64,000 bases of DNA from positions 44,075 to 108,074 of the IMG/VR virus record IMGVR_UViG_3300021961_000040; one strand, written 5' to 3'. This document shows positions 1-64,000 of this stretch, piece after piece. Made by a program: the position numbers and the translations under genes. The notes below the pieces were generated by a model that saw nothing but the letters and a program-made list of their open reading frames with translations, had not been told where the DNA came from and made no database searches. Numbering within the stretch: position 1 is the stretch's first letter; each line of letters begins with the position of its first letter. This stretch comes from a virus.

Positions 1-17
1 ATTAAAGTGGCGTGGGT

Positions 18-368
18 ATGCTTAATTCTAATATTGTTTTCGGCGTCATGTTTGTCGTTACAGGTCATGTTCTCGCTTGGTATACACATAATCTACAGTT
101 TGTGTACGAGTATTGGAAAACTCGCCCCATACTTTCTAATATAATTTTTGGCATACCTTGCGGGTTTGCCTATTGGTATGCTACTAAGTTTTTTATGGCG
201 GTCACAGGTGAACTTTGGACTAGTAGATTTATTGCTTTTTCTTTGTCATATTTAACATTTCCTATTATGACGTGGTTTTATTTGGGTGAGTCAATGTTTA
301 CTCAAAAGACGCTAATTTGTACATTTTTGGCGTTTATGATTATATTAGTGCAATATATTTACAAATAA
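18..368 (+). CDS. small polytopic membrane protein
   Basis: About 116 residues, almost entirely hydrophobic, with roughly four membrane segments and short polar turns. The fold size resembles small DMT/EmrE-like transporters, but no diagnostic motif is visible, so the function is unknown. ATG at 18 is preferred over an in-frame GTG at 12. It ends one base before the tmRNA. Confidence 0.6.
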   Translation: MLNSNIVFGVMFVVTGHVLAWYTHNLQFVYEYWKTRPILSNIIFGIPCGFAYWYATKFFMAVTGELWTSRFIAFSLSYLTFPIMTWFYLGESMFTQKTLICTFLAFMIILVQYIYK

Positions 369-798
369 GGGCCTGACACGGTTTCGACGGGGTAGAATCA
401 AGGGAGAGTGCAAGCAGGAAAGATACATCCTTAAAAGTTCAAAAACAATAGTTGCAAACAACAACACACACTTCGACGCAGTCGCACTCGCGGCGTAATC
501 GGGTGGCCGCTTAAAGCCATCTATCCAATTTAAGCAAAACAACAGATAAGTTGTAAAAATCGAAATGGTTACCCAATATTGCTGCGGTGGTTAGACAGAC
601 AGGCTTAAATCGTACAATCTGGTGGCGCTTAGAAAGAAATTGCTAAGACAGTCAGATCAATATTGGTGGAGCGCAACAGGTCGGTAAGCGCAGGGAAAAC
701 CGACTATCTTTTCTAATTTGTGATAGTAAATTAGACAAGCTTGTGAATGACTCAAACTAAGACTGCTGCGGAAGCTGGTTCGACTCCAGCCAGGTCCA
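369..798 (+). ncRNA. ssrA: tmRNA (transfer-messenger RNA)
   Basis: The ends form a tRNA-like acceptor: GGGCCTG (369-375) pairs with CAGGTCC (791-797), followed by discriminator A798. The T-arm GCTGGTTCGACTCCAGC lies just upstream of the 3' end, and the 5' part has the typical ACGGTTTCGACGGGG block. The resume codon GCA at 454 opens a tag ORF to TAA at 496 encoding ANNNTHFDAVALAA, ending in the usual ALAA degradation signal. CCA is not encoded, so the 3' end needs a CCA-adding enzyme; one is encoded at 62998. It releases stalled ribosomes and tags products for proteolysis. Phage-encoded tmRNA is uncommon. Confidence 0.95.
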
Positions 799-863
799 CT
801 ATTTTTAATAAATTACTTATACAGGTGCATACTTAATAGCATGAGTGAAACGAAGAGGAGTCT

Positions 864-1754
864 ATGAGCGCAGAAACTTACAATAAAAACCAGTCTAGAA
901 GATTCGGATGGAAGCCTGACTGGTTCATACCTGATCATAAAGACTTTGATACAGTATTAACAGCTGCAATTAGAGAATTTCAGTCAGCACGAGGATTATC
1001 AGCAGACGGTATGTGCGGACCAGGAACCTATAGAATAATATTGTCCGAAAGAGAAGCTTTAGAAGCTGCACATAATTCAGAATGGATTACAGACAATTCT
1101 GATGTTCTATGGTGGGGCGACAAGCCTATCAAGATCGATTGGCCATCAGAAAAAGTTCACACCTTCAAGGATGCAGGTTTTCCCTATCCCATTAGTAAAG
1201 GTCTGACAAAATATAACAGCCAAAGAGATATCAAGTCTTTTGTAACGCATTGGGATGTATGCCTTAACAGCATGTCTTGCGCAAAAGTCCTTGCTAAAAG
1301 AAACGTATCAGTTCACTTTTGTATTGACAACGACGGCACAATTATTCAGCTTCATGACTTGAATGATGCATGCTGGCACGCCGGAAACTCTAAGGTCAAT
1401 AGCACGGGAGTCGGTGTAGAGATTGCAAATGCTTTTTACTTAAAGCATCAAAGCTGGTATAAAAGAAATGGATTTGGAGAAAGGCCAATCATGAGCGGCG
1501 CTCTTGCACAAAATAGAAAAGTAGAAGACTTTACTTGGTTCTACCCGGTTCAAATAGAAGCTCTCAAAGCTCTTTACAAAGCAATGCACGAAGGGTGCGG
1601 TATTCCTCTAGAAGCACCTGCAGAAAAATGGGCTTATGACTCTCATGCTGCTAGCGGGAGATTTAAAGGATTTATGAACCATTTTCACTGCAGTGAGAAA
1701 AAGATTGATTGCGCAGGTCTAGATATAGAAGAGATACTAAAGGAAATTAAATGA
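864..1754 (+). CDS. endolysin: N-acetylmuramoyl-L-alanine amidase with peptidoglycan-binding domain
   Basis: 296 residues. Residues 28-62 fit a PG_binding_1 domain (AIREFQSARGL, DGMCGPGTY). Residues 125-283 fit the Amidase_2/PGRP family: first zinc ligand in FVTHWDV (H129), the HFCIDNDGTI strand, WHAG (H172), GVGVEIAN, and a C-terminal His/Asp-Cys pair. It would cleave the MurNAc-L-Ala bond during lysis or DNA entry. A GAGGAG ribosome site precedes ATG 864. No signal peptide, so holin-dependent release is expected. The LysM gene at 1751 overlaps its stop by 4 bases. Confidence 0.9.
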   Translation: MSAETYNKNQSRRFGWKPDWFIPDHKDFDTVLTAAIREFQSARGLSADGMCGPGTYRIILSEREALEAAHNSEWITDNSDVLWWGDKPIKIDWPSEKVHTFKDAGFPYPISKGLTKYNSQRDIKSFVTHWDVCLNSMSCAKVLAKRNVSVHFCIDNDGTIIQLHDLNDACWHAGNSKVNSTGVGVEIANAFYLKHQSWYKRNGFGERPIMSGALAQNRKVEDFTWFYPVQIEALKALYKAMHEGCGIPLEAPAEKWAYDSHAASGRFKGFMNHFHCSEKKIDCAGLDIEEILKEIK

Positions 1755-2044
1755 AAATCACACGTAAAGAATTAAGAAGATTAATAGTAGAAACTGTTTT
1801 AAATGAAGACACAGTCAAGATGCATACAGTTAAAAAAGGAGAGACACTTTCTCAAATATACAGCAGACACATGGGTGTATCGTTATCATCAGATCAGATT
1901 AATCAACTAGTACAAATGCAAAACGACAGAGTCGACGCCGGAGACAGTGGGTTGACAAGAATAGAATCAGCTGATAGTGTCAAAGCAGGAGACAAAATTC
2001 TTTTGCCGGGTGAACAGACATCAATTGCTATAGGGGCAATGTAA
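1751..2044 (+). CDS. LysM protein with KITR-type N-terminal peptide
   Basis: 97 residues. Residues 1-20 are the shared amphipathic peptide (MKITRKELRRLIVET, then VLNE). Residues 25-80 fit a LysM domain (HTVKKGETLSQI ... VKAGDKILLP), which binds peptidoglycan glycans. There is no secretion signal. If the peptide is a capsid-targeting sequence, the mature protein would be the LysM domain delivered from the particle (inference). ATGA overlaps on both sides indicate translational coupling. Confidence 0.8.
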   Translation: MKITRKELRRLIVETVLNEDTVKMHTVKKGETLSQIYSRHMGVSLSSDQINQLVQMQNDRVDAGDSGLTRIESADSVKAGDKILLPGEQTSIAIGAM

Positions 2045-2583
2045 TGAAAATAAACAGAAGACAACTTCGTAAAATTATAAATGAGTTTCTTGATACGTCA
2101 AGGCCCATGATTGACCAACCCATTCCTGACCTCAAAGATTTGTCAAATACCTCAGTGTACGATCAACTTACAAACTCAGAGCGTGCAGCTTTTGTTTCCG
2201 CAATGGGAGTTGCAGGAGATGCAGGAGTTCCTGGAACCAGTCAAGAACTAAACGAAGGAGATATGATTCCGTTTCGTCAGCGTCAAAGAGCACTTCCAGA
2301 TTTAGATGGTGATATAACACCTGACGATTTAAGAGCTGCCGGGCTGGCGCCTGTTCACCACTTGCCTCCGACACCGGAGGAAGAAGAAAATCTTCAAAGA
2401 AAGCTGACCACTGCTAGACTGTCTAATCTTCCTGATGATGACGATCTAGATGAAATGATTGAATTGCTTGCACAACGATATGAAAAAGAAAAAAGACGCG
2501 CCGAAGATCTTGCATCGCAAGGAGTTGATGTATTACCTTCAAGATTCATGAGAGATGCCGACGCTGATTATGATGACTATTAA
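2044..2583 (+). CDS. hypothetical acidic protein with KITR-type N-terminal peptide
   Basis: 179 residues starting MKINRRQLRKIINEF, the shared peptide. The rest is Asp/Glu/Pro-rich and probably largely disordered or helical (DDDDLDEMIELLAQRYEKEKRRAEDL). No known domain recognised. Third gene of the 864-2583 operon. Its acidic composition would suit a head-internal protein, but that is inference. Confidence 0.7.
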   Translation: MKINRRQLRKIINEFLDTSRPMIDQPIPDLKDLSNTSVYDQLTNSERAAFVSAMGVAGDAGVPGTSQELNEGDMIPFRQRQRALPDLDGDITPDDLRAAGLAPVHHLPPTPEEEENLQRKLTTARLSNLPDDDDLDEMIELLAQRYEKEKRRAEDLASQGVDVLPSRFMRDADADYDDY

Positions 2584-2601
2584 AATTAAGTCAAAATAAA
2601 A

Positions 2602-2630
2602 GTGTACACTCTAAAAATCGTGTCTATGTT
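2602..2630 (+). promoter_or_regulatory. phage promoter, weak match
   Basis: GTGTAC at 2602-2607 and TATGTT at 2625-2630 with the 17-base spacing seen at other copies; drives hsp20 at 2693. Confidence 0.45.
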
Positions 2631-2692
2631 ATATTTGCGACGCCTAATGGGTCGCAAAATACTATCAAACTTGCTTAAATAAGGAGGACGAT

Positions 2693-3121
2693 ATGACACG
2701 TTTGATGATGAGAACCACACCTGCAATTATGAGCAGCAGAGCTTTTGACCAGTTTTTTGAAGGCTTTTTTGCAGAACCCGACCACTGGGTCAAGAATTCA
2801 ACAGAAGGATATCCACTGACAGATATTTGGCGTGAAGACGATGACACCCAAGTCATTCAGATGGCACTCGCAGGTTTTGCGCGAGATAGCTTAAGCGTCG
2901 AAACTGACAAAAACCGTATCACCATCTCTTCTGCCAAAACAGACGAAGATGACAAGCGGAGCGCAAGACGCATCGCGCGTCGAGCTTTTACCAAGACCTT
3001 TGTTGATCACCAGAATCAGTTGGATATGTCAAAGGCAGAAGCCGATTTTACAGATGGTTTACTTACTGTACGAATCCCACCCGTAATTAAATCTAAAAAG
3101 ACAACAATTAAAATCAAGTAA
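2693..3121 (+). CDS. small heat-shock protein, Hsp20 family
   Basis: 142 residues with an alpha-crystallin domain around residues 40-135: PLTDIWREDDDTQVIQMALAG opening strands, DSLSVETDKNRITISS, and the late FTDGLLTVRIP strand followed by a basic tail, like IbpA. It would be an ATP-independent holdase. T4-like cyanophages also carry Hsp20. Strong AAGGAGG site before ATG. Confidence 0.9.
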   Translation: MTRLMMRTTPAIMSSRAFDQFFEGFFAEPDHWVKNSTEGYPLTDIWREDDDTQVIQMALAGFARDSLSVETDKNRITISSAKTDEDDKRSARRIARRAFTKTFVDHQNQLDMSKAEADFTDGLLTVRIPPVIKSKKTTIKIK

Positions 3122-3172
3122 TTGTTAAGAATTTGAACTCCTCGCTGTATAGTTATAGTGAGGAGTTTTTGT

Positions 3173-3814
3173 ATGCGTATAACTAGGAAAAATCTTAGAA
3201 AAATAATATTAGAAAATATTAGAGAGGCTATAGACTTACAAGCATTGCAATCCGCTACAAATTTTATATATCGATCAAATGAAATTGAAGAATACATTGA
3301 CGATCCTAAAGAAATATTTAGTGCGCTTGAAGGTGTTGTGCAAGGATATCCAGCAAGCTACGTTACAAGAAGTGCAAATATAAAAGCACAAATTCTTGGA
3401 ATTCAAGCAACAACAACGTTTGAGGATAGAAAAGGCGCTACACTCGCAGAGGCTTTAGAGGTACATAGAGCGATGGGTGCTGATGTTTTAGACTCTGGCG
3501 TTCCAGGAATGCTTAGAGATAATGATGCGAGATCTGCAGGAGGAACCATTTATGTTTCTCCTGAGTTTGTAGCCGAAGCTATGTCATGGTGGGAATCTAG
3601 TGATTTTGGAACGCCTTTTGAAAGGCACGCTGTCTATGAGTTAATTCATCCATTTTCAGACGGAAACGGCCGGAGTGGCAGAATACTGCTGTTGTCAAAT
3701 ATGAATTACAACTATGCTGCCGCCAACGGAATGATTGGAGAAGGTTATTTTGATAGATTAGATATGTTTAATGATCAATATCAAAATTACTTTGCAGAAA
3801 GAGGTTGGCTGTGA
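3173..3814 (+). CDS. Fic-domain protein with KITR-type N-terminal peptide
   Basis: About 213 residues. Residues 1-19 are the shared peptide (MRITRKNLRKIILENIREA). The Fic core is HPFSDGNGRSGR at 159-170, matching HPFx(D/E)GNGRxxR, so AMPylation or a related nucleotidyl transfer from ATP is expected. SNEIEE at 35-40 resembles the inhibitory (S/T)xxxE(G/N) helix but ends in E. ATG 3173 is chosen over GTG 3158 because GAGGAG lies just before it and the peptide starts there. Possibly an effector injected with the DNA (inference). Confidence 0.88.
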   Translation: MRITRKNLRKIILENIREAIDLQALQSATNFIYRSNEIEEYIDDPKEIFSALEGVVQGYPASYVTRSANIKAQILGIQATTTFEDRKGATLAEALEVHRAMGADVLDSGVPGMLRDNDARSAGGTIYVSPEFVAEAMSWWESSDFGTPFERHAVYELIHPFSDGNGRSGRILLLSNMNYNYAAANGMIGEGYFDRLDMFNDQYQNYFAERGWL

Positions 3815-4392
3815 GAATTACAAAGGAACACCTAAAAAAGATTATTAGAGAAGAAGTTCTTTTTTCAGAAGGTCTGCGTTATCACCTGAGAGAAGGCGTT
3901 TCTTTATCAGAATCTGTATACAGACCCGGGTCTAAAGCATTTTTTGATCTTATAAATGAAGCGCGCGCAAGATGTCTTGCGCACGAGATAACGCTATCTG
4001 AAACTGACATGGAGCTTATTAACAGTGATCTAGGCAAGTGGGGATTATATGAGGGCTGTGAAGTGGCACTTGACTTTCCTCTCACAGAAGAAGCAGATGT
4101 CATGCTTGAAGCAGAATATCGTGGTCGCAAAGTTAAACTTAATAATCCATCCCGAGGTGGAACAAAAAAATTCTATGTCTATGTTAAAAACCCCAAAACA
4201 GGCAAGGTAATGAAAGTTGCATTTGGCGCGAAAGGTATGTCAACAGGTCTTCGAGATCCAAAGCGCAGAAAGTCATTTAAGGATAGGCACAATTGTGAAG
4301 ACAAGAACGACAAGACGAAAGCAGGTTATTGGTCTTGTAGAATCGGTAGATATCCAAAAGTGACAGGGGCACCCTATGTCACATGGTGGTAA
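3811..4392 (+). CDS. conserved phage protein of unknown function with KITR-type peptide
   Basis: Starts at GTG 3811 inside the fic stop (GTGA), giving MRITKEHLKKIIREEV and then LFSEG. The C-terminal ~70 residues (FYVYVKNPKTGKVMKV, DPKRRKSFKDRHNC, KTKAGYWSCRIGRYP) look like a small basic Cys-containing domain that I recall in many marine phage proteins, function unknown. A middle linker joins the two. Possibly packaged (inference). Confidence 0.75.
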   Translation: MRITKEHLKKIIREEVLFSEGLRYHLREGVSLSESVYRPGSKAFFDLINEARARCLAHEITLSETDMELINSDLGKWGLYEGCEVALDFPLTEEADVMLEAEYRGRKVKLNNPSRGGTKKFYVYVKNPKTGKVMKVAFGAKGMSTGLRDPKRRKSFKDRHNCEDKNDKTKAGYWSCRIGRYPKVTGAPYVTWW

Positions 4393-4657
4393 AAAACCTT
4401 ATTGGGATAAACAGCTAGATGAAAACTCTTTTTTAAGAACGTTTTCTCTCAATTGCGACTCGTCAGAGCTTGAGTGGCATCGAGATGTGCAGAATCGTCA
4501 AGTCGAAGTTATCTCAGGTAAAGATTGGAAGTTTCAATACGATAATTGTTTACCAGAAACGATAAAACCTGGCGATAAAATTATAGTTGAAAAGAACGAG
4601 TGGCATAGAATAATTAAAGGTAGTACAGATTTAATTTTGTTGGTACACGAAAAATGA
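4376..4657 (+). CDS. cupin-like protein
   Basis: 93 residues, single-domain cupin: WHRDVQNRQVEVISG gives the first motif and PGDKIIVEKNEWHRIIKG the second, with metal-binding His. The small-molecule or enzymatic role is not predictable. Overlaps the previous gene by 17 bases and the next by 4. Confidence 0.75.
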   Translation: MSHGGKKPYWDKQLDENSFLRTFSLNCDSSELEWHRDVQNRQVEVISGKDWKFQYDNCLPETIKPGDKIIVEKNEWHRIIKGSTDLILLVHEK

Positions 4658-4866
4658 GATTGATAGAAAAATTTTTAGAGCATCCAAGAGAACAGGGTGA
4701 AACATATCTTGAGCACCTTTACCACGCCCTTAGGTGTGGTTTGCTTTTAAGCATTGCAAGTATTGCATGCATTATTCACTCCTTTATTCCTTTTATATTT
4801 AAGAATACTGCGACAGGTATTATGCGCAACATTCTTTACCAAAGGTGTAAAGAAGAAAAAAATTAA
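4654..4866 (+). CDS. DUF6356-like small membrane protein
   Basis: 70 residues: EHPREQGETYLEHLYHA is followed by two hydrophobic segments (GLLLSIASIACIIHSFIPF). This fits the proteobacterial DUF6356 pattern of E-H-P...GETY-EH. Function unknown. Confidence 0.65.
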   Translation: MRLIEKFLEHPREQGETYLEHLYHALRCGLLLSIASIACIIHSFIPFIFKNTATGIMRNILYQRCKEEKN

Positions 4867-4893
4867 GTACAATACGCATAAACTGGAAAGTCC

Positions 4894-5235
4894 ATGAAAA
4901 AATTATTAATTGAAGAAAAATTTAAAAAAGCTAGACAGATTTTAGAAAAGAAAAAAGTTATGCAGCTTGAAATAGGCACTGATGAATATACAAGTGTTCT
5001 TGAAAGAATTATTAGCGATTTAAAAAATGTCAAAAGCTCTCTTCGGACTAGATCGAGAGAGGGTGCTGTACATAGAAAAGAGGCGGGTAGAATACAGGCA
5101 GCAATAAATGCAATGAAATACCTGAGCAACAAAAGCAGAAGAATGATTAATAGTTCAACACTGAAGGAAGAAAAAATCGACCGTGAGACGTTTACTCGTT
5201 CAGACGTCAAAAACTTTTTAAAAACTTTTAAATAG
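4894..5235 (+). CDS. hypothetical basic helical protein
   Basis: 113 residues, Lys/Arg/Glu-rich and almost entirely helical. No family recognised. Lies between the membrane gene and the RNase H-like gene, same direction. Confidence 0.6.
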   Translation: MKKLLIEEKFKKARQILEKKKVMQLEIGTDEYTSVLERIISDLKNVKSSLRTRSREGAVHRKEAGRIQAAINAMKYLSNKSRRMINSSTLKEEKIDRETFTRSDVKNFLKTFK

Positions 5236-5243
5236 GATTTTTT

Positions 5244-5726
5244 ATGATCTTGCTATCAAATAAACCGCTTTGGGTATGTCCGGGTGGAAACCAGCTGAAT
5301 AGTGAAGACTTTGCAAAAGAAGCTAAAAGCTTAATTGCTAGAGGATCTAATGTTTATGTCGGTACAGACTCTATGATCCGAGGAGAAAATTGTATATTTG
5401 TAACGGTTATTGCTTTTCACAGCAACGAAGGAAAAATAGCTAAGTACTATTATAAAAAATTTAAGATAATAAACAAAGAATACATGAATCTTAAAAATAA
5501 AATAAACGAAGAAGTTAACCTATCAGTTCAAGCCGCTCAAAAAATAAATGAACTTTCACCTAAGACGCCTATCGAACTACATGTAGACATCGGAAGAAAT
5601 AAAGAAAACAAGACCAGAATGATGTTGTCTTCTGTATCAGGTTGGGTAACTGGCATGGGTTATGATTTGAAAGTAAAACCTGATTCTTGGGCTTCGTCGT
5701 CCATCGCAGATAATCATACAAAGTAA
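5244..5726 (+). CDS. RNase H-like protein, DUF458/YkuK family
   Basis: 160 residues. VYVGTDSM near the N-terminus, IELHVDIGRNKENKT and VKPDSWASSSIADNHTK near the C-terminus match the DUF458 family. Conserved Asp residues fit a two-metal RNase H-like site. The substrate is unknown. Confidence 0.8.
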   Translation: MILLSNKPLWVCPGGNQLNSEDFAKEAKSLIARGSNVYVGTDSMIRGENCIFVTVIAFHSNEGKIAKYYYKKFKIINKEYMNLKNKINEEVNLSVQAAQKINELSPKTPIELHVDIGRNKENKTRMMLSSVSGWVTGMGYDLKVKPDSWASSSIADNHTK

Positions 5727-5744
5727 ATATAAGGAGGACCGTCA

Positions 5745-6065
5745 ATGTTTGGTCATTCACCTAGATCTACAATCGAAGAGCTAGTTCAAGAATCTATGCT
5801 TGGGATCATCAAAAGCAAAACAGGAATTAAAAAGTCAGATCAGATTAAATGCTTAGAGTTTATTACTACTTTTAAAAAAGACGAAGAGGGCGTTATTAGA
5901 ATTAATTCCATCTACCTTAAGTACAGAATGAAAGCTGGATACTCTAGAATATCATTAAAAGAAATAAAATTTAGCGGAGCGACAAGTAGTGAATTTGTAA
6001 CTTATTTGCGCCACTGCGGAGCAAGACAAACCACAGACAAAATAGGTTTTCTAGAAAGAATTTAG
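5745..6065 (+). CDS. hypothetical protein
   Basis: 106 residues with a strong TAAGGAGG site. The N-terminus is helical (TIEELVQESMLGIIKSKTG), the rest mixed. No family recognised. Last gene of this operon. Confidence 0.6.
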   Translation: MFGHSPRSTIEELVQESMLGIIKSKTGIKKSDQIKCLEFITTFKKDEEGVIRINSIYLKYRMKAGYSRISLKEIKFSGATSSEFVTYLRHCGARQTTDKIGFLERI

Positions 6066-6066
6066 T

Positions 6067-6095
6067 GTGTAAATCTTACTTATGTAAACTATAAT
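6067..6095 (+). promoter_or_regulatory. phage promoter
   Basis: GTGTAA 6067-6072, 17 bases, TATAAT 6090-6095, just after the 6065 stop; drives the helicase at 6118. Confidence 0.8.
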
Positions 6096-6117
6096 AGTGT
6101 AGCATAGGAGATTCACT

Positions 6118-7734
6118 TTGGATATTAGTAAACATTTTCCGTATCCTGTTCCACGCCCAGAACAGGAGCAGGCAATCGAAGCTGCACTTAAAGCTTTCTT
6201 AAAAAATGACAAGAAGTTTTTTATTCTTGAAGCAGGTACAGGTGTCGGAAAATCGGCGATCGGTTTAACACTGGCTCGTATCTTAAACGAACAGCTTTCA
6301 CATTCTGAAGAGTTTGCAAGAGGATCCTATTTCCTGACAACTCAGCGAGTTCTTCAAGAGCAGTACGAAAATGACTTCGGACATCCGAACGGAAAGATGA
6401 CGTCAGTTTACTCTTCTAAAAACTATCAGTGCGAGTATCACAAGAAAAATGACTGTCGCACTAGTCAACAGATGCTTAGAACAGAAGATAAGTCTTCGAG
6501 ATTTTTTAAGAAGTGCACTGCTGATTGTCTTTACAAGCGTGAGAAAAAGCTCTTTCTGGAATCTCCAGAATCAGTAACAAACTTTCCTTACTTTATTATG
6601 GAGTCAACTTATTCTGGAAAGATTACTCCTCGCAACTTTTTAGTTGTTGATGAGGCTCACAATGCTGAGTCTGTTCTTACAAATTTTGTTGAGATTTCTG
6701 TAAGTCAGTACTTTTGTGATAAGGTCGTCAAATGCAACTGGCCTGAAAAGATCACGCCTGTTGCTTTCTACAAGTGGCTTCGTGATGTTTATAATCCAAA
6801 ACTTCAGAAGCAAATTCTTTACTTTGAACAGCAGCTAGAAAATCTTGGTCTAAAATCTCGTGTAAAAGATTTGGCTTCAATTGCATTGAAGTATGACATG
6901 CTTAAGTCGCATTCGAATAAGCTCACTCTTTTCTTAGAAGATTACTCTCCAGACAATTGGGTTATGGAAGTGGGCGAGACCGAAAAGCGTGGCTATGTTC
7001 GTGTAACTTATCGCGCCATTGATGTGTCGAAGTATGCTGAGACTTATCTTTTCCGAATGGGTCGAAAGGTCCTGCTCATGTCTGCAACAATTCTTAACGC
7101 GAAAGGTTTTACTAAGTCAATGGGTATTTCTGAAGACGACTATGATTCAATTAGCATCGCGTCACCCTTTCCTGTGGAAAATCGTCCCATTATTCATGCC
7201 AATATTGGAAGTTTTAGTGCCAAGGTAATTGATTTTACTCTACCGAGAGCTAAAGACGCTGTCAAGGCAATTTTGGCAGAACACGAAGATGTCAAAGGTG
7301 TGATCCACTGTCATACTTATAAAATTGCTAATTATCTAAAGAAAGAGCTTCGATCGAAACGAATTCTTACACATAATAGCGATAATCGAGATGAGATTCT
7401 GCACAAACATATCACGTCCAAAGAGCCTACTGTTCTTTTAACACCTTCAATGACAGAAGGCGTGGACTTAAAAGGCGATGCTTCTCGATTCCAGATTATT
7501 GTCAAGGTGCCCTATCCTTATCTTGGTGATCCAATTATCAGAAAGCGAATGAACAAGAACGAAAAGTGGTATCCTATGCAAACTGCAATGACGATTGTTC
7601 AGGCATACGGCAGAAGTGTTAGATCAATGGACGACAATGCCGTTACTTATATTCTTGACAGTGACTGGAAACATTTTTACAGCCAGAACAAAGATGTATT
7701 CCCAGCTGGTTTTCATGAGTGCTTAGTTAAGTAA
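6118..7734 (+). CDS. DinG/XPD-like superfamily 2 helicase with Fe-S cysteines
   Basis: 538 residues from a TTG start with a GGAG site. Walker A EAGTGVGKS at ~38-46, four Cys in the Fe-S position (C104, C113, C133, C137), DEAH at 178-181, MSATIL, SMTEGVDLKG, and motif VI QAYGRSVRSMDD. This is the XPD/DinG 5'-3' DNA helicase layout. It would serve replication, repair or R-loop removal. Shorter than E. coli DinG (716), with no extra domains. Confidence 0.9.
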   Translation: MDISKHFPYPVPRPEQEQAIEAALKAFLKNDKKFFILEAGTGVGKSAIGLTLARILNEQLSHSEEFARGSYFLTTQRVLQEQYENDFGHPNGKMTSVYSSKNYQCEYHKKNDCRTSQQMLRTEDKSSRFFKKCTADCLYKREKKLFLESPESVTNFPYFIMESTYSGKITPRNFLVVDEAHNAESVLTNFVEISVSQYFCDKVVKCNWPEKITPVAFYKWLRDVYNPKLQKQILYFEQQLENLGLKSRVKDLASIALKYDMLKSHSNKLTLFLEDYSPDNWVMEVGETEKRGYVRVTYRAIDVSKYAETYLFRMGRKVLLMSATILNAKGFTKSMGISEDDYDSISIASPFPVENRPIIHANIGSFSAKVIDFTLPRAKDAVKAILAEHEDVKGVIHCHTYKIANYLKKELRSKRILTHNSDNRDEILHKHITSKEPTVLLTPSMTEGVDLKGDASRFQIIVKVPYPYLGDPIIRKRMNKNEKWYPMQTAMTIVQAYGRSVRSMDDNAVTYILDSDWKHFYSQNKDVFPAGFHECLVK

Positions 7735-9474
7735 ACCTGCTATTTTTAACCATCGTTCTTGAAGCTGCTGATTTTGCTGTTTATTGTATTTGATAAATAC
7801 TGGATTTTGCTCAATTGCTTCTCTATACCGCTTATTGCGCAATAAAGAATCTTCACTTCTATAAATTTGTAACAAAATATCAAGTGGCGTGTCAGGACTT
7901 TTTGCTAGCCGAATTGCAGCACTACCCTTAATGTACAAATCTTCTTTATTTAAAAGTTTTACTAAGACTTCTATCGGCGTACTACTCCTCTGTCTGGGTT
8001 GATCGGTAAAGATCCGTTCTCCATGGTTGAGCAATGCCATCGCGACCGTCATGTCTGGATCATCCGCGAGATCAAGTAATACATCAAGTGGTGTGCTTAT
8101 GTTATCTGCCACTGCTGCTCGGACGTGCTTATCTTCGTCTTTAGAATATTTAATTAAGACGTCAGGTGAAATACCAGGATTCGATGCTAACCATCTATTC
8201 ATTTTTGGCAAGTTGAGTTTTTCAAGCTTACGTATTGTCTTAGGTGAGATACTTGGATTTTTGGCAAGATTCAGTATAACATGGCTTTCTTTGTCATTAG
8301 CAAGATTTTCTAAAGTTTTTTTAGATGCGCTTCTGTTGAATGCTACGGCGGCTTTCACATCAGCGTCTTCATGCCTTGAAAGTTTATCAAGTTCTTCGGG
8401 TGCAGTATTAAGATCACTTGCTGCCCGAACTAGAAGATACTTTTCCATATTTTTGTTTTGGATCGAACCGTCTCTTCTAATCAACAAATTTTTAAGAACA
8501 TCTGTGTATTTTTGAAACAGTTTGTCACTCACTGGATTGTCATTAACGTCCATAAAATGCATGTGACCGTAAGAAAACTGGTATCGTTTTCCATTATCTT
8601 CAATATAATAAAGCGGATCTTCTGGGGTGTAGTAATCATCAAAAAAATCAAGTCCCGGCGCAGCCGTGCACCAGGCAGTATCAATACCTAATTTAACAGC
8701 TGCTGCTTTGCTGTGAATCTCGCCTACAACAAAACCGTTTTCATCAGGAATAGTATAAAAGCCCGTTTGAGGATTTTTCTGAGTCATATTTTCGGCTGCT
8801 ATATTTAATCCTCCTCGGAGCGGAATAAATCCTTTTATTACATTTTCTCCAGAAATTCTAGAGCCTAATCTCTTGTTTTCTGCATCTATTGCTTCTTCAT
8901 GTGCTTCTATTATTGAAAAAAGCTCTTGCATGTCTTTTATTTTAAATAAGTCTCTTTTTTCTGGCGGGCTAATTAAGTGTTTAAACTGGCCAAATTTTTC
9001 TAAACTATTTCTAATTTTATTAACTAAAGTAACCTCTCCTAAGTTTCCGTAATTATTTTCTATTACTTCTTCTTCTTCTGTTACTGCAAAAAACAATCCT
9101 AAGTCTGACTTAAATTGTTTTATTATCCATAAAATAGAGTTTGATCGATCAGCATCATCTACGTCTACGGGTATAAAATTATCAATATTTCTAAAAAGCT
9201 CATCGGCAGTAAGATGTTCTATCCCGTAAGAAGCTCCGTCAAGATGTGTTGGGCTTTCATCCCATTGATTTGTATATGGGCTAGGCTTGTAATTATATTT
9301 TTGAGCCGCAGATCTAATCGCTCCGATGCCATCTCTTTTTACAACAAAAATCAAAGATTTCCAGATCTTCATTTTTTCTTTTTCAAGCTTAGCCTCAGCT
9401 TGCTCAACTGATATCGCCTCAGTAAGCAAGCTTTCTAAAATTATTTTTCTGAGTTGTGATTTCTTAATTTTCAT
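7723..9474 (-). CDS. LRV/HEAT-repeat protein with KITR-type N-terminal peptide
   Basis: 583 residues from ATG at 9474, on the rare minus strand. Starts MKIKKSQLRKIILES then LLTEA, the shared peptide. A middle part around TAWCTAAPGLDFF...GKRYQFSYGHMHFMD looks like a globular domain I recall from other phage proteins, function unknown. The C-terminal ~240 residues are about eight leucine-rich-variant repeats (pattern NP.IS...L..L..D.D..VR.AVA.N). Size and peptide suggest a packaged effector (inference). Converges with the helicase (12-base overlap). Confidence 0.8.
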   Translation of the reverse strand: MKIKKSQLRKIILESLLTEAISVEQAEAKLEKEKMKIWKSLIFVVKRDGIGAIRSAAQKYNYKPSPYTNQWDESPTHLDGASYGIEHLTADELFRNIDNFIPVDVDDADRSNSILWIIKQFKSDLGLFFAVTEEEEVIENNYGNLGEVTLVNKIRNSLEKFGQFKHLISPPEKRDLFKIKDMQELFSIIEAHEEAIDAENKRLGSRISGENVIKGFIPLRGGLNIAAENMTQKNPQTGFYTIPDENGFVVGEIHSKAAAVKLGIDTAWCTAAPGLDFFDDYYTPEDPLYYIEDNGKRYQFSYGHMHFMDVNDNPVSDKLFQKYTDVLKNLLIRRDGSIQNKNMEKYLLVRAASDLNTAPEELDKLSRHEDADVKAAVAFNRSASKKTLENLANDKESHVILNLAKNPSISPKTIRKLEKLNLPKMNRWLASNPGISPDVLIKYSKDEDKHVRAAVADNISTPLDVLLDLADDPDMTVAMALLNHGERIFTDQPRQRSSTPIEVLVKLLNKEDLYIKGSAAIRLAKSPDTPLDILLQIYRSEDSLLRNKRYREAIEQNPVFIKYNKQQNQQLQERWLKIAGLLN

Positions 9475-9477
9475 GGT

Positions 9478-9506
9478 GTGCAAACCTCAATAATACACAT
9501 TATAAT
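9478..9506 (+). promoter_or_regulatory. phage promoter
   Basis: GTGCAA 9478-9483, 17 bases, TATAAT 9501-9506, in the divergent gap between the LRV gene and tilS. The reverse strand of the same gap also carries TATAAT-like bases that could serve the LRV gene. Confidence 0.8.
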
Positions 9507-9527
9507 ACAACAATAGGTAGGGGAAAA

Positions 9528-10145
9528 ATGTTTAAACTTGCATGCAAAATTCCAAAGAAAGTTGAAGTCGCGTTGAGCGGAGGCCCTGATTCTGTCGCGC
9601 TTCTTGGATTTCTTGCAAAGAGTCGCAGAGATGTCTCTGCGGCTTTTGTGCACCACGGAACAAAAACCTCAGATGAGTCTGTTTATGTTGTAACAAGGCT
9701 TTGTAAGCAGCTAGATATTCCTCTTAGAATGACCACGTTGTCTTCTGTTGAACAGGAAGGACAAGGCCTTGAGGCAACCTGGAGAGCTTCAAGATATGAC
9801 TTCCTGGATCAGGCAGAGCGCCCTGTGGCCACTGCACATCATCTTGATGATGCAGTTGAGTGGTGGATCTTTTCATCGCTTCATGGGGAAGGAAAGCTTA
9901 TCCCGCGAATTCGTGGAAACTATCTTAGGCCTCTTCTCTTGACTAGAAAAGAAAAACTAGTGGAGTATTGCAACTATAATAATTTGCCTTTTTATATCGA
10001 CGAAACCAATCTTTTGACTGATCGGCCTCGTGTTTTAATCCGCAATAAAATGATGTATGATTGTCTTGAGATTAATCCTGGTTTGCATAAGACCATTAAA
10101 AAGAAATACCTCAAGGAGATTGAAGATGAACGTCAGGGTTGGTGA
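9528..10145 (+). CDS. tilS: TilS-like tRNA(Ile)-lysidine synthase, N-terminal domain only
   Basis: 205 residues. PP-loop ATP-pyrophosphatase motif SGGPDSVALL at 17-26; AFVHHGTK, ATAHHLDDAVEWWI and RPLLLTRKEKLVEYC follow the TilS order. TilS lysidinylates C34 of CAU tRNA-Ile so it reads AUA. Bacterial TilS is ~430 residues; this lacks the C-terminal domains. Two identical CAU tRNAs at 54199 and 55029 are possible substrates. Another PP-loop tRNA enzyme is a weaker alternative. Confidence 0.8.
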   Translation: MFKLACKIPKKVEVALSGGPDSVALLGFLAKSRRDVSAAFVHHGTKTSDESVYVVTRLCKQLDIPLRMTTLSSVEQEGQGLEATWRASRYDFLDQAERPVATAHHLDDAVEWWIFSSLHGEGKLIPRIRGNYLRPLLLTRKEKLVEYCNYNNLPFYIDETNLLTDRPRVLIRNKMMYDCLEINPGLHKTIKKKYLKEIEDERQGW

Positions 10146-10329
10146 TAAAGTAGAAGCTTTATATCATATGAGCAACCGCGGTGTTGTTCAAGAAATTTAT
10201 TATGTATCAGTGACTGCTGGAAATGGCGGAGGCTCATTTTCTAAGATGCGGAGAATTAAGTTTTTAAGTGAACTTGACGGTAAAGTTTATGACATGAAAG
10301 CACAAGATCTTCGTGTAATTAGAGAATAA
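10126..10329 (+). CDS. small hypothetical beta-rich protein
   Basis: 67 residues; overlaps tilS by 20 bases, with AAGGAG inside tilS before ATG 10126. GDKVEALYHMSNRGVVQEIYYV resembles small SH3/KOW-like barrels. Function unknown. Confidence 0.6.
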   Translation: MNVRVGDKVEALYHMSNRGVVQEIYYVSVTAGNGGGSFSKMRRIKFLSELDGKVYDMKAQDLRVIRE

Positions 10330-10348
10330 TCAACATATTTATTATAGA

Positions 10349-10555
10349 GTGAACAGTCAGACACGAGATATAACACGAAAATTCATCAGAGACATGACTG
10401 ATGCATGCATCGTTACTAACATTTTGCTGATGGTTTTATCTGTCATTTTAGTCGATTGGAACCTATTTAAAATTGCGGCTTTATCTGGAAGCCTGTTAGT
10501 TTTAAGTCGGTTGTATCGTTATCATGAGCAAAAAGAAGAAGACAAAAAGCAGTAA
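10349..10555 (+). CDS. small membrane protein
   Basis: 68 residues from GTG; two hydrophobic segments (IVTNILLMVLSVILV, IAALSGSLLVLS), then a charged tail. No family recognised. Confidence 0.5.
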   Translation: MNSQTRDITRKFIRDMTDACIVTNILLMVLSVILVDWNLFKIAALSGSLLVLSRLYRYHEQKEEDKKQ

Positions 10556-10763
10556 ACTGAAAGATCTTTACTTAGATCGTCCAACTTCACACGGGGGTTG
10601 GCCTAGCGGTCATAGTGGAAGCTATAGAGACGCTGATACACCCGTCTACAAACAAATTGCAAAATACTTAGAAGATATGGGTCTTCTTGAGTCGCCTGAC
10701 CATGCTGTCTTGAGTGAACAAAAACTTAGACAGATCGTCAGGCGTTTTCTTTTAAACTCTTAA
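10524..10763 (+). CDS. conserved marine-phage-type small protein with KITR-like C-terminal helix
   Basis: 79 residues. DRPTSHGGWPSGHSG and YKQIAKYLEDMGLL form a core I recall in other phage proteins of unknown function. The C-terminal helix LSEQKLRQIVRRFLLNS resembles the shared N-terminal peptide, but at the other end. Overlaps the previous gene by 32 bases. Confidence 0.65.
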   Translation: MSKKKKTKSSKLKDLYLDRPTSHGGWPSGHSGSYRDADTPVYKQIAKYLEDMGLLESPDHAVLSEQKLRQIVRRFLLNS

Positions 10764-10771
10764 AATCAGGT

Positions 10772-11293
10772 ATGTTGATGAAAAATCTAGAAAAACTTAG
10801 AGTTCTGACCGAAAATATTAGCAGAGAAGAAGAAAAAAGAATACAAGAACTTTCTCTTTATCAGTCTTTTTTTAAAGAAATTCCTGTGAAAACATTTGTC
10901 TGGTCTATAGACAAAGATCTAAAAATAAGAGTTAAAAATAAAAAATCTTTAAAAGGTAATATCAGCGGAAAAGTTTTAAAAAACGGAACACTCAGAGACG
11001 CTTTTTCATGCAAAGACATGAATGAAATTAATATTCAATATCATAAATCTGCGCTTAAAGGATTTAAACAAACTTATCTTAGTTATGAAGAAGATTCTAC
11101 TTTTTTAACTACTTTAATTCCTGTAAAAGAAAATGATGAAAGAGTTGTTTACGGCTGTTCTTGGGACGTTACAACTATTATTGAAATTCTAGATTTGTCA
11201 AAGACATTGCCAGAAGATTGCAAAAAGTCTTTAACTCAAATTATAGAAAAAAATCCTATGTATAGCTTAGTAAGTCAATTGAGGTTAACATGA
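10772..11293 (+). CDS. PAS-like sensor domain protein
   Basis: 173 residues (start at 10772 or ATG 10778). The middle (FFKEIPVKTFVWSIDKDL ... VVYGCSWDVTTIIE) has the size and strand order of a PAS domain, flanked by helices; no kinase or cyclase follows. The ligand is unknown. Confidence 0.5.
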   Translation: MLMKNLEKLRVLTENISREEEKRIQELSLYQSFFKEIPVKTFVWSIDKDLKIRVKNKKSLKGNISGKVLKNGTLRDAFSCKDMNEINIQYHKSALKGFKQTYLSYEEDSTFLTTLIPVKENDERVVYGCSWDVTTIIEILDLSKTLPEDCKKSLTQIIEKNPMYSLVSQLRLT

Positions 11294-11616
11294 GTTCAGA
11301 TAGTCAAAATGGATGGGGCGAGTACTCTCGATTAGTTTTAAAAGAGCTTGAAACATTGGCAACGGGTATTGAATCTTTAAGATCTGAACTTCTTGATGTG
11401 AAGCAAGAACTTGCAGCAATTAGAGCAAAAGAAGACAAAATTCATGAACTGAGAGAATGGAAGTCTAAAATTGACGATGTGACTTCTCCTACACAACTTA
11501 AATCGCTTGTTAACGAAGTACAAGAATTAAAGCTTTTTAGGACAAAAGCCGTCACAGTATTTGCTGTAGTTCAGTTCTTGATGGCTGCCGCAGTTGCGGC
11601 TTCAAAGATTTTTTAA
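11290..11616 (+). CDS. coiled-coil protein with C-terminal membrane anchor
   Basis: 108 residues: long heptad region (LKELETLATGIESLRSELL...), then one C-terminal hydrophobic segment (VFAVVQFLMAAAVAASKIF). Topology fits a tail-anchored, holin-like or spanin-like accessory. No firm family. ATGA overlap with the PAS gene. Confidence 0.6.
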   Translation: MSSDSQNGWGEYSRLVLKELETLATGIESLRSELLDVKQELAAIRAKEDKIHELREWKSKIDDVTSPTQLKSLVNEVQELKLFRTKAVTVFAVVQFLMAAAVAASKIF

Positions 11617-11627
11617 AAAATCAAAGT

Positions 11628-11656
11628 ATGTAAACTTATTTCACTTAAGTTATTAT
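11628..11656 (+). promoter_or_regulatory. phage promoter
   Basis: ATGTAA 11628-11633, 17 bases, TATTAT 11651-11656, before the small gene at 11682. Confidence 0.7.
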
Positions 11657-11681
11657 ACATTTAAGAAACATAGGAATTTAA

Positions 11682-11852
11682 GTGAAAGAAGTTTTAAAAA
11701 AGTATTATCTACCGCATAGAGAGTCTAAAGAATCTGAGAAAGATCTAGTCGAGAGAATTGATAAAAAGATTATTGAAGATCAATTTAATTATATTTCTAA
11801 TAGAGATATATTTATAAAAGAGGATTTTTGTGGCGATTCGCGAGAGAATTGA
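11682..11852 (+). CDS. small hypothetical protein
   Basis: 56 charged residues from GTG, with AGGA 6 bases upstream and a promoter at 11628. Ends in ...CGDSREN. No family recognised. Confidence 0.45.
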   Translation: MKEVLKKYYLPHRESKESEKDLVERIDKKIIEDQFNYISNRDIFIKEDFCGDSREN

Positions 11853-11997
11853 ACTAAGAGAGATTAATGGTACGATGTACCTTATTAAATATAGCGAAGT
11901 GGATCGTCACGAAGGTTATACTAGTTATAGCTTTTGTTTTCTTCGTGAAGCATCTGAACAAGACATTAAAGAGCATAAATCTACAAAAGGAAAGTGA
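11830..11997 (+). CDS. small hypothetical protein
   Basis: 55 residues from GTG with GAGGA before it, overlapping the previous gene by 23 bases. It reads a sensible mixed sequence (GTMYLIKYSEVDRHEGYTSY), unlike the other frames. No family recognised. Confidence 0.45.
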   Translation: MAIRERIELREINGTMYLIKYSEVDRHEGYTSYSFCFLREASEQDIKEHKSTKGK

Positions 11998-11998
11998 C

Positions 11999-12385
11999 TT
12001 GAAAAAAAATAAACCAGTTCTAGAAACACTTACTGGAAGCAGTGATGATACATCTACCATAGAAGAATTAGAAAAAAGCTTTGAGTCAATTGAAGAACTT
12101 AAAGTAAATGCTGAAGATGTAGAAGAAATGTTGCAAAAGTTACTTGATACAGACTGGGATGATGATATTGTAAATGAAATGGCCGGCCCGGCCTATATGC
12201 TCTCTTTGTCAAAGGATATAGAATACTTCTATAGCATTAATAGAAAGACGTTTGTACCAGTTAAAAATAATATTGAAGTAATTCCTGTGAGTATTGATCA
12301 AAATACTACCTCTAATTATTTTGCAATTAATAATGAAATATTTAGCATTGATTCTAGCAAAGTTATTTGTATTGGTTGGAACTAA
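11999..12385 (+). CDS. hypothetical acidic protein
   Basis: 128 residues from TTG 11999, with AAGGA nearby. A longer upstream reading in this frame is a shadow of the 11830 gene. Acidic helical middle (SIEELKVNAEDVEEML), then beta-rich tail. No family recognised. Confidence 0.55.
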   Translation: MKKNKPVLETLTGSSDDTSTIEELEKSFESIEELKVNAEDVEEMLQKLLDTDWDDDIVNEMAGPAYMLSLSKDIEYFYSINRKTFVPVKNNIEVIPVSIDQNTTSNYFAINNEIFSIDSSKVICIGWN

Positions 12386-12723
12386 TGAAACTTGATCATG
12401 TCGCAGTAATTTCAACAGACATTGACGAGTCTGTTAAGTGGTATAAGAAAATGTGGGACGACGCAAAAGTCTTGTACCAGGATAATACGTGGGCGTTTTT
12501 AGAGTCTGAAGATTCTAAAATTGCTTTTGTTACTCCTAAACAACACCCATCTCATGTTGCTTTTAGAGTAGAAAGTAAAGAGCAAGAAGATTTTTTAAAT
12601 ACAATGTTTCCTAATCACGGGTGGAAGCTTCATAGAGATGGTTCAAAGTCTTTTTATGCCAAAGACCCTTCTGGTAATTTTGTTGAGTTTATAAAATATG
12701 AAGAAATTAAAAAAGAAAATTAA
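12385..12723 (+). CDS. VOC/glyoxalase-fold protein
   Basis: 112 residues. MKLDHVAVISTDIDESVKWY, HPSHVAFRVESKEQ and KSFYAKDPSGNFVEFIKYE give the paired beta-alpha-beta-beta-beta units of the vicinal oxygen chelate superfamily with His/Glu ligand positions. The substrate is unknown. Starts in TAATG overlap. Confidence 0.8.
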   Translation: MKLDHVAVISTDIDESVKWYKKMWDDAKVLYQDNTWAFLESEDSKIAFVTPKQHPSHVAFRVESKEQEDFLNTMFPNHGWKLHRDGSKSFYAKDPSGNFVEFIKYEEIKKEN

Positions 12724-12898
12724 AGACTTTGTTTACGTGGTCAACTATCCAGCAGGTGTAGATGAACAATGGGATAAGGAGGCTATTGAAAGCTTTAATA
12801 AGCTTTTAGATAGCTCAAATTTGATATTGCTTATTGTGATTTTTGGAATACCCGTAGGAAGCTTTCTTACACTATTGATACAAAATTATGGGAAATAA
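12698..12898 (+). CDS. small single-span membrane protein
   Basis: 66 residues; charged N-terminus, then LILLIVIFGIPVGSFLTLLI. Overlaps its neighbours on both sides. No family recognised. Confidence 0.45.
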   Translation: MKKLKKKIKDFVYVVNYPAGVDEQWDKEAIESFNKLLDSSNLILLIVIFGIPVGSFLTLLIQNYGK

Positions 12899-13127
12899 AT
12901 CAAGCCTATTTGAATACTTATTTATAATTGCGATTATAGTGCCTATTGTGTATTATCAAGTTATTAAGTTAGCAATTAAATCTGAGTTTTTATATGACAG
13001 AATTAGAAATAATAAAGCTTCTTCTAGAAGAGCTGGAAGGACAAGCTACACACTTAAGGGTATCAAGAGGTTACGGTGTTGGGCATCCTCACTGGGAAGA
13101 AAGAGCTGGAAAGCAGATGTTGGGTGA
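12888..13127 (+). CDS. small membrane protein overlapping 12994 gene
   Basis: 79 residues; the first ~40 are a plausible membrane protein (LFEYLFIIAIIVPIVYYQV). The rest is Arg/Ser/Trp-rich and lies in another frame of the 12994 gene, so the C-terminus may be off-frame because of a lost stop or frameshift. Confidence 0.35.
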   Translation: MGNKSSLFEYLFIIAIIVPIVYYQVIKLAIKSEFLYDRIRNNKASSRRAGRTSYTLKGIKRLRCWASSLGRKSWKADVG

Positions 13128-13215
13128 TACTCCTTATGCACCAGAAGAAGAAGAATCAAAAGAAACAACTCAAGAATTTAAAAAAGTAAAAGTAAGTAGA
13201 GTATTTAAAAAATGA
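12994..13215 (+). CDS. small hypothetical protein
   Basis: 73 residues: helical start (MTELEIIKLLLEELEG), a GYGVGHPHWEERAGKQML middle and acidic tail. No family recognised. Confidence 0.5.
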   Translation: MTELEIIKLLLEELEGQATHLRVSRGYGVGHPHWEERAGKQMLGDTPYAPEEEESKETTQEFKKVKVSRVFKK

Positions 13216-13400
13216 ATTACCTGAAAATGTATTGTGATATTTTTGGTTTAATACTCAAAAAAGACAGTGTCTTTGACAAAGAAAATAATCTAGTTGGGAA
13301 AGTCGAAGACAAAAAATATATCCACTTCACATATCAGAGCAACCCGGTCAAACTATCAGATCTTTGGTTAGCTGTATTTGAAAGAATTCGTGTACATTGA
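13212..13400 (+). CDS. small hypothetical protein
   Basis: 62 residues, ATGA-coupled to the previous gene; mixed strand/helix, no family recognised. The bS21 promoter overlaps its last codons. Confidence 0.45.
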   Translation: MNYLKMYCDIFGLILKKDSVFDKENNLVGKVEDKKYIHFTYQSNPVKLSDLWLAVFERIRVH

Positions 13401-13418
13401 TTAAATCCAAAGTATAAT
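13390..13418 (+). promoter_or_regulatory. phage promoter
   Basis: GTGTAC 13390-13395, 17 bases, TATAAT 13413-13418; drives bS21. Confidence 0.75.
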
Positions 13419-13446
13419 AAAAGCAACCATTTTAAAGGAGCAAAAA

Positions 13447-13638
13447 ATGGCAACCGTTAAAGCTAAGAAAAATGAAAGACCCGATTCTCTAATTAGACGT
13501 TTTCAGCTTGCAGTCGAGCAATCAGGAATTATGAAGGAACTTAAGCTTCGTCGATATTTTATGACAAATGCTGAAAAGAAAAAAGCAAAGCGTAAGGCAG
13601 CTGAAAAGCGCCGCCGCAAAGAAGCAGAAGGCAAGTAG
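13447..13638 (+). CDS. rpsU: ribosomal protein bS21 homologue
   Basis: 63 residues. VKAKKNERPDSLIRRFQLAVEQSG followed by ELKLRRYF and an extended Lys/Arg tail is the bS21 pattern (ENEPFDVALRRFKRxCEKAG...RREFYEKP). bS21 sits on the 30S platform and assists initiation. Phage-encoded bS21 is known from metagenomic phages and may replace the host copy. It has its own promoter and a good AAAGGAG site. Confidence 0.85.
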   Translation: MATVKAKKNERPDSLIRRFQLAVEQSGIMKELKLRRYFMTNAEKKKAKRKAAEKRRRKEAEGK

Positions 13639-13665
13639 AATTCCAGAAGTATATTTATATATACT

Positions 13666-14082
13666 ATGAAAATAACTAGACAACAACTTAAAAGTATCGT
13701 CAAAAAAACACTTTTTGAAAATACATTAAGTAAAAATAATGATATTAATATCACGATGGACGTCCCTAAAAGAGAGGGCGTAACTTTTTCAGTCAAAGCT
13801 ATTGGAACTAGAATAGTAGCAATTCTTGAATCAGAAGAAGGTCATCGTCGAATTGGCGACAATGATGAAGATAAGAAAATTCTTTTAGGAATTTTAAGAG
13901 CTACATTAGAAACAACTAGTAAAGAAGATACAAAAGAACACCTTGTTAGGTTGATTGCTAGACTGACAGGGGAATCTGAGTCTGAAATTGATATGCCGGC
14001 GATGATGTCTAAAATATTAAATGATAGATCTTTAGCATCTTATTCACAGCATATTCAAGACAAGAATACAAGACTAGTTTAG
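13666..14082 (+). CDS. hypothetical protein with KITR-type N-terminal peptide
   Basis: 138 residues starting MKITRQQLKSIVKKTLFEN, the shared peptide with an L-x-E-like site. The remainder (VTFSVKAIGTRIVAILESEE, then two helical stretches) is not recognised. Possibly packaged (inference). Confidence 0.7.
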   Translation: MKITRQQLKSIVKKTLFENTLSKNNDINITMDVPKREGVTFSVKAIGTRIVAILESEEGHRRIGDNDEDKKILLGILRATLETTSKEDTKEHLVRLIARLTGESESEIDMPAMMSKILNDRSLASYSQHIQDKNTRLV

Positions 14083-14355
14083 ATGTGGTATGTTTACATT
14101 GTAGAATGCAAAGACCAATCGCTCTACACAGGCATAACTAATGATATTGCTCGGAGAGTATCTGAGCATAATAATTCTAAGCGTGGTGCAAAATATACTA
14201 GATCAAGAAGACCTGTAAAATTAGTTGCACATTGTCTTGTAAAAGATAAATCAACAGCCCTAAGATTAGAACATAAAATAAAGTCTCTAAAGAAGAGCGA
14301 GAAAATTGCTTATTTACTAAAGGAGAAAAGCAATGAACTGGAAGACATTGAGTAA
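14083..14355 (+). CDS. GIY-YIG endonuclease domain protein
   Basis: 90 residues: WYVYIVECKDQSLYTGITND starts the GIY-YIG core, with R at DIARRVSEHN, a KYTRSRRPVKL strand and E in RLEHKIKSLKKSEK. This is the stand-alone YhbQ/URI type, a DNA nuclease of unknown target. It follows the previous stop directly. Confidence 0.9.
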   Translation: MWYVYIVECKDQSLYTGITNDIARRVSEHNNSKRGAKYTRSRRPVKLVAHCLVKDKSTALRLEHKIKSLKKSEKIAYLLKEKSNELEDIE

Positions 14356-14722
14356 AATTGAGATGAGAAACCGTGAAAACGAAACTGAGAATTTTGTAAT
14401 TCAATACGACGGTAATTTTTACCGAATCCAGAATGAGTTTGGTAACATTAGTTTTGAGTTCGATGTTTCGTCTGGGTATGCATTTGTAGAAGAGTTGAAC
14501 AGTATTATTTCTTCTGATATTGAGAGTGAGATTAATACTTTCTTGAATGAACAAAACATGCAAAATGACAATGATTGCTGCAGTGATGTTGACACCAATC
14601 CTCAAATGAACCTCTTTGATAATAAAAATATTAATTACAAGAATTCAAAGTCAGTAAAACCATCGAAGGGTCTTAATATTATCAAGAATGGCGTCGGTAT
14701 TACTTTAAAGAAGAATGGGTGA
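14333..14722 (+). CDS. hypothetical protein
   Basis: 129 residues with AAAGGAG before ATG. NFVIQYDGNFYRIQNEFGNISFEF is beta-rich; the tail is Asn/Lys-rich. No family recognised. Confidence 0.55.
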   Translation: MNWKTLSKIEMRNRENETENFVIQYDGNFYRIQNEFGNISFEFDVSSGYAFVEELNSIISSDIESEINTFLNEQNMQNDNDCCSDVDTNPQMNLFDNKNINYKNSKSVKPSKGLNIIKNGVGITLKKNG

Positions 14723-14725
14723 TAC

Positions 14726-15304
14726 GTGGGAAATCTTGCCACTGCAAAGTCTGTAACTTTTTTAGATATCGAAACAACGAATTTAGACCCTAAGAAAAGT
14801 GCAATCCTCCAGATCTGCTTTATTACAGATTGGGAAGGAGGACAACAAGATGTTTGGTCCACAAAGATCAAACCAAAAGATATAGAGCTTAGCTTTGCAT
14901 CAAAAGATGCATTAAAGATCTGTAACTACAGTGATGATGAATGGCAAGATGCACCCAGCTTTCAAGAGGTAGCCCCAGAAATTTCAAAAAGATTGACTTG
15001 GGGCCCTCTTGTAGCACATAATATCAATTTTGATCTTTCTCATATTCGATCTGTCTTTAAAAGATATGGGTGGACAGAAGTCGATCGGGTTGCTGAACTA
15101 GAAAAAGAAAAACGTTTTAAAGTAGGTTATCCAATTATTGATACATGTGCCCTCGCTTATCTTTTCTTGCCAACAGAAAGACAAAATCTTAATGAACTTA
15201 GAGAATATTTTGACATATCAGACGATGGAGCACACGAAGCCGCAAAAGATACACAAGATTGTAGGCAAGTCTTTTACAGCATAATCGGAGAAAAACTAGG
15301 ATAG
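14726..15304 (+). CDS. DEDDh 3'-5' exonuclease (DnaQ-like)
   Basis: 192 residues from GTG. ExoI FLDIETTNLDP, ExoII AHNINFDLSHIR, ExoIII HEAAKDTQDCRQVF with the H-x4-D spacing: a DEDDh exonuclease like Pol III epsilon. Proofreading or nucleic-acid turnover are the likely roles. Confidence 0.9.
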   Translation: MGNLATAKSVTFLDIETTNLDPKKSAILQICFITDWEGGQQDVWSTKIKPKDIELSFASKDALKICNYSDDEWQDAPSFQEVAPEISKRLTWGPLVAHNINFDLSHIRSVFKRYGWTEVDRVAELEKEKRFKVGYPIIDTCALAYLFLPTERQNLNELREYFDISDDGAHEAAKDTQDCRQVFYSIIGEKLG

Positions 15305-15310
15305 CGCTGA

Positions 15311-15339
15311 GTGCATAAAGTTAAAAAAGGAATTAAAAT
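15311..15339 (+). promoter_or_regulatory. phage promoter
   Basis: GTGCAT 15311-15316, 17 bases, TAAAAT 15334-15339, just after the exonuclease stop. Confidence 0.75.
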
Positions 15340-15345
15340 ACTTCT

Positions 15346-15552
15346 ATGGAAATAAAAAGAATTCTTTCTACTAAAGAAGCAGAAGAAGCATCACATGTCA
15401 AAAAAATTCAACCGATAACAGAGAGTTTTTTAAGAGAAAACTACGATATTATTTTGGAAGATATTGAGTGGGATAGGTATGCCCCGGAAAATACATTTCT
15501 AAATACGTATAGGAGACTTTATGAAAGTAGTGGAAATTCTAGAAGAAATTAA
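15346..15552 (+). CDS. small hypothetical protein
   Basis: 68 residues, charged and helical, starting 7 bases after the promoter, so its leader would be very short. Overlaps the ligase start by 32 bases. No family recognised. Confidence 0.4.
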   Translation: MEIKRILSTKEAEEASHVKKIQPITESFLRENYDIILEDIEWDRYAPENTFLNTYRRLYESSGNSRRN

Positions 15553-16762
15553 ATCAACTTCTAAGTCAACTGAAAAACTAGCAATTATGAAGAGAAATTC
15601 TAACAACATTTACTTCAAATCAGCGCTACACTATTCAAGTAACCCATTTAAACCTTTTCATGTTGCAAAAGTTCCAAGAGTAAAGGCGACTGAAAGAGCT
15701 GCAAATTTACTTTCTGAAGAAACTGCATGGCCTGCTTTTTACTCTTTGCTAGATCAGTGTGCATCAAGATCCGTGACAGGAAATGTTGCTATTGATTTGC
15801 TACATTCTCTTTTTCAAACTGTAGATAAAAATACAGAATCATGGATGCGAAAGGTTCTTAACAAGCATCTTGCAATTGGTATATCTGTCAAGTCTATTAA
15901 TAAGGCATTTCCAGGATTTATTCCTACTTTTGAAGTATCTTTAGCTCAAAAGTTTGACATGAAGCGAATCGGAAATAGGAAAACAGTTGCCGTCGAACCT
16001 AAGCTCGACGGCATTCGGTGTTTCACTATTGTTGAGGGCAAATCAGCAATTATGCTTGCTCGCTCCGGAAAGCCAATTACAAATTTTAACGATACTATTT
16101 TAAAAGAAATCATTAAGATGGGTGATGGCTGCTACGATGGCGAGCTTATGGGTAAAGACTTTATTGATCTTATGAAGCAGGCATATCGAAAAGAAGGTAC
16201 TGATATTTTAGGAACATATCTTGCACTTTTTGATTTTCTACCGATTCAAGAATGGAACTCAAAAAAGAGTACAACTTCTTGTCAAAAACGATTTGAAATG
16301 CTTTTCGATCGTTTAAGCAATCCAGAAGTAAATCTAGAGCTTATTAGACCTGTTGAAAGAATTGAGTGTTACCCTGACTATGAAGAAATTAAAGAAATAC
16401 ACGATTCTTATGTCAAGGAAGGTTTTGAAGGTGCCATGATTAAGTTTCTTGATGCACCTTATAAGTTTGGCCGAGGATATGAAGTTATGAAGCTTAAGGC
16501 TTTTCATGACGTTGACCTCCCTATTACAGGGCTTCTAGAGGGAACTGGAAAACATGCAGGGAAACTTGGATCTTTTCAGGTAGATTACCAGGGGGTGGAA
16601 GTTCAAGTAGGTTCTGGGTTAACAGACGATCTTAGAGAAGTTGTCTGGAAAGATCAAGAAAGCTTTCTAGGCAGAATCATTGAGGTTCGTTACCAAGAAG
16701 TCACGCCAGATGGGTCTCTTAGATTTCCTACTTTTGTATGCTTTAGAAATGACAAGAGTTAG
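15521..16762 (+). CDS. ATP-dependent DNA ligase
   Basis: 413 residues. Adenylation motif I EPKLDGIR with Lys at ~161, motif IIIa LFDFLP, motif IV EGFEGAMIK, motif V MKLKAFHD, then an OB-fold C-terminus (GKLGSFQV, GLTDDLRE). Resembles T4 gp30 but shorter. Joins nicks during replication. Confidence 0.9.
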   Translation: MKVVEILEEIKSTSKSTEKLAIMKRNSNNIYFKSALHYSSNPFKPFHVAKVPRVKATERAANLLSEETAWPAFYSLLDQCASRSVTGNVAIDLLHSLFQTVDKNTESWMRKVLNKHLAIGISVKSINKAFPGFIPTFEVSLAQKFDMKRIGNRKTVAVEPKLDGIRCFTIVEGKSAIMLARSGKPITNFNDTILKEIIKMGDGCYDGELMGKDFIDLMKQAYRKEGTDILGTYLALFDFLPIQEWNSKKSTTSCQKRFEMLFDRLSNPEVNLELIRPVERIECYPDYEEIKEIHDSYVKEGFEGAMIKFLDAPYKFGRGYEVMKLKAFHDVDLPITGLLEGTGKHAGKLGSFQVDYQGVEVQVGSGLTDDLREVVWKDQESFLGRIIEVRYQEVTPDGSLRFPTFVCFRNDKS

Positions 16763-17627
16763 ATCGATAATTCTATGGCTGATATTGTTATCCTGCAACC
16801 CACAGTCTGCAAGTGAAATAAAAGAAGTTCCAGGAGTCTTACCTTCGCAAACGCTTTTTGAAGAAGTAAGAATTGATCCAAAAAGATGTTCTTATCAAGA
16901 CTGTATTTGTACTGTAAGAATTCCTCCTTATCGACCACAATACGTTGAAAAGACTCGGAGATCTTGGACCAGCGTCTTTTTTCAAGAATCTGAGTACGAT
17001 CTAGCAGATGGGTACAAGAGTAGAATAAATGATTTTATGAGCGCCAGAATGAATGCTGACGCTGTTCTGGTAATAGGATATACAGATGGTTGTGGATCTT
17101 ATAATTACAATACAGTACTTTCTAAAAACAGAGCATTAGTAGTTTCTAGATTTATTAGAAGTTTAGGTTTTAGAAATAAAATTGTAACCGCAGGCATGAG
17201 TGAGATAACATCAACACACTCAGACCTTGCGAAGAGAACAGATGTAGTCGCTTCTTTTGACTTTAGAATGGAAGTGCCTCCGCCTAATTTAGTAGCCGAT
17301 CATTATCTTTTAGATGCTTCAGGGTCGGTGCAAGATTATTCATTTTGGGTTAATATAATTGCAGCAAATAAAAAACCTGCAAGCAAGCTGCACTTATCTT
17401 ACACTCTTGCTTGTAGTGACGGTACGAACGCAAATACAGTTAGTCCTGCAGGCCCAACAGAAATTTGGTGGTCATATTGGCAAGTTCTAGACAAAATGAG
17501 CCCAGGACAAACTCTGTTGATATTATCTGATTTTAATTCTAGATACAGTCTCACGGCAGCAGAAAGTAGTGCCTTTATGAAAAAAGTACAACAAAAAGGA
17601 GTAAGAGTTCATGCAATCAGACTTTAA
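16749..17627 (+). CDS. OmpA-like plus vWA-like lipoprotein
   Basis: 292 residues. ATG 16749 overlaps the ligase end and gives a lipoprotein signal (RSIILWLILLSCNPQ, lipobox Cys). Residues ~90-180 are an OmpA-C-like peptidoglycan-binding domain (VIGYTDGCGSYNYN, LSKNRALVVSRFIRSLGF). The C-terminal ~110 residues begin LLDASGSVQDY, a DxSxS metal-site motif of a von Willebrand A-like domain. I know of no standard family with this fusion. It would coat the host envelope; exclusion of other phages is one guess. Confidence 0.7.
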   Translation: MTRVRSIILWLILLSCNPQSASEIKEVPGVLPSQTLFEEVRIDPKRCSYQDCICTVRIPPYRPQYVEKTRRSWTSVFFQESEYDLADGYKSRINDFMSARMNADAVLVIGYTDGCGSYNYNTVLSKNRALVVSRFIRSLGFRNKIVTAGMSEITSTHSDLAKRTDVVASFDFRMEVPPPNLVADHYLLDASGSVQDYSFWVNIIAANKKPASKLHLSYTLACSDGTNANTVSPAGPTEIWWSYWQVLDKMSPGQTLLILSDFNSRYSLTAAESSAFMKKVQQKGVRVHAIRL

Positions 17628-18441
17628 AACTGTTGAAATTACAGATGTAGAAACTTTACAGGTGCTTTCACATCCAGTTGTTCAAAATGCTTTTCGGAGC
17701 GGCGGATGGATAGCGGGAGGTTTTCCTCGATTGGTTGGACGAACAATTCTAAGACCACATCGTCTTGATAGTATTTCATCTAACAAGTCAAAACTCTTTC
17801 AATTTTATTTTCAAAATAGAGGAGACATAGACTTCTTTTTTCGTAATCATGATGATTTTGCAAGTGCTGTGACGAAAGGAGCTTATCATCAGTCTGCTTT
17901 TGCACATAACATGTGGCTTCATAATCGCGAAGGCGTCTTATCACTTAAAGTACAGCTGGTAAATAAATTTTACTATGACACTATTAAACAAACATTCGAT
18001 TCTTTTGATTTTTTAAATTCTTGTTACGCAATTGTACAAATTAATCGAAAATATTATCTCACATACGATGAAGCCGCTAACGATGCAGATATTGCAAAAG
18101 AGCTTGTCATTAAACATGCAAATTCTCCGTATACTCTTCAAAGAATAGTCAAATATCTTAATGACCGAGGACTAGAAAAAGTCTCAAAAAGTTCTTCAAA
18201 AAATCTTGAAGAACTTTTGATAAGATCTGCTTCTAAAATTTTTGATAAAAAGTATTCTTTTAGTTTAGCTGAACCTTATATTAAAAAGTCAATAGATTTT
18301 ATTTTCACGTCAGGGTTGGTTAGTCCTGAAAATGCTATCTACTTTATCGGTAAATATAGTAAAGTCATTAAACAAAAATATGGACCATCAATTATGTCAG
18401 ACTGGGCTTCAGACATAATTGAAAAGAGTGCAACTTGCTAA
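17611..18441 (+). CDS. nucleotidyltransferase-like protein
   Basis: 276 residues. WIAGGFPRLVG followed by GDIDFFFRN is the G-G...D-x-D core of a minimal nucleotidyltransferase; the rest is helical. The substrate is unknown. Overlaps the lipoprotein gene by 17 bases. Confidence 0.6.
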   Translation: MQSDFKTVEITDVETLQVLSHPVVQNAFRSGGWIAGGFPRLVGRTILRPHRLDSISSNKSKLFQFYFQNRGDIDFFFRNHDDFASAVTKGAYHQSAFAHNMWLHNREGVLSLKVQLVNKFYYDTIKQTFDSFDFLNSCYAIVQINRKYYLTYDEAANDADIAKELVIKHANSPYTLQRIVKYLNDRGLEKVSKSSSKNLEELLIRSASKIFDKKYSFSLAEPYIKKSIDFIFTSGLVSPENAIYFIGKYSKVIKQKYGPSIMSDWASDIIEKSATC

Positions 18442-18456
18442 AAAAAGATATATGAT
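18428..18456 (+). promoter_or_regulatory. phage promoter
   Basis: GTGCAA 18428-18433, 17 bases, TATGAT 18451-18456, inside the end of the previous gene; drives 18479. Confidence 0.65.
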
Positions 18457-18478
18457 ATAAATAAAGAAGGAGTATACT

Positions 18479-18844
18479 TTGATTAAAAAGACAAAAGTTT
18501 GCATTCATTGTGAAATTGAATTCGATCTTAATTCTACTGCAAAGAAGTATGCTGGAGGAAAGATTAATGAATGCCCGGATTGCGTTGAAGAGCTAGGAAC
18601 AGAAACAGCAGTTAAGTATCTCGGACTCCAGGCCGGAGATGGCAAGGCTAATGCATTAAGCATTGTTGCATTCGAGTCAGATGACGACCGTGAAGCCTAT
18701 TCAAGCGCATGGAAAGCAGTTACGGGGCATCATAAGGGTAAGTCCTGTCAGCTTGGTGGAGTCCAGACTAATATTGGAAATAGACCGATGCGTCATGTTG
18801 CTTATGCCGGCGGAAATGGAAATCACAAAGGCAAAGCTGACTAA
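18479..18844 (+). CDS. zinc-ribbon protein
   Basis: 121 residues from TTG with AAGGAG upstream. CIHCEIEF...CPDC is a zinc ribbon at residues 7-37. A Gly/His/Asn-rich tail (TGHHKGKS, GGNGNHKGKAD) follows. Function unknown. Confidence 0.6.
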   Translation: MIKKTKVCIHCEIEFDLNSTAKKYAGGKINECPDCVEELGTETAVKYLGLQAGDGKANALSIVAFESDDDREAYSSAWKAVTGHHKGKSCQLGGVQTNIGNRPMRHVAYAGGNGNHKGKAD

Positions 18845-18901
18845 TCAATAAAAAGTCTCCTGATTCTATAATTACTATTAATAGATCAGGTAAAAATAAA
18901 A

Positions 18902-19717
18902 ATGAAAAAAATATTTGAAGATTGGAGAAGCTTTCTTTTAGAAAGAAAAACAGACGTTCTTTATGAAAAGATTGCAGACTATTTTTATAGTTTGTTACAA
19001 GAACATGAAAAATACTTTTGGAAATTTACAGATAATTCTCAAGATTATTTTGAACTTGCTTTGAAAAATCGTGTCATAACTAAAGAAGAATTTGCAAGAT
19101 ACCAAAAATTAACTGGTGATGACACAGTTATGTCAACATATACAGACTTTTATGTTGCAATGTCTAAGTTTGGAGTAAAAGCAACAAATCAAAACGTTCG
19201 TCCAGGAGCAGCAGCTGATATGTCTAATAAAGGCAAAATGAGAATCTTTGTTAGTAGTCAGCCAAAAACTGTTTCTTCTTTTGTTCAAAATATACATCCT
19301 TTAACTTTTAGACATGAAATAGCGCATTGGCTAAATTCAATAAGAAGCGGCTTTAAAAAATATCGTTCTAAAGGTGTTGGAAAAAGTACTTCAAAATCAT
19401 TTAATCCAAGAGAAGCTTACTATTACGCTAATAGCACAGAAGAGATACAAGCAAGAGCTGCAGAAGTTTTTAATATAATTAAAAAAGCAGTTTTTCGTCA
19501 AGTACCTGAAAATTCACAATTTCCAGACGATCTTATTGCAAAAGATTTTCAAAATTCTTTGCGCGAAAGAAAACCTAAGATGTTTGTCAAGCATGCTATA
19601 GAAAATTACGCCTACGATTACTTTTTCTACCATCTTTTAACAGAAAAAAATAAAAGAAGGCTAATAAAAAGATTTTATGAGATGTATAATCACCTTGTAG
19701 AAAAAGAAAATCTATAA
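18902..19717 (+). CDS. putative zinc metalloprotease with W-type N-terminal peptide
   Basis: 271 residues. N-terminus MKKIFEDWRSFLLERK is an amphipathic helix of the kind found on packaged T4-like head proteins. FRHEIAHWLNS gives an HExxH zinc motif near residue 140; the rest is helical. Cytoplasmic or packaged, as no signal peptide is seen. The substrate is unknown. Confidence 0.65.
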   Translation: MKKIFEDWRSFLLERKTDVLYEKIADYFYSLLQEHEKYFWKFTDNSQDYFELALKNRVITKEEFARYQKLTGDDTVMSTYTDFYVAMSKFGVKATNQNVRPGAAADMSNKGKMRIFVSSQPKTVSSFVQNIHPLTFRHEIAHWLNSIRSGFKKYRSKGVGKSTSKSFNPREAYYYANSTEEIQARAAEVFNIIKKAVFRQVPENSQFPDDLIAKDFQNSLRERKPKMFVKHAIENYAYDYFFYHLLTEKNKRRLIKRFYEMYNHLVEKENL

Positions 19718-19729
19718 AGGAAAAATCAG

Positions 19730-19921
19730 ATCAAAACTCTTAAAAAAGTTATTTTGTGGAGAATTTTATCAATTGCTTTAACTTATTTTGTAACTTACGC
19801 TTATACAGGTGATATAAAGTCTGCAACTGGATTCACAGCTATTTTACATTTAGTTTTAATGGCTGCTAATTATATATTCGAGATTTGTTGGGAAAATACT
19901 ATAGGCTCACAGAAAGAATAG
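19730..19921 (+). CDS. DUF2061-like small membrane protein, non-standard start
   Basis: 63 residues if started at ATC 19730: KTLKKVILWRILSIALTYF, TGDIKSATGFTA and YIFEICWENTIG follow the DUF2061 pattern. No ATG or GTG exists in frame; AAAGG lies 9 bases before ATC, and TTG 19754 is the only usual alternative. Its end overlaps the convergent 19899 gene. Confidence 0.5.
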   Translation: MKTLKKVILWRILSIALTYFVTYAYTGDIKSATGFTAILHLVLMAANYIFEICWENTIGSQKE

Positions 19922-20513
19922 TTTTTATGTAAGTTTCATAATCTACAAGATAAAAATCTTCTCCTATTTGCATCCATTCTGGATGCATGATGTGTCCTCT
20001 GATGTGTATATGACTCCAACCAAGAGCATGTCCTAACTCATGCTCTAAAGAAAGTCTTTTTTCTAAAACAAATTCCTTACAAATAACATCAGCATTTAAT
20101 ATTTCATAGGAATCAAATTTTGTGGCAGTTATAGTAACTGCAATTTTATTTTCTAAAATTTCTGCTTCGTTAGATCTTGGAAGTCTAATTCTAATGCTGT
20201 TAAAAAAAGGAGATTGTGCCATACACTCTCTAAATAAGTCTCCTTTTCTAACTTCTCCGAATTCATATCCGAGTTTTTCCCAAAACAACAAGACACTTCT
20301 TATTTCTTCTGTTGTAGCAATTTCGTCACAGATAATAATACTAGGATAAGATTGCTTAGGCCAGTAAGCTAATAAATTATTCTTCTTGATAAACTTTGAT
20401 TCTTCAGTATCAATAATAGAAGTTGGATTATTTTTTAACTGATCAAAGTTTTTTTCTTCGAGATTACAACTAGAAATGCAGAATAAAATAATAAAAAATC
20501 GTAAAATGTTCAT
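19899..20513 (-). CDS. matrixin-like metalloprotease lipoprotein
   Basis: 204 residues on the minus strand. Signal MNILRFFIILFCISSC with lipobox Cys. Zinc motif HELGHALGWSH (HExxHxxGxxH) and Met-turn GHIMHPEW identify a metzincin. It would be lipid-anchored at the cell surface or periplasm. A second secreted matrixin is at 28277. Confidence 0.85.
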   Translation of the reverse strand: MNILRFFIILFCISSCNLEEKNFDQLKNNPTSIIDTEESKFIKKNNLLAYWPKQSYPSIIICDEIATTEEIRSVLLFWEKLGYEFGEVRKGDLFRECMAQSPFFNSIRIRLPRSNEAEILENKIAVTITATKFDSYEILNADVICKEFVLEKRLSLEHELGHALGWSHIHIRGHIMHPEWMQIGEDFYLVDYETYIKTILSVSL

Positions 20514-20530
20514 GAAATAAATATTTTAAA

Positions 20531-20559
20531 ATGTTTAAAATTTTGTTTTGTGTTATAAT
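20531..20559 (+). promoter_or_regulatory. phage promoter, weak upstream box
   Basis: ATGTTT 20531-20536, 17 bases, TATAAT 20554-20559; in the divergent gap, drives thyX. Confidence 0.55.
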
Positions 20560-20586
20560 TTTTTGAAGACTAATTTTGGAGAACAA

Positions 20587-21237
20587 ATGAAAAACAAAGT
20601 AGAACTAATAGGGTCTTATGGAAGTGACCTAACACACGCACTTTCGGCTTGGACCTCGACATCCAGGCAGATCGGACCAAAGAAACTCGCAAGAGTTGGG
20701 AAATTGCTCAAAATGCTTGCAACTGAAGGGCACCACACGCCGTTCGAAAAGTCGTCTCTTCACTTTCTCGTAACGACCGACATCGCTACGCACATCCACC
20801 TACTTAAGCACCGCATTGGCGTAAACATCAATGCAGAGTCCGCACGCTACAAAGAGTTTAAGATCGATAAGTATTACTTGCCTGTTGATTGGGACGAAGA
20901 AGATCAGGAAGATTTAGAATCGTTTATCAAGGACGCTTATGAGCGTTATCACAAGTGTATTACTCGCCTAGAAGAGAAGGGCTATTCGCGAAAGCGTGCG
21001 AAGGAAAGTGCACGTCTTTATCTGCCTTACGGCATTCAGATCACTTGTGACATTATGTTCAACTGGCGCTCTTTCGCTCATTTCCAGAAACTACGAAATG
21101 ACGAACACGCCCAACTGGAGGTCCGTGAGGTCGCAGCAGAAATGCTACGACTTGTAGAAGATCAGGGTGATTTCCCTATGACGATTGAGGCTATGACCGC
21201 AGCAGGAATGCTTTCAGGCAAGGAGAAAGAAGAATGA
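20587..21237 (+). CDS. thyX: flavin-dependent thymidylate synthase
   Basis: 216 residues from ATG 20587 (GGAG site). HTPFEKSSLHFLVTTDI, LLKHRIGVNINAESARYKE (ThyX motif in its cyanophage-type form), YGIQITCDIMFNWRSFAHF and HAQLEVREVA are all characteristic. Makes dTMP from dUMP using FADH2 and methylene-tetrahydrofolate. Confidence 0.95.
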   Translation: MKNKVELIGSYGSDLTHALSAWTSTSRQIGPKKLARVGKLLKMLATEGHHTPFEKSSLHFLVTTDIATHIHLLKHRIGVNINAESARYKEFKIDKYYLPVDWDEEDQEDLESFIKDAYERYHKCITRLEEKGYSRKRAKESARLYLPYGIQITCDIMFNWRSFAHFQKLRNDEHAQLEVREVAAEMLRLVEDQGDFPMTIEAMTAAGMLSGKEKEE

Positions 21238-21464
21238 AAATCAAAGAAAATATGGTTAAAACAAAAACTTTGTATTTTACATCTATGTGGGGGACAGGCG
21301 AAAATAAAAATGCTTACATTACTCTTACAGAATGGATCAATGGTGAAGGATACGATGTGTCATTGTGTCACTGTGGTAATGAAAAGAACTTTTCTCTAAC
21401 ATGTGAAGAGTTCGACGCGATTATTGCTCTTTTTCATGCTTTTAATTTAAATATTGCTTCTTAG
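21234..21464 (+). CDS. small hypothetical protein
   Basis: 76 residues, ATGA-coupled to thyX through a GGAGAAAGAAGAATGA junction. CHCGNEKNFSLTCEEFDAII; no family recognised. Confidence 0.5.
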   Translation: MKIKENMVKTKTLYFTSMWGTGENKNAYITLTEWINGEGYDVSLCHCGNEKNFSLTCEEFDAIIALFHAFNLNIAS

Positions 21465-21473
21465 GACAAAAAA

Positions 21474-21740
21474 ATGAGATATAATCAACACTTTCCTGTT
21501 GCTATTGCTTTAACTAAAAGCCATGGGTGGCAGGCAGTCTATGAGGAGTCACAGTGTAGAGGCGTCGCTTTCGATACAGTTTTCTGGCTAAGACAGCCCT
21601 CTGAAGAGTTAGGTCTAATGATAGACACATGTTTAGGACCTAATTCTGATTGCATTCAGATGCCGAATTTACTTGTGCCTGAGATATTTAGGATGTTAAA
21701 AAAAATAGACTTAGACTTTGATTTTACCAAGATTAATTGA
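21474..21740 (+). CDS. hypothetical protein
   Basis: 88 residues, mixed composition (FPVAIALTKSHGWQAVYEES). No family recognised. Same direction and spacing as its neighbours. Confidence 0.5.
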   Translation: MRYNQHFPVAIALTKSHGWQAVYEESQCRGVAFDTVFWLRQPSEELGLMIDTCLGPNSDCIQMPNLLVPEIFRMLKKIDLDFDFTKIN

Positions 21741-21761
21741 TCTTATGCAAGGAGAAGAAAA

Positions 21762-22100
21762 ATGAACGAAAAAAGAAAAGAACCTAGATTTTTGATAGAT
21801 GTTCCTATCAAGTGGAAAAACTCTAATCGAATTATTGAATCTGTTACAAAAGATATCTCCTATTCAGGAGTTTTTGTTGAAACTCTCGCTCCTTGCGAAG
21901 TGGGAGAAAGAATCAATATTTCAATTCCTGTTGTAAACGGAAGCATTGAAATGGAAGGTGAAGTACGCTGGATTCGCGTAGGTGATGATGGATATCCTGA
22001 AGGAATGGGTGTCTACTTTTTAAGAGATCTGACTTCTGCCGAGAAAAGTTTAATGAGGATTATGCTTATTGGAAGCAAAACTGAGACCCTAATTGGCTGA
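21762..22100 (+). CDS. single-domain PilZ protein (copy 1)
   Basis: 112 residues. R5KEPR9 is the RxxxR motif and DISYSG the D/N-x-S-x-x-G motif of c-di-GMP-binding PilZ domains; EGEVRWIRV and GMGVYFLRDL complete the barrel, as in a Myxococcus PilZ paralogue family. It would bind c-di-GMP and alter host motility or biofilm control (inference). Paralogue at 28983; each is followed by a related small gene. Confidence 0.85.
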   Translation: MNEKRKEPRFLIDVPIKWKNSNRIIESVTKDISYSGVFVETLAPCEVGERINISIPVVNGSIEMEGEVRWIRVGDDGYPEGMGVYFLRDLTSAEKSLMRIMLIGSKTETLIG

Positions 22101-22465
22101 TGTTAAGCCAATTTGCAATAGGCTTGGCTATCCTAATTGATCAGCAGCCATCGTGGTCTATTGAGGTGCCTTGGTATTTCCATAAACTTGCTCGTCAAGA
22201 GTGTTATGACTATCAGCATTATGACATAGAGAAAGTAAAAATTAGAAAAACGAATGTTGAGAATATTCACTTTACGTACTTTTATTCTAAATTGCTGTAT
22301 GTCAACATACCTAGTACTCAAACAGATCCTGTTTCCGCAGTTTGGTTCAAAATTCAAAAAAAAAGAAAAGCAAAATTGAGACTAGAAATACAAACAGAAC
22401 AGGTATTAGTCACGGGTGATGGTAAAAAAATATGTTTAAAAACAAGAAGGCCGAAGAATGAATAG
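22100..22465 (+). CDS. hypothetical protein paired with PilZ (full-length copy)
   Basis: 121 residues, TGATG-coupled to PilZ. N-terminus FAIGLAILI...WSIEVPWYFHKLARQECY is shared with the short 29327 protein; the remainder is beta-rich with a basic tail. Function unknown; its pairing with PilZ twice suggests a partner. Confidence 0.6.
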   Translation: MLSQFAIGLAILIDQQPSWSIEVPWYFHKLARQECYDYQHYDIEKVKIRKTNVENIHFTYFYSKLLYVNIPSTQTDPVSAVWFKIQKKRKAKLRLEIQTEQVLVTGDGKKICLKTRRPKNE

Positions 22466-22673
22466 AAAACAAAGAAGAGCAATGAAGAAGCAATACGGTG
22501 CAAAAGCCGTTGAAAAAATGCAAGATCTTGAAGAAGCAATATCGAACATGTCTAACATATGCACAGTCTGTGAAGCTGCTTTCGACAAAAATGACAAGTC
22601 TTTGCTTGATTCTTGGCGAGTTACAATTGATGAATCAGGTTTTAGACTATTGTGTCCGAGCTGCACCAATTAA
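22458..22673 (+). CDS. small zinc-ribbon protein
   Basis: 71 residues. MNRKQRRAMKKQYG start, CTVC (residues ~36-39) and CPSC (~66-69) form a ribbon. Function unknown. Confidence 0.6.
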   Translation: MNRKQRRAMKKQYGAKAVEKMQDLEEAISNMSNICTVCEAAFDKNDKSLLDSWRVTIDESGFRLLCPSCTN

Positions 22674-22674
22674 A

Positions 22675-22749
22675 ATGACAGTTGGCACAGAAGCTGTTTT
22701 TATTTTTTATGCTGTATTTTTCTGTGTCTTGCAATGCTCTATTTTTTAA
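22675..22749 (+). CDS. possible 24-residue membrane peptide
   Basis: ATG 22675 opens a 24-residue ORF made of one hydrophobic segment (FIFYAVFFCVLQC). Start directly follows the zinc-ribbon stop. Weak evidence. Confidence 0.25.
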   Translation: MTVGTEAVFIFYAVFFCVLQCSIF

Positions 22750-22806
22750 GTAAGACTTGTTAAAGATAATATGCTTTTAAAGAAATAATTACTCTAAAGA
22801 GGAAAA

Positions 22807-24375
22807 ATGAATTTAAAAGACTTAGTTTTGGAATGGAAAAATTATATTCGTAAGCCTGTTATTCTTGCAGAAGGCGGTAACGCAACTGCCCTTATTCATG
22901 ATGCCGAAGGTAAAGCGTCCCCTGTTATTTGGGATGGAAATATAGCGCAAGCTAAACCTATTGTTTTTGATGAAAAAGTTTCTAGATCTGATTTTGTAAG
23001 AGATGTTAGAAATATGATTAGAAAAATTGATGATATTCACCGTCGAGCTTTTGGAGTGGGTTTATACAGTAAAGGCACAAGAGATGCTATGCTTGAGTCT
23101 GGATACACATTTATGGGCTCATCGGAATTTCTGTTTGCACCTATTTCTAAAATTGATGATAACGAATATACAAAGTATAAAAAGAAAACCGGAGACATAG
23201 ACTTACTTGTTTCAAAAGAAAGAATTAAGACACTTTTTCAACTTTTAAACGAGCTTCGAGAAAGAAAGTTAACTGAAACAATTACTTTTGTTGGACATAA
23301 CAAGCTGTCTGAAGCGCAAATAAGAGAAGAACAGATCAATGGTATTTTTGAATACAAGAGAAGTGGTAGATCGTTCCTTTTTCAAGTAGATTTTGTATTT
23401 GTACCCTTTGATGAAGAAGGTATGCCTTATCCAGAAGAAAAATTTTTAAGAGGTAGTACATGGGAGGATATAAAGGTAGGAATAAAAGGAATTGGTCACA
23501 AGCTTCTACTTCAGTCGTTAGGATCTAAGATTAGAACTATTCCTTATGGTTCTGCCTTGTTGGCAACAGATTCAAGCAAACCTGAAAAAATTAGACTTAA
23601 AACTTTACTCCCTAAAATTGATAATATTAGAATAGGTCTTGCTGGAATTACACCACTTGACTTAGACGCTTTAACATCTATTGTCAATATTAAAAAAATA
23701 CCCAAATCTTTTATGAGCAAAGTGTCTAATGAAGAAATTAAAAGATTTTTAGAAAGTCTTGATGAAAAAAGAATCAGAATGTTAAACGACATTATAAACA
23801 AAGAGGGTTTAGCACAAAATCAAACAATTGAGCTTTTAGTTACTTTTATTGTTCATTCTCCGACAGTTTCTGATTTTGAGCTTGATAGTTACTTTGATTC
23901 ATTTTCTAGTTTAATGTCTTTTTCGATGGGTCGTGGTCTTTCTTCTAAATATAAAAAAGAACCATATCAGGTCGCCGGCAAAGATGTTTATCGCTATCTT
24001 AAATTTGAAGAGCGAGAAGAAAAATTTAGAAAAGCAGAAGATATTTTTGAAGCAATTTTTGGTAACAGAGCTACTGTAGAAGACGTTAGAGATATTGCTT
24101 CTTTTTTAGGCTTGCTAAGAATTATTAATCGCTATCTTTCTCCTGAAAAGAAAATTGCTGCATATGACGGTTTATTTTTCTATTTTTATGAATCTACAAA
24201 CTTTATGTCTGCACATGATATACAAGATGACTTGATTCCTAAAGTAAAGATTATGGAGGCTTTTGAAAATATTGTACCCGAAGTTAGGCAATCTAAAAAG
24301 TATCAAAACAAAGAAGAGTATTTATCTATTTGGATAGACACTTATAACGCAAGACTAGAAAAAGATAGAGTGTAA
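22807..24375 (+). CDS. large nucleotidyltransferase-like protein with W-type N-terminal peptide
   Basis: 522 residues. The N-terminus MNLKDLVLEWKNYI ... ILAEGGN combines an amphipathic helix with an L-A-E-G site. MGSSEFLFAP and TGDIDLLVS (G-S...D-x-D) suggest a nucleotidyltransferase core at ~100-150, with IFEYKRSGRSFLFQVDFVF giving a third acidic strand. The rest is helical. No toxin family identified. Possibly packaged (inference). Confidence 0.65.
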   Translation: MNLKDLVLEWKNYIRKPVILAEGGNATALIHDAEGKASPVIWDGNIAQAKPIVFDEKVSRSDFVRDVRNMIRKIDDIHRRAFGVGLYSKGTRDAMLESGYTFMGSSEFLFAPISKIDDNEYTKYKKKTGDIDLLVSKERIKTLFQLLNELRERKLTETITFVGHNKLSEAQIREEQINGIFEYKRSGRSFLFQVDFVFVPFDEEGMPYPEEKFLRGSTWEDIKVGIKGIGHKLLLQSLGSKIRTIPYGSALLATDSSKPEKIRLKTLLPKIDNIRIGLAGITPLDLDALTSIVNIKKIPKSFMSKVSNEEIKRFLESLDEKRIRMLNDIINKEGLAQNQTIELLVTFIVHSPTVSDFELDSYFDSFSSLMSFSMGRGLSSKYKKEPYQVAGKDVYRYLKFEEREEKFRKAEDIFEAIFGNRATVEDVRDIASFLGLLRIINRYLSPEKKIAAYDGLFFYFYESTNFMSAHDIQDDLIPKVKIMEAFENIVPEVRQSKKYQNKEEYLSIWIDTYNARLEKDRV

Positions 24376-24398
24376 AGTTTATAAACTCCTACTATGAT
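24370..24398 (+). promoter_or_regulatory. phage promoter
   Basis: GTGTAA 24370-24375 (contains the TAA stop of the previous gene), 17 bases, TATGAT 24393-24398. Confidence 0.7.
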
Positions 24399-24417
24399 AA
24401 AAGTAGGAGAACAAGCA

Positions 24418-24984
24418 ATGCTGGCAAAATCTAATAATAAAAAGATTGTTCAGAAAAACTTTTTTGCACACAGAAAAAAGACTCGAAAGCAGCGATATGC
24501 AGAAAAAATGAATTCTGCACAGTTTTTGCCTATTTCTATTGGATGTGTTAATTTTATGCATGACGGAAATCTTGCTTTCTTAATTAGATCGGCTGTTTGT
24601 TTTGGTGTAAAAGATATCCATGTAATTGGATCAATACCTGCAAGATCAGAGCTTAGGCGCTTGTCAGGTTCTACGTGCGATTTTATCAATCTCATTCAAC
24701 ACAGTTCACCTGGAAGCTTTAATCGATGGACAGAAGAAAACTCAGTTCAAGTTGTAGCTGCTGAACTTTGTGACAAATCAAAAAAGCTAAGAAATTATCG
24801 TTTTAATTTTGACAAAGAAGTCTGTATTTTTACTGGGCATGAGACATACGGCGTGCCAGTTGATGTGACTCAAATTGCTGATTGTGTTGAGATCGACATG
24901 CCAGGTCCAGGTTTTTGCCTAAATACTGCGCAAGCAGCTAATATTGTGCTTTACGAAGCATCAAAACAATATCTGGAGAGATAA
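24418..24984 (+). CDS. SpoU/TrmH-family RNA 2'-O-methyltransferase
   Basis: 188 residues from ATG 24418 (AGGAGA site; an upstream in-frame ATG at 24394 lies in the promoter). NLAFLIRSAVCFGV, IFTGHETYGVP, DMPGPGFCLNTAQAANIVLYE are SPOUT motifs 1-3. It would methylate a tRNA or rRNA ribose; the target is unknown. Confidence 0.85.
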   Translation: MLAKSNNKKIVQKNFFAHRKKTRKQRYAEKMNSAQFLPISIGCVNFMHDGNLAFLIRSAVCFGVKDIHVIGSIPARSELRRLSGSTCDFINLIQHSSPGSFNRWTEENSVQVVAAELCDKSKKLRNYRFNFDKEVCIFTGHETYGVPVDVTQIADCVEIDMPGPGFCLNTAQAANIVLYEASKQYLER

Positions 24985-25220
24985 ATGAAAAAAGAAGCTG
25001 TTAATCATCCTAGTCACTACGGTGGTGAAAAAAACCCATATGAAGCAATTAAAGTAATTGAAGCATGGGATTTAAACTTTAGCTTAGGAATGTTTTAAAA
25101 TATATGAGTCGAGCTGGTAAAAAGTCTGATAACATACTAGAAGATCTTAAAAAAGCTGCTTGGTATCTTAATAGAGAGATTAAAAGAATTGAAGACGCAT
25201 CAAAGTATGATTTCAAGTAG
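24985..25220 (+). pseudogene. DUF3310 gene with one-base frameshift
   Basis: Frame one reads VNHPSHYGGEKNPYEAIKV and ...WDLNFSLG, the DUF3310 start, then stops at 25096. Shifting -1 near 25089-25092 continues LKYMSRAGKKSD and EDLKKAAWYLNREIKRIE, the DUF3310 end, to 25218. One missing A fully explains it. Mutation, sequencing error or recoding cannot be told apart here; no classic slippery heptamer is present. Confidence 0.75.
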
Positions 25221-25253
25221 ATTTGTATCTGACCATCTTAGAGATAAAGAAAA

Positions 25254-25421
25254 ATGACAAAACCAGAAATTGCCAGACTGCTTGCAATGATTGCGCACGA
25301 AGATGGTGACCAAGATACTTTTAATTTTGTTTTAGATAGAATCTTTGGTGCAATTCAAGGTAAGGGTGTAAACAAGTGGTATAAAAGTTCTCGTTATACA
25401 GGTTATACAGAACAAGAATGA
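25254..25421 (+). CDS. small hypothetical protein
   Basis: 55 residues (MTKPEIARLLAMIAHEDGDQ, then FGAIQGKGVNKWYKSSRY). No family recognised. The next gene starts inside its stop (ATGA). Confidence 0.45.
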   Translation: MTKPEIARLLAMIAHEDGDQDTFNFVLDRIFGAIQGKGVNKWYKSSRYTGYTEQE

Positions 25422-25549
25422 ACCATTATTTCTATTGTCTAAAATGTAATTCCAAAACTTACTATCGGTATGTAAATGGGTTTTATCCACAACCGGGTTG
25501 TCTAAAATGCAATATTTGGTTTGAGAAACCAGAACCAAGGAGCAAATAA
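25418..25549 (+). CDS. 43-residue zinc-ribbon protein
   Basis: Two CxxC knuckles (CLKCN at 7-11 and CLKCN at ~31-35) in a 43-residue protein. ATGA start overlap, TAATG end overlap. Function unknown. Confidence 0.5.
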   Translation: MNHYFYCLKCNSKTYYRYVNGFYPQPGCLKCNIWFEKPEPRSK

Positions 25550-25848
25550 TGAATCTAATTCCACCCACACAGTGGGACTCTTACTTTGACCTTTTTGGGT
25601 CAGGACGAGTTTATTTTGCAAGAGCCACATTTGGCAAAGGACAAAGAGTTGGAACAGCCCCTATTGTTGCCATGTTTCAGGGGTTAGAGCCTTATTATCC
25701 AACAGAGCCTTTTATCGTGACTTCACGAGACTCTATGTTAAAAATCAATAAAGAAATGGAAGGCAATAGAAATATTCCCGACTGGCTTCGTGCTGATTGT
25801 TTTGAATATTTTTGGAGGAAGAGAAATGAGATGTTACTACTGCGATGA
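25549..25848 (+). CDS. hypothetical protein
   Basis: 99 residues; GRVYFARATFGKG and EPYYPTEPFIVTSRD are beta-rich. No family recognised. Confidence 0.5.
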   Translation: MNLIPPTQWDSYFDLFGSGRVYFARATFGKGQRVGTAPIVAMFQGLEPYYPTEPFIVTSRDSMLKINKEMEGNRNIPDWLRADCFEYFWRKRNEMLLLR

Positions 25849-26119
25849 CGGTGTTCTACAAATAACCGCTCTAACACCCCCAGACGAAGGGTGGGCTGTT
25901 GATTGTAACAAATGTGATTATTCCACTCGGAAGCCAACAGCAGACCAAATGATTATAGAACAACCAATGACTGCGCCAACAAGCATCAAATGGAAAGTTA
26001 AATGGATACCTAAAAGAGAAAGTTCTTATCAAGGATTATCTGAACACTCGCTTGACTGTCTATGGCATCGCGATTGGCACGCTTGCAATTGTGGTTTCTT
26101 TGATGGAGAAGAAGAATGA
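25826..26119 (+). CDS. zinc-ribbon protein
   Basis: 97 residues from ATG 25826 (GGAGG upstream, 23-base overlap). CYYC...CNKC ribbon at the N-terminus, HACNCGFFDG at the end. Function unknown. Confidence 0.55.
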   Translation: MRCYYCDDGVLQITALTPPDEGWAVDCNKCDYSTRKPTADQMIIEQPMTAPTSIKWKVKWIPKRESSYQGLSEHSLDCLWHRDWHACNCGFFDGEEE

Positions 26120-26328
26120 AGTTTGAAAAAACTACTCATTGGCGCGCCGAGATTGAAAACTGGGTCGCTACGATTACAAAATACAGCGACGCTGATGATT
26201 ATTTCTGGAAAATCCAAACCAGAACTTTAGATTTTGGATTTGGTGATAGCTGGGAATGGAAGATTCTTACTGAGGGAAAAGAAGAATCTCTTGTTAAGGC
26301 TAAAAGCGCCATTAAAGAATGGAGATAA
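26116..26328 (+). CDS. small hypothetical protein
   Basis: 70 residues, ATGA-coupled via GGAGAAGAAGAATGA. Aromatic beta-rich (HWRAEIENWVATITKY); no family recognised. Confidence 0.45.
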   Translation: MKFEKTTHWRAEIENWVATITKYSDADDYFWKIQTRTLDFGFGDSWEWKILTEGKEESLVKAKSAIKEWR

Positions 26329-26336
26329 AAGTAAGA

Positions 26337-26753
26337 ATGGAAAACCATTACGAAGTTTGTTCTTATTGTGAGGGCAACGGTTACGATGAAGAAAGTGAGT
26401 GTCCTAACTGCCTTTCTCGCTGTGTTGTTCCTACTCTTGAAGCCCTCGATCTGGTCGATAGTCTGAGAGCAGAAAACAAAAGACTAATCCTGCTGAGAGA
26501 AAAACTCCGTGCCGAGATTACTAAACTTGAAATGGAAAGAACAGACGACGAACTACGCGAAATGCTAGATCTTGCAGCAAAGCATGAAAACGAAGCAACA
26601 GCAGAGAACGAGATTATGAGAGAAAGGCTAAAAAAGATCAATAACCTTTCTCGCTATGCCGCAGAACAAGTAGCAAGAAAGCCAAAAGAAGCACAACTAA
26701 TTTTTGAAAAGATTTATGATCTTTCTGGAGGCATGTATGGGAAAATTTGCTAA
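26337..26753 (+). CDS. zinc knuckle plus coiled-coil protein
   Basis: 138 residues (ATG 26337 follows GGAG; ATG 26319 lacks a site). CSYCEGNG...CPNC is a DnaJ-like zinc knuckle; then a long coiled coil (RAENKRLILLREKLRAEI...). Function unknown. Confidence 0.55.
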   Translation: MENHYEVCSYCEGNGYDEESECPNCLSRCVVPTLEALDLVDSLRAENKRLILLREKLRAEITKLEMERTDDELREMLDLAAKHENEATAENEIMRERLKKINNLSRYAAEQVARKPKEAQLIFEKIYDLSGGMYGKIC

Positions 26754-26835
26754 ATGGTATCTTTATTTTGCATCTTGCATAGAAGAAGGTCTTCACAGAA
26801 GCATCGAATATGATCCTATTGAATTTGGAAAATAA
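26737..26835 (+). CDS. 32-residue hypothetical protein
   Basis: MGKFAKWYLYFASCIEEG start, GGAGG 8 bases upstream inside the previous gene, stop at 26835. Conservation is unknown. Confidence 0.35.
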   Translation: MGKFAKWYLYFASCIEEGLHRSIEYDPIEFGK

Positions 26836-26838
26836 GTA

Positions 26839-27117
26839 ATGTCTACTTGGAAATACGGTATGATTAAGGTCGCAGAAGATCACGGAGAAGATGTTTGTGA
26901 ACTTGTGGAAGTTTATTCCCAGTCTGGGCTTATTAGTGGACCTTATACAAGTTTCTGTCGCCCTTTTTTAACTTCGCTTAAGTGTCTTCAAATGGCCCTC
27001 AAAGACGTTGAACAAGACGGAATCAACACTTGGTTTTGGGAGAATGGAACTTTCTCTTGGAACCAGAATGAATACTTTTGGGATTGGAAGCCAAACAAAG
27101 AGGAGAACGAAGAATGA
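26839..27117 (+). CDS. hypothetical protein, source copy of a duplicated tail
   Basis: 92 residues. Its last ~52 residues (from RPFLTSLKCLQMALKDVE) recur almost unchanged at 48283-48444. Trp/Phe-rich end (TWFWENGTFSWNQNEYFW). Ends -ENEE via the shared junction. Function unknown. Confidence 0.55.
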   Translation: MSTWKYGMIKVAEDHGEDVCELVEVYSQSGLISGPYTSFCRPFLTSLKCLQMALKDVEQDGINTWFWENGTFSWNQNEYFWDWKPNKEENEE

Positions 27118-27287
27118 TTTATCAGTTTTGCGAACCTCATCCTACTGGCGGCGACGCACTTATTGAGATTACAGAAGAACAGATCCGCGTTTGGATGAGA
27201 AAGGCTTATCCAAATGTAAAAGATGAAGATCAGATCGAAGAGTTTTGTACACTTCATTGGGCCTGGGCGAAGGAAAACGAAGAATGA
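27114..27287 (+). CDS. small hypothetical protein
   Basis: 57 residues, starts in ATGA junction, ends WAKENEE with the same junction. GDALIEITEEQIRVWMRKAYP helical. No family recognised. Confidence 0.45.
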   Translation: MIYQFCEPHPTGGDALIEITEEQIRVWMRKAYPNVKDEDQIEEFCTLHWAWAKENEE

Positions 27288-27529
27288 ATTTACCTAAGCA
27301 TATCAACTTGGTCATTGAACATAACCCACACAAGGCAAGTTATATGACCGTTGAAGAATGGTGCAAGCATGTGGAGATCGAATGGATTTCGATGGAAGAA
27401 GAGTGGTTAGCAAAAAATAATAATGAAATGTGGACGATTATCTGGTACCCAGATAATCCTGTTGGTTCTTATTCTGAATCTGCTTTTGACTTACAAAACT
27501 TGCTAATCTATATTCAAAATCATTATTAA
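27284..27529 (+). CDS. small hypothetical protein
   Basis: 81 residues, ATGA-coupled. Trp-rich, mixed structure (YMTVEEWCKHVEIEW). No family recognised. Confidence 0.45.
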   Translation: MNLPKHINLVIEHNPHKASYMTVEEWCKHVEIEWISMEEEWLAKNNNEMWTIIWYPDNPVGSYSESAFDLQNLLIYIQNHY

Positions 27530-27541
27530 GGAGAACGAAGA

Positions 27542-27766
27542 ATGAGTTTACATGTCGGGGACAAAGTCCGTGTAAACAAAGATATTGCTCGTGTAGAGGG
27601 ACCATACGCTCAAGCTGGAGAGCAAGGAACTATTATTGAGATCTTTCGTCCACAATCCACTGGGGCTTTTGAACAGAAGCCACCCTGTGCAAAAGTGAGA
27701 ATCATTCGGGAATGGAGCATTCCTATTCTGACGTTTCGACTTACGTCTCTTGAGAGAGTAGAATGA
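27542..27766 (+). CDS. small SH3/KOW-like protein
   Basis: 74 residues. MSLHVGDKVRVNKDIARVEG...GEQGTIIEIF reads like a small SH3-type barrel; similar in style to 10126. Function unknown. Confidence 0.5.
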   Translation: MSLHVGDKVRVNKDIARVEGPYAQAGEQGTIIEIFRPQSTGAFEQKPPCAKVRIIREWSIPILTFRLTSLERVE

Positions 27767-27993
27767 GCACCAAATCAACAATAAGCTATGATAAAGGTTA
27801 TCATCTTTATGCTGAATGTTTTGATGAAAACTTAGTCTATCTAAGGCTCGATGACCCGATTATGTTGAAGGCAGATTTTTGGGAAGGATCGAAGTCTTCT
27901 GTCACTGTAGCACTCTCTAAAGAAGATATGCTTCAGTTATGTAAGGAATTTGTAAACAAATATAACTATTATTCCGGTGAGGAAGAAGAATGA
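27763..27993 (+). CDS. small hypothetical protein
   Basis: 76 residues, ATGA-coupled, ending GEEEE. Beta strands around HLYAECFDENLVYLRL. No family recognised. Confidence 0.45.
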   Translation: MSTKSTISYDKGYHLYAECFDENLVYLRLDDPIMLKADFWEGSKSSVTVALSKEDMLQLCKEFVNKYNYYSGEEEE

Positions 27994-28193
27994 AAGTTAA
28001 ATCTATCAAATCAATCTATCTTTCTGAAAAGGAACTAAAAGGCGCAATCTGTAATTGGCTTTATATTTATGGACGCCATGATTTAGCGACGCACTTGGAA
28101 GATAATTCGTGTGAGTTTGAATGGACCCATCAAGATGATGGTGCCTATCTTGCTATCGATATGGATGGAACATTTAACGAGAGCGAAGAATGA
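27990..28193 (+). CDS. small hypothetical protein (donor of a chimeric tail)
   Basis: 67 residues. Its tail AYLAIDMDGTFNESEE closely matches the end of the 29327 protein. No family recognised. Confidence 0.5.
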   Translation: MKVKSIKSIYLSEKELKGAICNWLYIYGRHDLATHLEDNSCEFEWTHQDDGAYLAIDMDGTFNESEE

Positions 28194-28279
28194 GTTATTG
28201 TTGAAATCAAACTAACAGAAATTAAGTATGTTGAAGAGCCAAATCTATTTGGACAGCTTCGAGGAGGAGAACCAAAATG
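28194..28279 (+). pseudogene. gene remnant without start
   Basis: The ATG at 28190 meets a stop after four codons (MSYC). A shifted frame stays open as IVEIKLTEIKYVEEPNLFG...GGEPK to 28279. It looks like the 3' end of a gene truncated at a duplication edge. Confidence 0.4.
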
Positions 28280-28990
28280 AAAGGACTTGTTTTATTCTTG
28301 ATGTTTGCCGCCTCCGCTAATGCTTTTTCATTTAAAACCACAGAAGAAGGCGAGCAGATTAAATGGCAACAACCTATTGTTGATTACTACATCAATATTG
28401 AACCAGACAGCAATTTAAACGAGGATGATTATATTGAAGCCGTTCAAGGGTCTTTTGAGGAATGGAATAGCGTTCCTGATAATCCACTTTACTTAAATTA
28501 TAGTGGCTTGACTAGAGACCATGGAACAGATTATACAGATAAAAACATTATTTTTTTTAATAGGGACGAATGGCCAGAGAATTTAGAACCTAATTTCATG
28601 GCTTCTACTTTTGTCTGGAATAACGATGAAGGTGAGATTCTTGCGTTTGATATTATAATCAATAATAGTTTTAAGTGGGGAACCAATGGAGAACCATACA
28701 CGCAGGATCTACAAAATGCTCTAACTCATGAAATAGGACATGTCCTCGGACTGGGACACTCAGAAGAGGACACTGCTACGATGTTCGGAACCAGTTATAC
28801 TGGTGAAAAAAGCAAAAGGACACTAGATGAAGATGATATCCAAGGGATCTCCTATCTTTACTCTGGTTTGACACCCGGCTATTATCAAGGCGGATCTTGT
28901 TCTATCCTAAACGGGACTAAATCATATAATTTTGCTATTTTGAGTTTAATGATAATTATAACTTTAACAAGGAGAAAGAGAAATGACTGA
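28277..28990 (+). CDS. secreted matrixin metalloprotease with MYXO-CTERM-like tail
   Basis: 237 residues. Signal peptide MKGLVLFLMFAASANAFSF; metzincin motif HEIGHVLGLGH near 156-166 and Met-turn TATMFG. C-terminus: GGSCS linker, a membrane segment (FAILSLMIIITL) and TRRKR, the layout of a MYXO-CTERM/PEP-CTERM sorting tail. It would be exported by the host. Possibly a moron gene. Confidence 0.85.
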   Translation: MKGLVLFLMFAASANAFSFKTTEEGEQIKWQQPIVDYYINIEPDSNLNEDDYIEAVQGSFEEWNSVPDNPLYLNYSGLTRDHGTDYTDKNIIFFNRDEWPENLEPNFMASTFVWNNDEGEILAFDIIINNSFKWGTNGEPYTQDLQNALTHEIGHVLGLGHSEEDTATMFGTSYTGEKSKRTLDEDDIQGISYLYSGLTPGYYQGGSCSILNGTKSYNFAILSLMIIITLTRRKRND

Positions 28991-29327
28991 GAAAAGAAGT
29001 GAAATGAGGTTTTCAGTAAGTGTCCCCATTAGGTGGACAAATGCAAATCGGATCATTGAGTCTAGTACGAGAGATATTTCATATTCAGGAGTATTTATCC
29101 AGACTCTTGCTCCTTGTTCAATAGGAGACAAGATAAACGCCACAATTCCAGTCGAAAATGGAGATACTAAAATTCAAATAGAAGGAGAAGTTCGCTGGAT
29201 CCGTGTGGACGAAAATGGAAATCCAGAAGGTATGGGCGTCTTCTTTCTAAGAGATTTAACGCCGACTGAGAGAGTCGCAATGGAGGCTATGCTTATTGAC
29301 AGCAATACTGAGACTTTAATTGCATAA
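28983..29327 (+). CDS. single-domain PilZ protein (copy 2)
   Basis: 114 residues; R5SEMR9, DISYSG, EGEVRWIRV and GMGVFFLRDL are kept from copy 1 (21762), so c-di-GMP binding is expected. Overlaps the protease by 8 bases. Confidence 0.85.
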   Translation: MTEKRSEMRFSVSVPIRWTNANRIIESSTRDISYSGVFIQTLAPCSIGDKINATIPVENGDTKIQIEGEVRWIRVDENGNPEGMGVFFLRDLTPTERVAMEAMLIDSNTETLIA

Positions 29328-29485
29328 TGTTGAGTCGCTTTGCCGCAGACTTGGCTATCCTATTAGGACAACAAGTCTTATGGTCTATTAAAATTCCTTG
29401 GTACTTCCACAGGTCTGGTCAACAGAAATGTTACAACTATCTTGCTATCGATATAGATGGCACATTTGATGAGAATGAAGAATGA
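29327..29485 (+). CDS. chimeric short PilZ-partner protein
   Basis: 52 residues. First ~36 match the 22100 partner (FAADLAILLGQQ, WSIKIPWYFH); the last ~15 (YLAIDIDGTFDENEE) match the 27990 protein. TAATG coupling to PilZ, ATGA to the exonuclease. Likely a recombination product; functionality uncertain. Confidence 0.6.
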   Translation: MLSRFAADLAILLGQQVLWSIKIPWYFHRSGQQKCYNYLAIDIDGTFDENEE

Positions 29486-30018
29486 GTTATTTTTTTATTG
29501 ATGTAGAAGCAGACGGCCCTTGTCCAGGACTCTATTCAATGGTGAGTTTTGGAGCCGTTAAGTTTGATGATGATCTTAAGACCACGTTTTACGGAAGAAC
29601 ACGGCCAATTACAAATAATTACAAGCTAGAAGCTCTTCAAATCTCTTGCCCGGATCGAGAAACACATCTTAGTTATGATAATCCAGTCGAAGTAATGAAA
29701 GAGTTTAACCAATGGGTACTTGACAACAATACGGGCTCTCGTCCTATTTTTATGTCTGATAATCCTGCTTTTGACTGGCAGTGGATCAACTATTATTTTC
29801 ATCTAGCAGTGGGTAGTAATCCTTTTGGATACTCAGCACGACGCATCGGTGATGTTTATTGCGGAGCAATGGGAAATATGAGAGCAAAGTGGAAGCACCT
29901 TCGAAAGACTCCACATGATCATAATCCGGTCAATGACGCAAAAGGAAATGCTGAGGCGTTTCGCGTGATGCAAGAGTTGATGCGCGAAGTGAAGCAACTT
30001 CGAAAAAACAACATGTAA
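29482..30018 (+). CDS. DEDD 3'-5' exonuclease
   Basis: 178 residues. FFIDVEADGP (ExoI), SDNPAFDWQWINYYF (ExoII), HNPVNDAKGNAEAF (ExoIII) fit a DEDDh exonuclease of the RNase T-like type found in phages. DNA or RNA substrate unclear. Confidence 0.85.
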   Translation: MSYFFIDVEADGPCPGLYSMVSFGAVKFDDDLKTTFYGRTRPITNNYKLEALQISCPDRETHLSYDNPVEVMKEFNQWVLDNNTGSRPIFMSDNPAFDWQWINYYFHLAVGSNPFGYSARRIGDVYCGAMGNMRAKWKHLRKTPHDHNPVNDAKGNAEAFRVMQELMREVKQLRKNNM

Positions 30019-30026
30019 ATATTTGT

Positions 30027-30055
30027 GTGTAAATTTTACATCAATAAAGTAAAAT
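30027..30055 (+). promoter_or_regulatory. phage promoter
   Basis: GTGTAA 30027-30032, 17 bases, TAAAAT 30050-30055; drives the topoisomerase genes. Confidence 0.8.
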
Positions 30056-30084
30056 ATAATTGTACTTTCACACACTAAGGAATT

Positions 30085-31842
30085 ATGTCTGATTTACTCA
30101 AATACAAAAAGCTGACTGACATTGAGCATGTCTTACTTCGGCCAGGAATGTACGTGGGTTCTATCAAGCATAGGACTGACGATATTTCTATTTACAATGA
30201 AGGCCGATTTAAAACTGAAAGTGTCACTTATAACCCGGCATTTTTAAAGATTTTTGATGAGATTGTATCTAACTCTGTTGATGAACACAGGAGAAATCCA
30301 CACAAGCTAAACCAACTTAATGTACTTGTCAATCCTGAAAAAGGTGCAATCCTAGTTAAAGATAACGGTGGTATTATCGTTGATAAGCATCCTGAGCATA
30401 ACGAGTGGATTCCAGAGCTTATTTTTAGCAATCTCAAAGCAGGATCAAACTTTGATGACACTGAAGAGCGTCTTGTTGCTGGAACAAATGGCGTAGGCTC
30501 GACGCTTACTAATATTTTCTCAAGAGTCTTTCGCGTAAAGACATGTGACGGCAAGAAGCAGTTTTCGCAAAAGTTTGTCGATAATATGACAGACCGCGAA
30601 GAACCAGAAGTTGTGAAGGCAACGTCTCCTAAAGGTTTTACAGAAATTGCTTTTATGCCTGATTTTGAACGCTTTGAGATGGAGACAATTGACGAAGATC
30701 ATATGATGATGCTCCAGAAGCGTGTCATTGATCTAGCAGCTTGCAATCCTAAATTAAAAGTTTCATTTAATAACGAAGATCACACTTTCAAATCTTTTGA
30801 AGAATACTGCAAGCTCTATGTAGAAGATGTAATCTATGTTGAAGGCAGTCGATGGAAAATTGGTATGGCACCTTCTAACGGTTCAATGCAACAAGTAAGC
30901 TTTGTTAATTCTGTTGAAACCTCAGATGGAGGCACACATGTTGATTATATTGCAAATCAGATTGTAACACATCTTCGTGCACTAATTAAAAAGAAGCACA
31001 AGATTGATGTCCGCCCTCAGGAAATCAAGAATCACTTGTTTTTGTTTGTGCAGGCTGATATTGTCAATCCTATCTTTTCTTCACAGACTAAAGAAAAACT
31101 TATTACTGAGCCTAAGCAATTCGGATCGTCTTTTGAGTTTTCACCGGCTACGATTAAGAAGATTGCTTCTTCTGAAGTAGTTGAAAGAATCCTAGACTGG
31201 GCACAGCAAAAAGCAATTGCTGAAGAGAAGAAAGAGCTTAGAAATCTTAATAAAAACTTAAGCAAATCAAAGATTCTTAAGTTAATTGATGCAAAAGCAA
31301 GAACCCAGCGTCAAGACTGTTCACTTGCCATCTTTGAGGGAGATTGCTTAGAAGAAAATACTTCTATTTTTGCACTTAGAGAAACAGATGAAGAAATGTT
31401 TCGATCAATTAAAGATGTTGAAGTTGACGATTATGTTTTGACTCATAAAAATCGATTCAAGAGAGTTGTTGCCAAGACTTCAAAAATTGCAAAGTCGATA
31501 ACTATCAAGACAAAAAAAGGCAATGTAGAATCATCAGAAAATCACAGATTGTGGGTTTACGATACAGAGCTTAAAGAATTCTGTTTTGTAAAGTCTTCTA
31601 GCTTGATTCCAGGAAAGCACAAGCTTGTCAAGTCGAAACTAGCAAACAGCCCTGTGTTTTTAAAAATTTCTGAAGTTAGAAAATGCAAAGATTGTATTGT
31701 GATCAAAACAGAAGACGGAATTGTTACTTCTTCTTATGCACATAAATTTCTTGTTTTTTCAATAGAAGATCAAAACTTCATTCTTAAGCTTGCTGAGGAG
31801 ATAAATGGAGAAATTCATCTCTTAGTCTTGAATTCTAATTAG
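30085..31842 (+). CDS. topoisomerase II large subunit, N-terminal half fused to split N-intein
   Basis: 585 residues. Residues 1-420 are GyrB/T4 gp39-like: HVLLRPGMYVGS, EIVSNSVDEH (Bergerat N box), VKDNGGI, GTNGVGSTLTNIFS, a transducer domain, ending at AIFEGD. Residue 421 is Cys of CLEENTSIF, the first intein residue; block B is ESSENHRLWVY. The N-intein (165 residues) ends in a stop, with no endonuclease fused. The C-intein and the rest of the subunit are at 32941. Trans-splicing would restore EGD-SASS, the conserved TOPRIM EGDSA site. Confidence 0.92.
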   Translation: MSDLLKYKKLTDIEHVLLRPGMYVGSIKHRTDDISIYNEGRFKTESVTYNPAFLKIFDEIVSNSVDEHRRNPHKLNQLNVLVNPEKGAILVKDNGGIIVDKHPEHNEWIPELIFSNLKAGSNFDDTEERLVAGTNGVGSTLTNIFSRVFRVKTCDGKKQFSQKFVDNMTDREEPEVVKATSPKGFTEIAFMPDFERFEMETIDEDHMMMLQKRVIDLAACNPKLKVSFNNEDHTFKSFEEYCKLYVEDVIYVEGSRWKIGMAPSNGSMQQVSFVNSVETSDGGTHVDYIANQIVTHLRALIKKKHKIDVRPQEIKNHLFLFVQADIVNPIFSSQTKEKLITEPKQFGSSFEFSPATIKKIASSEVVERILDWAQQKAIAEEKKELRNLNKNLSKSKILKLIDAKARTQRQDCSLAIFEGDCLEENTSIFALRETDEEMFRSIKDVEVDDYVLTHKNRFKRVVAKTSKIAKSITIKTKKGNVESSENHRLWVYDTELKEFCFVKSSSLIPGKHKLVKSKLANSPVFLKISEVRKCKDCIVIKTEDGIVTSSYAHKFLVFSIEDQNFILKLAEEINGEIHLLVLNSN

Positions 31843-31869
31843 CACCTCCCACAAAAGTAGAGAAGTCTC

Positions 31870-31900
31870 CCTCCAAGATAGATAATTATCTAAAAGGAGG
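31870..31900 (+). promoter_or_regulatory. hairpin hiding the homing-endonuclease ribosome site
   Basis: CCTCC (31870-31874) can pair with the GGAGG ribosome site (31896-31900); between them TAGATAATTATCTA is a perfect palindrome extending the stem. ATG follows at 31905. Homing endonuclease mRNAs in T-even phages use similar sequestration. Confidence 0.65.
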
Positions 31901-31904
31901 CAGT

Positions 31905-32948
31905 ATGTTTATCAGCGTATTTGAAGATTTTAAAAGCTTGGGCAAAATTGAAGTCAAAACAAAAAAACTTGATAAGAAAATTATCGAGATATCAATGAGA
32001 AAAAAATTAAACAAACATTATGACTTTCAACTATTTGAAGATTTTTTTCAAAAAAATAATTTGAAAGTTCCAATATGCAATATTTGTAAATCTCATCACG
32101 TTCCCTATAGTTTTAAAATAACGATTGAATCTGGATTGATTAAAATTCTAGGCGTCAATCTACTTAAGAAATATCAATATTGTTACGCAAAAAGTGATCA
32201 CTGTGCAAAACTAAGTGCAGGAAGAAAAATGAATCCAAATTCAGCCAAGTTTATTTCACTTGTAACGGGAGTAAGCGAGACAGAAGCGAAGCAATATATT
32301 AGAAACAACAATAAAAGTACTTTTTACAGAGAGAATTTTAACTCATACGAAGAGTATAAAAACGCTCAGAAGCGTGATTTGAAATACTTTGTTTCTAAGT
32401 ACGGAGACAAAGAAGGGCAAGAAAAGTATAAAAGTGCAATCAGGAAACAAAATTATAAAAGATCAAAAGAATTTTATATAAAAAAATTTGGCCCTTTGAA
32501 GGGTATTGAAAAATTTCTTAAGTACAATAGGGCGAGAACGAACAAATTTAGAGGTACGTCAAAGTGGTCACTTAAACTTATCAATCGTGTTTTGGCAAAT
32601 GTTGACAAAGAATCATTTGACAAGATTATGTTTGGTAATAAGGAATATTCTTATACAGATGTCTCATGTAAAAAAACATATTTTTGTGACTTCTACATAG
32701 AAAAAGATGGCAAAACAAAAGTAGTAGAATTTAATGGTCATGCTTGGCATGCTCCGCCTAATTTGTCTGAATCTGAGAAACTTCAATGGAAGCCTGCAAG
32801 AGGAAATAGATCGTGGGCAGATGTGCATAAAGGTGATATAAGAAAGTATAATACTTTAAGATGCGCTGACTTTGAAGTCCTGGTCGTTTGGGACTTCGAA
32901 GATGAAGAACAAATAGTAGAAAAAATTTTGGATTTTTTGAATGATTGA
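31905..32948 (+). CDS. free-standing homing endonuclease, Vsr/EDxHD-like
   Basis: 347 residues between the intein halves. N-terminal CNICKSHH is zinc-finger-like; repeats such as FVSKYGDKEGQEKYKSA and FYIKKFGPLKGIEKF suggest DNA-binding modules. The C-terminal ~100 residues (FCDFYIEKDGKTKVVEFNGHAWHA, then HKGDIRKYNTLRCADFEVLVVW) resemble the Vsr-like nuclease fold. This gene order matches the fractured-gene split-intein arrangement reported from marine metagenomes. Stop overlaps the next ATG. Confidence 0.8.
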   Translation: MFISVFEDFKSLGKIEVKTKKLDKKIIEISMRKKLNKHYDFQLFEDFFQKNNLKVPICNICKSHHVPYSFKITIESGLIKILGVNLLKKYQYCYAKSDHCAKLSAGRKMNPNSAKFISLVTGVSETEAKQYIRNNNKSTFYRENFNSYEEYKNAQKRDLKYFVSKYGDKEGQEKYKSAIRKQNYKRSKEFYIKKFGPLKGIEKFLKYNRARTNKFRGTSKWSLKLINRVLANVDKESFDKIMFGNKEYSYTDVSCKKTYFCDFYIEKDGKTKVVEFNGHAWHAPPNLSESEKLQWKPARGNRSWADVHKGDIRKYNTLRCADFEVLVVWDFEDEEQIVEKILDFLND

Positions 32949-33708
32949 CATTGTTGAAAACTTTTTAGAGTTAGTTGAGATTGATGATCTTATTAAGACT
33001 GACGAATACAAAAACATGATTGACATTACTGTGGAAGATGATGAGACCTTTGTTTTAGAAAACGGAATTGTATCTCACAATTCAGCATCTTCTGCATTCC
33101 GAAAATATCGCAATCCTAACCTCCAAGGTGCATTTCCACTCCGAGGAAAATTTATCAACGTGTCAGGATTGAGCCCACTTAAAGTAGTTAAAAACAAAGA
33201 GGTGACTTCTCTTCTTGGCGCAATCGGATTAAAACTGGGTGAAGAAGCAAAAAATCTACAGTATGGAAAAATTCTAATCTATTCAGACGCAGATCCTGAT
33301 GGTGACTCTATTGCAGGTTTGCTCATTAACTTTTTTGGTCGCTATTGGCCTGAAATGTTTGAGCAAGGGATAATTTGTCGTGTAATCACGCCAATTGTTG
33401 TTGCAAAGAAAGGCAAGCAGAAGAAATCTTTCTATACAAACGAAGAGTTTGATGAATGGGTGTCTGATCGTAGTAAAATTAAAGGCTGGGAAATTGAATA
33501 CAAGAAGGGTCTTGCCGCGCTTGAAGATGAAGAATACAAAGAAATCATTCAAGATCCTAAAATGTTTGTGATCGAGAAAGGCGATAACTTTCATGCCACT
33601 CTAAATCACTGGTTCTCAAAGAACCCTATACACAGAAAAATGAAGATTCTTGGTCGAGACTTAAGTGATCAAGAAGTAGATGAAACTAACGACGAAGAGG
33701 ATGAATAA
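32941..33708 (+). CDS. split C-intein fused to topoisomerase II large subunit C-terminal half
   Basis: 255 residues. Residues 1-47 are a C-intein ending in DDETFVLENGIVSHN, with S48 as the +1 nucleophile. Residues 48-255 continue the subunit: SASSAFRKYRNPNLQ, PLRGKFINVSG and the TOPRIM acidic motif YSDADPDGDSIAGLL. Exteins total ~628 residues, near T4 gp39 plus gp60. Confidence 0.92.
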   Translation: MIDIVENFLELVEIDDLIKTDEYKNMIDITVEDDETFVLENGIVSHNSASSAFRKYRNPNLQGAFPLRGKFINVSGLSPLKVVKNKEVTSLLGAIGLKLGEEAKNLQYGKILIYSDADPDGDSIAGLLINFFGRYWPEMFEQGIICRVITPIVVAKKGKQKKSFYTNEEFDEWVSDRSKIKGWEIEYKKGLAALEDEEYKEIIQDPKMFVIEKGDNFHATLNHWFSKNPIHRKMKILGRDLSDQEVDETNDEEDE

Positions 33709-33998
33709 TGGGAAGTAGCGTCCCTGCAAAAGGACAAGTAAAGTTTGATGAAGTTGTAGTAACTTTTAAAAGAGAACATGACGGATCTTACACGAAACAA
33801 ACAAAACGTCTCACACGAGATCGACAGACTAGCGCTGTAAATTATTACAAAAAGAACAATCCGATAATTGAAGAAGGTCCTTATGTAGCTGTCATATCAG
33901 GTGAAGACTACGACGAAATAATGTCTTTTGAAGGTATAAATGGCGAAACAGTCAACATGTACTTTAAAAAGATTGAAGTAGAAGGGATCGAAGAATGA
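33708..33998 (+). CDS. hypothetical protein
   Basis: 96 residues, TAATG-coupled to the topoisomerase half. Beta-rich (KFDEVVVTFKREHDGSY). No family recognised. Confidence 0.5.
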   Translation: MGSSVPAKGQVKFDEVVVTFKREHDGSYTKQTKRLTRDRQTSAVNYYKKNNPIIEEGPYVAVISGEDYDEIMSFEGINGETVNMYFKKIEVEGIEE

Positions 33999-34156
33999 AG
34001 ATTCTCATTGAGGTAGAAATCAACATTAATCTTGAAACAAGCGAATGGACAGAAGAAAGTCTTTTTGAAGTTTTGAATGACCAGCTTCTTAATATCGATT
34101 TGCTCGAAGAAGATGAGTACGTTAGTAATGTTACTCTACTGAAGAACGAAGAATGA
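33995..34156 (+). CDS. small hypothetical protein
   Basis: 53 residues (MKILIEVEININ start, LLKNEE end), ATGA-coupled on both sides through the shared junction. No family recognised. Confidence 0.45.
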   Translation: MKILIEVEININLETSEWTEESLFEVLNDQLLNIDLLEEDEYVSNVTLLKNEE

Positions 34157-34260
34157 ACAATCAAAAGTTTTTGTTCAATACTGTCATTGTGGCAATAACT
34201 GATTTTTCTGTAGGTTACGTTTTTGGACGCTGGATTATACATTCTTTACCTGCATTTTAG
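34153..34260 (+). CDS. 35-residue membrane peptide
   Basis: MNNQKFLFNTVIVAIT then GYVFGRWIIHSLPAF; one hydrophobic span. ATGA start. Conservation is unknown. Confidence 0.35.
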   Translation: MNNQKFLFNTVIVAITDFSVGYVFGRWIIHSLPAF

Positions 34261-34271
34261 GAGAAGAAAAA

Positions 34272-34436
34272 ATGAAATGGGAAGTTAGACCTCTCGAAGA
34301 CGGTAGCTGGGGAGTTTTTTTAATGCAAAAGTTTTGCAAAACAAAAGAACCGGTTTGTTACGGAAGAGCAACTTTAAAATCAACTGCCGAAAGTGTAGTC
34401 GAAAGAATGAACAATTGGCAGCAGGAATTAGAATAA
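34272..34436 (+). CDS. small hypothetical protein
   Basis: 54 residues with AGGAG before ATG; WEVRPLEDGSWGVFL beta hairpin, helical end. No family recognised. Confidence 0.45.
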   Translation: MKWEVRPLEDGSWGVFLMQKFCKTKEPVCYGRATLKSTAESVVERMNNWQQELE

Positions 34437-34993
34437 TGAAACCTGAGCTTGATAAGATTCTTGCAACATCGTATCCGCTTCTTTACGCTGACAGACATGA
34501 AAATAAAAAAAATACATTTATGTGCTGGGGCTTTTCTTGTGGTGATGGATGGTTTGATCTAATTTCAGAACTTAGTCAAAAGATTGAGTCTGAAATTAGT
34601 GATATGTTAAAAGAATATTCTGACTTCTCATGCGTGACGTGTGGTTGTGAAAAACGTAAACATTACGGTTGCGCAACTTCTCAAGTCGGAAAGTGTCTTG
34701 CAATTTACAAAGACCCGACATCAAAAGAAGAACCTCCTGGTAATTATCGTGCTTGTTTTTGTGAAAAATATAAAAGCTCACATCCGAGAGCAGCGCAAGT
34801 GAAAGAAAAATATGGAGGTCTTAGATTCTATATGACTTTGACTAATGACAAAATTAGTGCACTAATTTCTGAAGCTGAGGCTCTTTCTTTGAAGACGTGT
34901 GAACTGTGTGGGAGTGAAGGCAAACTTAGAAAAGATGGCTGGTATTCTACAAGATGTGATGAATGTTACAAAAATAAGAAAGTAAAATATTAG
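34436..34993 (+). CDS. conserved phage Cys-rich protein
   Basis: 185 residues from ATG 34436 (TAATG). YPLLYADRH, MCWGFSCGDGWFDLI and QVKEKYGGLRFY are hallmarks of a widespread phage protein of unknown function. Two Cys groups (CVTCGC..., CELCG...CDEC) could bind zinc. Confidence 0.65.
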   Translation: MKPELDKILATSYPLLYADRHENKKNTFMCWGFSCGDGWFDLISELSQKIESEISDMLKEYSDFSCVTCGCEKRKHYGCATSQVGKCLAIYKDPTSKEEPPGNYRACFCEKYKSSHPRAAQVKEKYGGLRFYMTLTNDKISALISEAEALSLKTCELCGSEGKLRKDGWYSTRCDECYKNKKVKY

Positions 34994-35003
34994 CTAAGGA
35001 ATC

Positions 35004-35210
35004 ATGATAGACATGTTCGATATCAAAGAAGGTGAGCTTATACAAGTTTTAGATAGTAACGGAAGTATTATAGATACAGGAATGTACATTGGTAAAAAGC
35101 GTATTAACAATATACATCACTGGTTAATTTTAAGTGGAAAAGGATATCGAAAACTAGATACATCTTTTCACACTCTTTTAAAACTGGAAGAAACAAATGA
35201 ATGCAGTTAA
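35004..35210 (+). CDS. small hypothetical protein
   Basis: 68 residues; beta-rich (GELIQVLDSNGSIIDTGMYI). Overlaps the gp52-like gene by 14 bases. No family recognised. Confidence 0.45.
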   Translation: MIDMFDIKEGELIQVLDSNGSIIDTGMYIGKKRINNIHHWLILSGKGYRKLDTSFHTLLKLEETNECS

Positions 35211-36537
35211 AAGAAAAGCACAAGACTTTTTCGATACTGAATATCTTGGATATGCGAGATATGTTGTCGAAAATCGCGCCATTCCAAGTCTAGTAGACGG
35301 TTTTAAACCAAGCCAGCGCAAGATTGCTTACGCGGCCAACAAACTCTGGAAGACAGGCAAGGAAAAGCCGATGAAAGTCTTTCAGCTAGGCGGGCAAGCT
35401 GCTGCAATCTCATTCTTCCATCACGGTTCTCTTGACGGAACCATTATCGGAATGACTCAGACATTTAAAAACTCCATGCCTATCTTTCAAGGTGTGGGCC
35501 AGTTTGGCTCACTTAGATCGCCAGAAGCGGGTGCGCCTCGATACATCGGTGTGAAGTTTAACGAGAACTTTCGACGTCTCTACATGGACTTTGGTCTTAC
35601 AACACCGAAGTTTGAGGAAGGACAAGAGATTGAGCCTAAGTACTTCCTCCCGATTGTTCCCACAGTGCTTCTTAATGGTGGTTCAGGGATCGCTGTGGGC
35701 TTCGCAACCAATATTTTGAACCGCAACCCATCTGACATTATTGAAGCCTGCCTGGATCATCTGTCAGACAGGAAGATTAATCGACTCAAACCATGGATTA
35801 ATGGATTTTATGGTACGGTTACTCCTATCCCTGACACACCGAGAAGCTGGATCTTTCACGGAGATTATGAAGTCAAGAACACGTCTACAATAATTATCAA
35901 TGAGATCCCGCCCAGTTGGACGTATGAGAAGTACGAAGCACATCTTGATAACCTTCAGGAAAAAGGTGTTATCACAAGTTATGACGATGAATCTTCCGAC
36001 CGCGTAAAATACACAATCAAATTTCAGAGAGTAAAACTTAAAGAGCTTATGGATAAGAACAAGCTCGTGTCAACTTTAAAACTCGAAGAGCGTCAGACAG
36101 AGAACATTACTACGCTTGACGAAAGAGGCGAGCTTAAGATTTTCGAGACAACTGAAGAATTGCTTGCTTATTTTGTAGACTTTCGGTTGGGTTATTACGT
36201 CAAGCGCAAAGAGTACTTGCTTAACAAGATTGATTGTGATCTATTTATTATCAACAATCGGGTCAAGTTTATTAAGTCTATCATCGACACGAAGCTCGAG
36301 CTGCGTAATAGAAAAAGATCAGATATTGAAAAAGATCTGCCTCTTCTTGATATTCAAAAGCATGAAGAGTCCTATCGGTATCTACTTGACATGTCCGTTC
36401 ACTCACTAACAAAAGAGAAATGGGAAGAGCTTCAAAAGCATGCTGCTGATCTAAAGAAAGAACGCGAGAAAATTGAAAAGACCTCACCTGAAGATTTTTA
36501 TAGAAAAGACTTGAGAGAACTTAAAAAGTTTGTTTGA
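35197..36537 (+). CDS. topoisomerase II medium subunit, T4 gp52-like
   Basis: 446 residues, GyrA/ParC-like breakage-reunion domain: IPSLVDGFKPSQRKI, then catalytic Tyr in GAPRYIG (~Y116), GSGIAVGFATNI, coiled-coil tower at the end. T4 gp52 is 442 residues. Works with the trans-spliced large subunit to relax and decatenate DNA. Confidence 0.95.
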   Translation: MNAVKRKAQDFFDTEYLGYARYVVENRAIPSLVDGFKPSQRKIAYAANKLWKTGKEKPMKVFQLGGQAAAISFFHHGSLDGTIIGMTQTFKNSMPIFQGVGQFGSLRSPEAGAPRYIGVKFNENFRRLYMDFGLTTPKFEEGQEIEPKYFLPIVPTVLLNGGSGIAVGFATNILNRNPSDIIEACLDHLSDRKINRLKPWINGFYGTVTPIPDTPRSWIFHGDYEVKNTSTIIINEIPPSWTYEKYEAHLDNLQEKGVITSYDDESSDRVKYTIKFQRVKLKELMDKNKLVSTLKLEERQTENITTLDERGELKIFETTEELLAYFVDFRLGYYVKRKEYLLNKIDCDLFIINNRVKFIKSIIDTKLELRNRKRSDIEKDLPLLDIQKHEESYRYLLDMSVHSLTKEKWEELQKHAADLKKEREKIEKTSPEDFYRKDLRELKKFV

Positions 36538-36545
36538 TTATTAGA

Positions 36546-36574
36546 GTGCATATTACATTAATGCAATTTAAAAT
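36546..36574 (+). promoter_or_regulatory. phage promoter
   Basis: GTGCAT 36546-36551, 17 bases, TAAAAT 36569-36574. Confidence 0.75.
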
Positions 36575-36595
36575 AATCTCACCAAGGAGGCTGTT

Positions 36596-37096
36596 ATGGG
36601 TGGTAAAGCTCACGGCGGAAAACGCATTAGTAGAGAAACAGCACTGAGTCTATATTCTGAGATTGTAGACCAGATGCCGACTGTTGAAAGTATCATTTTG
36701 TGCGGGAGCGCAAGACGTCTAAAGCCCACGTGCGGTGATCTAGACATTGTCGTTGTGCCTGCTCAAGATCCGAATCTCGCAGGCGAACTTGACAAGTTCT
36801 TTGTACAAATGTTCGGACATCAAAAGAGCGGAAAGTCTGCAAAGAACGGTTTGTTCCGAGGCGTCCAGACAGAGTTTTATATTGCATCTCCGAATAATTA
36901 CGGAACTTTTAAGCAGATGTGGACTGGTAGTGCCTATCATAACGTTTCTTTGCGTCGTAAGGCAACCAAGATGGGATATTCTCTTTCCCAATATGGTCTT
37001 AAATGTAAATCTACGGGTGAGATTGTAGAATTCAAAAGTGAAGAGGATCTTTACAAGGCACTTGACACACCATTTAAAAAACCGGAGGATAGGTAA
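36596..37096 (+). CDS. family X DNA polymerase-like nucleotidyltransferase
   Basis: 166 residues. ILCGSARR...CGDLDIVVV is the G-S...D-x-D palm site, EFYIASP the third strand, and SLSQYGLK...SEEDLYKALDTPFKKPEDR matches the PolX thumb end (normally ...LGLPY.PPELR). It lacks the 8-kDa and HhH domains. Gap filling in repair is plausible. Confidence 0.8.
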   Translation: MGGKAHGGKRISRETALSLYSEIVDQMPTVESIILCGSARRLKPTCGDLDIVVVPAQDPNLAGELDKFFVQMFGHQKSGKSAKNGLFRGVQTEFYIASPNNYGTFKQMWTGSAYHNVSLRRKATKMGYSLSQYGLKCKSTGEIVEFKSEEDLYKALDTPFKKPEDR

Positions 37097-37099
37097 ATT

Positions 37100-37330
37100 A
37101 TGGCTAATACTGAAATACTAAAAGAGTTTATTGCAAAAGTGAAACAGCTCGAGTCTGAAAAGGAAGAGCTTAAAGAATATGAGAAGCAGCTGTTTGCTGA
37201 ATACAAAGATCAACTTGATGTCAAGGCTTTTCGCTATGCACTTCGAATTGCAAAGATCAAGCAGAAGCTTTCCAACACAGAAGATGCAGAAGTTGAACAG
37301 CAAGTAGAAGTTCTTCTCGAGCAGTTTTGA
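37100..37330 (+). CDS. small coiled-coil protein
   Basis: 76 residues, one long charged helix (KQLESEKEELKEYEKQLF). No family recognised. Confidence 0.5.
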   Translation: MANTEILKEFIAKVKQLESEKEELKEYEKQLFAEYKDQLDVKAFRYALRIAKIKQKLSNTEDAEVEQQVEVLLEQF

Positions 37331-37566
37331 TGGATGCACCAGAAGTCTCTGATGTCAAATCAATTCTGGTAGAGCATTGGGAAAATGCTTTTCATGTGTC
37401 TTCAACTTCTTCAGAAGTACATGTTTATGTTGAAGTTGAAGATACTGATGCCGACCCAGGGCTTTGGAATCACATTCCTATGCGCTATGGCAAAAAGTAT
37501 GTGATGATATTTAAAGTTCCTATAGGTTATATTGATGTCTTCTTACGTGCTAAGACCAAAAGTTGA
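37330..37566 (+). CDS. hypothetical protein
   Basis: 78 residues, TGATG-coupled. VHVYVEVEDTDADPGLW and KKYVMIFKVPIG. No family recognised. Confidence 0.45.
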   Translation: MDAPEVSDVKSILVEHWENAFHVSSTSSEVHVYVEVEDTDADPGLWNHIPMRYGKKYVMIFKVPIGYIDVFLRAKTKS

Positions 37567-38029
37567 TGTAGTTATTGTTGAGAAAAAAACTCGAGGAAAG
37601 TTCCCGGGTGAGAAAGCTCCAGCAGGTACAGTAGGCTTGGTATGGTCTAGATGGGTATCAAACAGTCAATGGTCAACAGAAAAGATTTCTCTTTTAACAG
37701 AAAGCGGAACTATGCTGTTTACAACAGCAAGTTGTGCTTCTAAAACAGGTAATATAACTAATTTTCCTAAATTAATGGAAGCTTATAAACGGCATGCTGA
37801 AGAAGAATTTGTCCCTGTTTTTGGTTTTGTTAAAAAACCTGCACAGGAGTATCAACAACAGGTACAATCTTTAATTGTAAAATTCATATCGAAAGATCGT
37901 TTTACCTCAGTGCCTATTTCTTGTATTCATTACGAAGACTTGGACGAAATATTTAATTCTAACTCAGAAGAGAATTTTTTCTGTATAAGAATTGAACCTT
38001 GGTTCTTAGAAAAAGCAGGCATACTTTAG
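37535..38029 (+). CDS. hypothetical protein
   Basis: 164 residues, 32-base overlap with the previous gene. VGLVWSRWVSNSQWSTEKI then mixed; no family recognised. Its stop lies just before the next promoter box. Confidence 0.5.
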   Translation: MSSYVLRPKVDVVIVEKKTRGKFPGEKAPAGTVGLVWSRWVSNSQWSTEKISLLTESGTMLFTTASCASKTGNITNFPKLMEAYKRHAEEEFVPVFGFVKKPAQEYQQQVQSLIVKFISKDRFTSVPISCIHYEDLDEIFNSNSEENFFCIRIEPWFLEKAGIL

Positions 38030-38030
38030 A

Positions 38031-38059
38031 GTGTATAGCTTCAAAATATGTTTTAAAAT
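38031..38059 (+). promoter_or_regulatory. phage promoter
   Basis: GTGTAT 38031-38036, 17 bases, TAAAAT 38054-38059. Confidence 0.75.
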
Positions 38060-38079
38060 AATCTTATCAAGGAGGAAAA

Positions 38080-38847
38080 ATGAGCCTTTACATTACTGAA
38101 AATGATGCTAGAGAAATTCTGAGCCGCATGAAGGGATTTGAATCAGACCTACGCAGCGTTTACGAAAACTGGTCTTACGACTTCCGAGAAAATCTTGGCA
38201 GACGAAATGCTCTTGTGTCTATGGCACAGGAAACTGAAACTGCACGCGTCTTGTCACGTAAGTTCCGCGATGTTTCTTCTGATGGTGCACCAGGCAAACC
38301 TGATATTGTTATCGGCGAAATCAATGTTGAGCTTGAGTGTAAACTGACAAGTGGATCTAGGGCTGGTAATTGTGTCAGCTTCGATTTTCGAACTGACTGG
38401 GAAACCATCTGTAACAAGGCGCAGCTTGACTACATTTACATTCTTGCAGATGAAAACTTCGAGAAGTTTGCCTTTCTATTTTTTGAAGGTCTTACTTCTG
38501 ACGACTTCTTTCCGCCAGCAAGCGGTTCACGTGGAAAGTCTCGTATGAACAAGGAGAAGGGGATGAAGAAGTGTACTCCACTCTTTGGAGCCTTTATCAG
38601 GCGAAACGATACATATATCGATGCACTTAATGCTGACATCAAAGAAGCAACTACAAAGTTCAAGGACAGAATGTATGAGCTTCGTAATCGCTCTGTTTCT
38701 ACTAAAACGCAGAGTGATAGAATTCGTTATCTCATTGCTTCTGAAATGGGCCGTCTTGAAAAGAAAATGACGAAGCTCCAGGAGCGAATTTCTTACTGGG
38801 AAGATTCTCCCGACAGTTTTACTTTCATTCTCGAGAGTTTGAATTAA
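38080..38847 (+). CDS. putative PD-(D/E)XK endonuclease
   Basis: 255 residues. GAPGKPDIVIG...VELECK at ~65-88 is a PD-x(n)-ExK metal site; N- and C-terminal parts are helical. Restriction-like or recombination nuclease; target unknown. Confidence 0.65.
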   Translation: MSLYITENDAREILSRMKGFESDLRSVYENWSYDFRENLGRRNALVSMAQETETARVLSRKFRDVSSDGAPGKPDIVIGEINVELECKLTSGSRAGNCVSFDFRTDWETICNKAQLDYIYILADENFEKFAFLFFEGLTSDDFFPPASGSRGKSRMNKEKGMKKCTPLFGAFIRRNDTYIDALNADIKEATTKFKDRMYELRNRSVSTKTQSDRIRYLIASEMGRLEKKMTKLQERISYWEDSPDSFTFILESLN

Positions 38848-38858
38848 TTGCACATTGA

Positions 38859-38887
38859 GTGCAATTGCAACCTAATTAATATATAAT
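38859..38887 (+). promoter_or_regulatory. phage promoter
   Basis: GTGCAA 38859-38864, 17 bases, TATAAT 38882-38887; drives the RadA-like gene. Confidence 0.85.
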
Positions 38888-38913
38888 AAAAAAGCCAACA
38901 TACAGGAGATACA

Positions 38914-39669
38914 ATGAAAATCAATGTGGCAATCGATGAAATCCCGTTTGGAACCTCTATCCAGGACATTACTGTTCCTGATGTTCTAAAAAAGCGAATT
39001 CCGACAGGCTTGGAGTACTTCGATGCTGCAATTGGCGGCGAAGGCTTTACGCCCTCCATGGTAACACTTTTTACTGGAACACCAGGTTGCGGAAAGACTA
39101 CCATGATGTTGACACTTGCAAATTCTCTGCAGGGCCACGGTGCCCAGGTAATCTTCAATACTGCTGAGGAGTCTCTCCACCAGGTAAAGATGACAACTGA
39201 TCGTCTTCGACTTCGTAATTCGTTTATGGTCGGTGGCCTAGACAATGTCGAAACTCTGCTTAAGGGTTGTGACAAGGTGCGTGCTGCTTATCCTGATCGT
39301 CCATTTTTTCTAATTGTTGATTCTTTGCAGTGTATGAACGACGGTTATTTCAAGAGTAATCGGATTACTTCTGCAACAAGCGAACGCGCACTGCAGCTGA
39401 TTACTAACTACGCAAAGGAACATGCTTGCAATATTCTTGTAATCGGACAGGTTACCAAGGATGGCAAGATGGCCGGCTCTAACAAACTTAAGCACATGGT
39501 TGACTCTCATATTCATCTTTCTGTTGAAGAGAAGGATGAGGACCTCCGGGGCTGTCGTGTTCTTGAAACGCAGAAAAATCGTTTTGGTGGTTGCGGCCAT
39601 ATTGTCTTCCTTAACCTTCGCAAGAGCGGTTTCCAGGAAGTTGCACGAATCTCCGCAGCAGGTATTTAA
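38914..39669 (+). CDS. RadA/Sms-like RecA-family ATPase
   Basis: 251 residues. Walker A GTPGCGKTT at 55-63, Walker B FFLIVDSLQ, and the RadA-specific KNRFG motif. It lacks RadA's zinc finger and Lon-like domain. Probably branch migration or recombination, or phage helicase loading. Confidence 0.85.
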   Translation: MKINVAIDEIPFGTSIQDITVPDVLKKRIPTGLEYFDAAIGGEGFTPSMVTLFTGTPGCGKTTMMLTLANSLQGHGAQVIFNTAEESLHQVKMTTDRLRLRNSFMVGGLDNVETLLKGCDKVRAAYPDRPFFLIVDSLQCMNDGYFKSNRITSATSERALQLITNYAKEHACNILVIGQVTKDGKMAGSNKLKHMVDSHIHLSVEEKDEDLRGCRVLETQKNRFGGCGHIVFLNLRKSGFQEVARISAAGI

Positions 39670-39672
39670 TCA

Positions 39673-39705
39673 ATATTCCTCGGGGAATTTTTCCCCGAGG
39701 AATAT
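39673..39705 (+). terminator. strong perfect hairpin after radA-like gene
   Basis: 15-base perfect inverted repeat (ATATTCCTCGGGGAA / TTCCCCGAGGAATAT) with a TTT loop, 4 bases after the stop. No U tract follows, so it may be a bidirectional barrier, a 3' end stabiliser or a processing site. Confidence 0.65.
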
Positions 39706-39736
39706 AAATAATCTTGTTAAGATGTGTGGGAGTCAC

Positions 39737-39967
39737 ATGACAAAAATTTTAAAGACCGCAGCTATGTGCTTAGCTGCTATAACAGTTGTAATTTTATTTG
39801 CGCTCATCTCTCTGGTCAACCAGGAAGAAGTAGCTACAGATTACGTTTTAGAACCTTATAATACACAATACGTTCTGCATGACTTAGTCAAGACATACGA
39901 AGTTACTGAAGATACTGGAATATTTTTATCTGACGGCCGCAAGGTCGACTACTGTGAATACGAATAG
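39737..39967 (+). CDS. small membrane-anchored protein
   Basis: 76 residues from ATG 39737 (GGGAG site). N-terminal anchor MCLAAITVVILFALISLV, then a soluble domain. Function unknown. Confidence 0.5.
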   Translation: MTKILKTAAMCLAAITVVILFALISLVNQEEVATDYVLEPYNTQYVLHDLVKTYEVTEDTGIFLSDGRKVDYCEYE

Positions 39968-39975
39968 AGGTAGTT

Positions 39976-40375
39976 ATGAACATGGTGACTGTAGTACGAT
40001 GCTGTAACTAAGGTTGCGCCTAAACAAGATACAACTTCGTATCATGTTGTTGCTTTTGTGAAGCGAGGTAATCATATCGTCGCTGCAGCAAATAACGAAA
40101 AGTCTTCTCCTAAGTTTCTTAGGTTTTATGCAAAGGGCTGTACTACGCGTGCGTATACCGGTCATGCTGAAATGATCCTTTGTGACAAGCTCAAGGGTGA
40201 TATAAAGGGTAAGACTGTGTATGTTGCTAGGTTTTTGCGTGACGGAACACCCACAATGGCACGGCCATGCAAGCATTGCCAGCGTCATCTCTTTGAGCAT
40301 GGTGTTCGGCGTGTTCGGTATACCGACTGGAATGGAAAGTGGAAGAAGATGAAGATTGTGGAAGTTCCTTATTGA
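39976..40375 (+). pseudogene. cytidine/deoxycytidylate deaminase-like gene, probably frameshifted
   Basis: From GTG 40058 the protein has the zinc site TGHAEMIL ... RPCKHCQRHL (HAE plus PCxxC). The same frame is open back to 39995 (YDAVTKVAPKQDTTSY) without a start codon. A GAGG-preceded ATG at 39976 reads MNMVTV one frame off, so a +1 shift near 39992 would give a full N-terminus. GTG 40058 start is the alternative. Confidence 0.65.
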
Positions 40376-40404
40376 GTGTAAAAGTAACAAAAGAAGAGTA
40401 AAGT
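40376..40404 (+). promoter_or_regulatory. phage promoter
   Basis: GTGTAA 40376-40381, 17 bases, TAAAGT 40399-40404; the box abuts the deaminase TGA. Confidence 0.7.
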
Positions 40405-40426
40405 AACAAAACAAAGAGGAGGAAAT

Positions 40427-40951
40427 ATGAAAAATCTTCATCCAAACATCAGAACACTGGGTAACCACCAGATGGTAACGAATTCTCAACGTGATCGTCA
40501 CATCGATAATATTAACAGCTATAATAACAATTATAGTGATGGGTCAATTTCTTTTTTTGGCGTCGAAATTGACTTCGAGTGGGATAACCAAGTAAAGAGT
40601 TGGCAATGCAGCTTTCCACACATGGTAAATGATGAAGATCTTGTAAGCGCACTTGATAAACTTTATAAGGTTCTTGATACTTCGACTATTGCCTCCACAG
40701 AAGAAGTTTTTTCTGACGAAGCTAAATTGGAATATATCGACTTTATTGAAAAATATGGACATGATAATTCTCGTTCTCCTATTTTTTATGACGGAGAAGC
40801 TTCAACATGGGTCGCCGCACGAGGTAGTAAATATCTTGCAATTAAGGTTAACAAAGTAACTTCTGGAAATTTTGAAGATTGGATTCTTACACCAGAAATT
40901 AGATCCTTTGATCATGATGATGTAGTTTACTTTTACGATGACTGGATGTGA
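40427..40951 (+). CDS. hypothetical protein
   Basis: 174 residues, acidic, with AGGAGG before ATG. ISFFGVEIDFEWDNQ; no family recognised. Confidence 0.55.
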   Translation: MKNLHPNIRTLGNHQMVTNSQRDRHIDNINSYNNNYSDGSISFFGVEIDFEWDNQVKSWQCSFPHMVNDEDLVSALDKLYKVLDTSTIASTEEVFSDEAKLEYIDFIEKYGHDNSRSPIFYDGEASTWVAARGSKYLAIKVNKVTSGNFEDWILTPEIRSFDHDDVVYFYDDWM

Positions 40952-40953
40952 AA

Positions 40954-41151
40954 ATGTACTGTGTAACGATTTATAACAAAAAGAAGCACTGTGATGTAGG
41001 GCCTGCTTTCTTTTCTGGGCATGGTGAAAAATACAAGTCCTTGTCAGATGCAAGAAAAGCTGCCGAAGACTGGCTTGCGCAGCAAAACGAATCAGAAGAT
41101 TTACAAATCAAAGATTTACAAATCAATGCACAGATTGTAGGGTGTCTATAG
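40954..41151 (+). CDS. small hypothetical protein
   Basis: 65 residues (ATG 40954; GTG 40948 also possible). MYCVTIYNKKKHCD and SDARKAAEDWLAQQ; no family recognised. Ends 7 bases before tRNA-Thr. Confidence 0.45.
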   Translation: MYCVTIYNKKKHCDVGPAFFSGHGEKYKSLSDARKAAEDWLAQQNESEDLQIKDLQINAQIVGCL

Positions 41152-41158
41152 GTTAATT

Positions 41159-41234
41159 GCCATTGTAGCTCAGTTGGTAGAGCTTCGGTTTTGTAAACCG
41201 ACGGTCGCAGGTTCGACTCCTGTCAATGGCTCCA
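41159..41234 (+). tRNA. tRNA-Thr(UGU)
   Basis: Acceptor GCCATTG/CAATGGC, D-arm GCTC...GAGC, anticodon arm TCGGT-TTTGTAA-ACCGA, T-arm GCAGGTTCGACTCCTGT, encoded CCA. Confidence 0.95.
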
Positions 41235-41238
41235 TTTT

Positions 41239-41263
41239 AGAAGTGTGGCCGAGCGATTGAAGG
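41239..41263 (+). other. tRNA-Ser 5' remnant
   Basis: AGAAGTG plus a canonical Ser D-arm (TGGCCGAGCGATTGAAGG), then AT-rich sequence with no anticodon arm. It would fit the anticodon-to-3' part of the tRNA-Ser at 41334 if ~93 bases between AGGA repeats were removed. Confidence 0.6.
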
Positions 41264-41333
41264 AATTTAAATGGAAATGTTTTCCTTTTAAAATAAAGAT
41301 ATTGTTCAAAGAAGATATAGAAAAGTTAGAATT

Positions 41334-41421
41334 GGAAGTGACCCGGCTGGATGAGGACACCGCCTTGAAAGCGGCTGGAGTTTAAAAGCTCTTCGGGGTT
41401 CGAGTCCCCGCGCTTCCGCCA
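41334..41421 (+). tRNA. tRNA-Ser(UGA) with atypical D-arm
   Basis: Acceptor GGAAGTG/CGCTTCC, anticodon arm CCGC-CTTGAAA-GCGG (UGA), long variable arm, T-arm GGGGTTCGAGTCCCC, G73 and encoded CCA. The D-arm (CCCGGCTGGATGAGG) pairs poorly, unlike the remnant at 41239. Confidence 0.8.
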
Positions 41422-41446
41422 CTACTCAATTAAGACAGGTGATAAA

Positions 41447-41602
41447 ATGTATCCTAAGTTTTTCCAAACCATGATGGGGCAGTCTTTCTTTGAAGGTCAA
41501 GTCCCAAGACTTATCAAAGCACTTGAGAAACTAGCCTGTGAGATCCAACGCTATAACGACGCACAAGAAAGAAAAAAGTCAAAGGATGAAAAAGATGTAT
41601 GA
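41447..41602 (+). CDS. small hypothetical protein
   Basis: 51 residues (MYPKFFQTMMGQSFFEGQ, then charged helix). Overlaps the nuclease start by 17 bases. No family recognised. Confidence 0.5.
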   Translation: MYPKFFQTMMGQSFFEGQVPRLIKALEKLACEIQRYNDAQERKKSKDEKDV

Positions 41603-41930
41603 ATACAGAGCTTTTGTTAGAAAAGTATACGACGGAGATACGATTACAGTTGACATTGATCTAGGCTTTGAAGTAATGCTAAAGAATCAGAAACTTAGGC
41701 TTTACGGAATTAATACGCCCGAAGTTCGAGGAGAATCAAGAGAAGAAGGCACCAAGGTAAGAGATGCTTTGAGAACAAGAATCTCCAACAAGTGGATTAA
41801 AGTCAAGACTCATCGAGATCAAAAGGGTAAATATGGCCGGTGGCTAGCAGAAATTTACGATGATTCCGAAGAGTCAATTAACCAGTGGTTACTTAGTGAA
41901 GGCCATGCAGTAGAATTTATGAAAGGATAA
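41586..41930 (+). CDS. thermonuclease-like (SNase) nuclease
   Basis: 114 residues from ATG 41586. VYDGDTITVDIDLGFE, KLRLYGINTPEVRGE (catalytic R and E), YGRWLAEIY and LSEGHAVEF are SNase motifs. No signal peptide. A Ca2+-dependent DNA/RNA nuclease. Confidence 0.88.
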   Translation: MKKMYEYRAFVRKVYDGDTITVDIDLGFEVMLKNQKLRLYGINTPEVRGESREEGTKVRDALRTRISNKWIKVKTHRDQKGKYGRWLAEIYDDSEESINQWLLSEGHAVEFMKG

Positions 41931-41932
41931 AA

Positions 41933-42259
41933 ATGTTAAACGTAACAGATAGTACATTTAAAGAAGAAGTATTAGATTTTGACGGAACAGTCTTTGTTGA
42001 TTTTTGGGCGCCCTGGTGTGGGCCCTGTAAAGTCATGTTACCTATTTATGAAAAACTAGCAGACACTTACACTTCAGAATCTGTTAAGTTTGTCAAGTAC
42101 GAAGCAGGCGCTGAAGATTGCACACAAGCATTAAAAGAATACGGAATCAGCGGAATTCCTACCTTTATTGCTTTTCGTTCGAGCAGAGATCCTATTAAAT
42201 TTGTAGGTGCCGGCGACTTAGAAGGTTTTATTAACAGGACTTTAACATCTAATGATTGA
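41933..42259 (+). CDS. thioredoxin
   Basis: 108 residues. FVDFWAPWCGPCK with WCGPC at 28-32, GISGIPTFIAF with the cis-Pro. Reduces disulfides, for example of ribonucleotide reductase. Confidence 0.93.
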   Translation: MLNVTDSTFKEEVLDFDGTVFVDFWAPWCGPCKVMLPIYEKLADTYTSESVKFVKYEAGAEDCTQALKEYGISGIPTFIAFRSSRDPIKFVGAGDLEGFINRTLTSND

Positions 42260-43304
42260 TTACGTAGACATCGTATGTGGTTTGTCTTGGGGTGACGAAG
42301 GAAAAGGTAAAGTAACTTCTCACCTAGTTTCAAAAAATGATTATGATTATGTCTGTCGATGGGCTGGCGGCTCCAATGCTGGACATACTATTTACGTAGA
42401 CGGAAAAAAATACAAGACGCATATTGTTCCAGCAGGCGTGTTTCATGGAATCAAGTCTGTAATTGGCCCGGGCTGCGTATTACATGTAGAGTCTTTTTAT
42501 AAAGAACTCAAATATCTTTCAGAAGCAGGTTTTGATACTTCCCTGGTTAAGGTTTCACCAAGAGCACATATTGTAACAGAAGCTCATCGAAATATTGACA
42601 GCGGCACCTATGCAAAAAGGTTAGGCACGACTTCGTCCGGTATTGGTCCTGCTTATTCAGACAAAGCTTCACGTACAGGAAATCGTGCTCAAGACGTCTT
42701 ACCTGAAAATCTACTTTGGAATGAAAAGTTTGATTCTGACCCAAGAGATTCTGACCCAAGAGATCTCGGTGCAAAGATCTTGTGCGAAGGAGCACAGGGG
42801 ATCTGGTTAGATATCGACTGGGGTAACTATCCGTATGTAACGTCATCTAACACACTACCTTATGCTGCCTGCAGCCTTGGATTCCCGCCCCAGAAAATTA
42901 GACAAGTGTGGGGTTGCGCAAAAGCTTATGACACACGCTCAGGATATGATCCTGAATTTCCAGAAGAACTTGCAGAAGACGCACATCTTAGCTTTCTTCA
43001 AGAAGAGGGTCAAGAGTTTGGAGTCACAACAGGACGCAAGCGTGCTGTAAATTGGTTAAATATTGACAGGCTCATTCGCGCTATGAACATGACAGGGACA
43101 ACTCACCTTGTTGTTTCAAAATGTGATGTGCTAGAAAAGTCAGATGTTATAAAAGTAAAGTTTGCTGGGGGTCGTTTTGAACCCGACACTTACATGAAGA
43201 TTCCTTCTATTTCTAAGTTTGAAAGCTTTATTATCAAGCAAATTAGAGAAAACTGTGAAGAGATTAAAACGATCAAGTTTTCTTATTCACCTGAGACAAT
43301 TTGA
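42252..43304 (+). CDS. purA: adenylosuccinate synthetase, short form
   Basis: 350 residues against ~430 in bacteria; the size is nearer archaeal PurA and phage PurZ. GLSWGDEGKGK keeps the catalytic Asp that I recall being replaced by Ser in PurZ of 2-aminoadenine phages, so ordinary IMP plus Asp chemistry is favoured. SNAGHTI, TTSSGIGPAYSDK, EGAQGIWLDIDWG, VTTGRKR follow the family order. The DSDPRDSDPRD tandem repeat marks a shortened linker. Overlaps thioredoxin by 8 bases. Confidence 0.88.
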   Translation: MIDYVDIVCGLSWGDEGKGKVTSHLVSKNDYDYVCRWAGGSNAGHTIYVDGKKYKTHIVPAGVFHGIKSVIGPGCVLHVESFYKELKYLSEAGFDTSLVKVSPRAHIVTEAHRNIDSGTYAKRLGTTSSGIGPAYSDKASRTGNRAQDVLPENLLWNEKFDSDPRDSDPRDLGAKILCEGAQGIWLDIDWGNYPYVTSSNTLPYAACSLGFPPQKIRQVWGCAKAYDTRSGYDPEFPEELAEDAHLSFLQEEGQEFGVTTGRKRAVNWLNIDRLIRAMNMTGTTHLVVSKCDVLEKSDVIKVKFAGGRFEPDTYMKIPSISKFESFIIKQIRENCEEIKTIKFSYSPETI

Positions 43305-43311
43305 GCTCGGA

Positions 43312-43327
43312 GCGCAAGATGTCTTGC
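43312..43327. repeat. palindromic element
   Basis: GCGCAAGATGTCTTGC, next to an alternating purine-pyrimidine stretch. A very similar site is at 3965-3982 (in a gene) and an inverted degenerate one at 57886. Confidence 0.4.
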
Positions 43328-43361
43328 ACTATATACGTACGTGCGCGAGAGACATATTAGA

Positions 43362-43390
43362 GTGCAAATAAAATAAAAGTACTTTAAAAT
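43362..43390 (+). promoter_or_regulatory. phage promoter
   Basis: GTGCAA 43362-43367, 17 bases, TAAAAT 43385-43390. Confidence 0.85.
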
Positions 43391-43414
43391 AATCTCAAAG
43401 GAAGGGAAAGAGAG

Positions 43415-43876
43415 ATGTTTTCTACGGCACGAAAGAAGGCCCGGGACATTTTGCTTGAAGAAGCAAAGCGTCAAATGTACAGAAATCAGGTTGTCTTTAC
43501 TGAAGACACGAGACCTGTTGACTCTGTCAGGGCACTATACGCTCAACTTAATACAGAGTTGTTTGAAGGTCTCTTGCCTCAAATTGAAGTCAAAATGAAT
43601 AGTCGTCTAAGAAAAACTCTTGGCAAAGCCTTCTATATTATTGAGTCGGGTGGAAAGATTCGTCCGACTAGAATTGAGATTAAGAAGAATCATAAGTGGA
43701 CCCCTCGCTTTCTTAGAAAAGTTATGACTCATGAGATGTGTCATATCTGGGCTTATCACTTCCACAATGAAAAAGGACATGGAAAGATGTTCTGGTCTAA
43801 GATGAAAGAGCTGGGTTATCCAAAGACTCATGTCTGGGATGATGCTTTGACCTGCGAGAAAGATATTTGGTCTTGA
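43415..43876 (+). CDS. SprT-like zinc metalloprotease
   Basis: 153 residues. ALYAQLNTELFEGLLP and SRLRKTLGKAFY open the SprT domain; HEMCHIWAYHFHNEKGHGKMFW gives HExxH and the third His. Spartan relatives cleave DNA-protein crosslinks; the phage role is unknown. Confidence 0.85.
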   Translation: MFSTARKKARDILLEEAKRQMYRNQVVFTEDTRPVDSVRALYAQLNTELFEGLLPQIEVKMNSRLRKTLGKAFYIIESGGKIRPTRIEIKKNHKWTPRFLRKVMTHEMCHIWAYHFHNEKGHGKMFWSKMKELGYPKTHVWDDALTCEKDIWS

Positions 43877-43906
43877 GTGTAAAACTCAACAATGATGTGT
43901 TAATAT
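43877..43906 (+). promoter_or_regulatory. phage promoter (18-base spacing)
   Basis: GTGTAA 43877-43882 directly after the TGA, TAATAT 43901-43906. Confidence 0.6.
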
Positions 43907-43937
43907 ACAAATTACCTAAGTGGAGAAAACAAACTGT

Positions 43938-44213
43938 ATGTCACGTAATGATGATTTGGAAATTGAGTCCGGACCTTATGTTGTGTTGAGCGACGGAAGT
44001 CTTTTTGATGATGCTTTTGAGTGTGAAATCGCTTATATGAGCAGAATTGCCGAAGATGAAGTCTTGATTACACAGAATAGAGGGTGGAAATCGGGTGATG
44101 GGCCAGCTATACATTTTGATGCTGCTGAACCCGACCAAATTTATTCTATTCCTCTTCGAGAAATTATTCGATTTTACTTTGAGAATCACCCAGAAGAGGA
44201 TCCGATGAGATGA
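43938..44213 (+). CDS. hypothetical protein
   Basis: 91 residues; start ATG 43938 preferred over GTG 43920. Acidic, beta-rich middle (PYVVLSDGSLFDDAFECEI). No family recognised. Confidence 0.5.
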   Translation: MSRNDDLEIESGPYVVLSDGSLFDDAFECEIAYMSRIAEDEVLITQNRGWKSGDGPAIHFDAAEPDQIYSIPLREIIRFYFENHPEEDPMR

Positions 44214-44398
44214 TTTATACAGCCATCTATTGGAGTACATGCTCTGGTGAGTTTTCTCGGGCAGTTGTTTTTAACGCGTCTTATAATAAAGAAGATGCCT
44301 GGAACATCGCTCTAGAAATGCTGGGTAAACATGAGTGGGAAATGCTCGTTTGTCTTGTTCCGGGCAGCCATGAAACTTGGGCCCCTTGTATGCATTAA
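44210..44398 (+). CDS. small hypothetical protein
   Basis: 62 residues, ATGA-coupled; IYWSTCSGEFSRAVVF and ALEMLGKHEWEMLVCL. No family recognised. Confidence 0.45.
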   Translation: MIYTAIYWSTCSGEFSRAVVFNASYNKEDAWNIALEMLGKHEWEMLVCLVPGSHETWAPCMH

Positions 44399-44436
44399 GC
44401 CTCACTTAAGTATTAAAATATCAATACGAGGTAAAA

Positions 44437-45177
44437 ATGATCAATTACAACATTATTGAAGAACTTAATAGTTTTACTGAAACGATTGCTGATACCGTTT
44501 GTGAAAGTGTTATGTCGACAAGCTTTGACGCGACCTTTAATGACGAATGGTTTGTAAGTGAGATTCGAGAAAGAGTAAATGTTCCTTTCCCGATCAAACA
44601 GTTCTTTTATCTCGATTTTGACATCCCAAATACAATCAGTTCAATCAACGATGAAACTGACAATATTGTAGTGACAATTGCACTTTTCGTGGGAAATGAT
44701 TCTCTTTCTATTTCTGCAGATAACAGTCCAGTTGATGGATCACCTGTCGGAATGCATATCAATATCTTCCTAACAGACGAATGTGATCTAAAAAGTGATG
44801 TCAACATAGATATTTTTATGTTTGAGCTTGAAAACTCTATTAGACACGAACTTGAGCATATTCTGCAAGAAGAGTTTTCCGAAGCAGTAGAGTACCTTGA
44901 CTATCACAAGATTGATTTTAGATCCTGCAAGGATCCTTCAAGTCTCTGTCTATATCTCGTGCAGCCTGCAGAAGTCTCTGCACATGTTCGAGGTTACGAG
45001 AAGGTATCTCAAACTCATTTTGACTTTTATAGGGCAGTCATTAGTCTTCTTCGTGGATATACTCAGAAAGGATTCTTATCTGATGATGAAGAAATGCGCG
45101 TCTTTTTGTGTTGGAAAGACTGGTTTGAGAGAAATACTTATATTAAAGAAAAGGGAGCAGAACTATGTGCGAAGTAG
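44437..45177 (+). CDS. putative zinc metallopeptidase
   Basis: 246 residues. SIRHELEHILQEEF near residue 140 gives HExxH; VQPAEVSAHVRGYEKV could supply a downstream Glu ligand. N-terminal half beta-rich. No signal peptide. Family not identified. Confidence 0.55.
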   Translation: MINYNIIEELNSFTETIADTVCESVMSTSFDATFNDEWFVSEIRERVNVPFPIKQFFYLDFDIPNTISSINDETDNIVVTIALFVGNDSLSISADNSPVDGSPVGMHINIFLTDECDLKSDVNIDIFMFELENSIRHELEHILQEEFSEAVEYLDYHKIDFRSCKDPSSLCLYLVQPAEVSAHVRGYEKVSQTHFDFYRAVISLLRGYTQKGFLSDDEEMRVFLCWKDWFERNTYIKEKGAELCAK

Positions 45178-45452
45178 TTTCCTTGTCTGAATACAAAAAG
45201 TCTCTTGAGAAAAAGCAGACTCAGATTGAGCTAGATTTTCTCTATCAACAGGTAGATGAAATTATGGAGAAAATTGGCGAAATCGAACCAGAACCCTTTT
45301 ATAATAACGACGAAATTGTTGACGGTTTACTTAAGAACGGGCTTCAGCTCGGACCGTCCGAATCTGCGCTTTTTAGCGCATACTATTCCCTGGTTGGTGA
45401 AGGCAGAGAAGATCTGGCTGAGCTTGTCTTGGGAATCCTTGAGATGAAATGA
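45165..45452 (+). CDS. hypothetical helical protein
   Basis: 95 residues, 13-base overlap with the metallopeptidase; helical (SLEKKQTQIELDFLYQQVDEI). Its TGA abuts the next promoter box. Confidence 0.5.
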   Translation: MCEVVSLSEYKKSLEKKQTQIELDFLYQQVDEIMEKIGEIEPEPFYNNDEIVDGLLKNGLQLGPSESALFSAYYSLVGEGREDLAELVLGILEMK

Positions 45453-45481
45453 GTGCAAATAATTCCAATATGATTTAAGAT
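45453..45481 (+). promoter_or_regulatory. phage promoter
   Basis: GTGCAA 45453-45458, 17 bases, TAAGAT 45476-45481. Confidence 0.8.
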
Positions 45482-45496
45482 AAAATGGGAGCAATA

Positions 45497-45685
45497 ATGA
45501 AGTACTCACTTAAGCAAGTAGTTGTAGATAGCCTCGGAAATCGTGGGCAGATTGTAGACTTTAAAGCTCTTGACGGACAAAACTTTTATCAAGTTTTGCT
45601 TGACAAGGATTGGGCCACAGGAAAGGCAGACTTTTTTCCCGAAGAAAATCTTAGGCTTCCCCCGAGACTCCAGAAGGCATCTTAG
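45497..45685 (+). CDS. small hypothetical protein
   Basis: 62 residues from ATG 45497 (GGAG upstream). VVVDSLGNRGQIVDFKALDG is SH3-like. No family recognised. Confidence 0.5.
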   Translation: MKYSLKQVVVDSLGNRGQIVDFKALDGQNFYQVLLDKDWATGKADFFPEENLRLPPRLQKAS

Positions 45686-45705
45686 GCGCTCTACGTTGAT
45701 CTCTG

Positions 45706-45737
45706 TTGATCTTTAAAACAATCTATGATTGTATAAT
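45706..45737 (+). promoter_or_regulatory. variant promoter
   Basis: TTGATC 45706-45711 and TATAAT 45732-45737; lacks the GTGYAA box. Confidence 0.4.
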
Positions 45738-45757
45738 CATTTCGAAGGAGAAAAGAA

Positions 45758-46222
45758 ATGAGTGCTTATATCAAGAACGGCGTGTACTATGCCCTCGATG
45801 CTGCAAACAATGAAATGAGCGGGATTTTTTATCCGCATGCTTTCTTTGTCAAGCGCGATGGAGATAATCCGCTTGCTGAGACTATGACTAGCGGTGTATA
45901 TAATTGCAGCGCTTCGGGCCTTGAGGCTCATGTAAATATCGATTACAAGTCTGCTATTGGGTGGGACAAGGTCCCGAAAGGTGTTGAGTATTATATTCTT
46001 TCAGACTCAGAAAGTGATTATGCAGTAACTGCAAATCATGCTCGAGAAAATTATGAGCTTCTTTTCTCATCTGGCCAGGTTCGAAACATGATTTGCAACG
46101 TTGCGCTCGACGTTTTTTACAACACCGGAGAAGATGCCTGGGGAGATAGAACAGCTAACCAAATCGAGGTAGACATGACCATGGCAGAAGCCGCGCAATG
46201 GGACGAAGAGGAGGCAGCATGA
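45758..46222 (+). CDS. hypothetical protein
   Basis: 154 residues with GGAG site. GYDKVPKG-type strands and an acidic C-terminus (MTMAEAAQWDEEEAA). No family recognised. Confidence 0.5.
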   Translation: MSAYIKNGVYYALDAANNEMSGIFYPHAFFVKRDGDNPLAETMTSGVYNCSASGLEAHVNIDYKSAIGWDKVPKGVEYYILSDSESDYAVTANHARENYELLFSSGQVRNMICNVALDVFYNTGEDAWGDRTANQIEVDMTMAEAAQWDEEEAA

Positions 46223-46401
46223 AGCACGTGCAGATGTTTTCTGAACTAATGGCAGAAGAACTCGATCGACAGTTTTGGGGAATGATCGATCCAAACCTTT
46301 TTCATGAAATTGCTGAGAATGCAAATAGCAGTTTTGACGACATGACGTCAGATGCGCAGTCTTTGGCGAAGATTATTCAGTATGCGCTGGAGCGTGAATA
46401 A
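46219..46401 (+). CDS. small hypothetical protein
   Basis: 60 residues, ATGA-coupled with GAGGAGG upstream; helical (FSELMAEELDRQFWGM). No family recognised. Confidence 0.45.
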   Translation: MKHVQMFSELMAEELDRQFWGMIDPNLFHEIAENANSSFDDMTSDAQSLAKIIQYALERE

Positions 46402-46839
46402 GTGAAACAGTCAGCTGGAATTATTCTTTTAGATGTAAGGCACGACCCGGTAAAAATTCTCTGCCTCAGAGCTTACGCCAACTGGGACTTTCCAAAAGGT
46501 CAACTTGATCCAGGAGAAACTCATCAGCAGGCAGCGTTGCGAGAACTCGAAGAAGAGACCGGATACAACATAGATGATATCCGAATGATCGGAAGTCTTC
46601 TCAATACGCCTGAGTCTGTAACTTATGGTAAGGGTAAAAAACAGAAGACAGCAACGTATTTCTACGCTGTTCTGGAAAACTTTGATAAGGAGCCTTACCT
46701 TCCGATCAATCCTGAACTAGGGAAGCCAGAACATGATGAATGGCGATGGGTTTCTGTGGAAGATCTTCCTGACTTGCTTCCTAAGCGGTTACAGCTTATT
46801 GCACAGAAGCTGAGTGCAAGTTCTCAAAACTCGTATTAA
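46402..46839 (+). CDS. NUDIX hydrolase
   Basis: 145 residues from GTG. Nudix box GQLDPGETHQQAALRELEEETGY at 33-55 with all catalytic Glu. Tail LPINPELGKPEHDEWRWVS resembles diadenosine polyphosphate or RNA 5' pyrophosphohydrolases. Nucleotide sanitation or decapping-like activity. Confidence 0.9.
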   Translation: MKQSAGIILLDVRHDPVKILCLRAYANWDFPKGQLDPGETHQQAALRELEEETGYNIDDIRMIGSLLNTPESVTYGKGKKQKTATYFYAVLENFDKEPYLPINPELGKPEHDEWRWVSVEDLPDLLPKRLQLIAQKLSASSQNSY

Positions 46840-46842
46840 GAT
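46814..46842 (+). promoter_or_regulatory. phage promoter
   Basis: GTGCAA 46814-46819, 17 bases, TAAGAT 46837-46842, within the end of the NUDIX gene; drives RNA ligase. Confidence 0.8.
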
Positions 46843-46867
46843 ATACACACAATAAAGGAGGTGCTTT

Positions 46868-48079
46868 TTGCATCCAAACATTCGTGAGCTGGTCACGCTT
46901 ATCACGTCCGACATTCGTTCCAACGCTGACAAAAAGGAGAAGTGGGCTGACTTCAAGTGTAACAACGTTGAAGAACTGACTCGCCTGCTCCAGCTTGAAG
47001 GTAAGGGGATGGATAATCCTGGTGCACTCATCGGAATTGACTTCGACGAAGATCGAAAGCTCATGTTGCTTAACTACACAGGTCAGGCACACAACTTCCT
47101 TCACGAGATTGAAGGCGGATGGACTCCCGTTCTGCGGCAGCTTCGTGGTTTGATTGTTGCTTATGATGGCGTGCCTCGAATGGTGTCTCGTGGTTTCGAG
47201 AAGTTCTTCAATTACAACGAGCTCCATGAGTGTTCTGTCGAAGGCTTGTCTGAAAAGTTTGGTGCTGATACAAAGTTTCTTGCACGTGAAAAGGCCGATG
47301 GCCATATGATTGAGTATTTTGTTCACAATGATGAACTCTGTGCTTCGACCCGTGGCAAGTTTGGCACTGCAAGCTCCGATCTTGCAACTGACATGTTCAA
47401 TCTTGAAACATTCAACATCGTTTCTGCTAATGTACCGAACGGCGTCATGTCTATCGTTGTCGAGCTTGTTCATCCTGACACTCGAGTCCATGTTGACTAC
47501 GATAGGTCTCATTTGTTCTTGCTCGCTATTTTTGATAAGGATGGTAATCGGTACAGCAATGAGATTCTTGAATCGCTTTGTGAGCAGCCGGAGTTTTTCT
47601 GCTTTACACCGCCTGCGGCGACAATGATGTCTCTCAACGACATGATTGCTGAAATCAACGATCGTAGTGTCGTTAACAACGAAGGTTGGGTCATGGACTT
47701 CGACGGATACCTTGTCAAGTTCAAGTACATCTCGTACATTGGTGAGATGGTCAAGTCCAAGCTTTCCTACAAATATATCATGAACTGCATGAAGAACGAT
47801 CGTCTCGATAAGATGCTCTTTACTCTGCCCGAAGAGATTCGTGAGGAAGCGTATCGAATGGTTGATGATGTTAAGGCAGCATCTGATCGTGCTATTCGGG
47901 CGGGTACTTATCAGCCACTATACGACTTGTTTAATCCAGACATGGAAGGTTCCAAGGGTTATTTTACTCAGGTTTGTCGGACCTATTGGCACGAGCACGT
48001 GATTCCGAACGGTCTGGATGAGGCTCGCCGAGCTGCGCAGGGTCGACTTCCGGCACTTCCATTTGCATTTGCTGGGTAA
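46868..48079 (+). CDS. RNA ligase, T4 Rnl1-like
   Basis: 403 residues from TTG 46868 (AAAGGAGG site). RQLRGLIVAYDG, SRGFEKFFNY, motif I EKADGHM with nucleotidyl Lys ~142, VELVHPDTRVHVDY, EGWVMDF and VKFKYISY match Rnl1-type ligases. It would repair cleaved tRNAs after host defence nucleases; the phage tRNA set fits. Confidence 0.9.
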   Translation: MHPNIRELVTLITSDIRSNADKKEKWADFKCNNVEELTRLLQLEGKGMDNPGALIGIDFDEDRKLMLLNYTGQAHNFLHEIEGGWTPVLRQLRGLIVAYDGVPRMVSRGFEKFFNYNELHECSVEGLSEKFGADTKFLAREKADGHMIEYFVHNDELCASTRGKFGTASSDLATDMFNLETFNIVSANVPNGVMSIVVELVHPDTRVHVDYDRSHLFLLAIFDKDGNRYSNEILESLCEQPEFFCFTPPAATMMSLNDMIAEINDRSVVNNEGWVMDFDGYLVKFKYISYIGEMVKSKLSYKYIMNCMKNDRLDKMLFTLPEEIREEAYRMVDDVKAASDRAIRAGTYQPLYDLFNPDMEGSKGYFTQVCRTYWHEHVIPNGLDEARRAAQGRLPALPFAFAG

Positions 48080-48194
48080 CGATTCGAGGAAGATCTTTCT
48101 TTCCAATTAGAAAGTCTAATACTCCGAGCCTTGCAAAAGCAAAGAATGCTAAGACAATTCCGATAATAAGAGATCCGAATATCGAATCGAACAT
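47964..48194 (-). CDS. possible small membrane protein, antisense overlap
   Basis: 76 residues; MFDSIFGSLIIGIVLAFFAFARLG is a good membrane segment, the rest soluble. It fills the 48080-48194 gap but its last ~115 bases lie antisense to RNA ligase. Weak ribosome site. Confidence 0.35.
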   Translation of the reverse strand: MFDSIFGSLIIGIVLAFFAFARLGVLDFLIGKKDLPRIVTQQMQMEVPEVDPAQLGEPHPDRSESRARANRSDKPE

Positions 48195-48282
48195 ACTTTC
48201 TTTTTCCATGTAAATAAATATTCTTCTCGTATGCAGGTTTGTCACTTGTTTGTTACATGCAGACAATGAATCTCCTTCGTAC

Positions 48283-48444
48283 ACCCGCCCTTTTTTAACT
48301 TCCCTCAGATGTCTTCAAATGGCCCTCAAAGACGTTGAACGAGACGGAATAAACACTTGGTTTTGGGAGAATGGAACTTTCTCTTGGAACCAGAATGAAT
48401 ATTTTTGGGATTGGAAGTCAAACAAAGAGGAACAGGAAAAATAA
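48283..48444 (+). pseudogene. duplicated 3' fragment of the 26839 gene
   Basis: Nearly identical to 26961-27117 (RPFLTSLRCLQMALKDVE ... FSWNQNEYFWDWK) but without the first ~40 codons. In-frame TTG 48250 lacks a good site. Confidence 0.65.
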
Positions 48445-48638
48445 TGTGGTTTACTGATTATCCTATCACATCTTTTGGTGATACACCCGGTCAAGAAGCT
48501 CCGAAAAGAAAGGTAAGGATTATCTCTCTTGAAAGACATCCGTATGTTTTAGTAGACATATTTGATGTTGATACAAAAAAGACGATCAGAGAATCTATCA
48601 AGTCATTCTATATCTACATCGAGGAGAACGAAGAATGA
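48444..48638 (+). CDS. small hypothetical protein
   Basis: 64 residues; starts in TAATG overlap, ends -ENEE with the GGAGAACGAAGAATGA junction. KVRIISLERHPYVLVDIF. No family recognised. Confidence 0.5.
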   Translation: MWFTDYPITSFGDTPGQEAPKRKVRIISLERHPYVLVDIFDVDTKKTIRESIKSFYIYIEENEE

Positions 48639-48943
48639 CACGATTAGTTTTGTTAAGTCTTCTTGTAGGGTGTTCACAGGCAGACTACGACGTGATCGAC
48701 ACAGGTGCATTTGAAGAAGTCGTCTGTTCACACCCAAACTCTCAGTTTGAGGCACAGGTAGAAGTTAACTATCAGGATGAAGATTTCACATCAGTTGAGA
48801 TTATTCTGGGACAGAACGAAGAGTTTTGGATTGCAGATTTGCAGCGCCCAAACGAAGATGTCACAACTTGGCATGCAACAATGCAGATTCTCGAGTTCGA
48901 CTGTTACACAGATTTTACATATAACTTTGTTACTGAGAACTAG
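48635..48943 (+). CDS. small lipoprotein
   Basis: 102 residues. Signal TRLVLLSLLVGCSQADYD with lipobox Cys and a DVIDTG linker; soluble beta domain. Surface or periplasmic moron-like protein; function unknown. Confidence 0.65.
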   Translation: MTRLVLLSLLVGCSQADYDVIDTGAFEEVVCSHPNSQFEAQVEVNYQDEDFTSVEIILGQNEEFWIADLQRPNEDVTTWHATMQILEFDCYTDFTYNFVTEN

Positions 48944-48945
48944 GC

Positions 48946-49164
48946 ATGACTGATTTTACGGAATTACTATATTTTTGGCTCATTTTAGGATTTTTAACTA
49001 TTTTTTATAGTATTCAGATTTGGGCTCTTGATTTTCTCTTAGTCAAGCTTAAGAACAAGTTTGATATTGGCAGATTTTTTACTCCGCTTTATCTCTTCAT
49101 TATTTGGGTTTTTGGAGGAGAACTTATTGCCTGGGTTTATCTTTTTACTTGTTTGACAGAATAA
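48946..49164 (+). CDS. small membrane protein
   Basis: 72 residues with two hydrophobic spans (FWLILGFLTIFYSIQIWAL, FTPLYLFIIWVFGGELIAW). Function unknown. Confidence 0.5.
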   Translation: MTDFTELLYFWLILGFLTIFYSIQIWALDFLLVKLKNKFDIGRFFTPLYLFIIWVFGGELIAWVYLFTCLTE

Positions 49165-49165
49165 A

Positions 49166-49194
49166 GTGTAAAAGGTACAAAAAAGAGTTAAAAT
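49166..49194 (+). promoter_or_regulatory. phage promoter
   Basis: GTGTAA 49166-49171, 17 bases, TAAAAT 49189-49194. Confidence 0.85.
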
Positions 49195-49223
49195 AACTAT
49201 GCCAACAACAAAGGAGGCCAATC

Positions 49224-49679
49224 ATGGCTAAGGCAATTGACAACGCAACTGCTGCTTTGATTTCTAATATTCAGAATGGTGACACGACAGCAAATCAGAT
49301 CTTGGCTACTGAAGCTGTAGGACTCTCTGTTCGTGGCTTTATCGAGCTAGACGACAACGGGGATCTTGCTCTGACTGGTAAGGCATTCCGTGCTCTTCGT
49401 CGCTTCGAGAAGGAAAATGAGATTGATGTCGTAACCGAAGCTGTTCGTGGAGTTATTGACGATATTCTTACTGAGCCTGGTGCAGTTACTCAGCACCGCG
49501 CGGTCTGGAATGCAGTCGGAGGTCCTGATAAGTTTGAGCGGGACATTGTTCTGCAGGCTCTCAATGTTCTAAAGGCTGAGGGCGTTCTCAACAATCATCG
49601 GACTAGCGGCAACAATTTCCAGATTTTCTGGAAGCGTGCTGATGATGTTGCTCCTACTCCTGACTTTGAGGAAAACTGA
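49224..49679 (+). CDS. hypothetical protein with winged-helix-like C-terminus
   Basis: 151 residues, AAAGGAGG site. The last ~50 residues (RDIVLQALNVLKAEGVLNNHR...FQIFWKR) have winged-helix spacing. A DNA-binding role is possible but unproven. Confidence 0.5.
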   Translation: MAKAIDNATAALISNIQNGDTTANQILATEAVGLSVRGFIELDDNGDLALTGKAFRALRRFEKENEIDVVTEAVRGVIDDILTEPGAVTQHRAVWNAVGGPDKFERDIVLQALNVLKAEGVLNNHRTSGNNFQIFWKRADDVAPTPDFEEN

Positions 49680-50038
49680 TGAGTCGACACGGCAAAAGGG
49701 GCCATGGCCCTGCTTATATCTTTTTGCTTGGAATGATTGTACTTGTCTCTGTTGGAGTCAGCGAAGGAACAGAGTTTGAAGACACAATTACCGTCGAAAA
49801 GACTTGGACCAAGATGCAATGCGACGGGGACGGAAGTTGTCATGACAAGTATCTTGTCCGAGCTACTTCGGGCGAAGTATTTCAGATCACCGACTCTCTG
49901 TATCGAGCTCAGTTCCGAAGCAGTGATATTTGGTCTGATATGGACCCCGGAGAAACTTTCAAGATCAAGGGCGATGGGTATCGATTCGGCTGTACCAGCT
50001 CTTATCGACGTATCTACAGCGTAGAGGCAGTAAAGTGA
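49679..50038 (+). CDS. membrane-anchored hypothetical protein
   Basis: 119 residues. N-terminal anchor (YIFLLGMIVLVSVGVSEG), then beta-rich domain with Cys pair (MQCDGDGSCHDKYLVRA). Function unknown. Confidence 0.55.
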   Translation: MSRHGKRGHGPAYIFLLGMIVLVSVGVSEGTEFEDTITVEKTWTKMQCDGDGSCHDKYLVRATSGEVFQITDSLYRAQFRSSDIWSDMDPGETFKIKGDGYRFGCTSSYRRIYSVEAVK

Positions 50039-50262
50039 TGAAAGAACTTTATTTGGTAGAAGTTGTTAGATTTGGAAATCCAGATTTGGGAGTGCATGTT
50101 TTCGGAGTTTTTGATGAATTTGAAAAGATTGCACCCGCTATGACAGAATACAATGCCCACAGGGGCGGAATATATCCCGAATATTACGTCACTAGCATCG
50201 GTGTCGTAAATCCTACGGATTCTGAGTTTAATAGACGACATGGATATAAAGTTGAATATTAG
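50038..50262 (+). CDS. small hypothetical protein
   Basis: 74 residues, TGATG-coupled. LYLVEVVRFGNPDLGVHVFGVFD. No family recognised. Confidence 0.45.
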   Translation: MKELYLVEVVRFGNPDLGVHVFGVFDEFEKIAPAMTEYNAHRGGIYPEYYVTSIGVVNPTDSEFNRRHGYKVEY

Positions 50263-50263
50263 T

Positions 50264-50292
50264 GTGTAAATAAATCAAAGATGAGTTAAGAT
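50264..50292 (+). promoter_or_regulatory. phage promoter, tRNA operon
   Basis: GTGTAA 50264-50269, 17 bases, TAAGAT 50287-50292, followed by leader hairpin GTAAGG...CCTTAC before tRNA-Lys. Confidence 0.85.
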
Positions 50293-50326
50293 ACAAAGGT
50301 AAGGCAGGAAATAAACCTTACAAAAT

Positions 50327-50402
50327 GGGCCTATAGCTCAATTGGCAGAGCATCGGACTCTTAATCCGCAGGTTCCAGGTTCGATTCCTGGTGGGCCCAC
50401 CA
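50327..50402 (+). tRNA. tRNA-Lys(CUU)
   Basis: Acceptor GGGCCTA/TGGGCCC, anticodon loop CTCTTAA, T-arm CCAGGTTCGATTCCTGG, encoded CCA. One mismatch at the top of the anticodon stem. Confidence 0.9.
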
Positions 50403-50419
50403 TTTAAAAAATAATCAAA

Positions 50420-50492
50420 GGGGATATAGCTCAGCTGGGAGAGCATCTGCTTTGCACGCAGAAGGTCAAGGGTTCGAATCCCTTTGTCTCCA
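50420..50492 (+). tRNA. tRNA-Ala(UGC)
   Basis: Acceptor GGGGATA/TGTCTCC with the G3-U70 alanine identity pair, anticodon loop TTTGCAC. CCA is not encoded (A73 is followed by CTC). Confidence 0.93.
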
Positions 50493-50497
50493 CTCTT

Positions 50498-50574
50498 CGG
50501 GGTATAGCGCAGCCTGGCAGCGCATCTGGTTTGGGACCAGAGGGTCGTAGGTTCAAATCCTGCTACCCCGACCA
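50498..50574 (+). tRNA. tRNA-Pro(UGG)
   Basis: Acceptor CGGGGTA/TACCCCG, anticodon loop TTTGGGA, encoded CCA; starts 6 bases after tRNA-Ala. Confidence 0.95.
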
Positions 50575-50596
50575 CTTTATTTGACAAATAAGTTAT

Positions 50597-50681
50597 GACA
50601 CCGTGGCCGAGTGGTTTATGGCAGCAGGCTGTTAACCTGCCGGGTTTCCCATCGTAGGTTCGAATCCTACCGGTGTCGCCA
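50597..50681 (+). tRNA. class II tRNA with GUU (Asn) anticodon
   Basis: Acceptor GACACCG/CGGTGTC, Ser-like D-arm TGGCCGAGTGG...GGCA, anticodon arm GCAGG-CTGTTAA-CCTGC, a 13-base variable arm with GGG/CCC stem, T-arm GTAGGTTCGAATCCTAC, G73 and CCA. tRNA-Asn is normally class I, so this is a chimeric body. Confidence 0.85.
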
Positions 50682-50746
50682 CTTTTATTTTTTTCATGTG
50701 TGTATAAACACAACTTTTATATTAAAAAAATAATAAAAAGGAAATC

Positions 50747-50989
50747 ATGTCTGAACTTATTGAGAAAGTCTACATCGATCAAGATCAGTGTGAAGAGTTT
50801 GGGTCTGAATATTTTAATTCGTGTGGGCTAGTTATTTCTTGTCGAGAGCTACGTCACAGCAAGCGATATGATAGTGCGCACACAAAGCTTTTTGATACGT
50901 ACCCAGACAGTATTTTTCATCTCCAGCGAGAAGAGAGAGACGCTCCTGGCTGGTATAGCTGGTCTATTTACATTAACCAAAAGGTTTGA
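50747..50989 (+). CDS. hypothetical protein
   Basis: 80 residues between tRNAs; acidic, Cys and Ser rich (EEFGSEYFNSCGLVISCREL). No family recognised. Confidence 0.5.
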   Translation: MSELIEKVYIDQDQCEEFGSEYFNSCGLVISCRELRHSKRYDSAHTKLFDTYPDSIFHLQREERDAPGWYSWSIYINQKV

Positions 50990-51019
50990 AAAATCACTCT
51001 TATTGGTATAGATAAAACT

Positions 51020-51214
51020 ATGAAAGTAATCAAAACAGACAAAAAACCTGTTGCAATTCCAGATTACTATAAGTTTTACTTGAGCTGGTTGAGCAGAGCA
51101 GAGTTGACAGGTGAGAACCATGCTTACACTGAAGCATTTAGGCTTGCTCGCCTGGCAGAAGAATTTGGCTTGGCTGTCATTGAAGACGACGAAACAATGG
51201 AAGATATGATTTAG
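51020..51214 (+). CDS. small hypothetical protein
   Basis: 64 residues; VAIPDYYKFYLSWLSRAELTG and an acidic end. Its TAG shares one base with tRNA-Leu. Confidence 0.5.
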   Translation: MKVIKTDKKPVAIPDYYKFYLSWLSRAELTGENHAYTEAFRLARLAEEFGLAVIEDDETMEDMI

Positions 51215-51300
51215 CCAGCGTGGTGGAATCGGTATACACAGGAGATTCAAAATCTCCCGCTCTTTCGAGCTTGCGAGTTCGAGTCTCGCCGCTGGTACCA
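51214..51300 (+). tRNA. tRNA-Leu(CAA)
   Basis: Acceptor GCCAGCG/CGCTGGT (G1-U72), anticodon loop TTCAAAA, variable arm, T-arm GCGAGTTCGAGTCTCGC, A73, CCA. Confidence 0.95.
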
Positions 51301-51322
51301 TTTTAAAATAAAAAGATTTTGA

Positions 51323-51351
51323 GTGTAAAAACACAAAATAGGTTATAAGAT
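51323..51351 (+). promoter_or_regulatory. phage promoter for Y-like RNAs and Ro60-like gene
   Basis: GTGTAA 51323-51328, 17 bases, TAAGAT 51346-51351; transcription would start near 51358, at the 5' end of the structured element. Confidence 0.85.
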
Positions 51352-51364
51352 ACAAAAGTAATCA

Positions 51365-51427
51365 AGGAAGCTAACAGCAATCTTTTACTTACCGCAATTC
51401 TACAAGTAAAATGCTTCCTGTCTTTTT
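51365..51427 (+). ncRNA. Y-RNA-like element A
   Basis: AGGAAGC (51365-51371) pairs with GCTTCCT (51413-51419). An 11-base one-sided loop TAACAGCAATC follows, then stem TTTTACTT/AAGTAAAA (51383-51390/51404-51411) and a 13-base loop. A T-rich tail follows the closing stem. End-to-end pairing plus oligo-U tail is the general Y RNA plan. Element C at 54282 has the same layout with compensatory changes. Confidence 0.6.
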
Positions 51428-51428
51428 A

Positions 51429-51520
51429 AGGGTAGTTACAGCAACATCCAATCAAATGGAGAGAATTGTCTAACAATTCGCACAGTTTGCAAGAGTTCTG
51501 ACAAACTTGCAACCTACCCT
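51429..51520 (+). ncRNA. Y-RNA-like or tRNA-like element B
   Basis: 7-bp closing stem AGGGTAG (51429-51435)/CTACCCT (51514-51520), then TTACAGCAA as in elements A and C. Three inner arms: TCCA/TGGA (51447/51457), GAATTG/CAATTC (51463/51474), TTGCAAG/CTTGCAA (51487/51506). This is a four-way cloverleaf without an anticodon or T-loop consensus. It ends 21 bases before the Ro60-like start. Confidence 0.6.
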
Positions 51521-51541
51521 GTTTATTTTATTGGAGATACG

Positions 51542-53005
51542 ATGTCGAACACATTTCTCAATTCTATGTCAAATAGTGCACAGACTGCAAACGGCGGGGC
51601 AACCAATACTTCTTCTTTGAATAACTGTGTTGATCTGTTCTTCCAGATTGGAAGTATGCGCAGCAATTCCGAAGAGGATATTCTTGTTGCCTGGACTAAG
51701 GCATTTCTAGAAAATCCTCAGACCGCGCTTAAGATCCTGTTTTGGGCCCGCGATGTCCGCCAAGGCGCCGGTGAACGACGAGTGTTTCGGACAATTCTGA
51801 CTCATTTGGCTGAGCGCAATCCTGAGTTGTTTTCGCAGCAACTCATTGCTCAGATTCCTGAGTTTGGGCGATGGGACGATTTGTTCGTGTTTTTTGGAAC
51901 CAAGCTCGAAGGGCGCGCGTCGAACGTTATTGAAAATGCGCTACAGCGTGGCGATGCGCTCTGCGCCAAGTGGATGCCTCGCGAGAAAGGATCAAAGTTA
52001 CACATCGCTCGAGCACTTCGACGCCACATGGGTATGACTCCGAGAGCTTATCGTAAGACGCTTTCTAACTTGACTGCTGTTGTCGAAACGCAGATGTGTA
52101 ATAGCGAGTGGTCTGACATCAACTACTCACATGTTCCTTCTCAAGCTATGCGTATCTACAAAAATGCTTTTCAGCGAAACGCACCCGAGACTTGGGCAGG
52201 ATATCTGTCGCAGATCGCCTCGGGAGAAGCAAAAGTAAATGCTGGTGCCATTCATCCGCACCAGATTCTGGGTCCTTATATTCGTTGTTCGAATAACAGT
52301 GTAGGATATGGATATGGATCGACGACTTACACGACCCATATTGAACCGGTTCCCCAGATTGTTGAAGAGCAGTGGAATGCATTGCCCGACTGGATGGATT
52401 CAAACAAGGGAGGCATCTTGCCTGTTGTTGACACTTCAGGGTCTATGATGGGGCTTCCCATTGAGGTGGCTGTTTCGCTTGGGATTTACATCGCCGAGCG
52501 CACTGTGGGTCCTTTCCAGAATTATTTTATCACCTTCTCTAATCAGCCAAAGATGCAGAAGATGAATGGAGAAACTCTTCATCAGAAGTTGACTTCTGTG
52601 TGCAGCGCCGAGTGGGGTATGTCTACAAACATTGAAGGCACTTTTGAGGCTATTCTGCATCACGCGACCACTAGCGGTGCTGCTAGCGAAGATATGCCTA
52701 AGACGATTCTTATCCTGTCGGACATGGAGTTTAATGCTGCAGCAAACATTAACGAGACTGCAATGCAGTCGATTCGTCGGCAGTACAACGAGGCCGGATT
52801 CGATCTGCCTAACATCGTTTTCTGGAACCTGAATGCTCGGCTGGGCAACGTTCCTGTGCGCTTCGACGAGCAGGGCACGGCTTTAGTTTCTGGATTCTCT
52901 CCGACTATCATGAAGTCAATTCTGAGTGCTGACAACTTTACCGCTGAAAGCATTATGCGTTTGACGATTGACTCTGAACGATACAATAACATCACTTTTG
53001 ACTAA
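51542..53005 (+). CDS. Ro60-like TROVE/DUF2828 plus vWA protein
   Basis: 487 residues. Residues ~30-250 are a helical-repeat module (ILFWARDVRQGAGERRVFR, LIAQIPEFGRWDDLF, AGAIHPHQILGPYI, compare IHPFHI in Ro60). Residues ~285-480 are a vWA domain with MIDAS DTSGSM (~296-301), ITFS and ILSDMEF. Ro60 and bacterial Rsr bind Y RNAs and misfolded RNAs and work with PNPase. Two Y-like RNAs lie in its leader and it sits in the tRNA cluster, supporting an RNA quality-control role. DUF2828 is the closest family name; RNA binding is inferred. Confidence 0.8.
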   Translation: MSNTFLNSMSNSAQTANGGATNTSSLNNCVDLFFQIGSMRSNSEEDILVAWTKAFLENPQTALKILFWARDVRQGAGERRVFRTILTHLAERNPELFSQQLIAQIPEFGRWDDLFVFFGTKLEGRASNVIENALQRGDALCAKWMPREKGSKLHIARALRRHMGMTPRAYRKTLSNLTAVVETQMCNSEWSDINYSHVPSQAMRIYKNAFQRNAPETWAGYLSQIASGEAKVNAGAIHPHQILGPYIRCSNNSVGYGYGSTTYTTHIEPVPQIVEEQWNALPDWMDSNKGGILPVVDTSGSMMGLPIEVAVSLGIYIAERTVGPFQNYFITFSNQPKMQKMNGETLHQKLTSVCSAEWGMSTNIEGTFEAILHHATTSGAASEDMPKTILILSDMEFNAAANINETAMQSIRRQYNEAGFDLPNIVFWNLNARLGNVPVRFDEQGTALVSGFSPTIMKSILSADNFTAESIMRLTIDSERYNNITFD

Positions 53006-53015
53006 GGAAAATAAA

Positions 53016-53258
53016 ATGGCAACTTATCTAGAAAAAGGTACAAAGGTACTTCTCAGCCAGCGAGGACATAAAGGATTTTTCTATCCAGACCCAGAAGTCT
53101 GGGAGACGACTGCAGTTCGTTCACAAGTTATTCCTCAGACTTGGCTAGGTTCAGACATGTCTGCTGTTCTGATTTCAGAAGATGCTATCTACGGAACTGG
53201 TCGCGAAGATCGCTTGATTCCTGTCTGGGTAGAAAAGTCAGATCTGATTGAGGCATAA
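53016..53258 (+). CDS. hypothetical protein
   Basis: 80 residues from ATG 53016 (AAGGA). YLEKGTKVLLSQRGHKGFFY, ending WVEKSDLIEA. No family recognised. Confidence 0.5.
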   Translation: MATYLEKGTKVLLSQRGHKGFFYPDPEVWETTAVRSQVIPQTWLGSDMSAVLISEDAIYGTGREDRLIPVWVEKSDLIEA

Positions 53259-53260
53259 TA

Positions 53261-53548
53261 GTGATTAAAAAGGCACAAGTAGTACCGGGAGCTCGGGCAA
53301 GAGTAAAAAAGTCTAAGTCTTCTTCTGGCTTTTCCTTTTGGCCACTAATTGATAACCACTCTGAAATTGGTGATCAGTGGTCAAACTTAGGCGTCGTGCT
53401 TAAACCCGGTACTACATTCACAATCCTGTCAGAGCCTTTTAAAGCAAGTGGTGTGTCAGGTCTTTTTGTAAATATTCAAATTGACGGCTTAGATGAGCTT
53501 AGTCAAACTTTTTATGTCGATGTTTATCGACGTGCGGAGTTGATTTAA
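53261..53548 (+). CDS. hypothetical protein
   Basis: 95 residues from GTG; beta-rich, ending VDVYRRAELI, similar in style to the previous protein. No family recognised. Confidence 0.5.
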   Translation: MIKKAQVVPGARARVKKSKSSSGFSFWPLIDNHSEIGDQWSNLGVVLKPGTTFTILSEPFKASGVSGLFVNIQIDGLDELSQTFYVDVYRRAELI

Positions 53549-53569
53549 AAAATAAAATCTCACCTTTGA

Positions 53570-53598
53570 GTGTAAATGAAGCAAAGGTGAGTTAAGAT
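53570..53598 (+). promoter_or_regulatory. phage promoter, tRNA operon
   Basis: GTGTAA 53570-53575, 17 bases, TAAGAT 53593-53598, then GGTAAGG...CCTTAC leader hairpin. Confidence 0.85.
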
Positions 53599-53644
53599 AT
53601 AAAGGTAAGGCAGGAAACAAGGGGAAACAAACCTTACGTGATAA

Positions 53645-53928
53645 GCCTCGATAGTTCAATGGATAGAACACCGGCCTTCAAATAGGAGCCTCATATCGGA
53701 AACGATATGTTGCATACACTCTCAAATTCGGGGAAGCCTTTAAAATGGTAATCCCGAGCCAAGCCCGAAAGGGAAGGTGTAGAGACTTGACGGGAGTGGC
53801 CTAAAAGAATCAATTGATTCTCATGGTTGAGAGAAAGTCCAGACCACAAACAACTTCGGTTGGCAGCGAAAGCTGTAGAGGGTACGCTAAGCCGTAGGTT
53901 CCAGGTTCGAGTCCTGGTCGAGGCGCCA
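53645..53928 (+). tRNA. tRNA-Arg(UCU) interrupted by a group I intron
   Basis: 5' exon 53645-53678 (acceptor GCCTCGA, D-arm, anticodon stem CCGGC, CTT); 3' exon 53887-53928 (CTAA, GCCG, T-arm CCAGGTTCGAGTCCTGG, TCGAGGC, G73, CCA). Joined loop CTTCTAA reads UCU. A second UCU tRNA at 54115 is uninterrupted. Confidence 0.9.
53679..53886 (+). mobile_element. group I intron (tRNA anticodon-loop type)
   Basis: 208 bases. The core resembles the IC3-like introns of Azoarcus tRNA-Ile and cyanobacterial tRNA-Leu: AATCCCGAGCCAAG, CCCGAAAGGGAAGGTGTAG, AGAGACTTGACGGGAG, AGAAAGTCCAGACCACAAAC. The 5' exon ends in U and the last intron base is G. No endonuclease ORF inside. Confidence 0.9.
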
Positions 53929-53942
53929 TTTTAAAAAGTACT

Positions 53943-54019
53943 ACAAGCTCTCGAAAGAGTAAGCGTCCGGATTAAGCTCCCGGAGGGGCAATGTTTGTGG
54001 GTCGACAAGAGGCACTTGT
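53943..54019 (+). ncRNA. cloverleaf-like structured RNA
   Basis: ACAAG (53943-53947) pairs with CTTGT (54015-54019), enclosing hairpins CTCT/AGAG, TCCGG/CCGGA and TTGT/ACAA. No anticodon or T-loop consensus. Lies between two tRNA operons. Confidence 0.4.
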
Positions 54020-54048
54020 TATCTCTTTTAAAATAAAAAATCTTTTGA

Positions 54049-54077
54049 GTGTAAATGAAGCAAAGGTGAGTTAAGAT
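54049..54077 (+). promoter_or_regulatory. phage promoter, tRNA operon
   Basis: GTGTAA 54049-54054, 17 bases, TAAGAT 54072-54077, then GGTAAGG/CCTTACC leader hairpin before tRNA-Arg. Confidence 0.85.
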
Positions 54078-54114
54078 ATAAAGGTAAGGCGGGAAACAAA
54101 CCTTACCAAAACAC

Positions 54115-54192
54115 GCACTCTTAGCTCAGTTGGATTAGAGCAGCGGGTTTCTACCCCGCAGGTCGTAGGTTCGAGTCCTACAGAGTGTGCCA
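54115..54192 (+). tRNA. tRNA-Arg(UCU), uninterrupted
   Basis: Acceptor GCACTCT/AGAGTGT (G1-U72), anticodon arm GCGGG-TTTCTAC-CCCGC, T-arm GTAGGTTCGAGTCCTAC, G73, CCA. Confidence 0.92.
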
Positions 54193-54198
54193 CTTTTT

Positions 54199-54277
54199 GG
54201 GGTGGTAGCTCAATTTGGTTAGAGCACCTGTCTCATAAACAGGCGGTTTGTGGGTTCAAGTCCCACCCACCCTACCA
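54199..54277 (+). tRNA. tRNA with CAU anticodon (Met or Ile2), copy 1
   Basis: Acceptor GGGGTGG/CCACCCT (G1-U72), anticodon loop CTCATAA, T-arm GTGGGTTCAAGTCCCAC, A73, CCA. Not an initiator (no C1-A72). Could be Ile2 if modified by the TilS-like enzyme. Confidence 0.93.
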
Positions 54278-54281
54278 TTTT

Positions 54282-54350
54282 AGGATGCTAACAGCAAACT
54301 TTTACAAGATATTACCACGAAAATAACAATGTAAATGCATCCTGTTTTTT
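54282..54350 (+). ncRNA. Y-RNA-like element C
   Basis: AGGATGC (54282-54288)/GCATCCT (54337-54343), one-sided loop TAACAGCAAACT, stem TTTACA/TGTAAA (54301/54330), T-rich tail. Same plan and loop as element A, with A-T to T-A exchanges in the closing stem. Confidence 0.6.
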
Positions 54351-54405
54351 AAAATTGTTAGTAATAAAAGAAAAATTTCCTGAGTGTTGTTATACTTATG
54401 TATAC

Positions 54406-54491
54406 GGGGCGATGGCGGAATGGTAGACGCGCGGGCCTTAAAAGCCTGTTCTTGTAAGAGAGTGTGGGTTCGAGTCCCATTCGCCCTACCA
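54406..54491 (+). tRNA. tRNA-Leu(UAA)
   Basis: Acceptor GGGGCGA/TCGCCCT (G1-U72), anticodon loop CTTAAAA, variable arm, T-arm GTGGGTTCGAGTCCCAT, A73, CCA. Confidence 0.93.
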
Positions 54492-54505
54492 CTTAGGAGA
54501 TTTTT

Positions 54506-54949
54506 ATGTATAGTAAGAAAAAAGTATCTGACGAAGAGATAATCGAGGCATGTAACAGTTCTCAATCTATGGCCGCGGCGGCATCGAAAGTTGGTTTACA
54601 TTACAACACTTTTCGAGGCCGTGCAAAAAAGATCGGCTGCTATAGTCCTAATCAAGGCGGGAAAGGAAAAACAAAAAAGCGTGTGCCTGTTTACAGATTG
54701 TCAGATATTTTAGAAGGAAAAGTTCCACATTATCAGACTTATAAGTTAGGCCGCCGGATCATAAAGGAAGGTATTTTAACTTATGAGTGTAAAATATGTG
54801 GAATATCAGAGTGGGAAGGTACTAAGCTCAGTCTAGAGCTTGATCATATAGACGGAAATAGCAGAAATCATCGTTTAGAAAACTTACGATGGTTATGCCC
54901 AAACTGCCACTCACAAACACCTTCTTTTAGAAGTAAAAAAAGAACTTAA
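54506..54949 (+). CDS. HNH homing-type endonuclease
   Basis: 147 residues. HTH-like start (IIEACNSSQSMAAAASKVG), HNH core CKICG...LELDHIDGNSRNHRLENLRWLCPNCH. Directly after tRNA-Leu, a common insertion neighbourhood. Confidence 0.9.
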   Translation: MYSKKKVSDEEIIEACNSSQSMAAAASKVGLHYNTFRGRAKKIGCYSPNQGGKGKTKKRVPVYRLSDILEGKVPHYQTYKLGRRIIKEGILTYECKICGISEWEGTKLSLELDHIDGNSRNHRLENLRWLCPNCHSQTPSFRSKKRT

Positions 54950-54965
54950 CAATAAAATACTTTGA

Positions 54966-54994
54966 GTGTAAATACCTTAAAGTTGTGCTAAAAT
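54966..54994 (+). promoter_or_regulatory. phage promoter, tRNA operon
   Basis: GTGTAA 54966-54971, 17 bases, TAAAAT 54989-54994. Confidence 0.85.
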
Positions 54995-55028
54995 AATAAA
55001 GGTAAGGAAAAGGCAAAACCTAAAATAA

Positions 55029-55107
55029 GGGGTGGTAGCTCAATTTGGTTAGAGCACCTGTCTCATAAACAGGCGGTTTGTGGGTTCAAGTCCCACCCAC
55101 CCTACCA
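55029..55107 (+). tRNA. tRNA with CAU anticodon, copy 2
   Basis: Identical over 79 bases to 54199-54277. Confidence 0.93.
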
Positions 55108-55113
55108 TTTCAA

Positions 55114-55217
55114 AATCCTGTTACTTGGGAAGGTTGCCGTTTAGGCTGTAAAACCGCGAGGAATCTATCCTTTTACCAGCAGGTGCCGCGTCGCACCGGT
55201 TAAAGTGTGCTACTTAT
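55114..55217 (+). other. structured region between tRNAs
   Basis: Nested hairpin GGTT-GCC-GTTTA-GGC-TGTA-AACC (55132-55155), CGCG/CGCG pairing, and GCAC...GTGC near 55193-55210. No tRNA fold is complete. May be a degenerate tRNA or another structured RNA. Confidence 0.35.
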
Positions 55218-55291
55218 TGGGGTGTCGTTCAAAGGCAGGACCTTGGTTTTTGGCACCAATGATGGGGGTTCGAATCCCTCCACCCCAGCCA
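55194..55291 (+). repeat. 98-base direct repeat, copy 1 (copy 2 at 56469-56566)
   Basis: CACCGGTTAAAGTGTGCTAC plus the whole tRNA-Gln is repeated identically at 56469-56566. Confidence 0.9.
55218..55291 (+). tRNA. tRNA-Gln(UUG), copy 1
   Basis: Acceptor TGGGGTG/CACCCCA, anticodon arm TTGGT-TTTTGGC-ACCAA, T-arm GGGGGTTCGAATCCCTC, G73, CCA. Confidence 0.9.
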
Positions 55292-55322
55292 GTTACATTA
55301 CAAGAGTAAGGAGAGAATCAAT

Positions 55323-55607
55323 ATGTCGTATTGTATCCACATTATTGTTGCGCAATATAAGCATATTTCACACGGTACTGCCGAGTCTTATCTCACAACT
55401 CGCGTCATTCAGGATTATAACTTTGAGATTATGTCTTTTGGTTCTCGCGAAGAAGCAGAAGAATACCTCAAAGAAGGGATCTACGACGAAATTTGGGGCT
55501 ATGACGTGAAGGGGTATGAGATCAGAGAGTTTGTTCCGTTTGGCAACACCCCGGAACTGAACATTTCGAGGGCGTCTATATCTAAGTCAGACAATAAAAC
55601 CACTTGA
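55323..55607 (+). CDS. hypothetical protein
   Basis: 94 residues with GGAG site. YCIHIIVAQYKHISHG; MSFGSREEAEEYLKEG resembles small ferredoxin-like folds. No family recognised. Confidence 0.5.
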   Translation: MSYCIHIIVAQYKHISHGTAESYLTTRVIQDYNFEIMSFGSREEAEEYLKEGIYDEIWGYDVKGYEIREFVPFGNTPELNISRASISKSDNKTT

Positions 55608-55654
55608 CAGCCCACGATCGTCGGGTCACATTACAAGAGTATGGAGAACGAAGA

Positions 55655-55813
55655 ATGATTGTCTATGTTGTCTTTGAACACGAACGACACGAAGGGAGCA
55701 GGATTGCTGCTATCTTTGATTCAGAAGAAAAGGCAGAAGATTACATTCACAACCATTATCCAGATGATGACTCTGTTTTCTGGCTTGAATGGGAAGAGTA
55801 CAGAGTTCAGTAA
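55655..55813 (+). CDS. small hypothetical protein
   Basis: 52 residues, start in GGAGAACGAAGAATGA. IVYVVFEHERHEGSRIAAIF...SEEKAEDYI, a compact alpha/beta pattern shared with its neighbour. No family recognised. Confidence 0.5.
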   Translation: MIVYVVFEHERHEGSRIAAIFDSEEKAEDYIHNHYPDDDSVFWLEWEEYRVQ

Positions 55814-55835
55814 AAAACTTAATGATATACTTTGA

Positions 55836-55864
55836 GTGCAAATACCTCAAAGTTGTGCTAAAAT
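55836..55864 (+). promoter_or_regulatory. phage promoter
   Basis: GTGCAA 55836-55841, 17 bases, TAAAAT 55859-55864. Confidence 0.85.
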
Positions 55865-55883
55865 AATAAAGCAAGGAGATACA

Positions 55884-55988
55884 ATGCGAAACGTTATTAT
55901 GATGGCAGCTGCAATGCTCGTAGCATGTGGCGACAAGGAGAGCGATTCTGCTTCCGATACTGCGGTCGCTGAAGATACCGCAGAGTGA
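55884..55988 (+). CDS. 34-residue lipoprotein
   Basis: AAGGAG site; signal MRNVIMMAAAMLVACGDKES with lipobox Cys at 15, then Ser/Asp/Thr/Ala tail (DTAVAEDTAE). Typical tiny deltaproteobacterial-style lipoprotein; acts like an entry-exclusion or lysis peptide only by guess. Confidence 0.65.
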   Translation: MRNVIMMAAAMLVACGDKESDSASDTAVAEDTAE

Positions 55989-55996
55989 ATCAAAAC

Positions 55997-56106
55997 TGAA
56001 GCGCGGCGAGAGCACGCAGGGTTCTACTGACAATATACGACCCGGTAAGGAATAAGAGTCTAAAAGGAATACTTACCAATTTGCAGGTGAAAATCCTGTC
56101 GCTTCA
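55997..56106 (+). ncRNA. class II tRNA-like RNA with 15-base anticodon loop
   Basis: 7-bp acceptor TGAAGCG/CGCTTCA (55997-56003/56100-56106), 2-base gap, D-stem GCG/CGC, 5-bp anticodon stem GGGTT/GACCC (56019/56039) with a 15-base loop, 6-bp variable stem GGTAAG/CTTACC (56044/56072), and 5-bp T-stem GCAGG/CCTGT with a 7-base loop TGAAAAT. Elbow bases (GG in D-loop, T-C in T-loop) and CCA are missing. Confidence 0.55.
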
Positions 56107-56492
56107 ATACAGGTGTGCAAAAATACTTTGGTACTACTATAAGCCGCGCAATGAGCGGACGTAGCGCATGGGACGCAGACTGATCCACTGCACTGTAAAA
56201 ACGGATTACCGCTGGCACACCGTTTAAAGTGTGCTCCTTATGCTCACCGCCAACATAGGGCCCGAGTAGGTACAGGGAACTGGCTTCAGCGCTAATGCTG
56301 ACTAAGATGCTCCAGTAACGGAAACAACGCTCACCCGTGAGCGGGTCATGCTAATGATGTTGGAAAATGTAGTACCAGAAGTGATGACAGGGTGGGCGTC
56401 CCGTCTGCGTCAGACTTGGTGTCGGAAGGTGAACGCCGCCTCTGACTTTAACTACAAACCCGCTAGCACACCGGTTAAAGTGTGCTACTTAT
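56107..56492 (+). other. about 390 bases of structured non-coding sequence
   Basis: No credible gene. Contains a 7-bp long-range stem GGTGTGC/GCACACC (56112/56215) enclosing CCGC-GCAATGA-GCGG and GCAG/CTGC hairpins, CAGC/GCTG, alternative hairpins CGCTCA/TGAGCG and ACCCG/CGGGT, GTCTG/CAGAC, and CTTTAAC/GTTAAAG competing with AGCACAC/GTGTGCT. Probably one or more structured RNAs. Confidence 0.4.
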
Positions 56493-56566
56493 TGGGGTGT
56501 CGTTCAAAGGCAGGACCTTGGTTTTTGGCACCAATGATGGGGGTTCGAATCCCTCCACCCCAGCCA
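56493..56566 (+). tRNA. tRNA-Gln(UUG), copy 2
   Basis: Identical to 55218-55291, inside the second copy of the 98-base repeat. Confidence 0.9.
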
Positions 56567-56592
56567 CTTTAAAATAAACACAAGGAGGAACC

Positions 56593-57102
56593 ATGACTTA
56601 CGAATACAAGGTCTCTCACCGAGCCGATGGCTCGGTGGAGTTGGAGGAGTTCTTCAAGGAGGGTCTCCGTCACCGGGAGGGTGACCGACCGGCGTGGGTC
56701 CGTTACCGAGCCGATGGCTCGGTGGAGTTGGAGTCGTTCTGGAAGGAGGGTCAGCGTCACCGGGAGGGTGACCGACCGGCTGTGGTCCGTTACCGAGCCG
56801 ATGGCTCGGTGGAGTGGGAGGAGTTCTGGAAGGAGGGCCTCCTTCACCGGGAGGGTGACCTCCCGGCTGTGGTCCGGTATCGAGCCGATGGCACGGTGGC
56901 GTGGGAGTCGTTCTGGAAGGAGGGTCAGCTTCACCGGGAGGGTGACCGACCGGCTGTGGTCCGGTATCGAGCCGATGGCTCGGTGGAGCGGGAGCTGTTC
57001 TACAAGGAGAATCAGACGTACACTCCGAGCAAGGCAAAGCCTTACGAGGGCAAGACCGTGGAGATTGACGGCGTCAAGTACGTCTTGACGCCTGTGGATT
57101 GA
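56593..57102 (+). CDS. MORN-like repeat protein 1
   Basis: 169 residues: short MTYEYKVSH head, five ~29-residue repeats (core RADGSVE, F.KEG, HREGDRPA), C-terminal tail KTVEIDGVKYVLTPVD. Similar to MORN_2/YwqK-type repeats; ligand unknown. GC far above its neighbours. Paralogues at 59665 and 63760 share near-identical DNA. Confidence 0.75.
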   Translation: MTYEYKVSHRADGSVELEEFFKEGLRHREGDRPAWVRYRADGSVELESFWKEGQRHREGDRPAVVRYRADGSVEWEEFWKEGLLHREGDLPAVVRYRADGTVAWESFWKEGQLHREGDRPAVVRYRADGSVERELFYKENQTYTPSKAKPYEGKTVEIDGVKYVLTPVD

Positions 57103-57131
57103 GTGCAAACTCTTTCAAAGTAAGATAAAAT
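57103..57131 (+). promoter_or_regulatory. phage promoter
   Basis: GTGCAA 57103-57108 follows the TGA directly; TAAAAT 57126-57131. Confidence 0.85.
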
Positions 57132-57150
57132 ACTTTCACAAGGAGGAACA

Positions 57151-57336
57151 ATGTTCAATACAAATCGTGAAACGGCTTTTGATATTCTTGAAGAGTTGAG
57201 GATGTATGCTGTCTCTGATGAGAAGATTCTCGACTACATCGTAGGAAACAATCTACCAGCACATATCGCACTTCAGATGATGCGTGATGCTCGTGACGAG
57301 TTTCTTTCAGAGCTTAATGATTACGAGGATGAATAG
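57151..57336 (+). CDS. small hypothetical protein
   Basis: 61 residues, helical (TAFDILEELRMYAVSDEKIL; DYIVGNNLPAHIALQMM). No family recognised. Confidence 0.5.
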   Translation: MFNTNRETAFDILEELRMYAVSDEKILDYIVGNNLPAHIALQMMRDARDEFLSELNDYEDE

Positions 57337-57675
57337 ATGACGTTGAATATCCCGCAGCTTTTTCTAATTGGTTGGTCTGTGCTTGCTGTATGTGTAAACA
57401 TTTACAAAGACGGCCAACCTAAAACTTCAAAGGAAAACTTTTATATTCATTCTGCCTGTTGGCTGTTTGAAGTATGTATTCTTGGTACGACTGAATTTTT
57501 TAGTAGTTTTGGTTTTGCACAAAGTATTTGGGGCCTGCTTTCTGTAATCGGCCTTATTAGTGCTGCTAAAAATCACGGCCAGATTCCAACAGGTGCCTTT
57601 TATCAAGGACTTCAGTCCGTGGCGTCGTTTTTCATTGCAATGACTATTTACTATTTCGGTGGATTCTTTAACTAG
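57337..57675 (+). CDS. polytopic membrane protein
   Basis: 112 residues, about four hydrophobic segments (LFLIGWSVLAVCVNIY ... FFIAMTIYYFGGFF). Function unknown. Confidence 0.55.
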   Translation: MTLNIPQLFLIGWSVLAVCVNIYKDGQPKTSKENFYIHSACWLFEVCILGTTEFFSSFGFAQSIWGLLSVIGLISAAKNHGQIPTGAFYQGLQSVASFFIAMTIYYFGGFFN

Positions 57676-57684
57676 GGAGAAAAT

Positions 57685-57879
57685 ATGAGCATGAAGAATA
57701 TTGATATTTTTGACAACTACTATGACTACGACGACAGTGAGTTTCCAAAGCTTGTAACTTGGTCCTCTCCTGAAGACGGGCAAGGCCGCTCTCGAATCAT
57801 TCGAGATGAGCGGGAGTCCGACGAGTTCTTTTCCTGGTTTAGACGGAAGTACCCGGAGGTCTCTGTTACAATCAAGTAA
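57685..57879 (+). CDS. small acidic hypothetical protein
   Basis: 64 residues; DNYYDYDDSEFPKL then RIIRDERESDEFFSWF. GGAG site. No family recognised. Confidence 0.45.
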   Translation: MSMKNIDIFDNYYDYDDSEFPKLVTWSSPEDGQGRSRIIRDERESDEFFSWFRRKYPEVSVTIK

Positions 57880-57885
57880 CAACCG

Positions 57886-57925
57886 AGCGCGAGACATCTT
57901 ACGCTACGCGCGCACGCGCGCGGGG
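57886..57925. other. palindrome and alternating GC tract
   Basis: GCGCGAGACATCTTACGC (inverted relative of 43312) followed by CGCGCGCACGCGCGCG, alternating purine-pyrimidine, in an intergenic gap. Confidence 0.35.
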
Positions 57926-57932
57926 AGGTAAA

Positions 57933-58550
57933 ATGATTAAGAATAGCTTGACTGAAATCGAATATCTTTGTCTGCGAATGATGCTGAACCCGGGCCGGAC
58001 CACTACTTTTTATGCTAAGCATGCTCGCATGTACCGGAATCCTTTTCGGTGGCAGAAAAACTCTAGCAAGAATCTAATCTGCTGGGATCAAATGATAACC
58101 AAAAGTATTCTGACTAATAGAACTGACTATTTTATCGATGCACAAATTAGAGATTTGGGCCCGAAAGAAAAGTCTCGGTGGTTTTTGACGTCTAAAGGAT
58201 TAAGTGAGGCAATCAATGCTGCAAGAGTTATCGGTATTGAGTCGGAAAAGGTAGTGTCAACTGCCCCTCCTGCTCTAACTTTTACAAGGCAGCTTTTGAT
58301 GAAGATGATCGAAGAAGGAGGCATGACTCGCGCGGATGCTAAAGCATATTATGACCAGATTTCAAACGCGAGTCCTCATCACTCTTCGTTGAGGCTTACG
58401 AGGATTATTCGAACTTATTGCACGACTCACGACTGCAGGACTTCGCAAGCCACTGGAAGAGATTCTATCTGGTGCAAGGTCGACGCAAAAATCTTGTGCA
58501 GCATGCTGAGCGAGAATACTTATTCTACTGACAGCACTCTCGTGCATTGA
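57933..58550 (+). CDS. hypothetical winged-helix-like protein, possible C-terminal frameshift
   Basis: 205 residues. TEIEYLCLRMMLNPGRTTTFYAK parallels GIEYLLVCIQANPGRSQRYY of the 60223 protein, and both have a SKGL/SAGN helix later. After ~residue 145 the sequence turns Ser/Thr/Cys/Arg-rich, while another frame reads a sensible LFVEAYEDYSNLLHDSRL to 58531, suggesting a frameshift near 58360. Confidence 0.5.
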   Translation: MIKNSLTEIEYLCLRMMLNPGRTTTFYAKHARMYRNPFRWQKNSSKNLICWDQMITKSILTNRTDYFIDAQIRDLGPKEKSRWFLTSKGLSEAINAARVIGIESEKVVSTAPPALTFTRQLLMKMIEEGGMTRADAKAYYDQISNASPHHSSLRLTRIIRTYCTTHDCRTSQATGRDSIWCKVDAKILCSMLSENTYSTDSTLVH

Positions 58551-58579
58551 GTGCAAACTCATATTCAACGTGTTATAAT
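58551..58579 (+). promoter_or_regulatory. phage promoter
   Basis: GTGCAA 58551-58556 directly after TGA; TATAAT 58574-58579. Confidence 0.88.
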
Positions 58580-58596
58580 ATTCTCACGAGGTGATT

Positions 58597-58854
58597 ATGG
58601 AAATCAAAATCGGTCAAACTGTTTTCCTAAAACATAATCGATTTGCATGCAATCGAACAAAGAATCGTATTCGTGAGCACGGGTCCAAGGGCTTCGTTAT
58701 CCAGAAGTTTGTTCCGGGCTGCGGGCTGTTTGACGGCTGTCCGGCTATTCTGTTCAATTCCGTTACTGCATTTTCGAGCGACGGAGCAGGTGGAAAAGAG
58801 CCTTGGATGGATTGGTTGCCAGTTGACGAAATTGAAATGTCTGAAGGAGCTTGA
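58597..58854 (+). CDS. small hypothetical protein
   Basis: 85 residues from ATG 58597. IKIGQTVFLKHNRFACN...GFVIQKFVPGCG, SH3-like. No family recognised. Confidence 0.5.
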   Translation: MEIKIGQTVFLKHNRFACNRTKNRIREHGSKGFVIQKFVPGCGLFDGCPAILFNSVTAFSSDGAGGKEPWMDWLPVDEIEMSEGA

Positions 58855-59195
58855 TGATGGAAAACTTGCTTGAACTTTTTGAAAATGTAACCGATGTGAT
58901 GTATCAACTAGGGATTGACCCGCGAGACGTCTTAGCAGGACTTCCTGAAGCAGAAGAGCAGGCGGCCGCTGTTCGAGTTGTCGGTGCACACCAGCCAAAC
59001 TATCCTCTTGCTGAAAATATCAGCGGGCTTGTGCTTCTACCTTCAGATGACGATGATGAAGTTGATGAAGACGACTACGACTACGATGAAATTGATTTGA
59101 GTGGAGATAAGAATCTGATCTGTTGGCTGGTTCTAAATGGCCACCCGAGTGATCTAAGTCCTTATGCTCCGCGCAGTTGTTTTAACTTTTACTAG
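58854..59195 (+). CDS. hypothetical acidic protein
   Basis: 113 residues, AGGAG site; helical head, then a DDDDEVDEDDYDYDE stretch. No family recognised. Confidence 0.5.
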   Translation: MMENLLELFENVTDVMYQLGIDPRDVLAGLPEAEEQAAAVRVVGAHQPNYPLAENISGLVLLPSDDDDEVDEDDYDYDEIDLSGDKNLICWLVLNGHPSDLSPYAPRSCFNFY

Positions 59196-59231
59196 ACCTG
59201 AATATTCTCAAATAAACTCAAGGAGAGAAAA

Positions 59232-59513
59232 ATGAACGGAAACACTTGTTACTTCTACCACAACGGAACTTACCGAACCACCATTGCATACCGGCGCAAT
59301 TCTGACGGGTCTGTCTCTTACGGTGCTTCTTTCTGTCGGCCATCCGATCAGTTTACAAAGGCCCGTGGGCGAAAGATTGCTGAAGGGCGGATGGATCAGA
59401 TGATTCCGACTATTGTGAATGCTCCTTCTGAGCGTTGGGCCCTTCACGAGGAGATTCTTTGTCGACTTGAGGCTCAGGAGTTTGGGTATGTCCCGTCCTG
59501 CTTCCGAAGCTAA
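59232..59513 (+). CDS. hypothetical protein
   Basis: 93 residues; YFYHNGTYRTTIAYRRNSDG beta hairpins, helical end. No family recognised. Confidence 0.5.
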   Translation: MNGNTCYFYHNGTYRTTIAYRRNSDGSVSYGASFCRPSDQFTKARGRKIAEGRMDQMIPTIVNAPSERWALHEEILCRLEAQEFGYVPSCFRS

Positions 59514-59616
59514 GTACTACTGTCGTTTTTGCGGATGTAAGGCATACAGCCCGCAGTGGCTTTGGTCTCATCGGTGTCCAAAGTGCGGTACAACCGTTCC
59601 GCCAAAAAAGTTTTGA
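59488..59616 (+). CDS. 42-residue zinc-ribbon protein
   Basis: ATG 59488 with GGAG upstream; CRFCGCKAYSPQW...CPKCGTT, two CxxC knuckles. Its TGA abuts the next promoter. Confidence 0.5.
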   Translation: MSRPASEAKYYCRFCGCKAYSPQWLWSHRCPKCGTTVPPKKF

Positions 59617-59645
59617 GTGCAAACCCTCATTCACTGTGATAAGAT
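59617..59645 (+). promoter_or_regulatory. phage promoter
   Basis: GTGCAA 59617-59622, 17 bases, TAAGAT 59640-59645. Confidence 0.85.
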
Positions 59646-59664
59646 AAAGAGGTAAGGAGGAACC

Positions 59665-60174
59665 ATGACTTACGAATACAAGGTCTCTCACCGAGCCGAT
59701 GGCTCGGTGGCGTCGGAGCAGTTCTACAAGGAGGGTCTCCGTCACCGGGAGGGTGACCGCCCGGCTGTGGTCATGTACCGAGCCGATGGCTCGGTGGAGT
59801 GGGAGGAGTTCTTCAAGGAGGGTCTCCGTCACCGGGAGGGTGACCGACCGGGACGGGTCAGTTACCGATCCGATGGCTCGGTGGAGTGGGAGGAGTTCTG
59901 GAAGGAGGATGAGCTTCACCGGGAGGGTGACCGACCGGCTATGGTCTGGTATCAAACCGATGGCTCGGTGGAGACGGAGGCGTTCTACAAGGAGGGTCAG
60001 TGTCACCGGGAGGGTGACCGACCGGCGTGGGTCCGTTACCAAGCCGATGGCTCGGTGGCGTGGGAGGAGTTCTGGAAGGAGGATGAGCAGTACACTCCAA
60101 GCAAGGCAAAGCCTTGCGAGGGCAAGACCGTGGAGATTGACGGCGTCAAGTATGTCTTGACGCCTGTGGATTGA
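59665..60174 (+). CDS. MORN-like repeat protein 2
   Basis: 169 residues, five ~29-residue repeats and the same head and tail as the 56593 protein; differences cluster at a few positions per repeat (EEF/EQF/EAF, FYKEG/FWKED). Confidence 0.75.
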   Translation: MTYEYKVSHRADGSVASEQFYKEGLRHREGDRPAVVMYRADGSVEWEEFFKEGLRHREGDRPGRVSYRSDGSVEWEEFWKEDELHREGDRPAMVWYQTDGSVETEAFYKEGQCHREGDRPAWVRYQADGSVAWEEFWKEDEQYTPSKAKPCEGKTVEIDGVKYVLTPVD

Positions 60175-60203
60175 GTGCAAACCCTCATTCAATGTGATAA
60201 AAT
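60175..60203 (+). promoter_or_regulatory. phage promoter
   Basis: GTGCAA 60175-60180 directly after TGA; TAAAAT 60198-60203. Confidence 0.88.
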
Positions 60204-60222
60204 ACTCTCATAAGGAGGAACA

Positions 60223-60567
60223 ATGATTAATCCTAAAACTGCTCTTTCTGGTATCGAATATCTTCTTGTCTGTATTCAGGCAAATCCTGGTCGTAGTCAG
60301 CGGTACTATTTGCGCCGACTGTACGAGTACAAGCACAATTCGATCGATCCTCACAGTGGTGCCACAAACTGTGGTTACTTCACCAACCCGAGATATCGCG
60401 GTCGTCTATTCGAAGATGCAGCACCTAAGAACTCTCGCGGCCGCATTTGGCTTGGATGGAAGCCGAAGGCACACACTTCACAGATGCATTTGACTTCTGC
60501 TGGAAATCGACGTGCCAACGAAGCAAGAGTAAAGATTGGTTTGCCTGCCATTCCTTTCATCAAGTGA
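60223..60567 (+). CDS. hypothetical winged-helix-like protein
   Basis: 114 residues, related in its first ~60 to the 57933 protein (GIEYLLVCIQANPGR; YYLRRLYEY). C-terminal MHLTSAGNRRANEARVKIG. No family recognised. Confidence 0.5.
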   Translation: MINPKTALSGIEYLLVCIQANPGRSQRYYLRRLYEYKHNSIDPHSGATNCGYFTNPRYRGRLFEDAAPKNSRGRIWLGWKPKAHTSQMHLTSAGNRRANEARVKIGLPAIPFIK

Positions 60568-60575
60568 GCTGTCTT

Positions 60576-60776
60576 ATGAATCTTGAAGTCACGCGATCTG
60601 AGCTGTCGATTATTATCAACGCTCTTGATGTTTATGCACAGCGTCTATCAGATGAAGTTGTATGGACCGGAGATCCTGAGTCTGAAGAAGATCTCGATGC
60701 TATTCGGATTCTTGATGCCAAGATTAAGGATCTTTTGGTGACTAACGATGATAACCCAGCGTCACATCGATGTTGA
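60576..60776 (+). CDS. small hypothetical protein
   Basis: 66 helical residues (VTRSELSIIINALDVYAQRL). No strong ribosome site. No family recognised. Confidence 0.45.
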   Translation: MNLEVTRSELSIIINALDVYAQRLSDEVVWTGDPESEEDLDAIRILDAKIKDLLVTNDDNPASHRC

Positions 60777-60805
60777 GTGCAAACTCACACTCATAATGAT
60801 AAAAT
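60777..60805 (+). promoter_or_regulatory. phage promoter
   Basis: GTGCAA 60777-60782 directly after TGA; TAAAAT 60800-60805. Confidence 0.88.
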
Positions 60806-60824
60806 AATCCCACAAGGAGGCAGC

Positions 60825-61040
60825 ATGCCAACATCTGACTACATGTACGACGACGAGATCGAGTACGAAGTCAACAACCGTGATTCTGGATACGTTGACG
60901 TCTGGGAAACTGTTCCTGTTGATGAGCAAGATTCCGGAGCCAATGACGAAGGCTACGGATACGAGAACTGCTACGAGTGTGGTCGCATTACAGAGCACGA
61001 TGACTGCGGAAACTGCCTCGAGCACGATTACTACCTCTAA
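60825..61040 (+). CDS. acidic zinc-ribbon protein
   Basis: 71 residues; very acidic, then CYECGRITEHDDCGNC. AAGGAGG site. Function unknown. Confidence 0.5.
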   Translation: MPTSDYMYDDEIEYEVNNRDSGYVDVWETVPVDEQDSGANDEGYGYENCYECGRITEHDDCGNCLEHDYYL

Positions 61041-61049
61041 GGAGACGAC

Positions 61050-61232
61050 ATGAAGTACACCATCCGAAAGTTTGATGGGGACGACAGCTATAGCTGGGCG
61101 GTCTTCAAGAAGTCTGATCTTCCCAAGGGACATCGAGGAATCGTGTTCTGGGGTGAAGCCCGGCCGATTGTCAGTGGTTGCAGTCGATACCAGGCAAGTA
61201 GCTACAAGAAGTCGTTGGAGAACGAAGAATGA
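61050..61232 (+). CDS. small hypothetical protein
   Basis: 60 residues; YTIRKFDGDDSYSWAVF, ends -LENEE at the shared junction. No family recognised. Confidence 0.45.
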   Translation: MKYTIRKFDGDDSYSWAVFKKSDLPKGHRGIVFWGEARPIVSGCSRYQASSYKKSLENEE

Positions 61233-61441
61233 AAGTCTACGGAACCAGTTACTTCCCGACTCGGTCGGACGTCTATCGATACTACAGTGCTCAGCACTAC
61301 AGCGGAGACGCAATTAAGTACGTGCTCGACCAGGGTGGTGTCCATATTGGCAAGCCACCCAAGGTGAGCCCGAGTGACAAGATTCTTCTCAAGTCTGACG
61401 TCGGTGGCTCGCGTCGCTATCACATCGAGGTGATTGCATGA
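61229..61441 (+). CDS. small hypothetical protein
   Basis: 70 residues, ATGA-coupled; YGTSYFPTRSDVYRYYSAQH. No family recognised. Confidence 0.45.
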   Translation: MKVYGTSYFPTRSDVYRYYSAQHYSGDAIKYVLDQGGVHIGKPPKVSPSDKILLKSDVGGSRRYHIEVIA

Positions 61442-61491
61442 AATGGTTTGAGCAGATCAAGAAAGCAATCGAAGCTTTGGAATGGATTTAG
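61438..61491 (+). CDS. possible 17-residue peptide
   Basis: MKWFEQIKKAIEALEWI, an amphipathic helix, ATGA-coupled. Weak evidence. Confidence 0.25.
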   Translation: MKWFEQIKKAIEALEWI

Positions 61492-61496
61492 TTTGA

Positions 61497-61525
61497 GTGC
61501 AAACTCGCGCTTACAGTGATAAGAT
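61497..61525 (+). promoter_or_regulatory. phage promoter
   Basis: GTGCAA 61497-61502, 17 bases, TAAGAT 61520-61525. Confidence 0.85.
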
Positions 61526-61547
61526 AACACCATAAAGGAGACCAATC

Positions 61548-61892
61548 ATGGCAATGACTACACGAAAGAAGTCCGCTCACCTGCGAAAGCTCGGCTTTCA
61601 GAAGGCTCGGATGCAGCTTACTCGAGTCGGAACCACCTACATGCGTGGAAGCACGTCTGTTACCATCGTCAAGGGTGACCAGGGAGGTGGTAACTTTATT
61701 GCAGTGACCCCCGGTCAGGGGTCTTTTAACTCTGGTCTGCTTCACATCGGAAACACGGCCGCAGGCATGAAGCAATCGATTCGAGTTTACCGCGATCATG
61801 GCGTTGACCTGCCTGACCCGGATGATGCTGACTTCGGCATGACCGACTGGAATGATCGTCTATTCGTCGGTATCACTGAAGCTCTTCCGTAG
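61548..61892 (+). CDS. hypothetical protein
   Basis: 114 residues with AAAGGAG; basic start (TTRKKSAHLRKLGFQKARMQ), beta-rich middle (SVTIVKGDQGGGNFIAVTPG). No family recognised. Confidence 0.5.
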   Translation: MAMTTRKKSAHLRKLGFQKARMQLTRVGTTYMRGSTSVTIVKGDQGGGNFIAVTPGQGSFNSGLLHIGNTAAGMKQSIRVYRDHGVDLPDPDDADFGMTDWNDRLFVGITEALP

Positions 61893-61905
61893 GACTGACA
61901 GATTA

Positions 61906-62448
61906 ATGTCTTCAGATGCACAAACCGTCGCCAAGCTTCTCAGTGGGCCTCAGTATAACTGGGTCGGCGAAGAGCGAGACAACTACTGTATTTCTTACAC
62001 AAACAACTCGTCCATCGGCAATCGATACATCAACTGGCATGGGCTCTGGGCTTACAAGTCAATTGAAGAAGAGAAGCCTCCCAAGGGGTCTGTTGTCGAC
62101 ACAGAAAGTGCACACGATCTTATCAGAGAATACGACTGGCGTTGTGTGTTTGCGTTTATCGAGCATGGAATCTTCGTTGGCCCAGCAACGCAAGAAGCCC
62201 TACTTAACTGTATCAAATTGATCGAAAATACCGAGCTTCCTGAAGAAGGGGCTCAAAAGTTTCGAGTGTGGAATGGTATGACTTATGTCTATGTAACTAA
62301 GCACACTCAAAAGACGTGGGAACTTCAAGACAGGGTCCGTCAGCACATGCTTGAAGGGTTTAGGGCAGATCGCGATGAAAAGAAACTACTTTCCAATGAC
62401 TGGGTCTATATGACTCACAGACATAGCGGATGGAGCCGAAGCTGCTGA
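61906..62448 (+). CDS. hypothetical protein
   Basis: 180 residues; SDAQTVAKLLSGPQYNWVGEE, mixed fold. No family recognised. TGATG-coupled to the next gene. Confidence 0.5.
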   Translation: MSSDAQTVAKLLSGPQYNWVGEERDNYCISYTNNSSIGNRYINWHGLWAYKSIEEEKPPKGSVVDTESAHDLIREYDWRCVFAFIEHGIFVGPATQEALLNCIKLIENTELPEEGAQKFRVWNGMTYVYVTKHTQKTWELQDRVRQHMLEGFRADRDEKKLLSNDWVYMTHRHSGWSRSC

Positions 62449-62723
62449 TGGATACACACACATACAAAGATTGCAGAAGAAAAGAGTTTTGTCGAATTGT
62501 GTTTTCTGATTCGTGGAGAAGTTTTTCTCAAGGCGACTATTTTGACACAAATAACTCTGATGACATTAGTGTAATTCCGGGTGTCCCTGACATGTATTAC
62601 GTCCAAAATCTTGGATATGTCCCGAGAGCTGTTGTAAAAGAAGTTCAGATTATTGAAAAGACGATTACGACAACTACGATAGAGACACTTCAAGTTATTG
62701 ATACGATGAGTTTTATTGCTTGA
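62448..62723 (+). CDS. hypothetical protein
   Basis: 91 residues (MDTHTYKDCRRKEFCRIVF; later VVKEVQIIEKTITTTTIE). No family recognised. Confidence 0.5.
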   Translation: MDTHTYKDCRRKEFCRIVFSDSWRSFSQGDYFDTNNSDDISVIPGVPDMYYVQNLGYVPRAVVKEVQIIEKTITTTTIETLQVIDTMSFIA

Positions 62724-62729
62724 GATTGA

Positions 62730-62758
62730 GTGCAAACTCACTCAAAATAAGATATAAT
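62730..62758 (+). promoter_or_regulatory. phage promoter
   Basis: GTGCAA 62730-62735, 17 bases, TATAAT 62753-62758. Confidence 0.88.
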
Positions 62759-62788
62759 ATTCTCACCAACCCCACCAAGAGGTGAAAC

Positions 62789-62974
62789 ATGGAAAGCTTT
62801 TGGACAGAGATTTATGCAGCAATCTACCACGCTACTTGCGATAAATGCGGGAAGTCTGGTAACGGGTGGTTTTACATTCTTGACGGAAGTCATGATAACG
62901 GAACGGTCTGTTCTGATTGTCATTCCTGCTTGACTAAATTGCGCTTGAGTGCAAACTTACAACAAGTATGGTAA
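62789..62974 (+). CDS. small zinc-ribbon protein
   Basis: 61 residues; CDKCGKSG...CSDC ribbon with HSC. Its last ~9 codons overlap the next promoter. Confidence 0.5.
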   Translation: MESFWTEIYAAIYHATCDKCGKSGNGWFYILDGSHDNGTVCSDCHSCLTKLRLSANLQQVW

Positions 62975-62977
62975 AAT
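62949..62977 (+). promoter_or_regulatory. phage promoter
   Basis: GTGCAA 62949-62954, 17 bases, TAAAAT 62972-62977, inside the end of the 62789 gene. Confidence 0.85.
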
Positions 62978-62997
62978 ATCTCCACAAGGAGGAAGAT

Positions 62998-63711
62998 ATG
63001 ACTATCAAACTTTTTGAAGTGGGTGGTTCCATTCGGGACGAGCTCATGGGTCTGGAGTCTGCAGATCGCGACTTCTGTGCAGTGTCGCCCAAGGGTTGGG
63101 AGTCTCTTCTCAGCTGGGCAAACAACAAGATGCTTGTCTTCAAGGTCACACCTGAGTTTTTCACGATTCGTGGTTCGCTCGGCCCAGATATCATTGACAT
63201 CGTCATGTGTCGAAAGGACGGCGCTTCGAGTGACGGTCGCCACCCTGACGAGGTGGAACCCGGAACTTTGCTTGATGACCTCGCTCGTCGAGATTTCACT
63301 TGCAACGCACTGGCCCGTCCGGTCAATCGGAATCTCGAGATCATCGGCGAGATTGTCGACCCTTTTGGCGGAGCTGAAGATATTCAGCATCGTCGCTTGG
63401 TCTCGGTCGGAAATGGTCAGGCTCGATTCGAAGAGGACAATTTGCGTCTGCTTCGTGCCGTTCGATTCTCATTGACTAAGTCCATGACGCCCTCTAACGA
63501 TCTTGCGCACATGATTTCTGATCCTCGCAACTGGCAACAGATGATGTCCACTGTTTCTATCGAGCGTGTTCGAGAGGAAATGAACAAGATGTTTGTTTTT
63601 TCCACGGCAGGCACACTTCGATTCATGAACATGCATTTGCCCCGAATTGCTTTCGATGCGCTGTTCGAAGACACGGGCTTGTGGCTCAAGCCGACGCTGG
63701 CAAGGCGCTGA
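62998..63711 (+). CDS. CCA-adding enzyme / poly(A) polymerase-like nucleotidyltransferase
   Basis: 237 residues. FEVGGSIRDELMGLESADRDF gives the G-G...D-x-D core (D23, D25), DDLARRDFTCNALA the second block, EEDNLRLLRAVRF the third, as in class II tRNA nucleotidyltransferases. The C-terminal body is short (full enzymes ~400). It could finish the tRNA-Ala and tmRNA, which lack encoded CCA. Confidence 0.85.
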   Translation: MTIKLFEVGGSIRDELMGLESADRDFCAVSPKGWESLLSWANNKMLVFKVTPEFFTIRGSLGPDIIDIVMCRKDGASSDGRHPDEVEPGTLLDDLARRDFTCNALARPVNRNLEIIGEIVDPFGGAEDIQHRRLVSVGNGQARFEEDNLRLLRAVRFSLTKSMTPSNDLAHMISDPRNWQQMMSTVSIERVREEMNKMFVFSTAGTLRFMNMHLPRIAFDALFEDTGLWLKPTLARR

Positions 63712-63740
63712 GTGCAAACTCACTCAAAATAAGATAAAAT
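63712..63740 (+). promoter_or_regulatory. phage promoter
   Basis: GTGCAA 63712-63717 directly after TGA; TAAAAT 63735-63740. Confidence 0.88.
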
Positions 63741-63759
63741 ACTCTCTTAAGGAGGAATA

Positions 63760-64000
63760 ATGACTTACGAATACAAGGTCTCTCACCGAGACGATGGCTC
63801 GGTGGTGTGGGAGCAGTTCTACAAGGAGGGTCTCCGTCACCGGGAGGGTGACCGCCCGGCTGTGGTCATGTATCGAGCCGATGGCTCGGTGGGGGAGGAG
63901 GAGTTCTTCAAGGAGGGCCTCCTTCACCGGGAGGGTGACCGACCGGGACGGGTCCGTTACCGATCCGATGGCTCGGTGGAGTTGGAGGAGTTCTGGAAGG
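63760..64000 (+). CDS. MORN-like repeat protein 3 (partial, runs off the window)
   Basis: At least 80 residues: the same MTYEYKVSH head and the first repeats as at 56593 and 59665. The 3' end is outside the window. Confidence 0.75.
   Translation, partial: MTYEYKVSHRDDGSVVWEQFYKEGLRHREGDRPAVVMYRADGSVGEEEFFKEGLLHREGDRPGRVRYRSDGSVELEEFWK

Follow-up and report, generated by a model that had tools for sequence, protein, structure and literature searches.

Y RNAs pair their two ends into a stem that is bound by a Ro protein, and the part above this stem serves to tether or block a second factor. In D. radiodurans, the Ro protein Rsr is tethered to PNPase by a Y RNA (PMC7790460 and PMC12282133). 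For YrlA of Salmonella, the tRNA-like domain has been suggested as a possible inhibitor of anticodon nucleases (PMC7790460), and YrlA was reported from bacteria and mycobacteriophages by Chen et al. 2014 (as cited in PMC12282133). According to PMC12282133, the Listeria phage CKA15 expresses abundant unannotated RNAs near tRNA genes and upstream of an Rsr-like gene, which its authors propose to be Y RNAs, and the Rsr-like protein was also detected in purified virions. Going by these sources, phage Ro proteins are already known, and some phage Y RNAs (the mycobacteriophage YrlA and the CKA15 RNAs) are known or suspected. For the large DUF2828 branch, no defined RNA partner was found in the literature.

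The window analyzed here, a stretch of 64,000 nucleotides of viral DNA, carries three copies (A, B, and C) of a hairpin element, two of which precede a gene for a Ro-like DUF2828 protein, while the third lies among tRNA genes. The features are as follows.

51317-51360, + strand: copy of a repeated leader, TTTTGAGTGTAAA...TATAAGATACAAAAG, just upstream of A (repeat families D2/D3)
51365-51419, + strand: element A, short form, AGGAAGC-TAACAGCAA-(32 nt)-GCTTCCT, then G and a T-run; inner hairpin TTTTACTT/AAGTAAAA; 49.5 bits with the covariance model
51429-51520, + strand: element B, apparently a degenerate long form, AGGGTAG-TTACAGCAA-(69 nt)-CTACCCT; 33.4 bits with the covariance model
51372-51380 (A), 51436-51444 (B), and 54289-54297 (C), + strand: TNACAGCAA motif, proposed core of the candidate Ro-binding handle
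51542-53005, + strand: ro-like gene for a DUF2828/DUF7788 protein of 487 aa with a predicted Ro60 fold and a MIDAS DxSxS
54199-54277, + strand: tRNA-Met(CAT), directly upstream of C
54282-54343, + strand: element C, short form, AGGATGC-TAACAGCAA-(39 nt)-GCATCCT-GTTTTTT; 5' arm 54282-54288, TAACAGCAA 54289-54297, 3' arm 54337-54343; inner stem TTTACA/TGTAAA; 56.8 bits with the covariance model
54406-54491, + strand: tRNA-Leu(TAA), downstream of C

In all three elements, the handle is made up of a 7-bp stem whose sequence varies, TNACAGCAA left unpaired on its 5' side, and a G after the stem. T-runs lie behind all three. The single-stranded motif of B, TTACAGCAA, is one base away from the TAACAGCAA of A and C. 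By itself, the motif is not significant in the window (27 matches with one mismatch versus about 22 expected). Folding energies alone would not have proved A and C, whose z values are weak (-1.73 and -1.40, respectively; B, -3.69). It is the motif and the pairing combined that greatly exceed chance, as the pattern scans below show. A sequence-only reading of this DNA had described C as a third copy whose stem changed by compensation, and the three stems listed above agree with that description. It had also claimed that the pairing is under selection, a claim that was examined with more homologues.

Viral contigs were scanned with the pattern AGGNNNN-TWACAGCAA-(24-54 nt)-CCTGTTT, which does not demand pairing at stem positions 4-7. 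Among the matches listed, all four of these free positions were Watson-Crick paired in 124 of 136 viral matches. Bacterial and archaeal genomes, scanned in the same way, gave 116 matches with full pairing in none; these are chance matches and serve as a negative control. Removing redundancy by interior sequence alone left 50 non-redundant hits among the matches listed, 39 of them fully Watson-Crick paired, with many different stems. At stem positions 4-7 of these listed hits, 170 of 200 cells were paired, compared with 118 ± 4.9 when partners were shuffled, although these counts overstate independence because many of the metagenomic contigs come from related phages. The compensatory change seen in three copies thus extends to many homologues, in support of the earlier claim. 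The covariance model (R1) comprises the stem and the motif, in which T8 and A10-A16 are invariant among 47 distinct elements; in the 108-kb record it found no clear copy beyond A, B, and C. BLASTN of A/B or C against phage genomes gave nothing meaningful, and isolate phages were reached only through a pattern-scan relative that bears an anticodon arm. The ends of the elements are predicted to pair as a stem below a loop or module, as is general for Y RNAs. Judged from these sequence comparisons, the repeated hairpin is a real family of candidate small RNAs in phages of many bacterial groups.

The only Pfam families reported for the window protein are PF25043 and PF11443, with no TROVE match, and its PHROG annotation is phrog_850, "RNA-binding protein". 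A single-sequence phmmer search against the PDB returned nothing, so profile and fold comparisons were needed. Profile matches, which are weak in sequence, were obtained to the TROVE protein 9l5y (E 1.6e-4) and to other TROVE/Ro60 chains (0.026-0.05). The AlphaFold2 model (pLDDT 86.2, pTM 0.87) has its best structural match in 1yvp (Ro60; Z 19.2, rmsd 4.1 over 408 residues). All nine top matches are Ro60/TROVE proteins, including the Ro60 of Thermus phage phiLo and D. radiodurans Rsr, versus a Z of 12 or less for proteins with only a vWA domain; Foldseek was also run. By this model, the DUF2828 protein is predicted to have a Ro fold over its full length. The MIDAS residues D297, S299, and S301 are invariant in 30 sequences. 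The protein is matched by 682 phage records, and mycobacteriophage records name the gene "Ro-like RNA binding protein".

The element and the protein occur together. DUF2828 was found in 31 of 40 element-bearing contigs, many of which are fragments. In an unselected sample of 47 tRNA-bearing viral contigs longer than 40 kb, picked for neither feature, seven carried DUF2828, six the element, and five both (Fisher p 7.9e-5); one of the 47, the fragment G056, has elements without DUF2828. In addition, 12 isolate phages with hosts from several bacterial phyla were picked by their DUF2828 gene alone, and the covariance model found the handle in ten of them, namely E. coli skuden, Mycobacterium Faith1, Vibrio KVP40, Listeria LMTA-57, Sinorhizobium phiM12, Campylobacter CJLB-10, Citrobacter Ci1, Staphylococcus SEP9, Fusobacterium Fnu1, and Erwinia SNUABM_19. 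By the same model, no element was found in the DUF2828 phages Aeromonas Ah1 and Enterococcus PEF1, or in T4, which is without DUF2828. Arrays of at least two elements adjoin the ro gene in Vibrio PhiImVa-1, LMTA-57, CJLB-10, SEP9, and Faith1, with three elements directly upstream of the DUF2828 gene in LMTA-57. The elements are thus encoded with or near the gene of a Ro60-type protein, as expected of Y RNAs.

The LMTA-57 locus (L410, about 1495-2500) also contains long unannotated stretches upstream of the Ro gene, with promoter-like sites, in which Rfam matched one tRNA and otherwise nothing. They are probably structured noncoding RNA and, by position, perhaps correspond to the ~490-nt top-expressed region of CKA15 described in PMC12282133.

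Within viral contigs, the elements sit in phage tRNA clusters with a regular spacing. Counted over 143 distinct elements, the start lies 4-9 nt beyond a tRNA end in 80 (at exactly 5 nt in 56), and in 62 the element stops about 10 nt short of the next co-directional tRNA. C fits this slot at its 5' end, starting 4 nt after tRNA-Met. The sequence-only reading was correct in placing C in the tRNA cluster, between tRNA-Met and tRNA-Leu. It had further treated C as separate from the copies near the Ro-like gene; this stands for the location but not for the separateness, as copies in tRNA clusters and copies adjacent to ro belong to the same family across many phages. The spacing suggests that copies in tRNA operons are probably excised by tRNA-processing enzymes.

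Two further observations concern the tRNA region of the window. The repeated leader upstream of A, about 45-65 nt long (TTTGAGTGTAAAT...TTAAGATATAAAGGTAAGG), occurs at 50259, 51317, 53564, 54043, 54960, and 55821, preceding tRNA groups and A; it resembles a phage promoter in which TTGAGT and TAAGAT are widely spaced. A group I intron (Rfam RF00028, 57.1 bits) lies at 53668-53860 inside a tRNA missed by ARAGORN, with exons at about 53647-53928. Joining the exons gives GCCTCGA...CGGC-CTTCTAA-GCCG...TCGAGGCGCCA, which is probably a tRNA-Arg(UCU) whose anticodon loop holds the intron.

Other genes of the window were noted as well. A T4 Rnl1-type RNA ligase (46868-48079) and a poly(A) polymerase head-domain protein (62968-63711), which is perhaps a CCA-adding enzyme, are in keeping with a programme of tRNA maintenance or repair beside the Ro system; no RtcB was found in the part of the genome examined. 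A tmRNA-like gene at 188-801 scored 82.5 bits with the standard tmRNA model and 52.8 bits with the permuted one and was not called by ARAGORN. The protein encoded at 42252-43304 is a relative of adenylosuccinate synthetase; its best PHROG, of the 2-aminoadenylosuccinate synthetase (PurZ) type, is a hint that the genome consists of 2-aminoadenine (Z) DNA. Four tandem repeats of ~87 bp with inverted GAGCCGATGGCTC cores occupy 56610-57044 within the ORF 56593-57102.

Copies of the element also occupy the leader of ro. In at least 14 of 31 ro genes (contigs), an element ends no more than 36 nt from the start codon, and in 12 of the 31 it ends 12-16 nt before it, with the Shine-Dalgarno sequence immediately behind the stem, as in ...ACATTCTGTAAAGGTAAAATAAA-ATG; many of these leader contigs are related, so the independent cases are fewer than those counted. 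In the window, B ends 21 nt before the ro start codon. The position of the leader stem against the Shine-Dalgarno sequence suggests that handle-bound Ro would hinder its own translation, and Ro probably represses itself through the copy just before its gene.

The interior of the elements points to tRNA mimicry. Long forms of about 90-127 nt resemble a closed, circularly permuted tRNA, often in the order anticodon arm, T-arm, 3' acceptor strand, short loop, 5' acceptor strand, and D-arm. In the locus L133 (at 792), for example, the consecutive parts are TTCGC-CTTATAA-GCGAG, GTTGG-TTCGAAT-CCAAC, ATTAGGC-TTCAA-GCCTGAT, and TAGCTCATTTGGTAGAGC. The T-arm is present in 34 of 42 long forms, and in most the capped acceptor stem and the D-arm come next. 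With a loop closing its acceptor stem, the long-form RNA should not be chargeable. This permuted module, which resembles that of YrlA, is absent from A and C; the interior of B has three hairpins in the order of the module and is taken as a tRNA-like module, and B as a degenerate long form, by resemblance only.

Many short forms retain the anticodon-arm hairpin alone. Out of 83 non-redundant short forms, 39 contain a hairpin of 5 bp and a 7-nt loop versus 10.7 ± 2.8 in shuffles, 27 combine it with U33 and a purine at position 37 (1.9 ± 1.5 shuffled), and 15 have the loop CU-NNN-AA (0.16 ± 0.39 shuffled). The mimicked anticodons include Lys UUU/CUU, Ser GCU, Arg UCU, Thr UGU, Ile GAU, Asn GUU, Met/Ile CAU, Tyr GUA, and Cys GCA, and the identical stems TTTGA/TCAAA and TTAGA/TCTAA recur with differing anticodons. 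Since A and C show no clear or canonical anticodon arm, the mimicry claim rests on their relatives. These features suggest that the tRNA mimics are interchangeable and serve the phages in protecting or manipulating tRNAs.

Of the 19 distinct anticodon arms mimicked in L017-L135, 18 have U or A at position 36, a bias that is partly forced by AT-rich sequence and by a filter that demands A37 and that counts as a hint only; tRNAs of these classes usually carry t6A or i6A at position 37. In Vibrio phage PhiImVa-1 (L137, 3074-3315), two tRNA-like modules with two TAACAGCAA motifs are nested, with interleaved acceptor strands, and the annotation of part of this region as a suppressor tRNA (tRNA-Sup-TTA) is probably wrong.

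We consider it likely that the elements are phage Y RNAs of a previously undefined subfamily, with exchangeable modules and with the handle as the site for the DUF2828 Ro60-type protein. The 7-bp end stem of free sequence, the unpaired 5' TNACAGCAA, and the G would together form the putative binding site, whereas the upper module could be interchanged among a closed permuted tRNA mimic (long forms), a single anticodon-arm mimic (many short forms), and a plain hairpin (A and C). Given that the modules mimic tRNAs or anticodon arms, the RNP would most likely recruit or block a tRNA recognizer, such as an anticodon nuclease, a tRNA-modifying enzyme, or an exonuclease. In a more tentative extension, to which we give well under an even chance, phages of several phyla would share a Ro-based modular system whose constant handle shows exchangeable tRNA fragments, above all single anticodon arms of a chosen anticodon, and thereby captures or repels enzymes that recognize anticodons (for example, defence anticodon nucleases), with Ro controlling itself via the leader copy.

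Part of this evidence could also be accommodated by free decoy RNAs, whose anticodon-arm or tRNA mimics would soak up host anticodon nucleases or tRNA-modifying enzymes alone, the Ro-like protein being a mere neighbour. The strong mimicry in short forms, the closed mimics, which should not be chargeable, and the repair kit of RNA ligase and poly(A) polymerase/CCA-adding-type enzyme would all suit such decoys. However, the most conserved part is the handle rather than the mimic, the handle tracks DUF2828, and many copies, A and C among them, carry no mimic, making this explanation unlikely. Slightly less probable again is that the elements act only in cis, as a translational operator in the ro leader and as attenuators or terminators within the tRNA operons, and yield no stable RNA acting in trans. 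This would account for the leader copies that abut the Shine-Dalgarno sequence and for the T-runs after A, B, and C, but it gives the tRNA mimicry no role, and the T-run is missing in many relatives (with tails such as GTGATAAA, GATTAAAA, GGTCATTA, and GTAAGAAC). Moreover, many copies are flanked on both sides by tRNAs of the same direction, and a terminator located about 10 nt ahead of the downstream tRNA would silence it. An intrinsic terminator was rejected on the same ground, namely that a T-run does not follow the stem in all members.

That the elements are truncated (armless) tRNAs that decode is very improbable, despite their tRNA-sized slots, 7-bp acceptor-like stem, and anticodon-arm hairpins: CCA is missing after the stem, one stem family occurs with different anticodons, the acceptor stem of the long forms is capped by a short loop, and A and C have no anticodon arm. 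Ordinary tRNAs, with an open acceptor stem ending in CCA and with D- and T-arms, do not match either, as the short forms have neither arm and the long-form acceptor is capped. A mobile DNA repeat or chance similarity can be dismissed, since, for all that several copies occur per genome, the interiors differ almost wholly while the stems covary, and full pairing separates the viral from the bacterial matches listed.

The reading as phage Y RNAs has practical consequences. The handle (7-bp stem plus TNACAGCAA) makes candidate partner RNAs findable by anyone, and such candidates exist in laboratory phages too, namely the Felix O1-like skuden (E. coli K-12) and Faith1 (M. smegmatis). The short forms that display nothing but an anticodon arm give an unusually direct clue to the role of phage Y RNAs, and they bring the long-standing question of Y RNA function within reach of experiment in a fast genetic system.

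Several known systems are related to this locus to different degrees. T4 RNA C and RNA D are also small stable RNAs in a phage tRNA cluster; they were rejected as family members, since T4 has neither DUF2828 nor the handle. The window protein shares with Ro60, Rsr, and the TROVE proteins (including phiLo Ro60, PDB 9l5y) a predicted helical-repeat region and a vWA domain with a MIDAS, and its model matches the structures of Ro60, phiLo, and D. radiodurans Rsr with Z of 11.9-19.2 over 362-408 residues. In contrast to these proteins, with which it has 11-16% identity, it is placed by Pfam in DUF2828/DUF7788 rather than TROVE. The CKA15 RNAs lie upstream of an Rsr-like gene, and in the Listeria phage LMTA-57 elements of this family lie directly upstream of the DUF2828 gene; for CKA15, the available part of PMC12282133 describes neither a motif nor a structure and does not settle what the RNAs are, and the region of about 490 nt that it locates may be another RNA.

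At the gathering level, Rfam gave no match on the elements; with the YrlA model RF02553, the best copy reached 36.5 bits versus a gathering threshold of 69, and none reached it in the window or the isolates. A lax search returned weak YrlA matches, but junctions of two adjacent tRNAs were matched at similar scores, so these were not used as proof. Because RF02553 does not cover the elements, they were not filed under it. Many long forms nevertheless resemble YrlA in the predicted passage from an end stem through an internal loop to a T-arm, an acceptor-like hairpin, and a D-arm in permuted order, as well as in the linkage to a Ro protein gene. They differ in the TNACAGCAA handle and in the anticodon arm that is often added to the phage long forms and is missing from the RF02553 consensus, whereas most phage copies are ~60-nt forms without a tRNA module. 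As far as checked, the new features relative to these systems are the handle, its spread over several phyla, the ~60-nt anticodon-arm forms, the tRNA-operon slots, and the leader copy.
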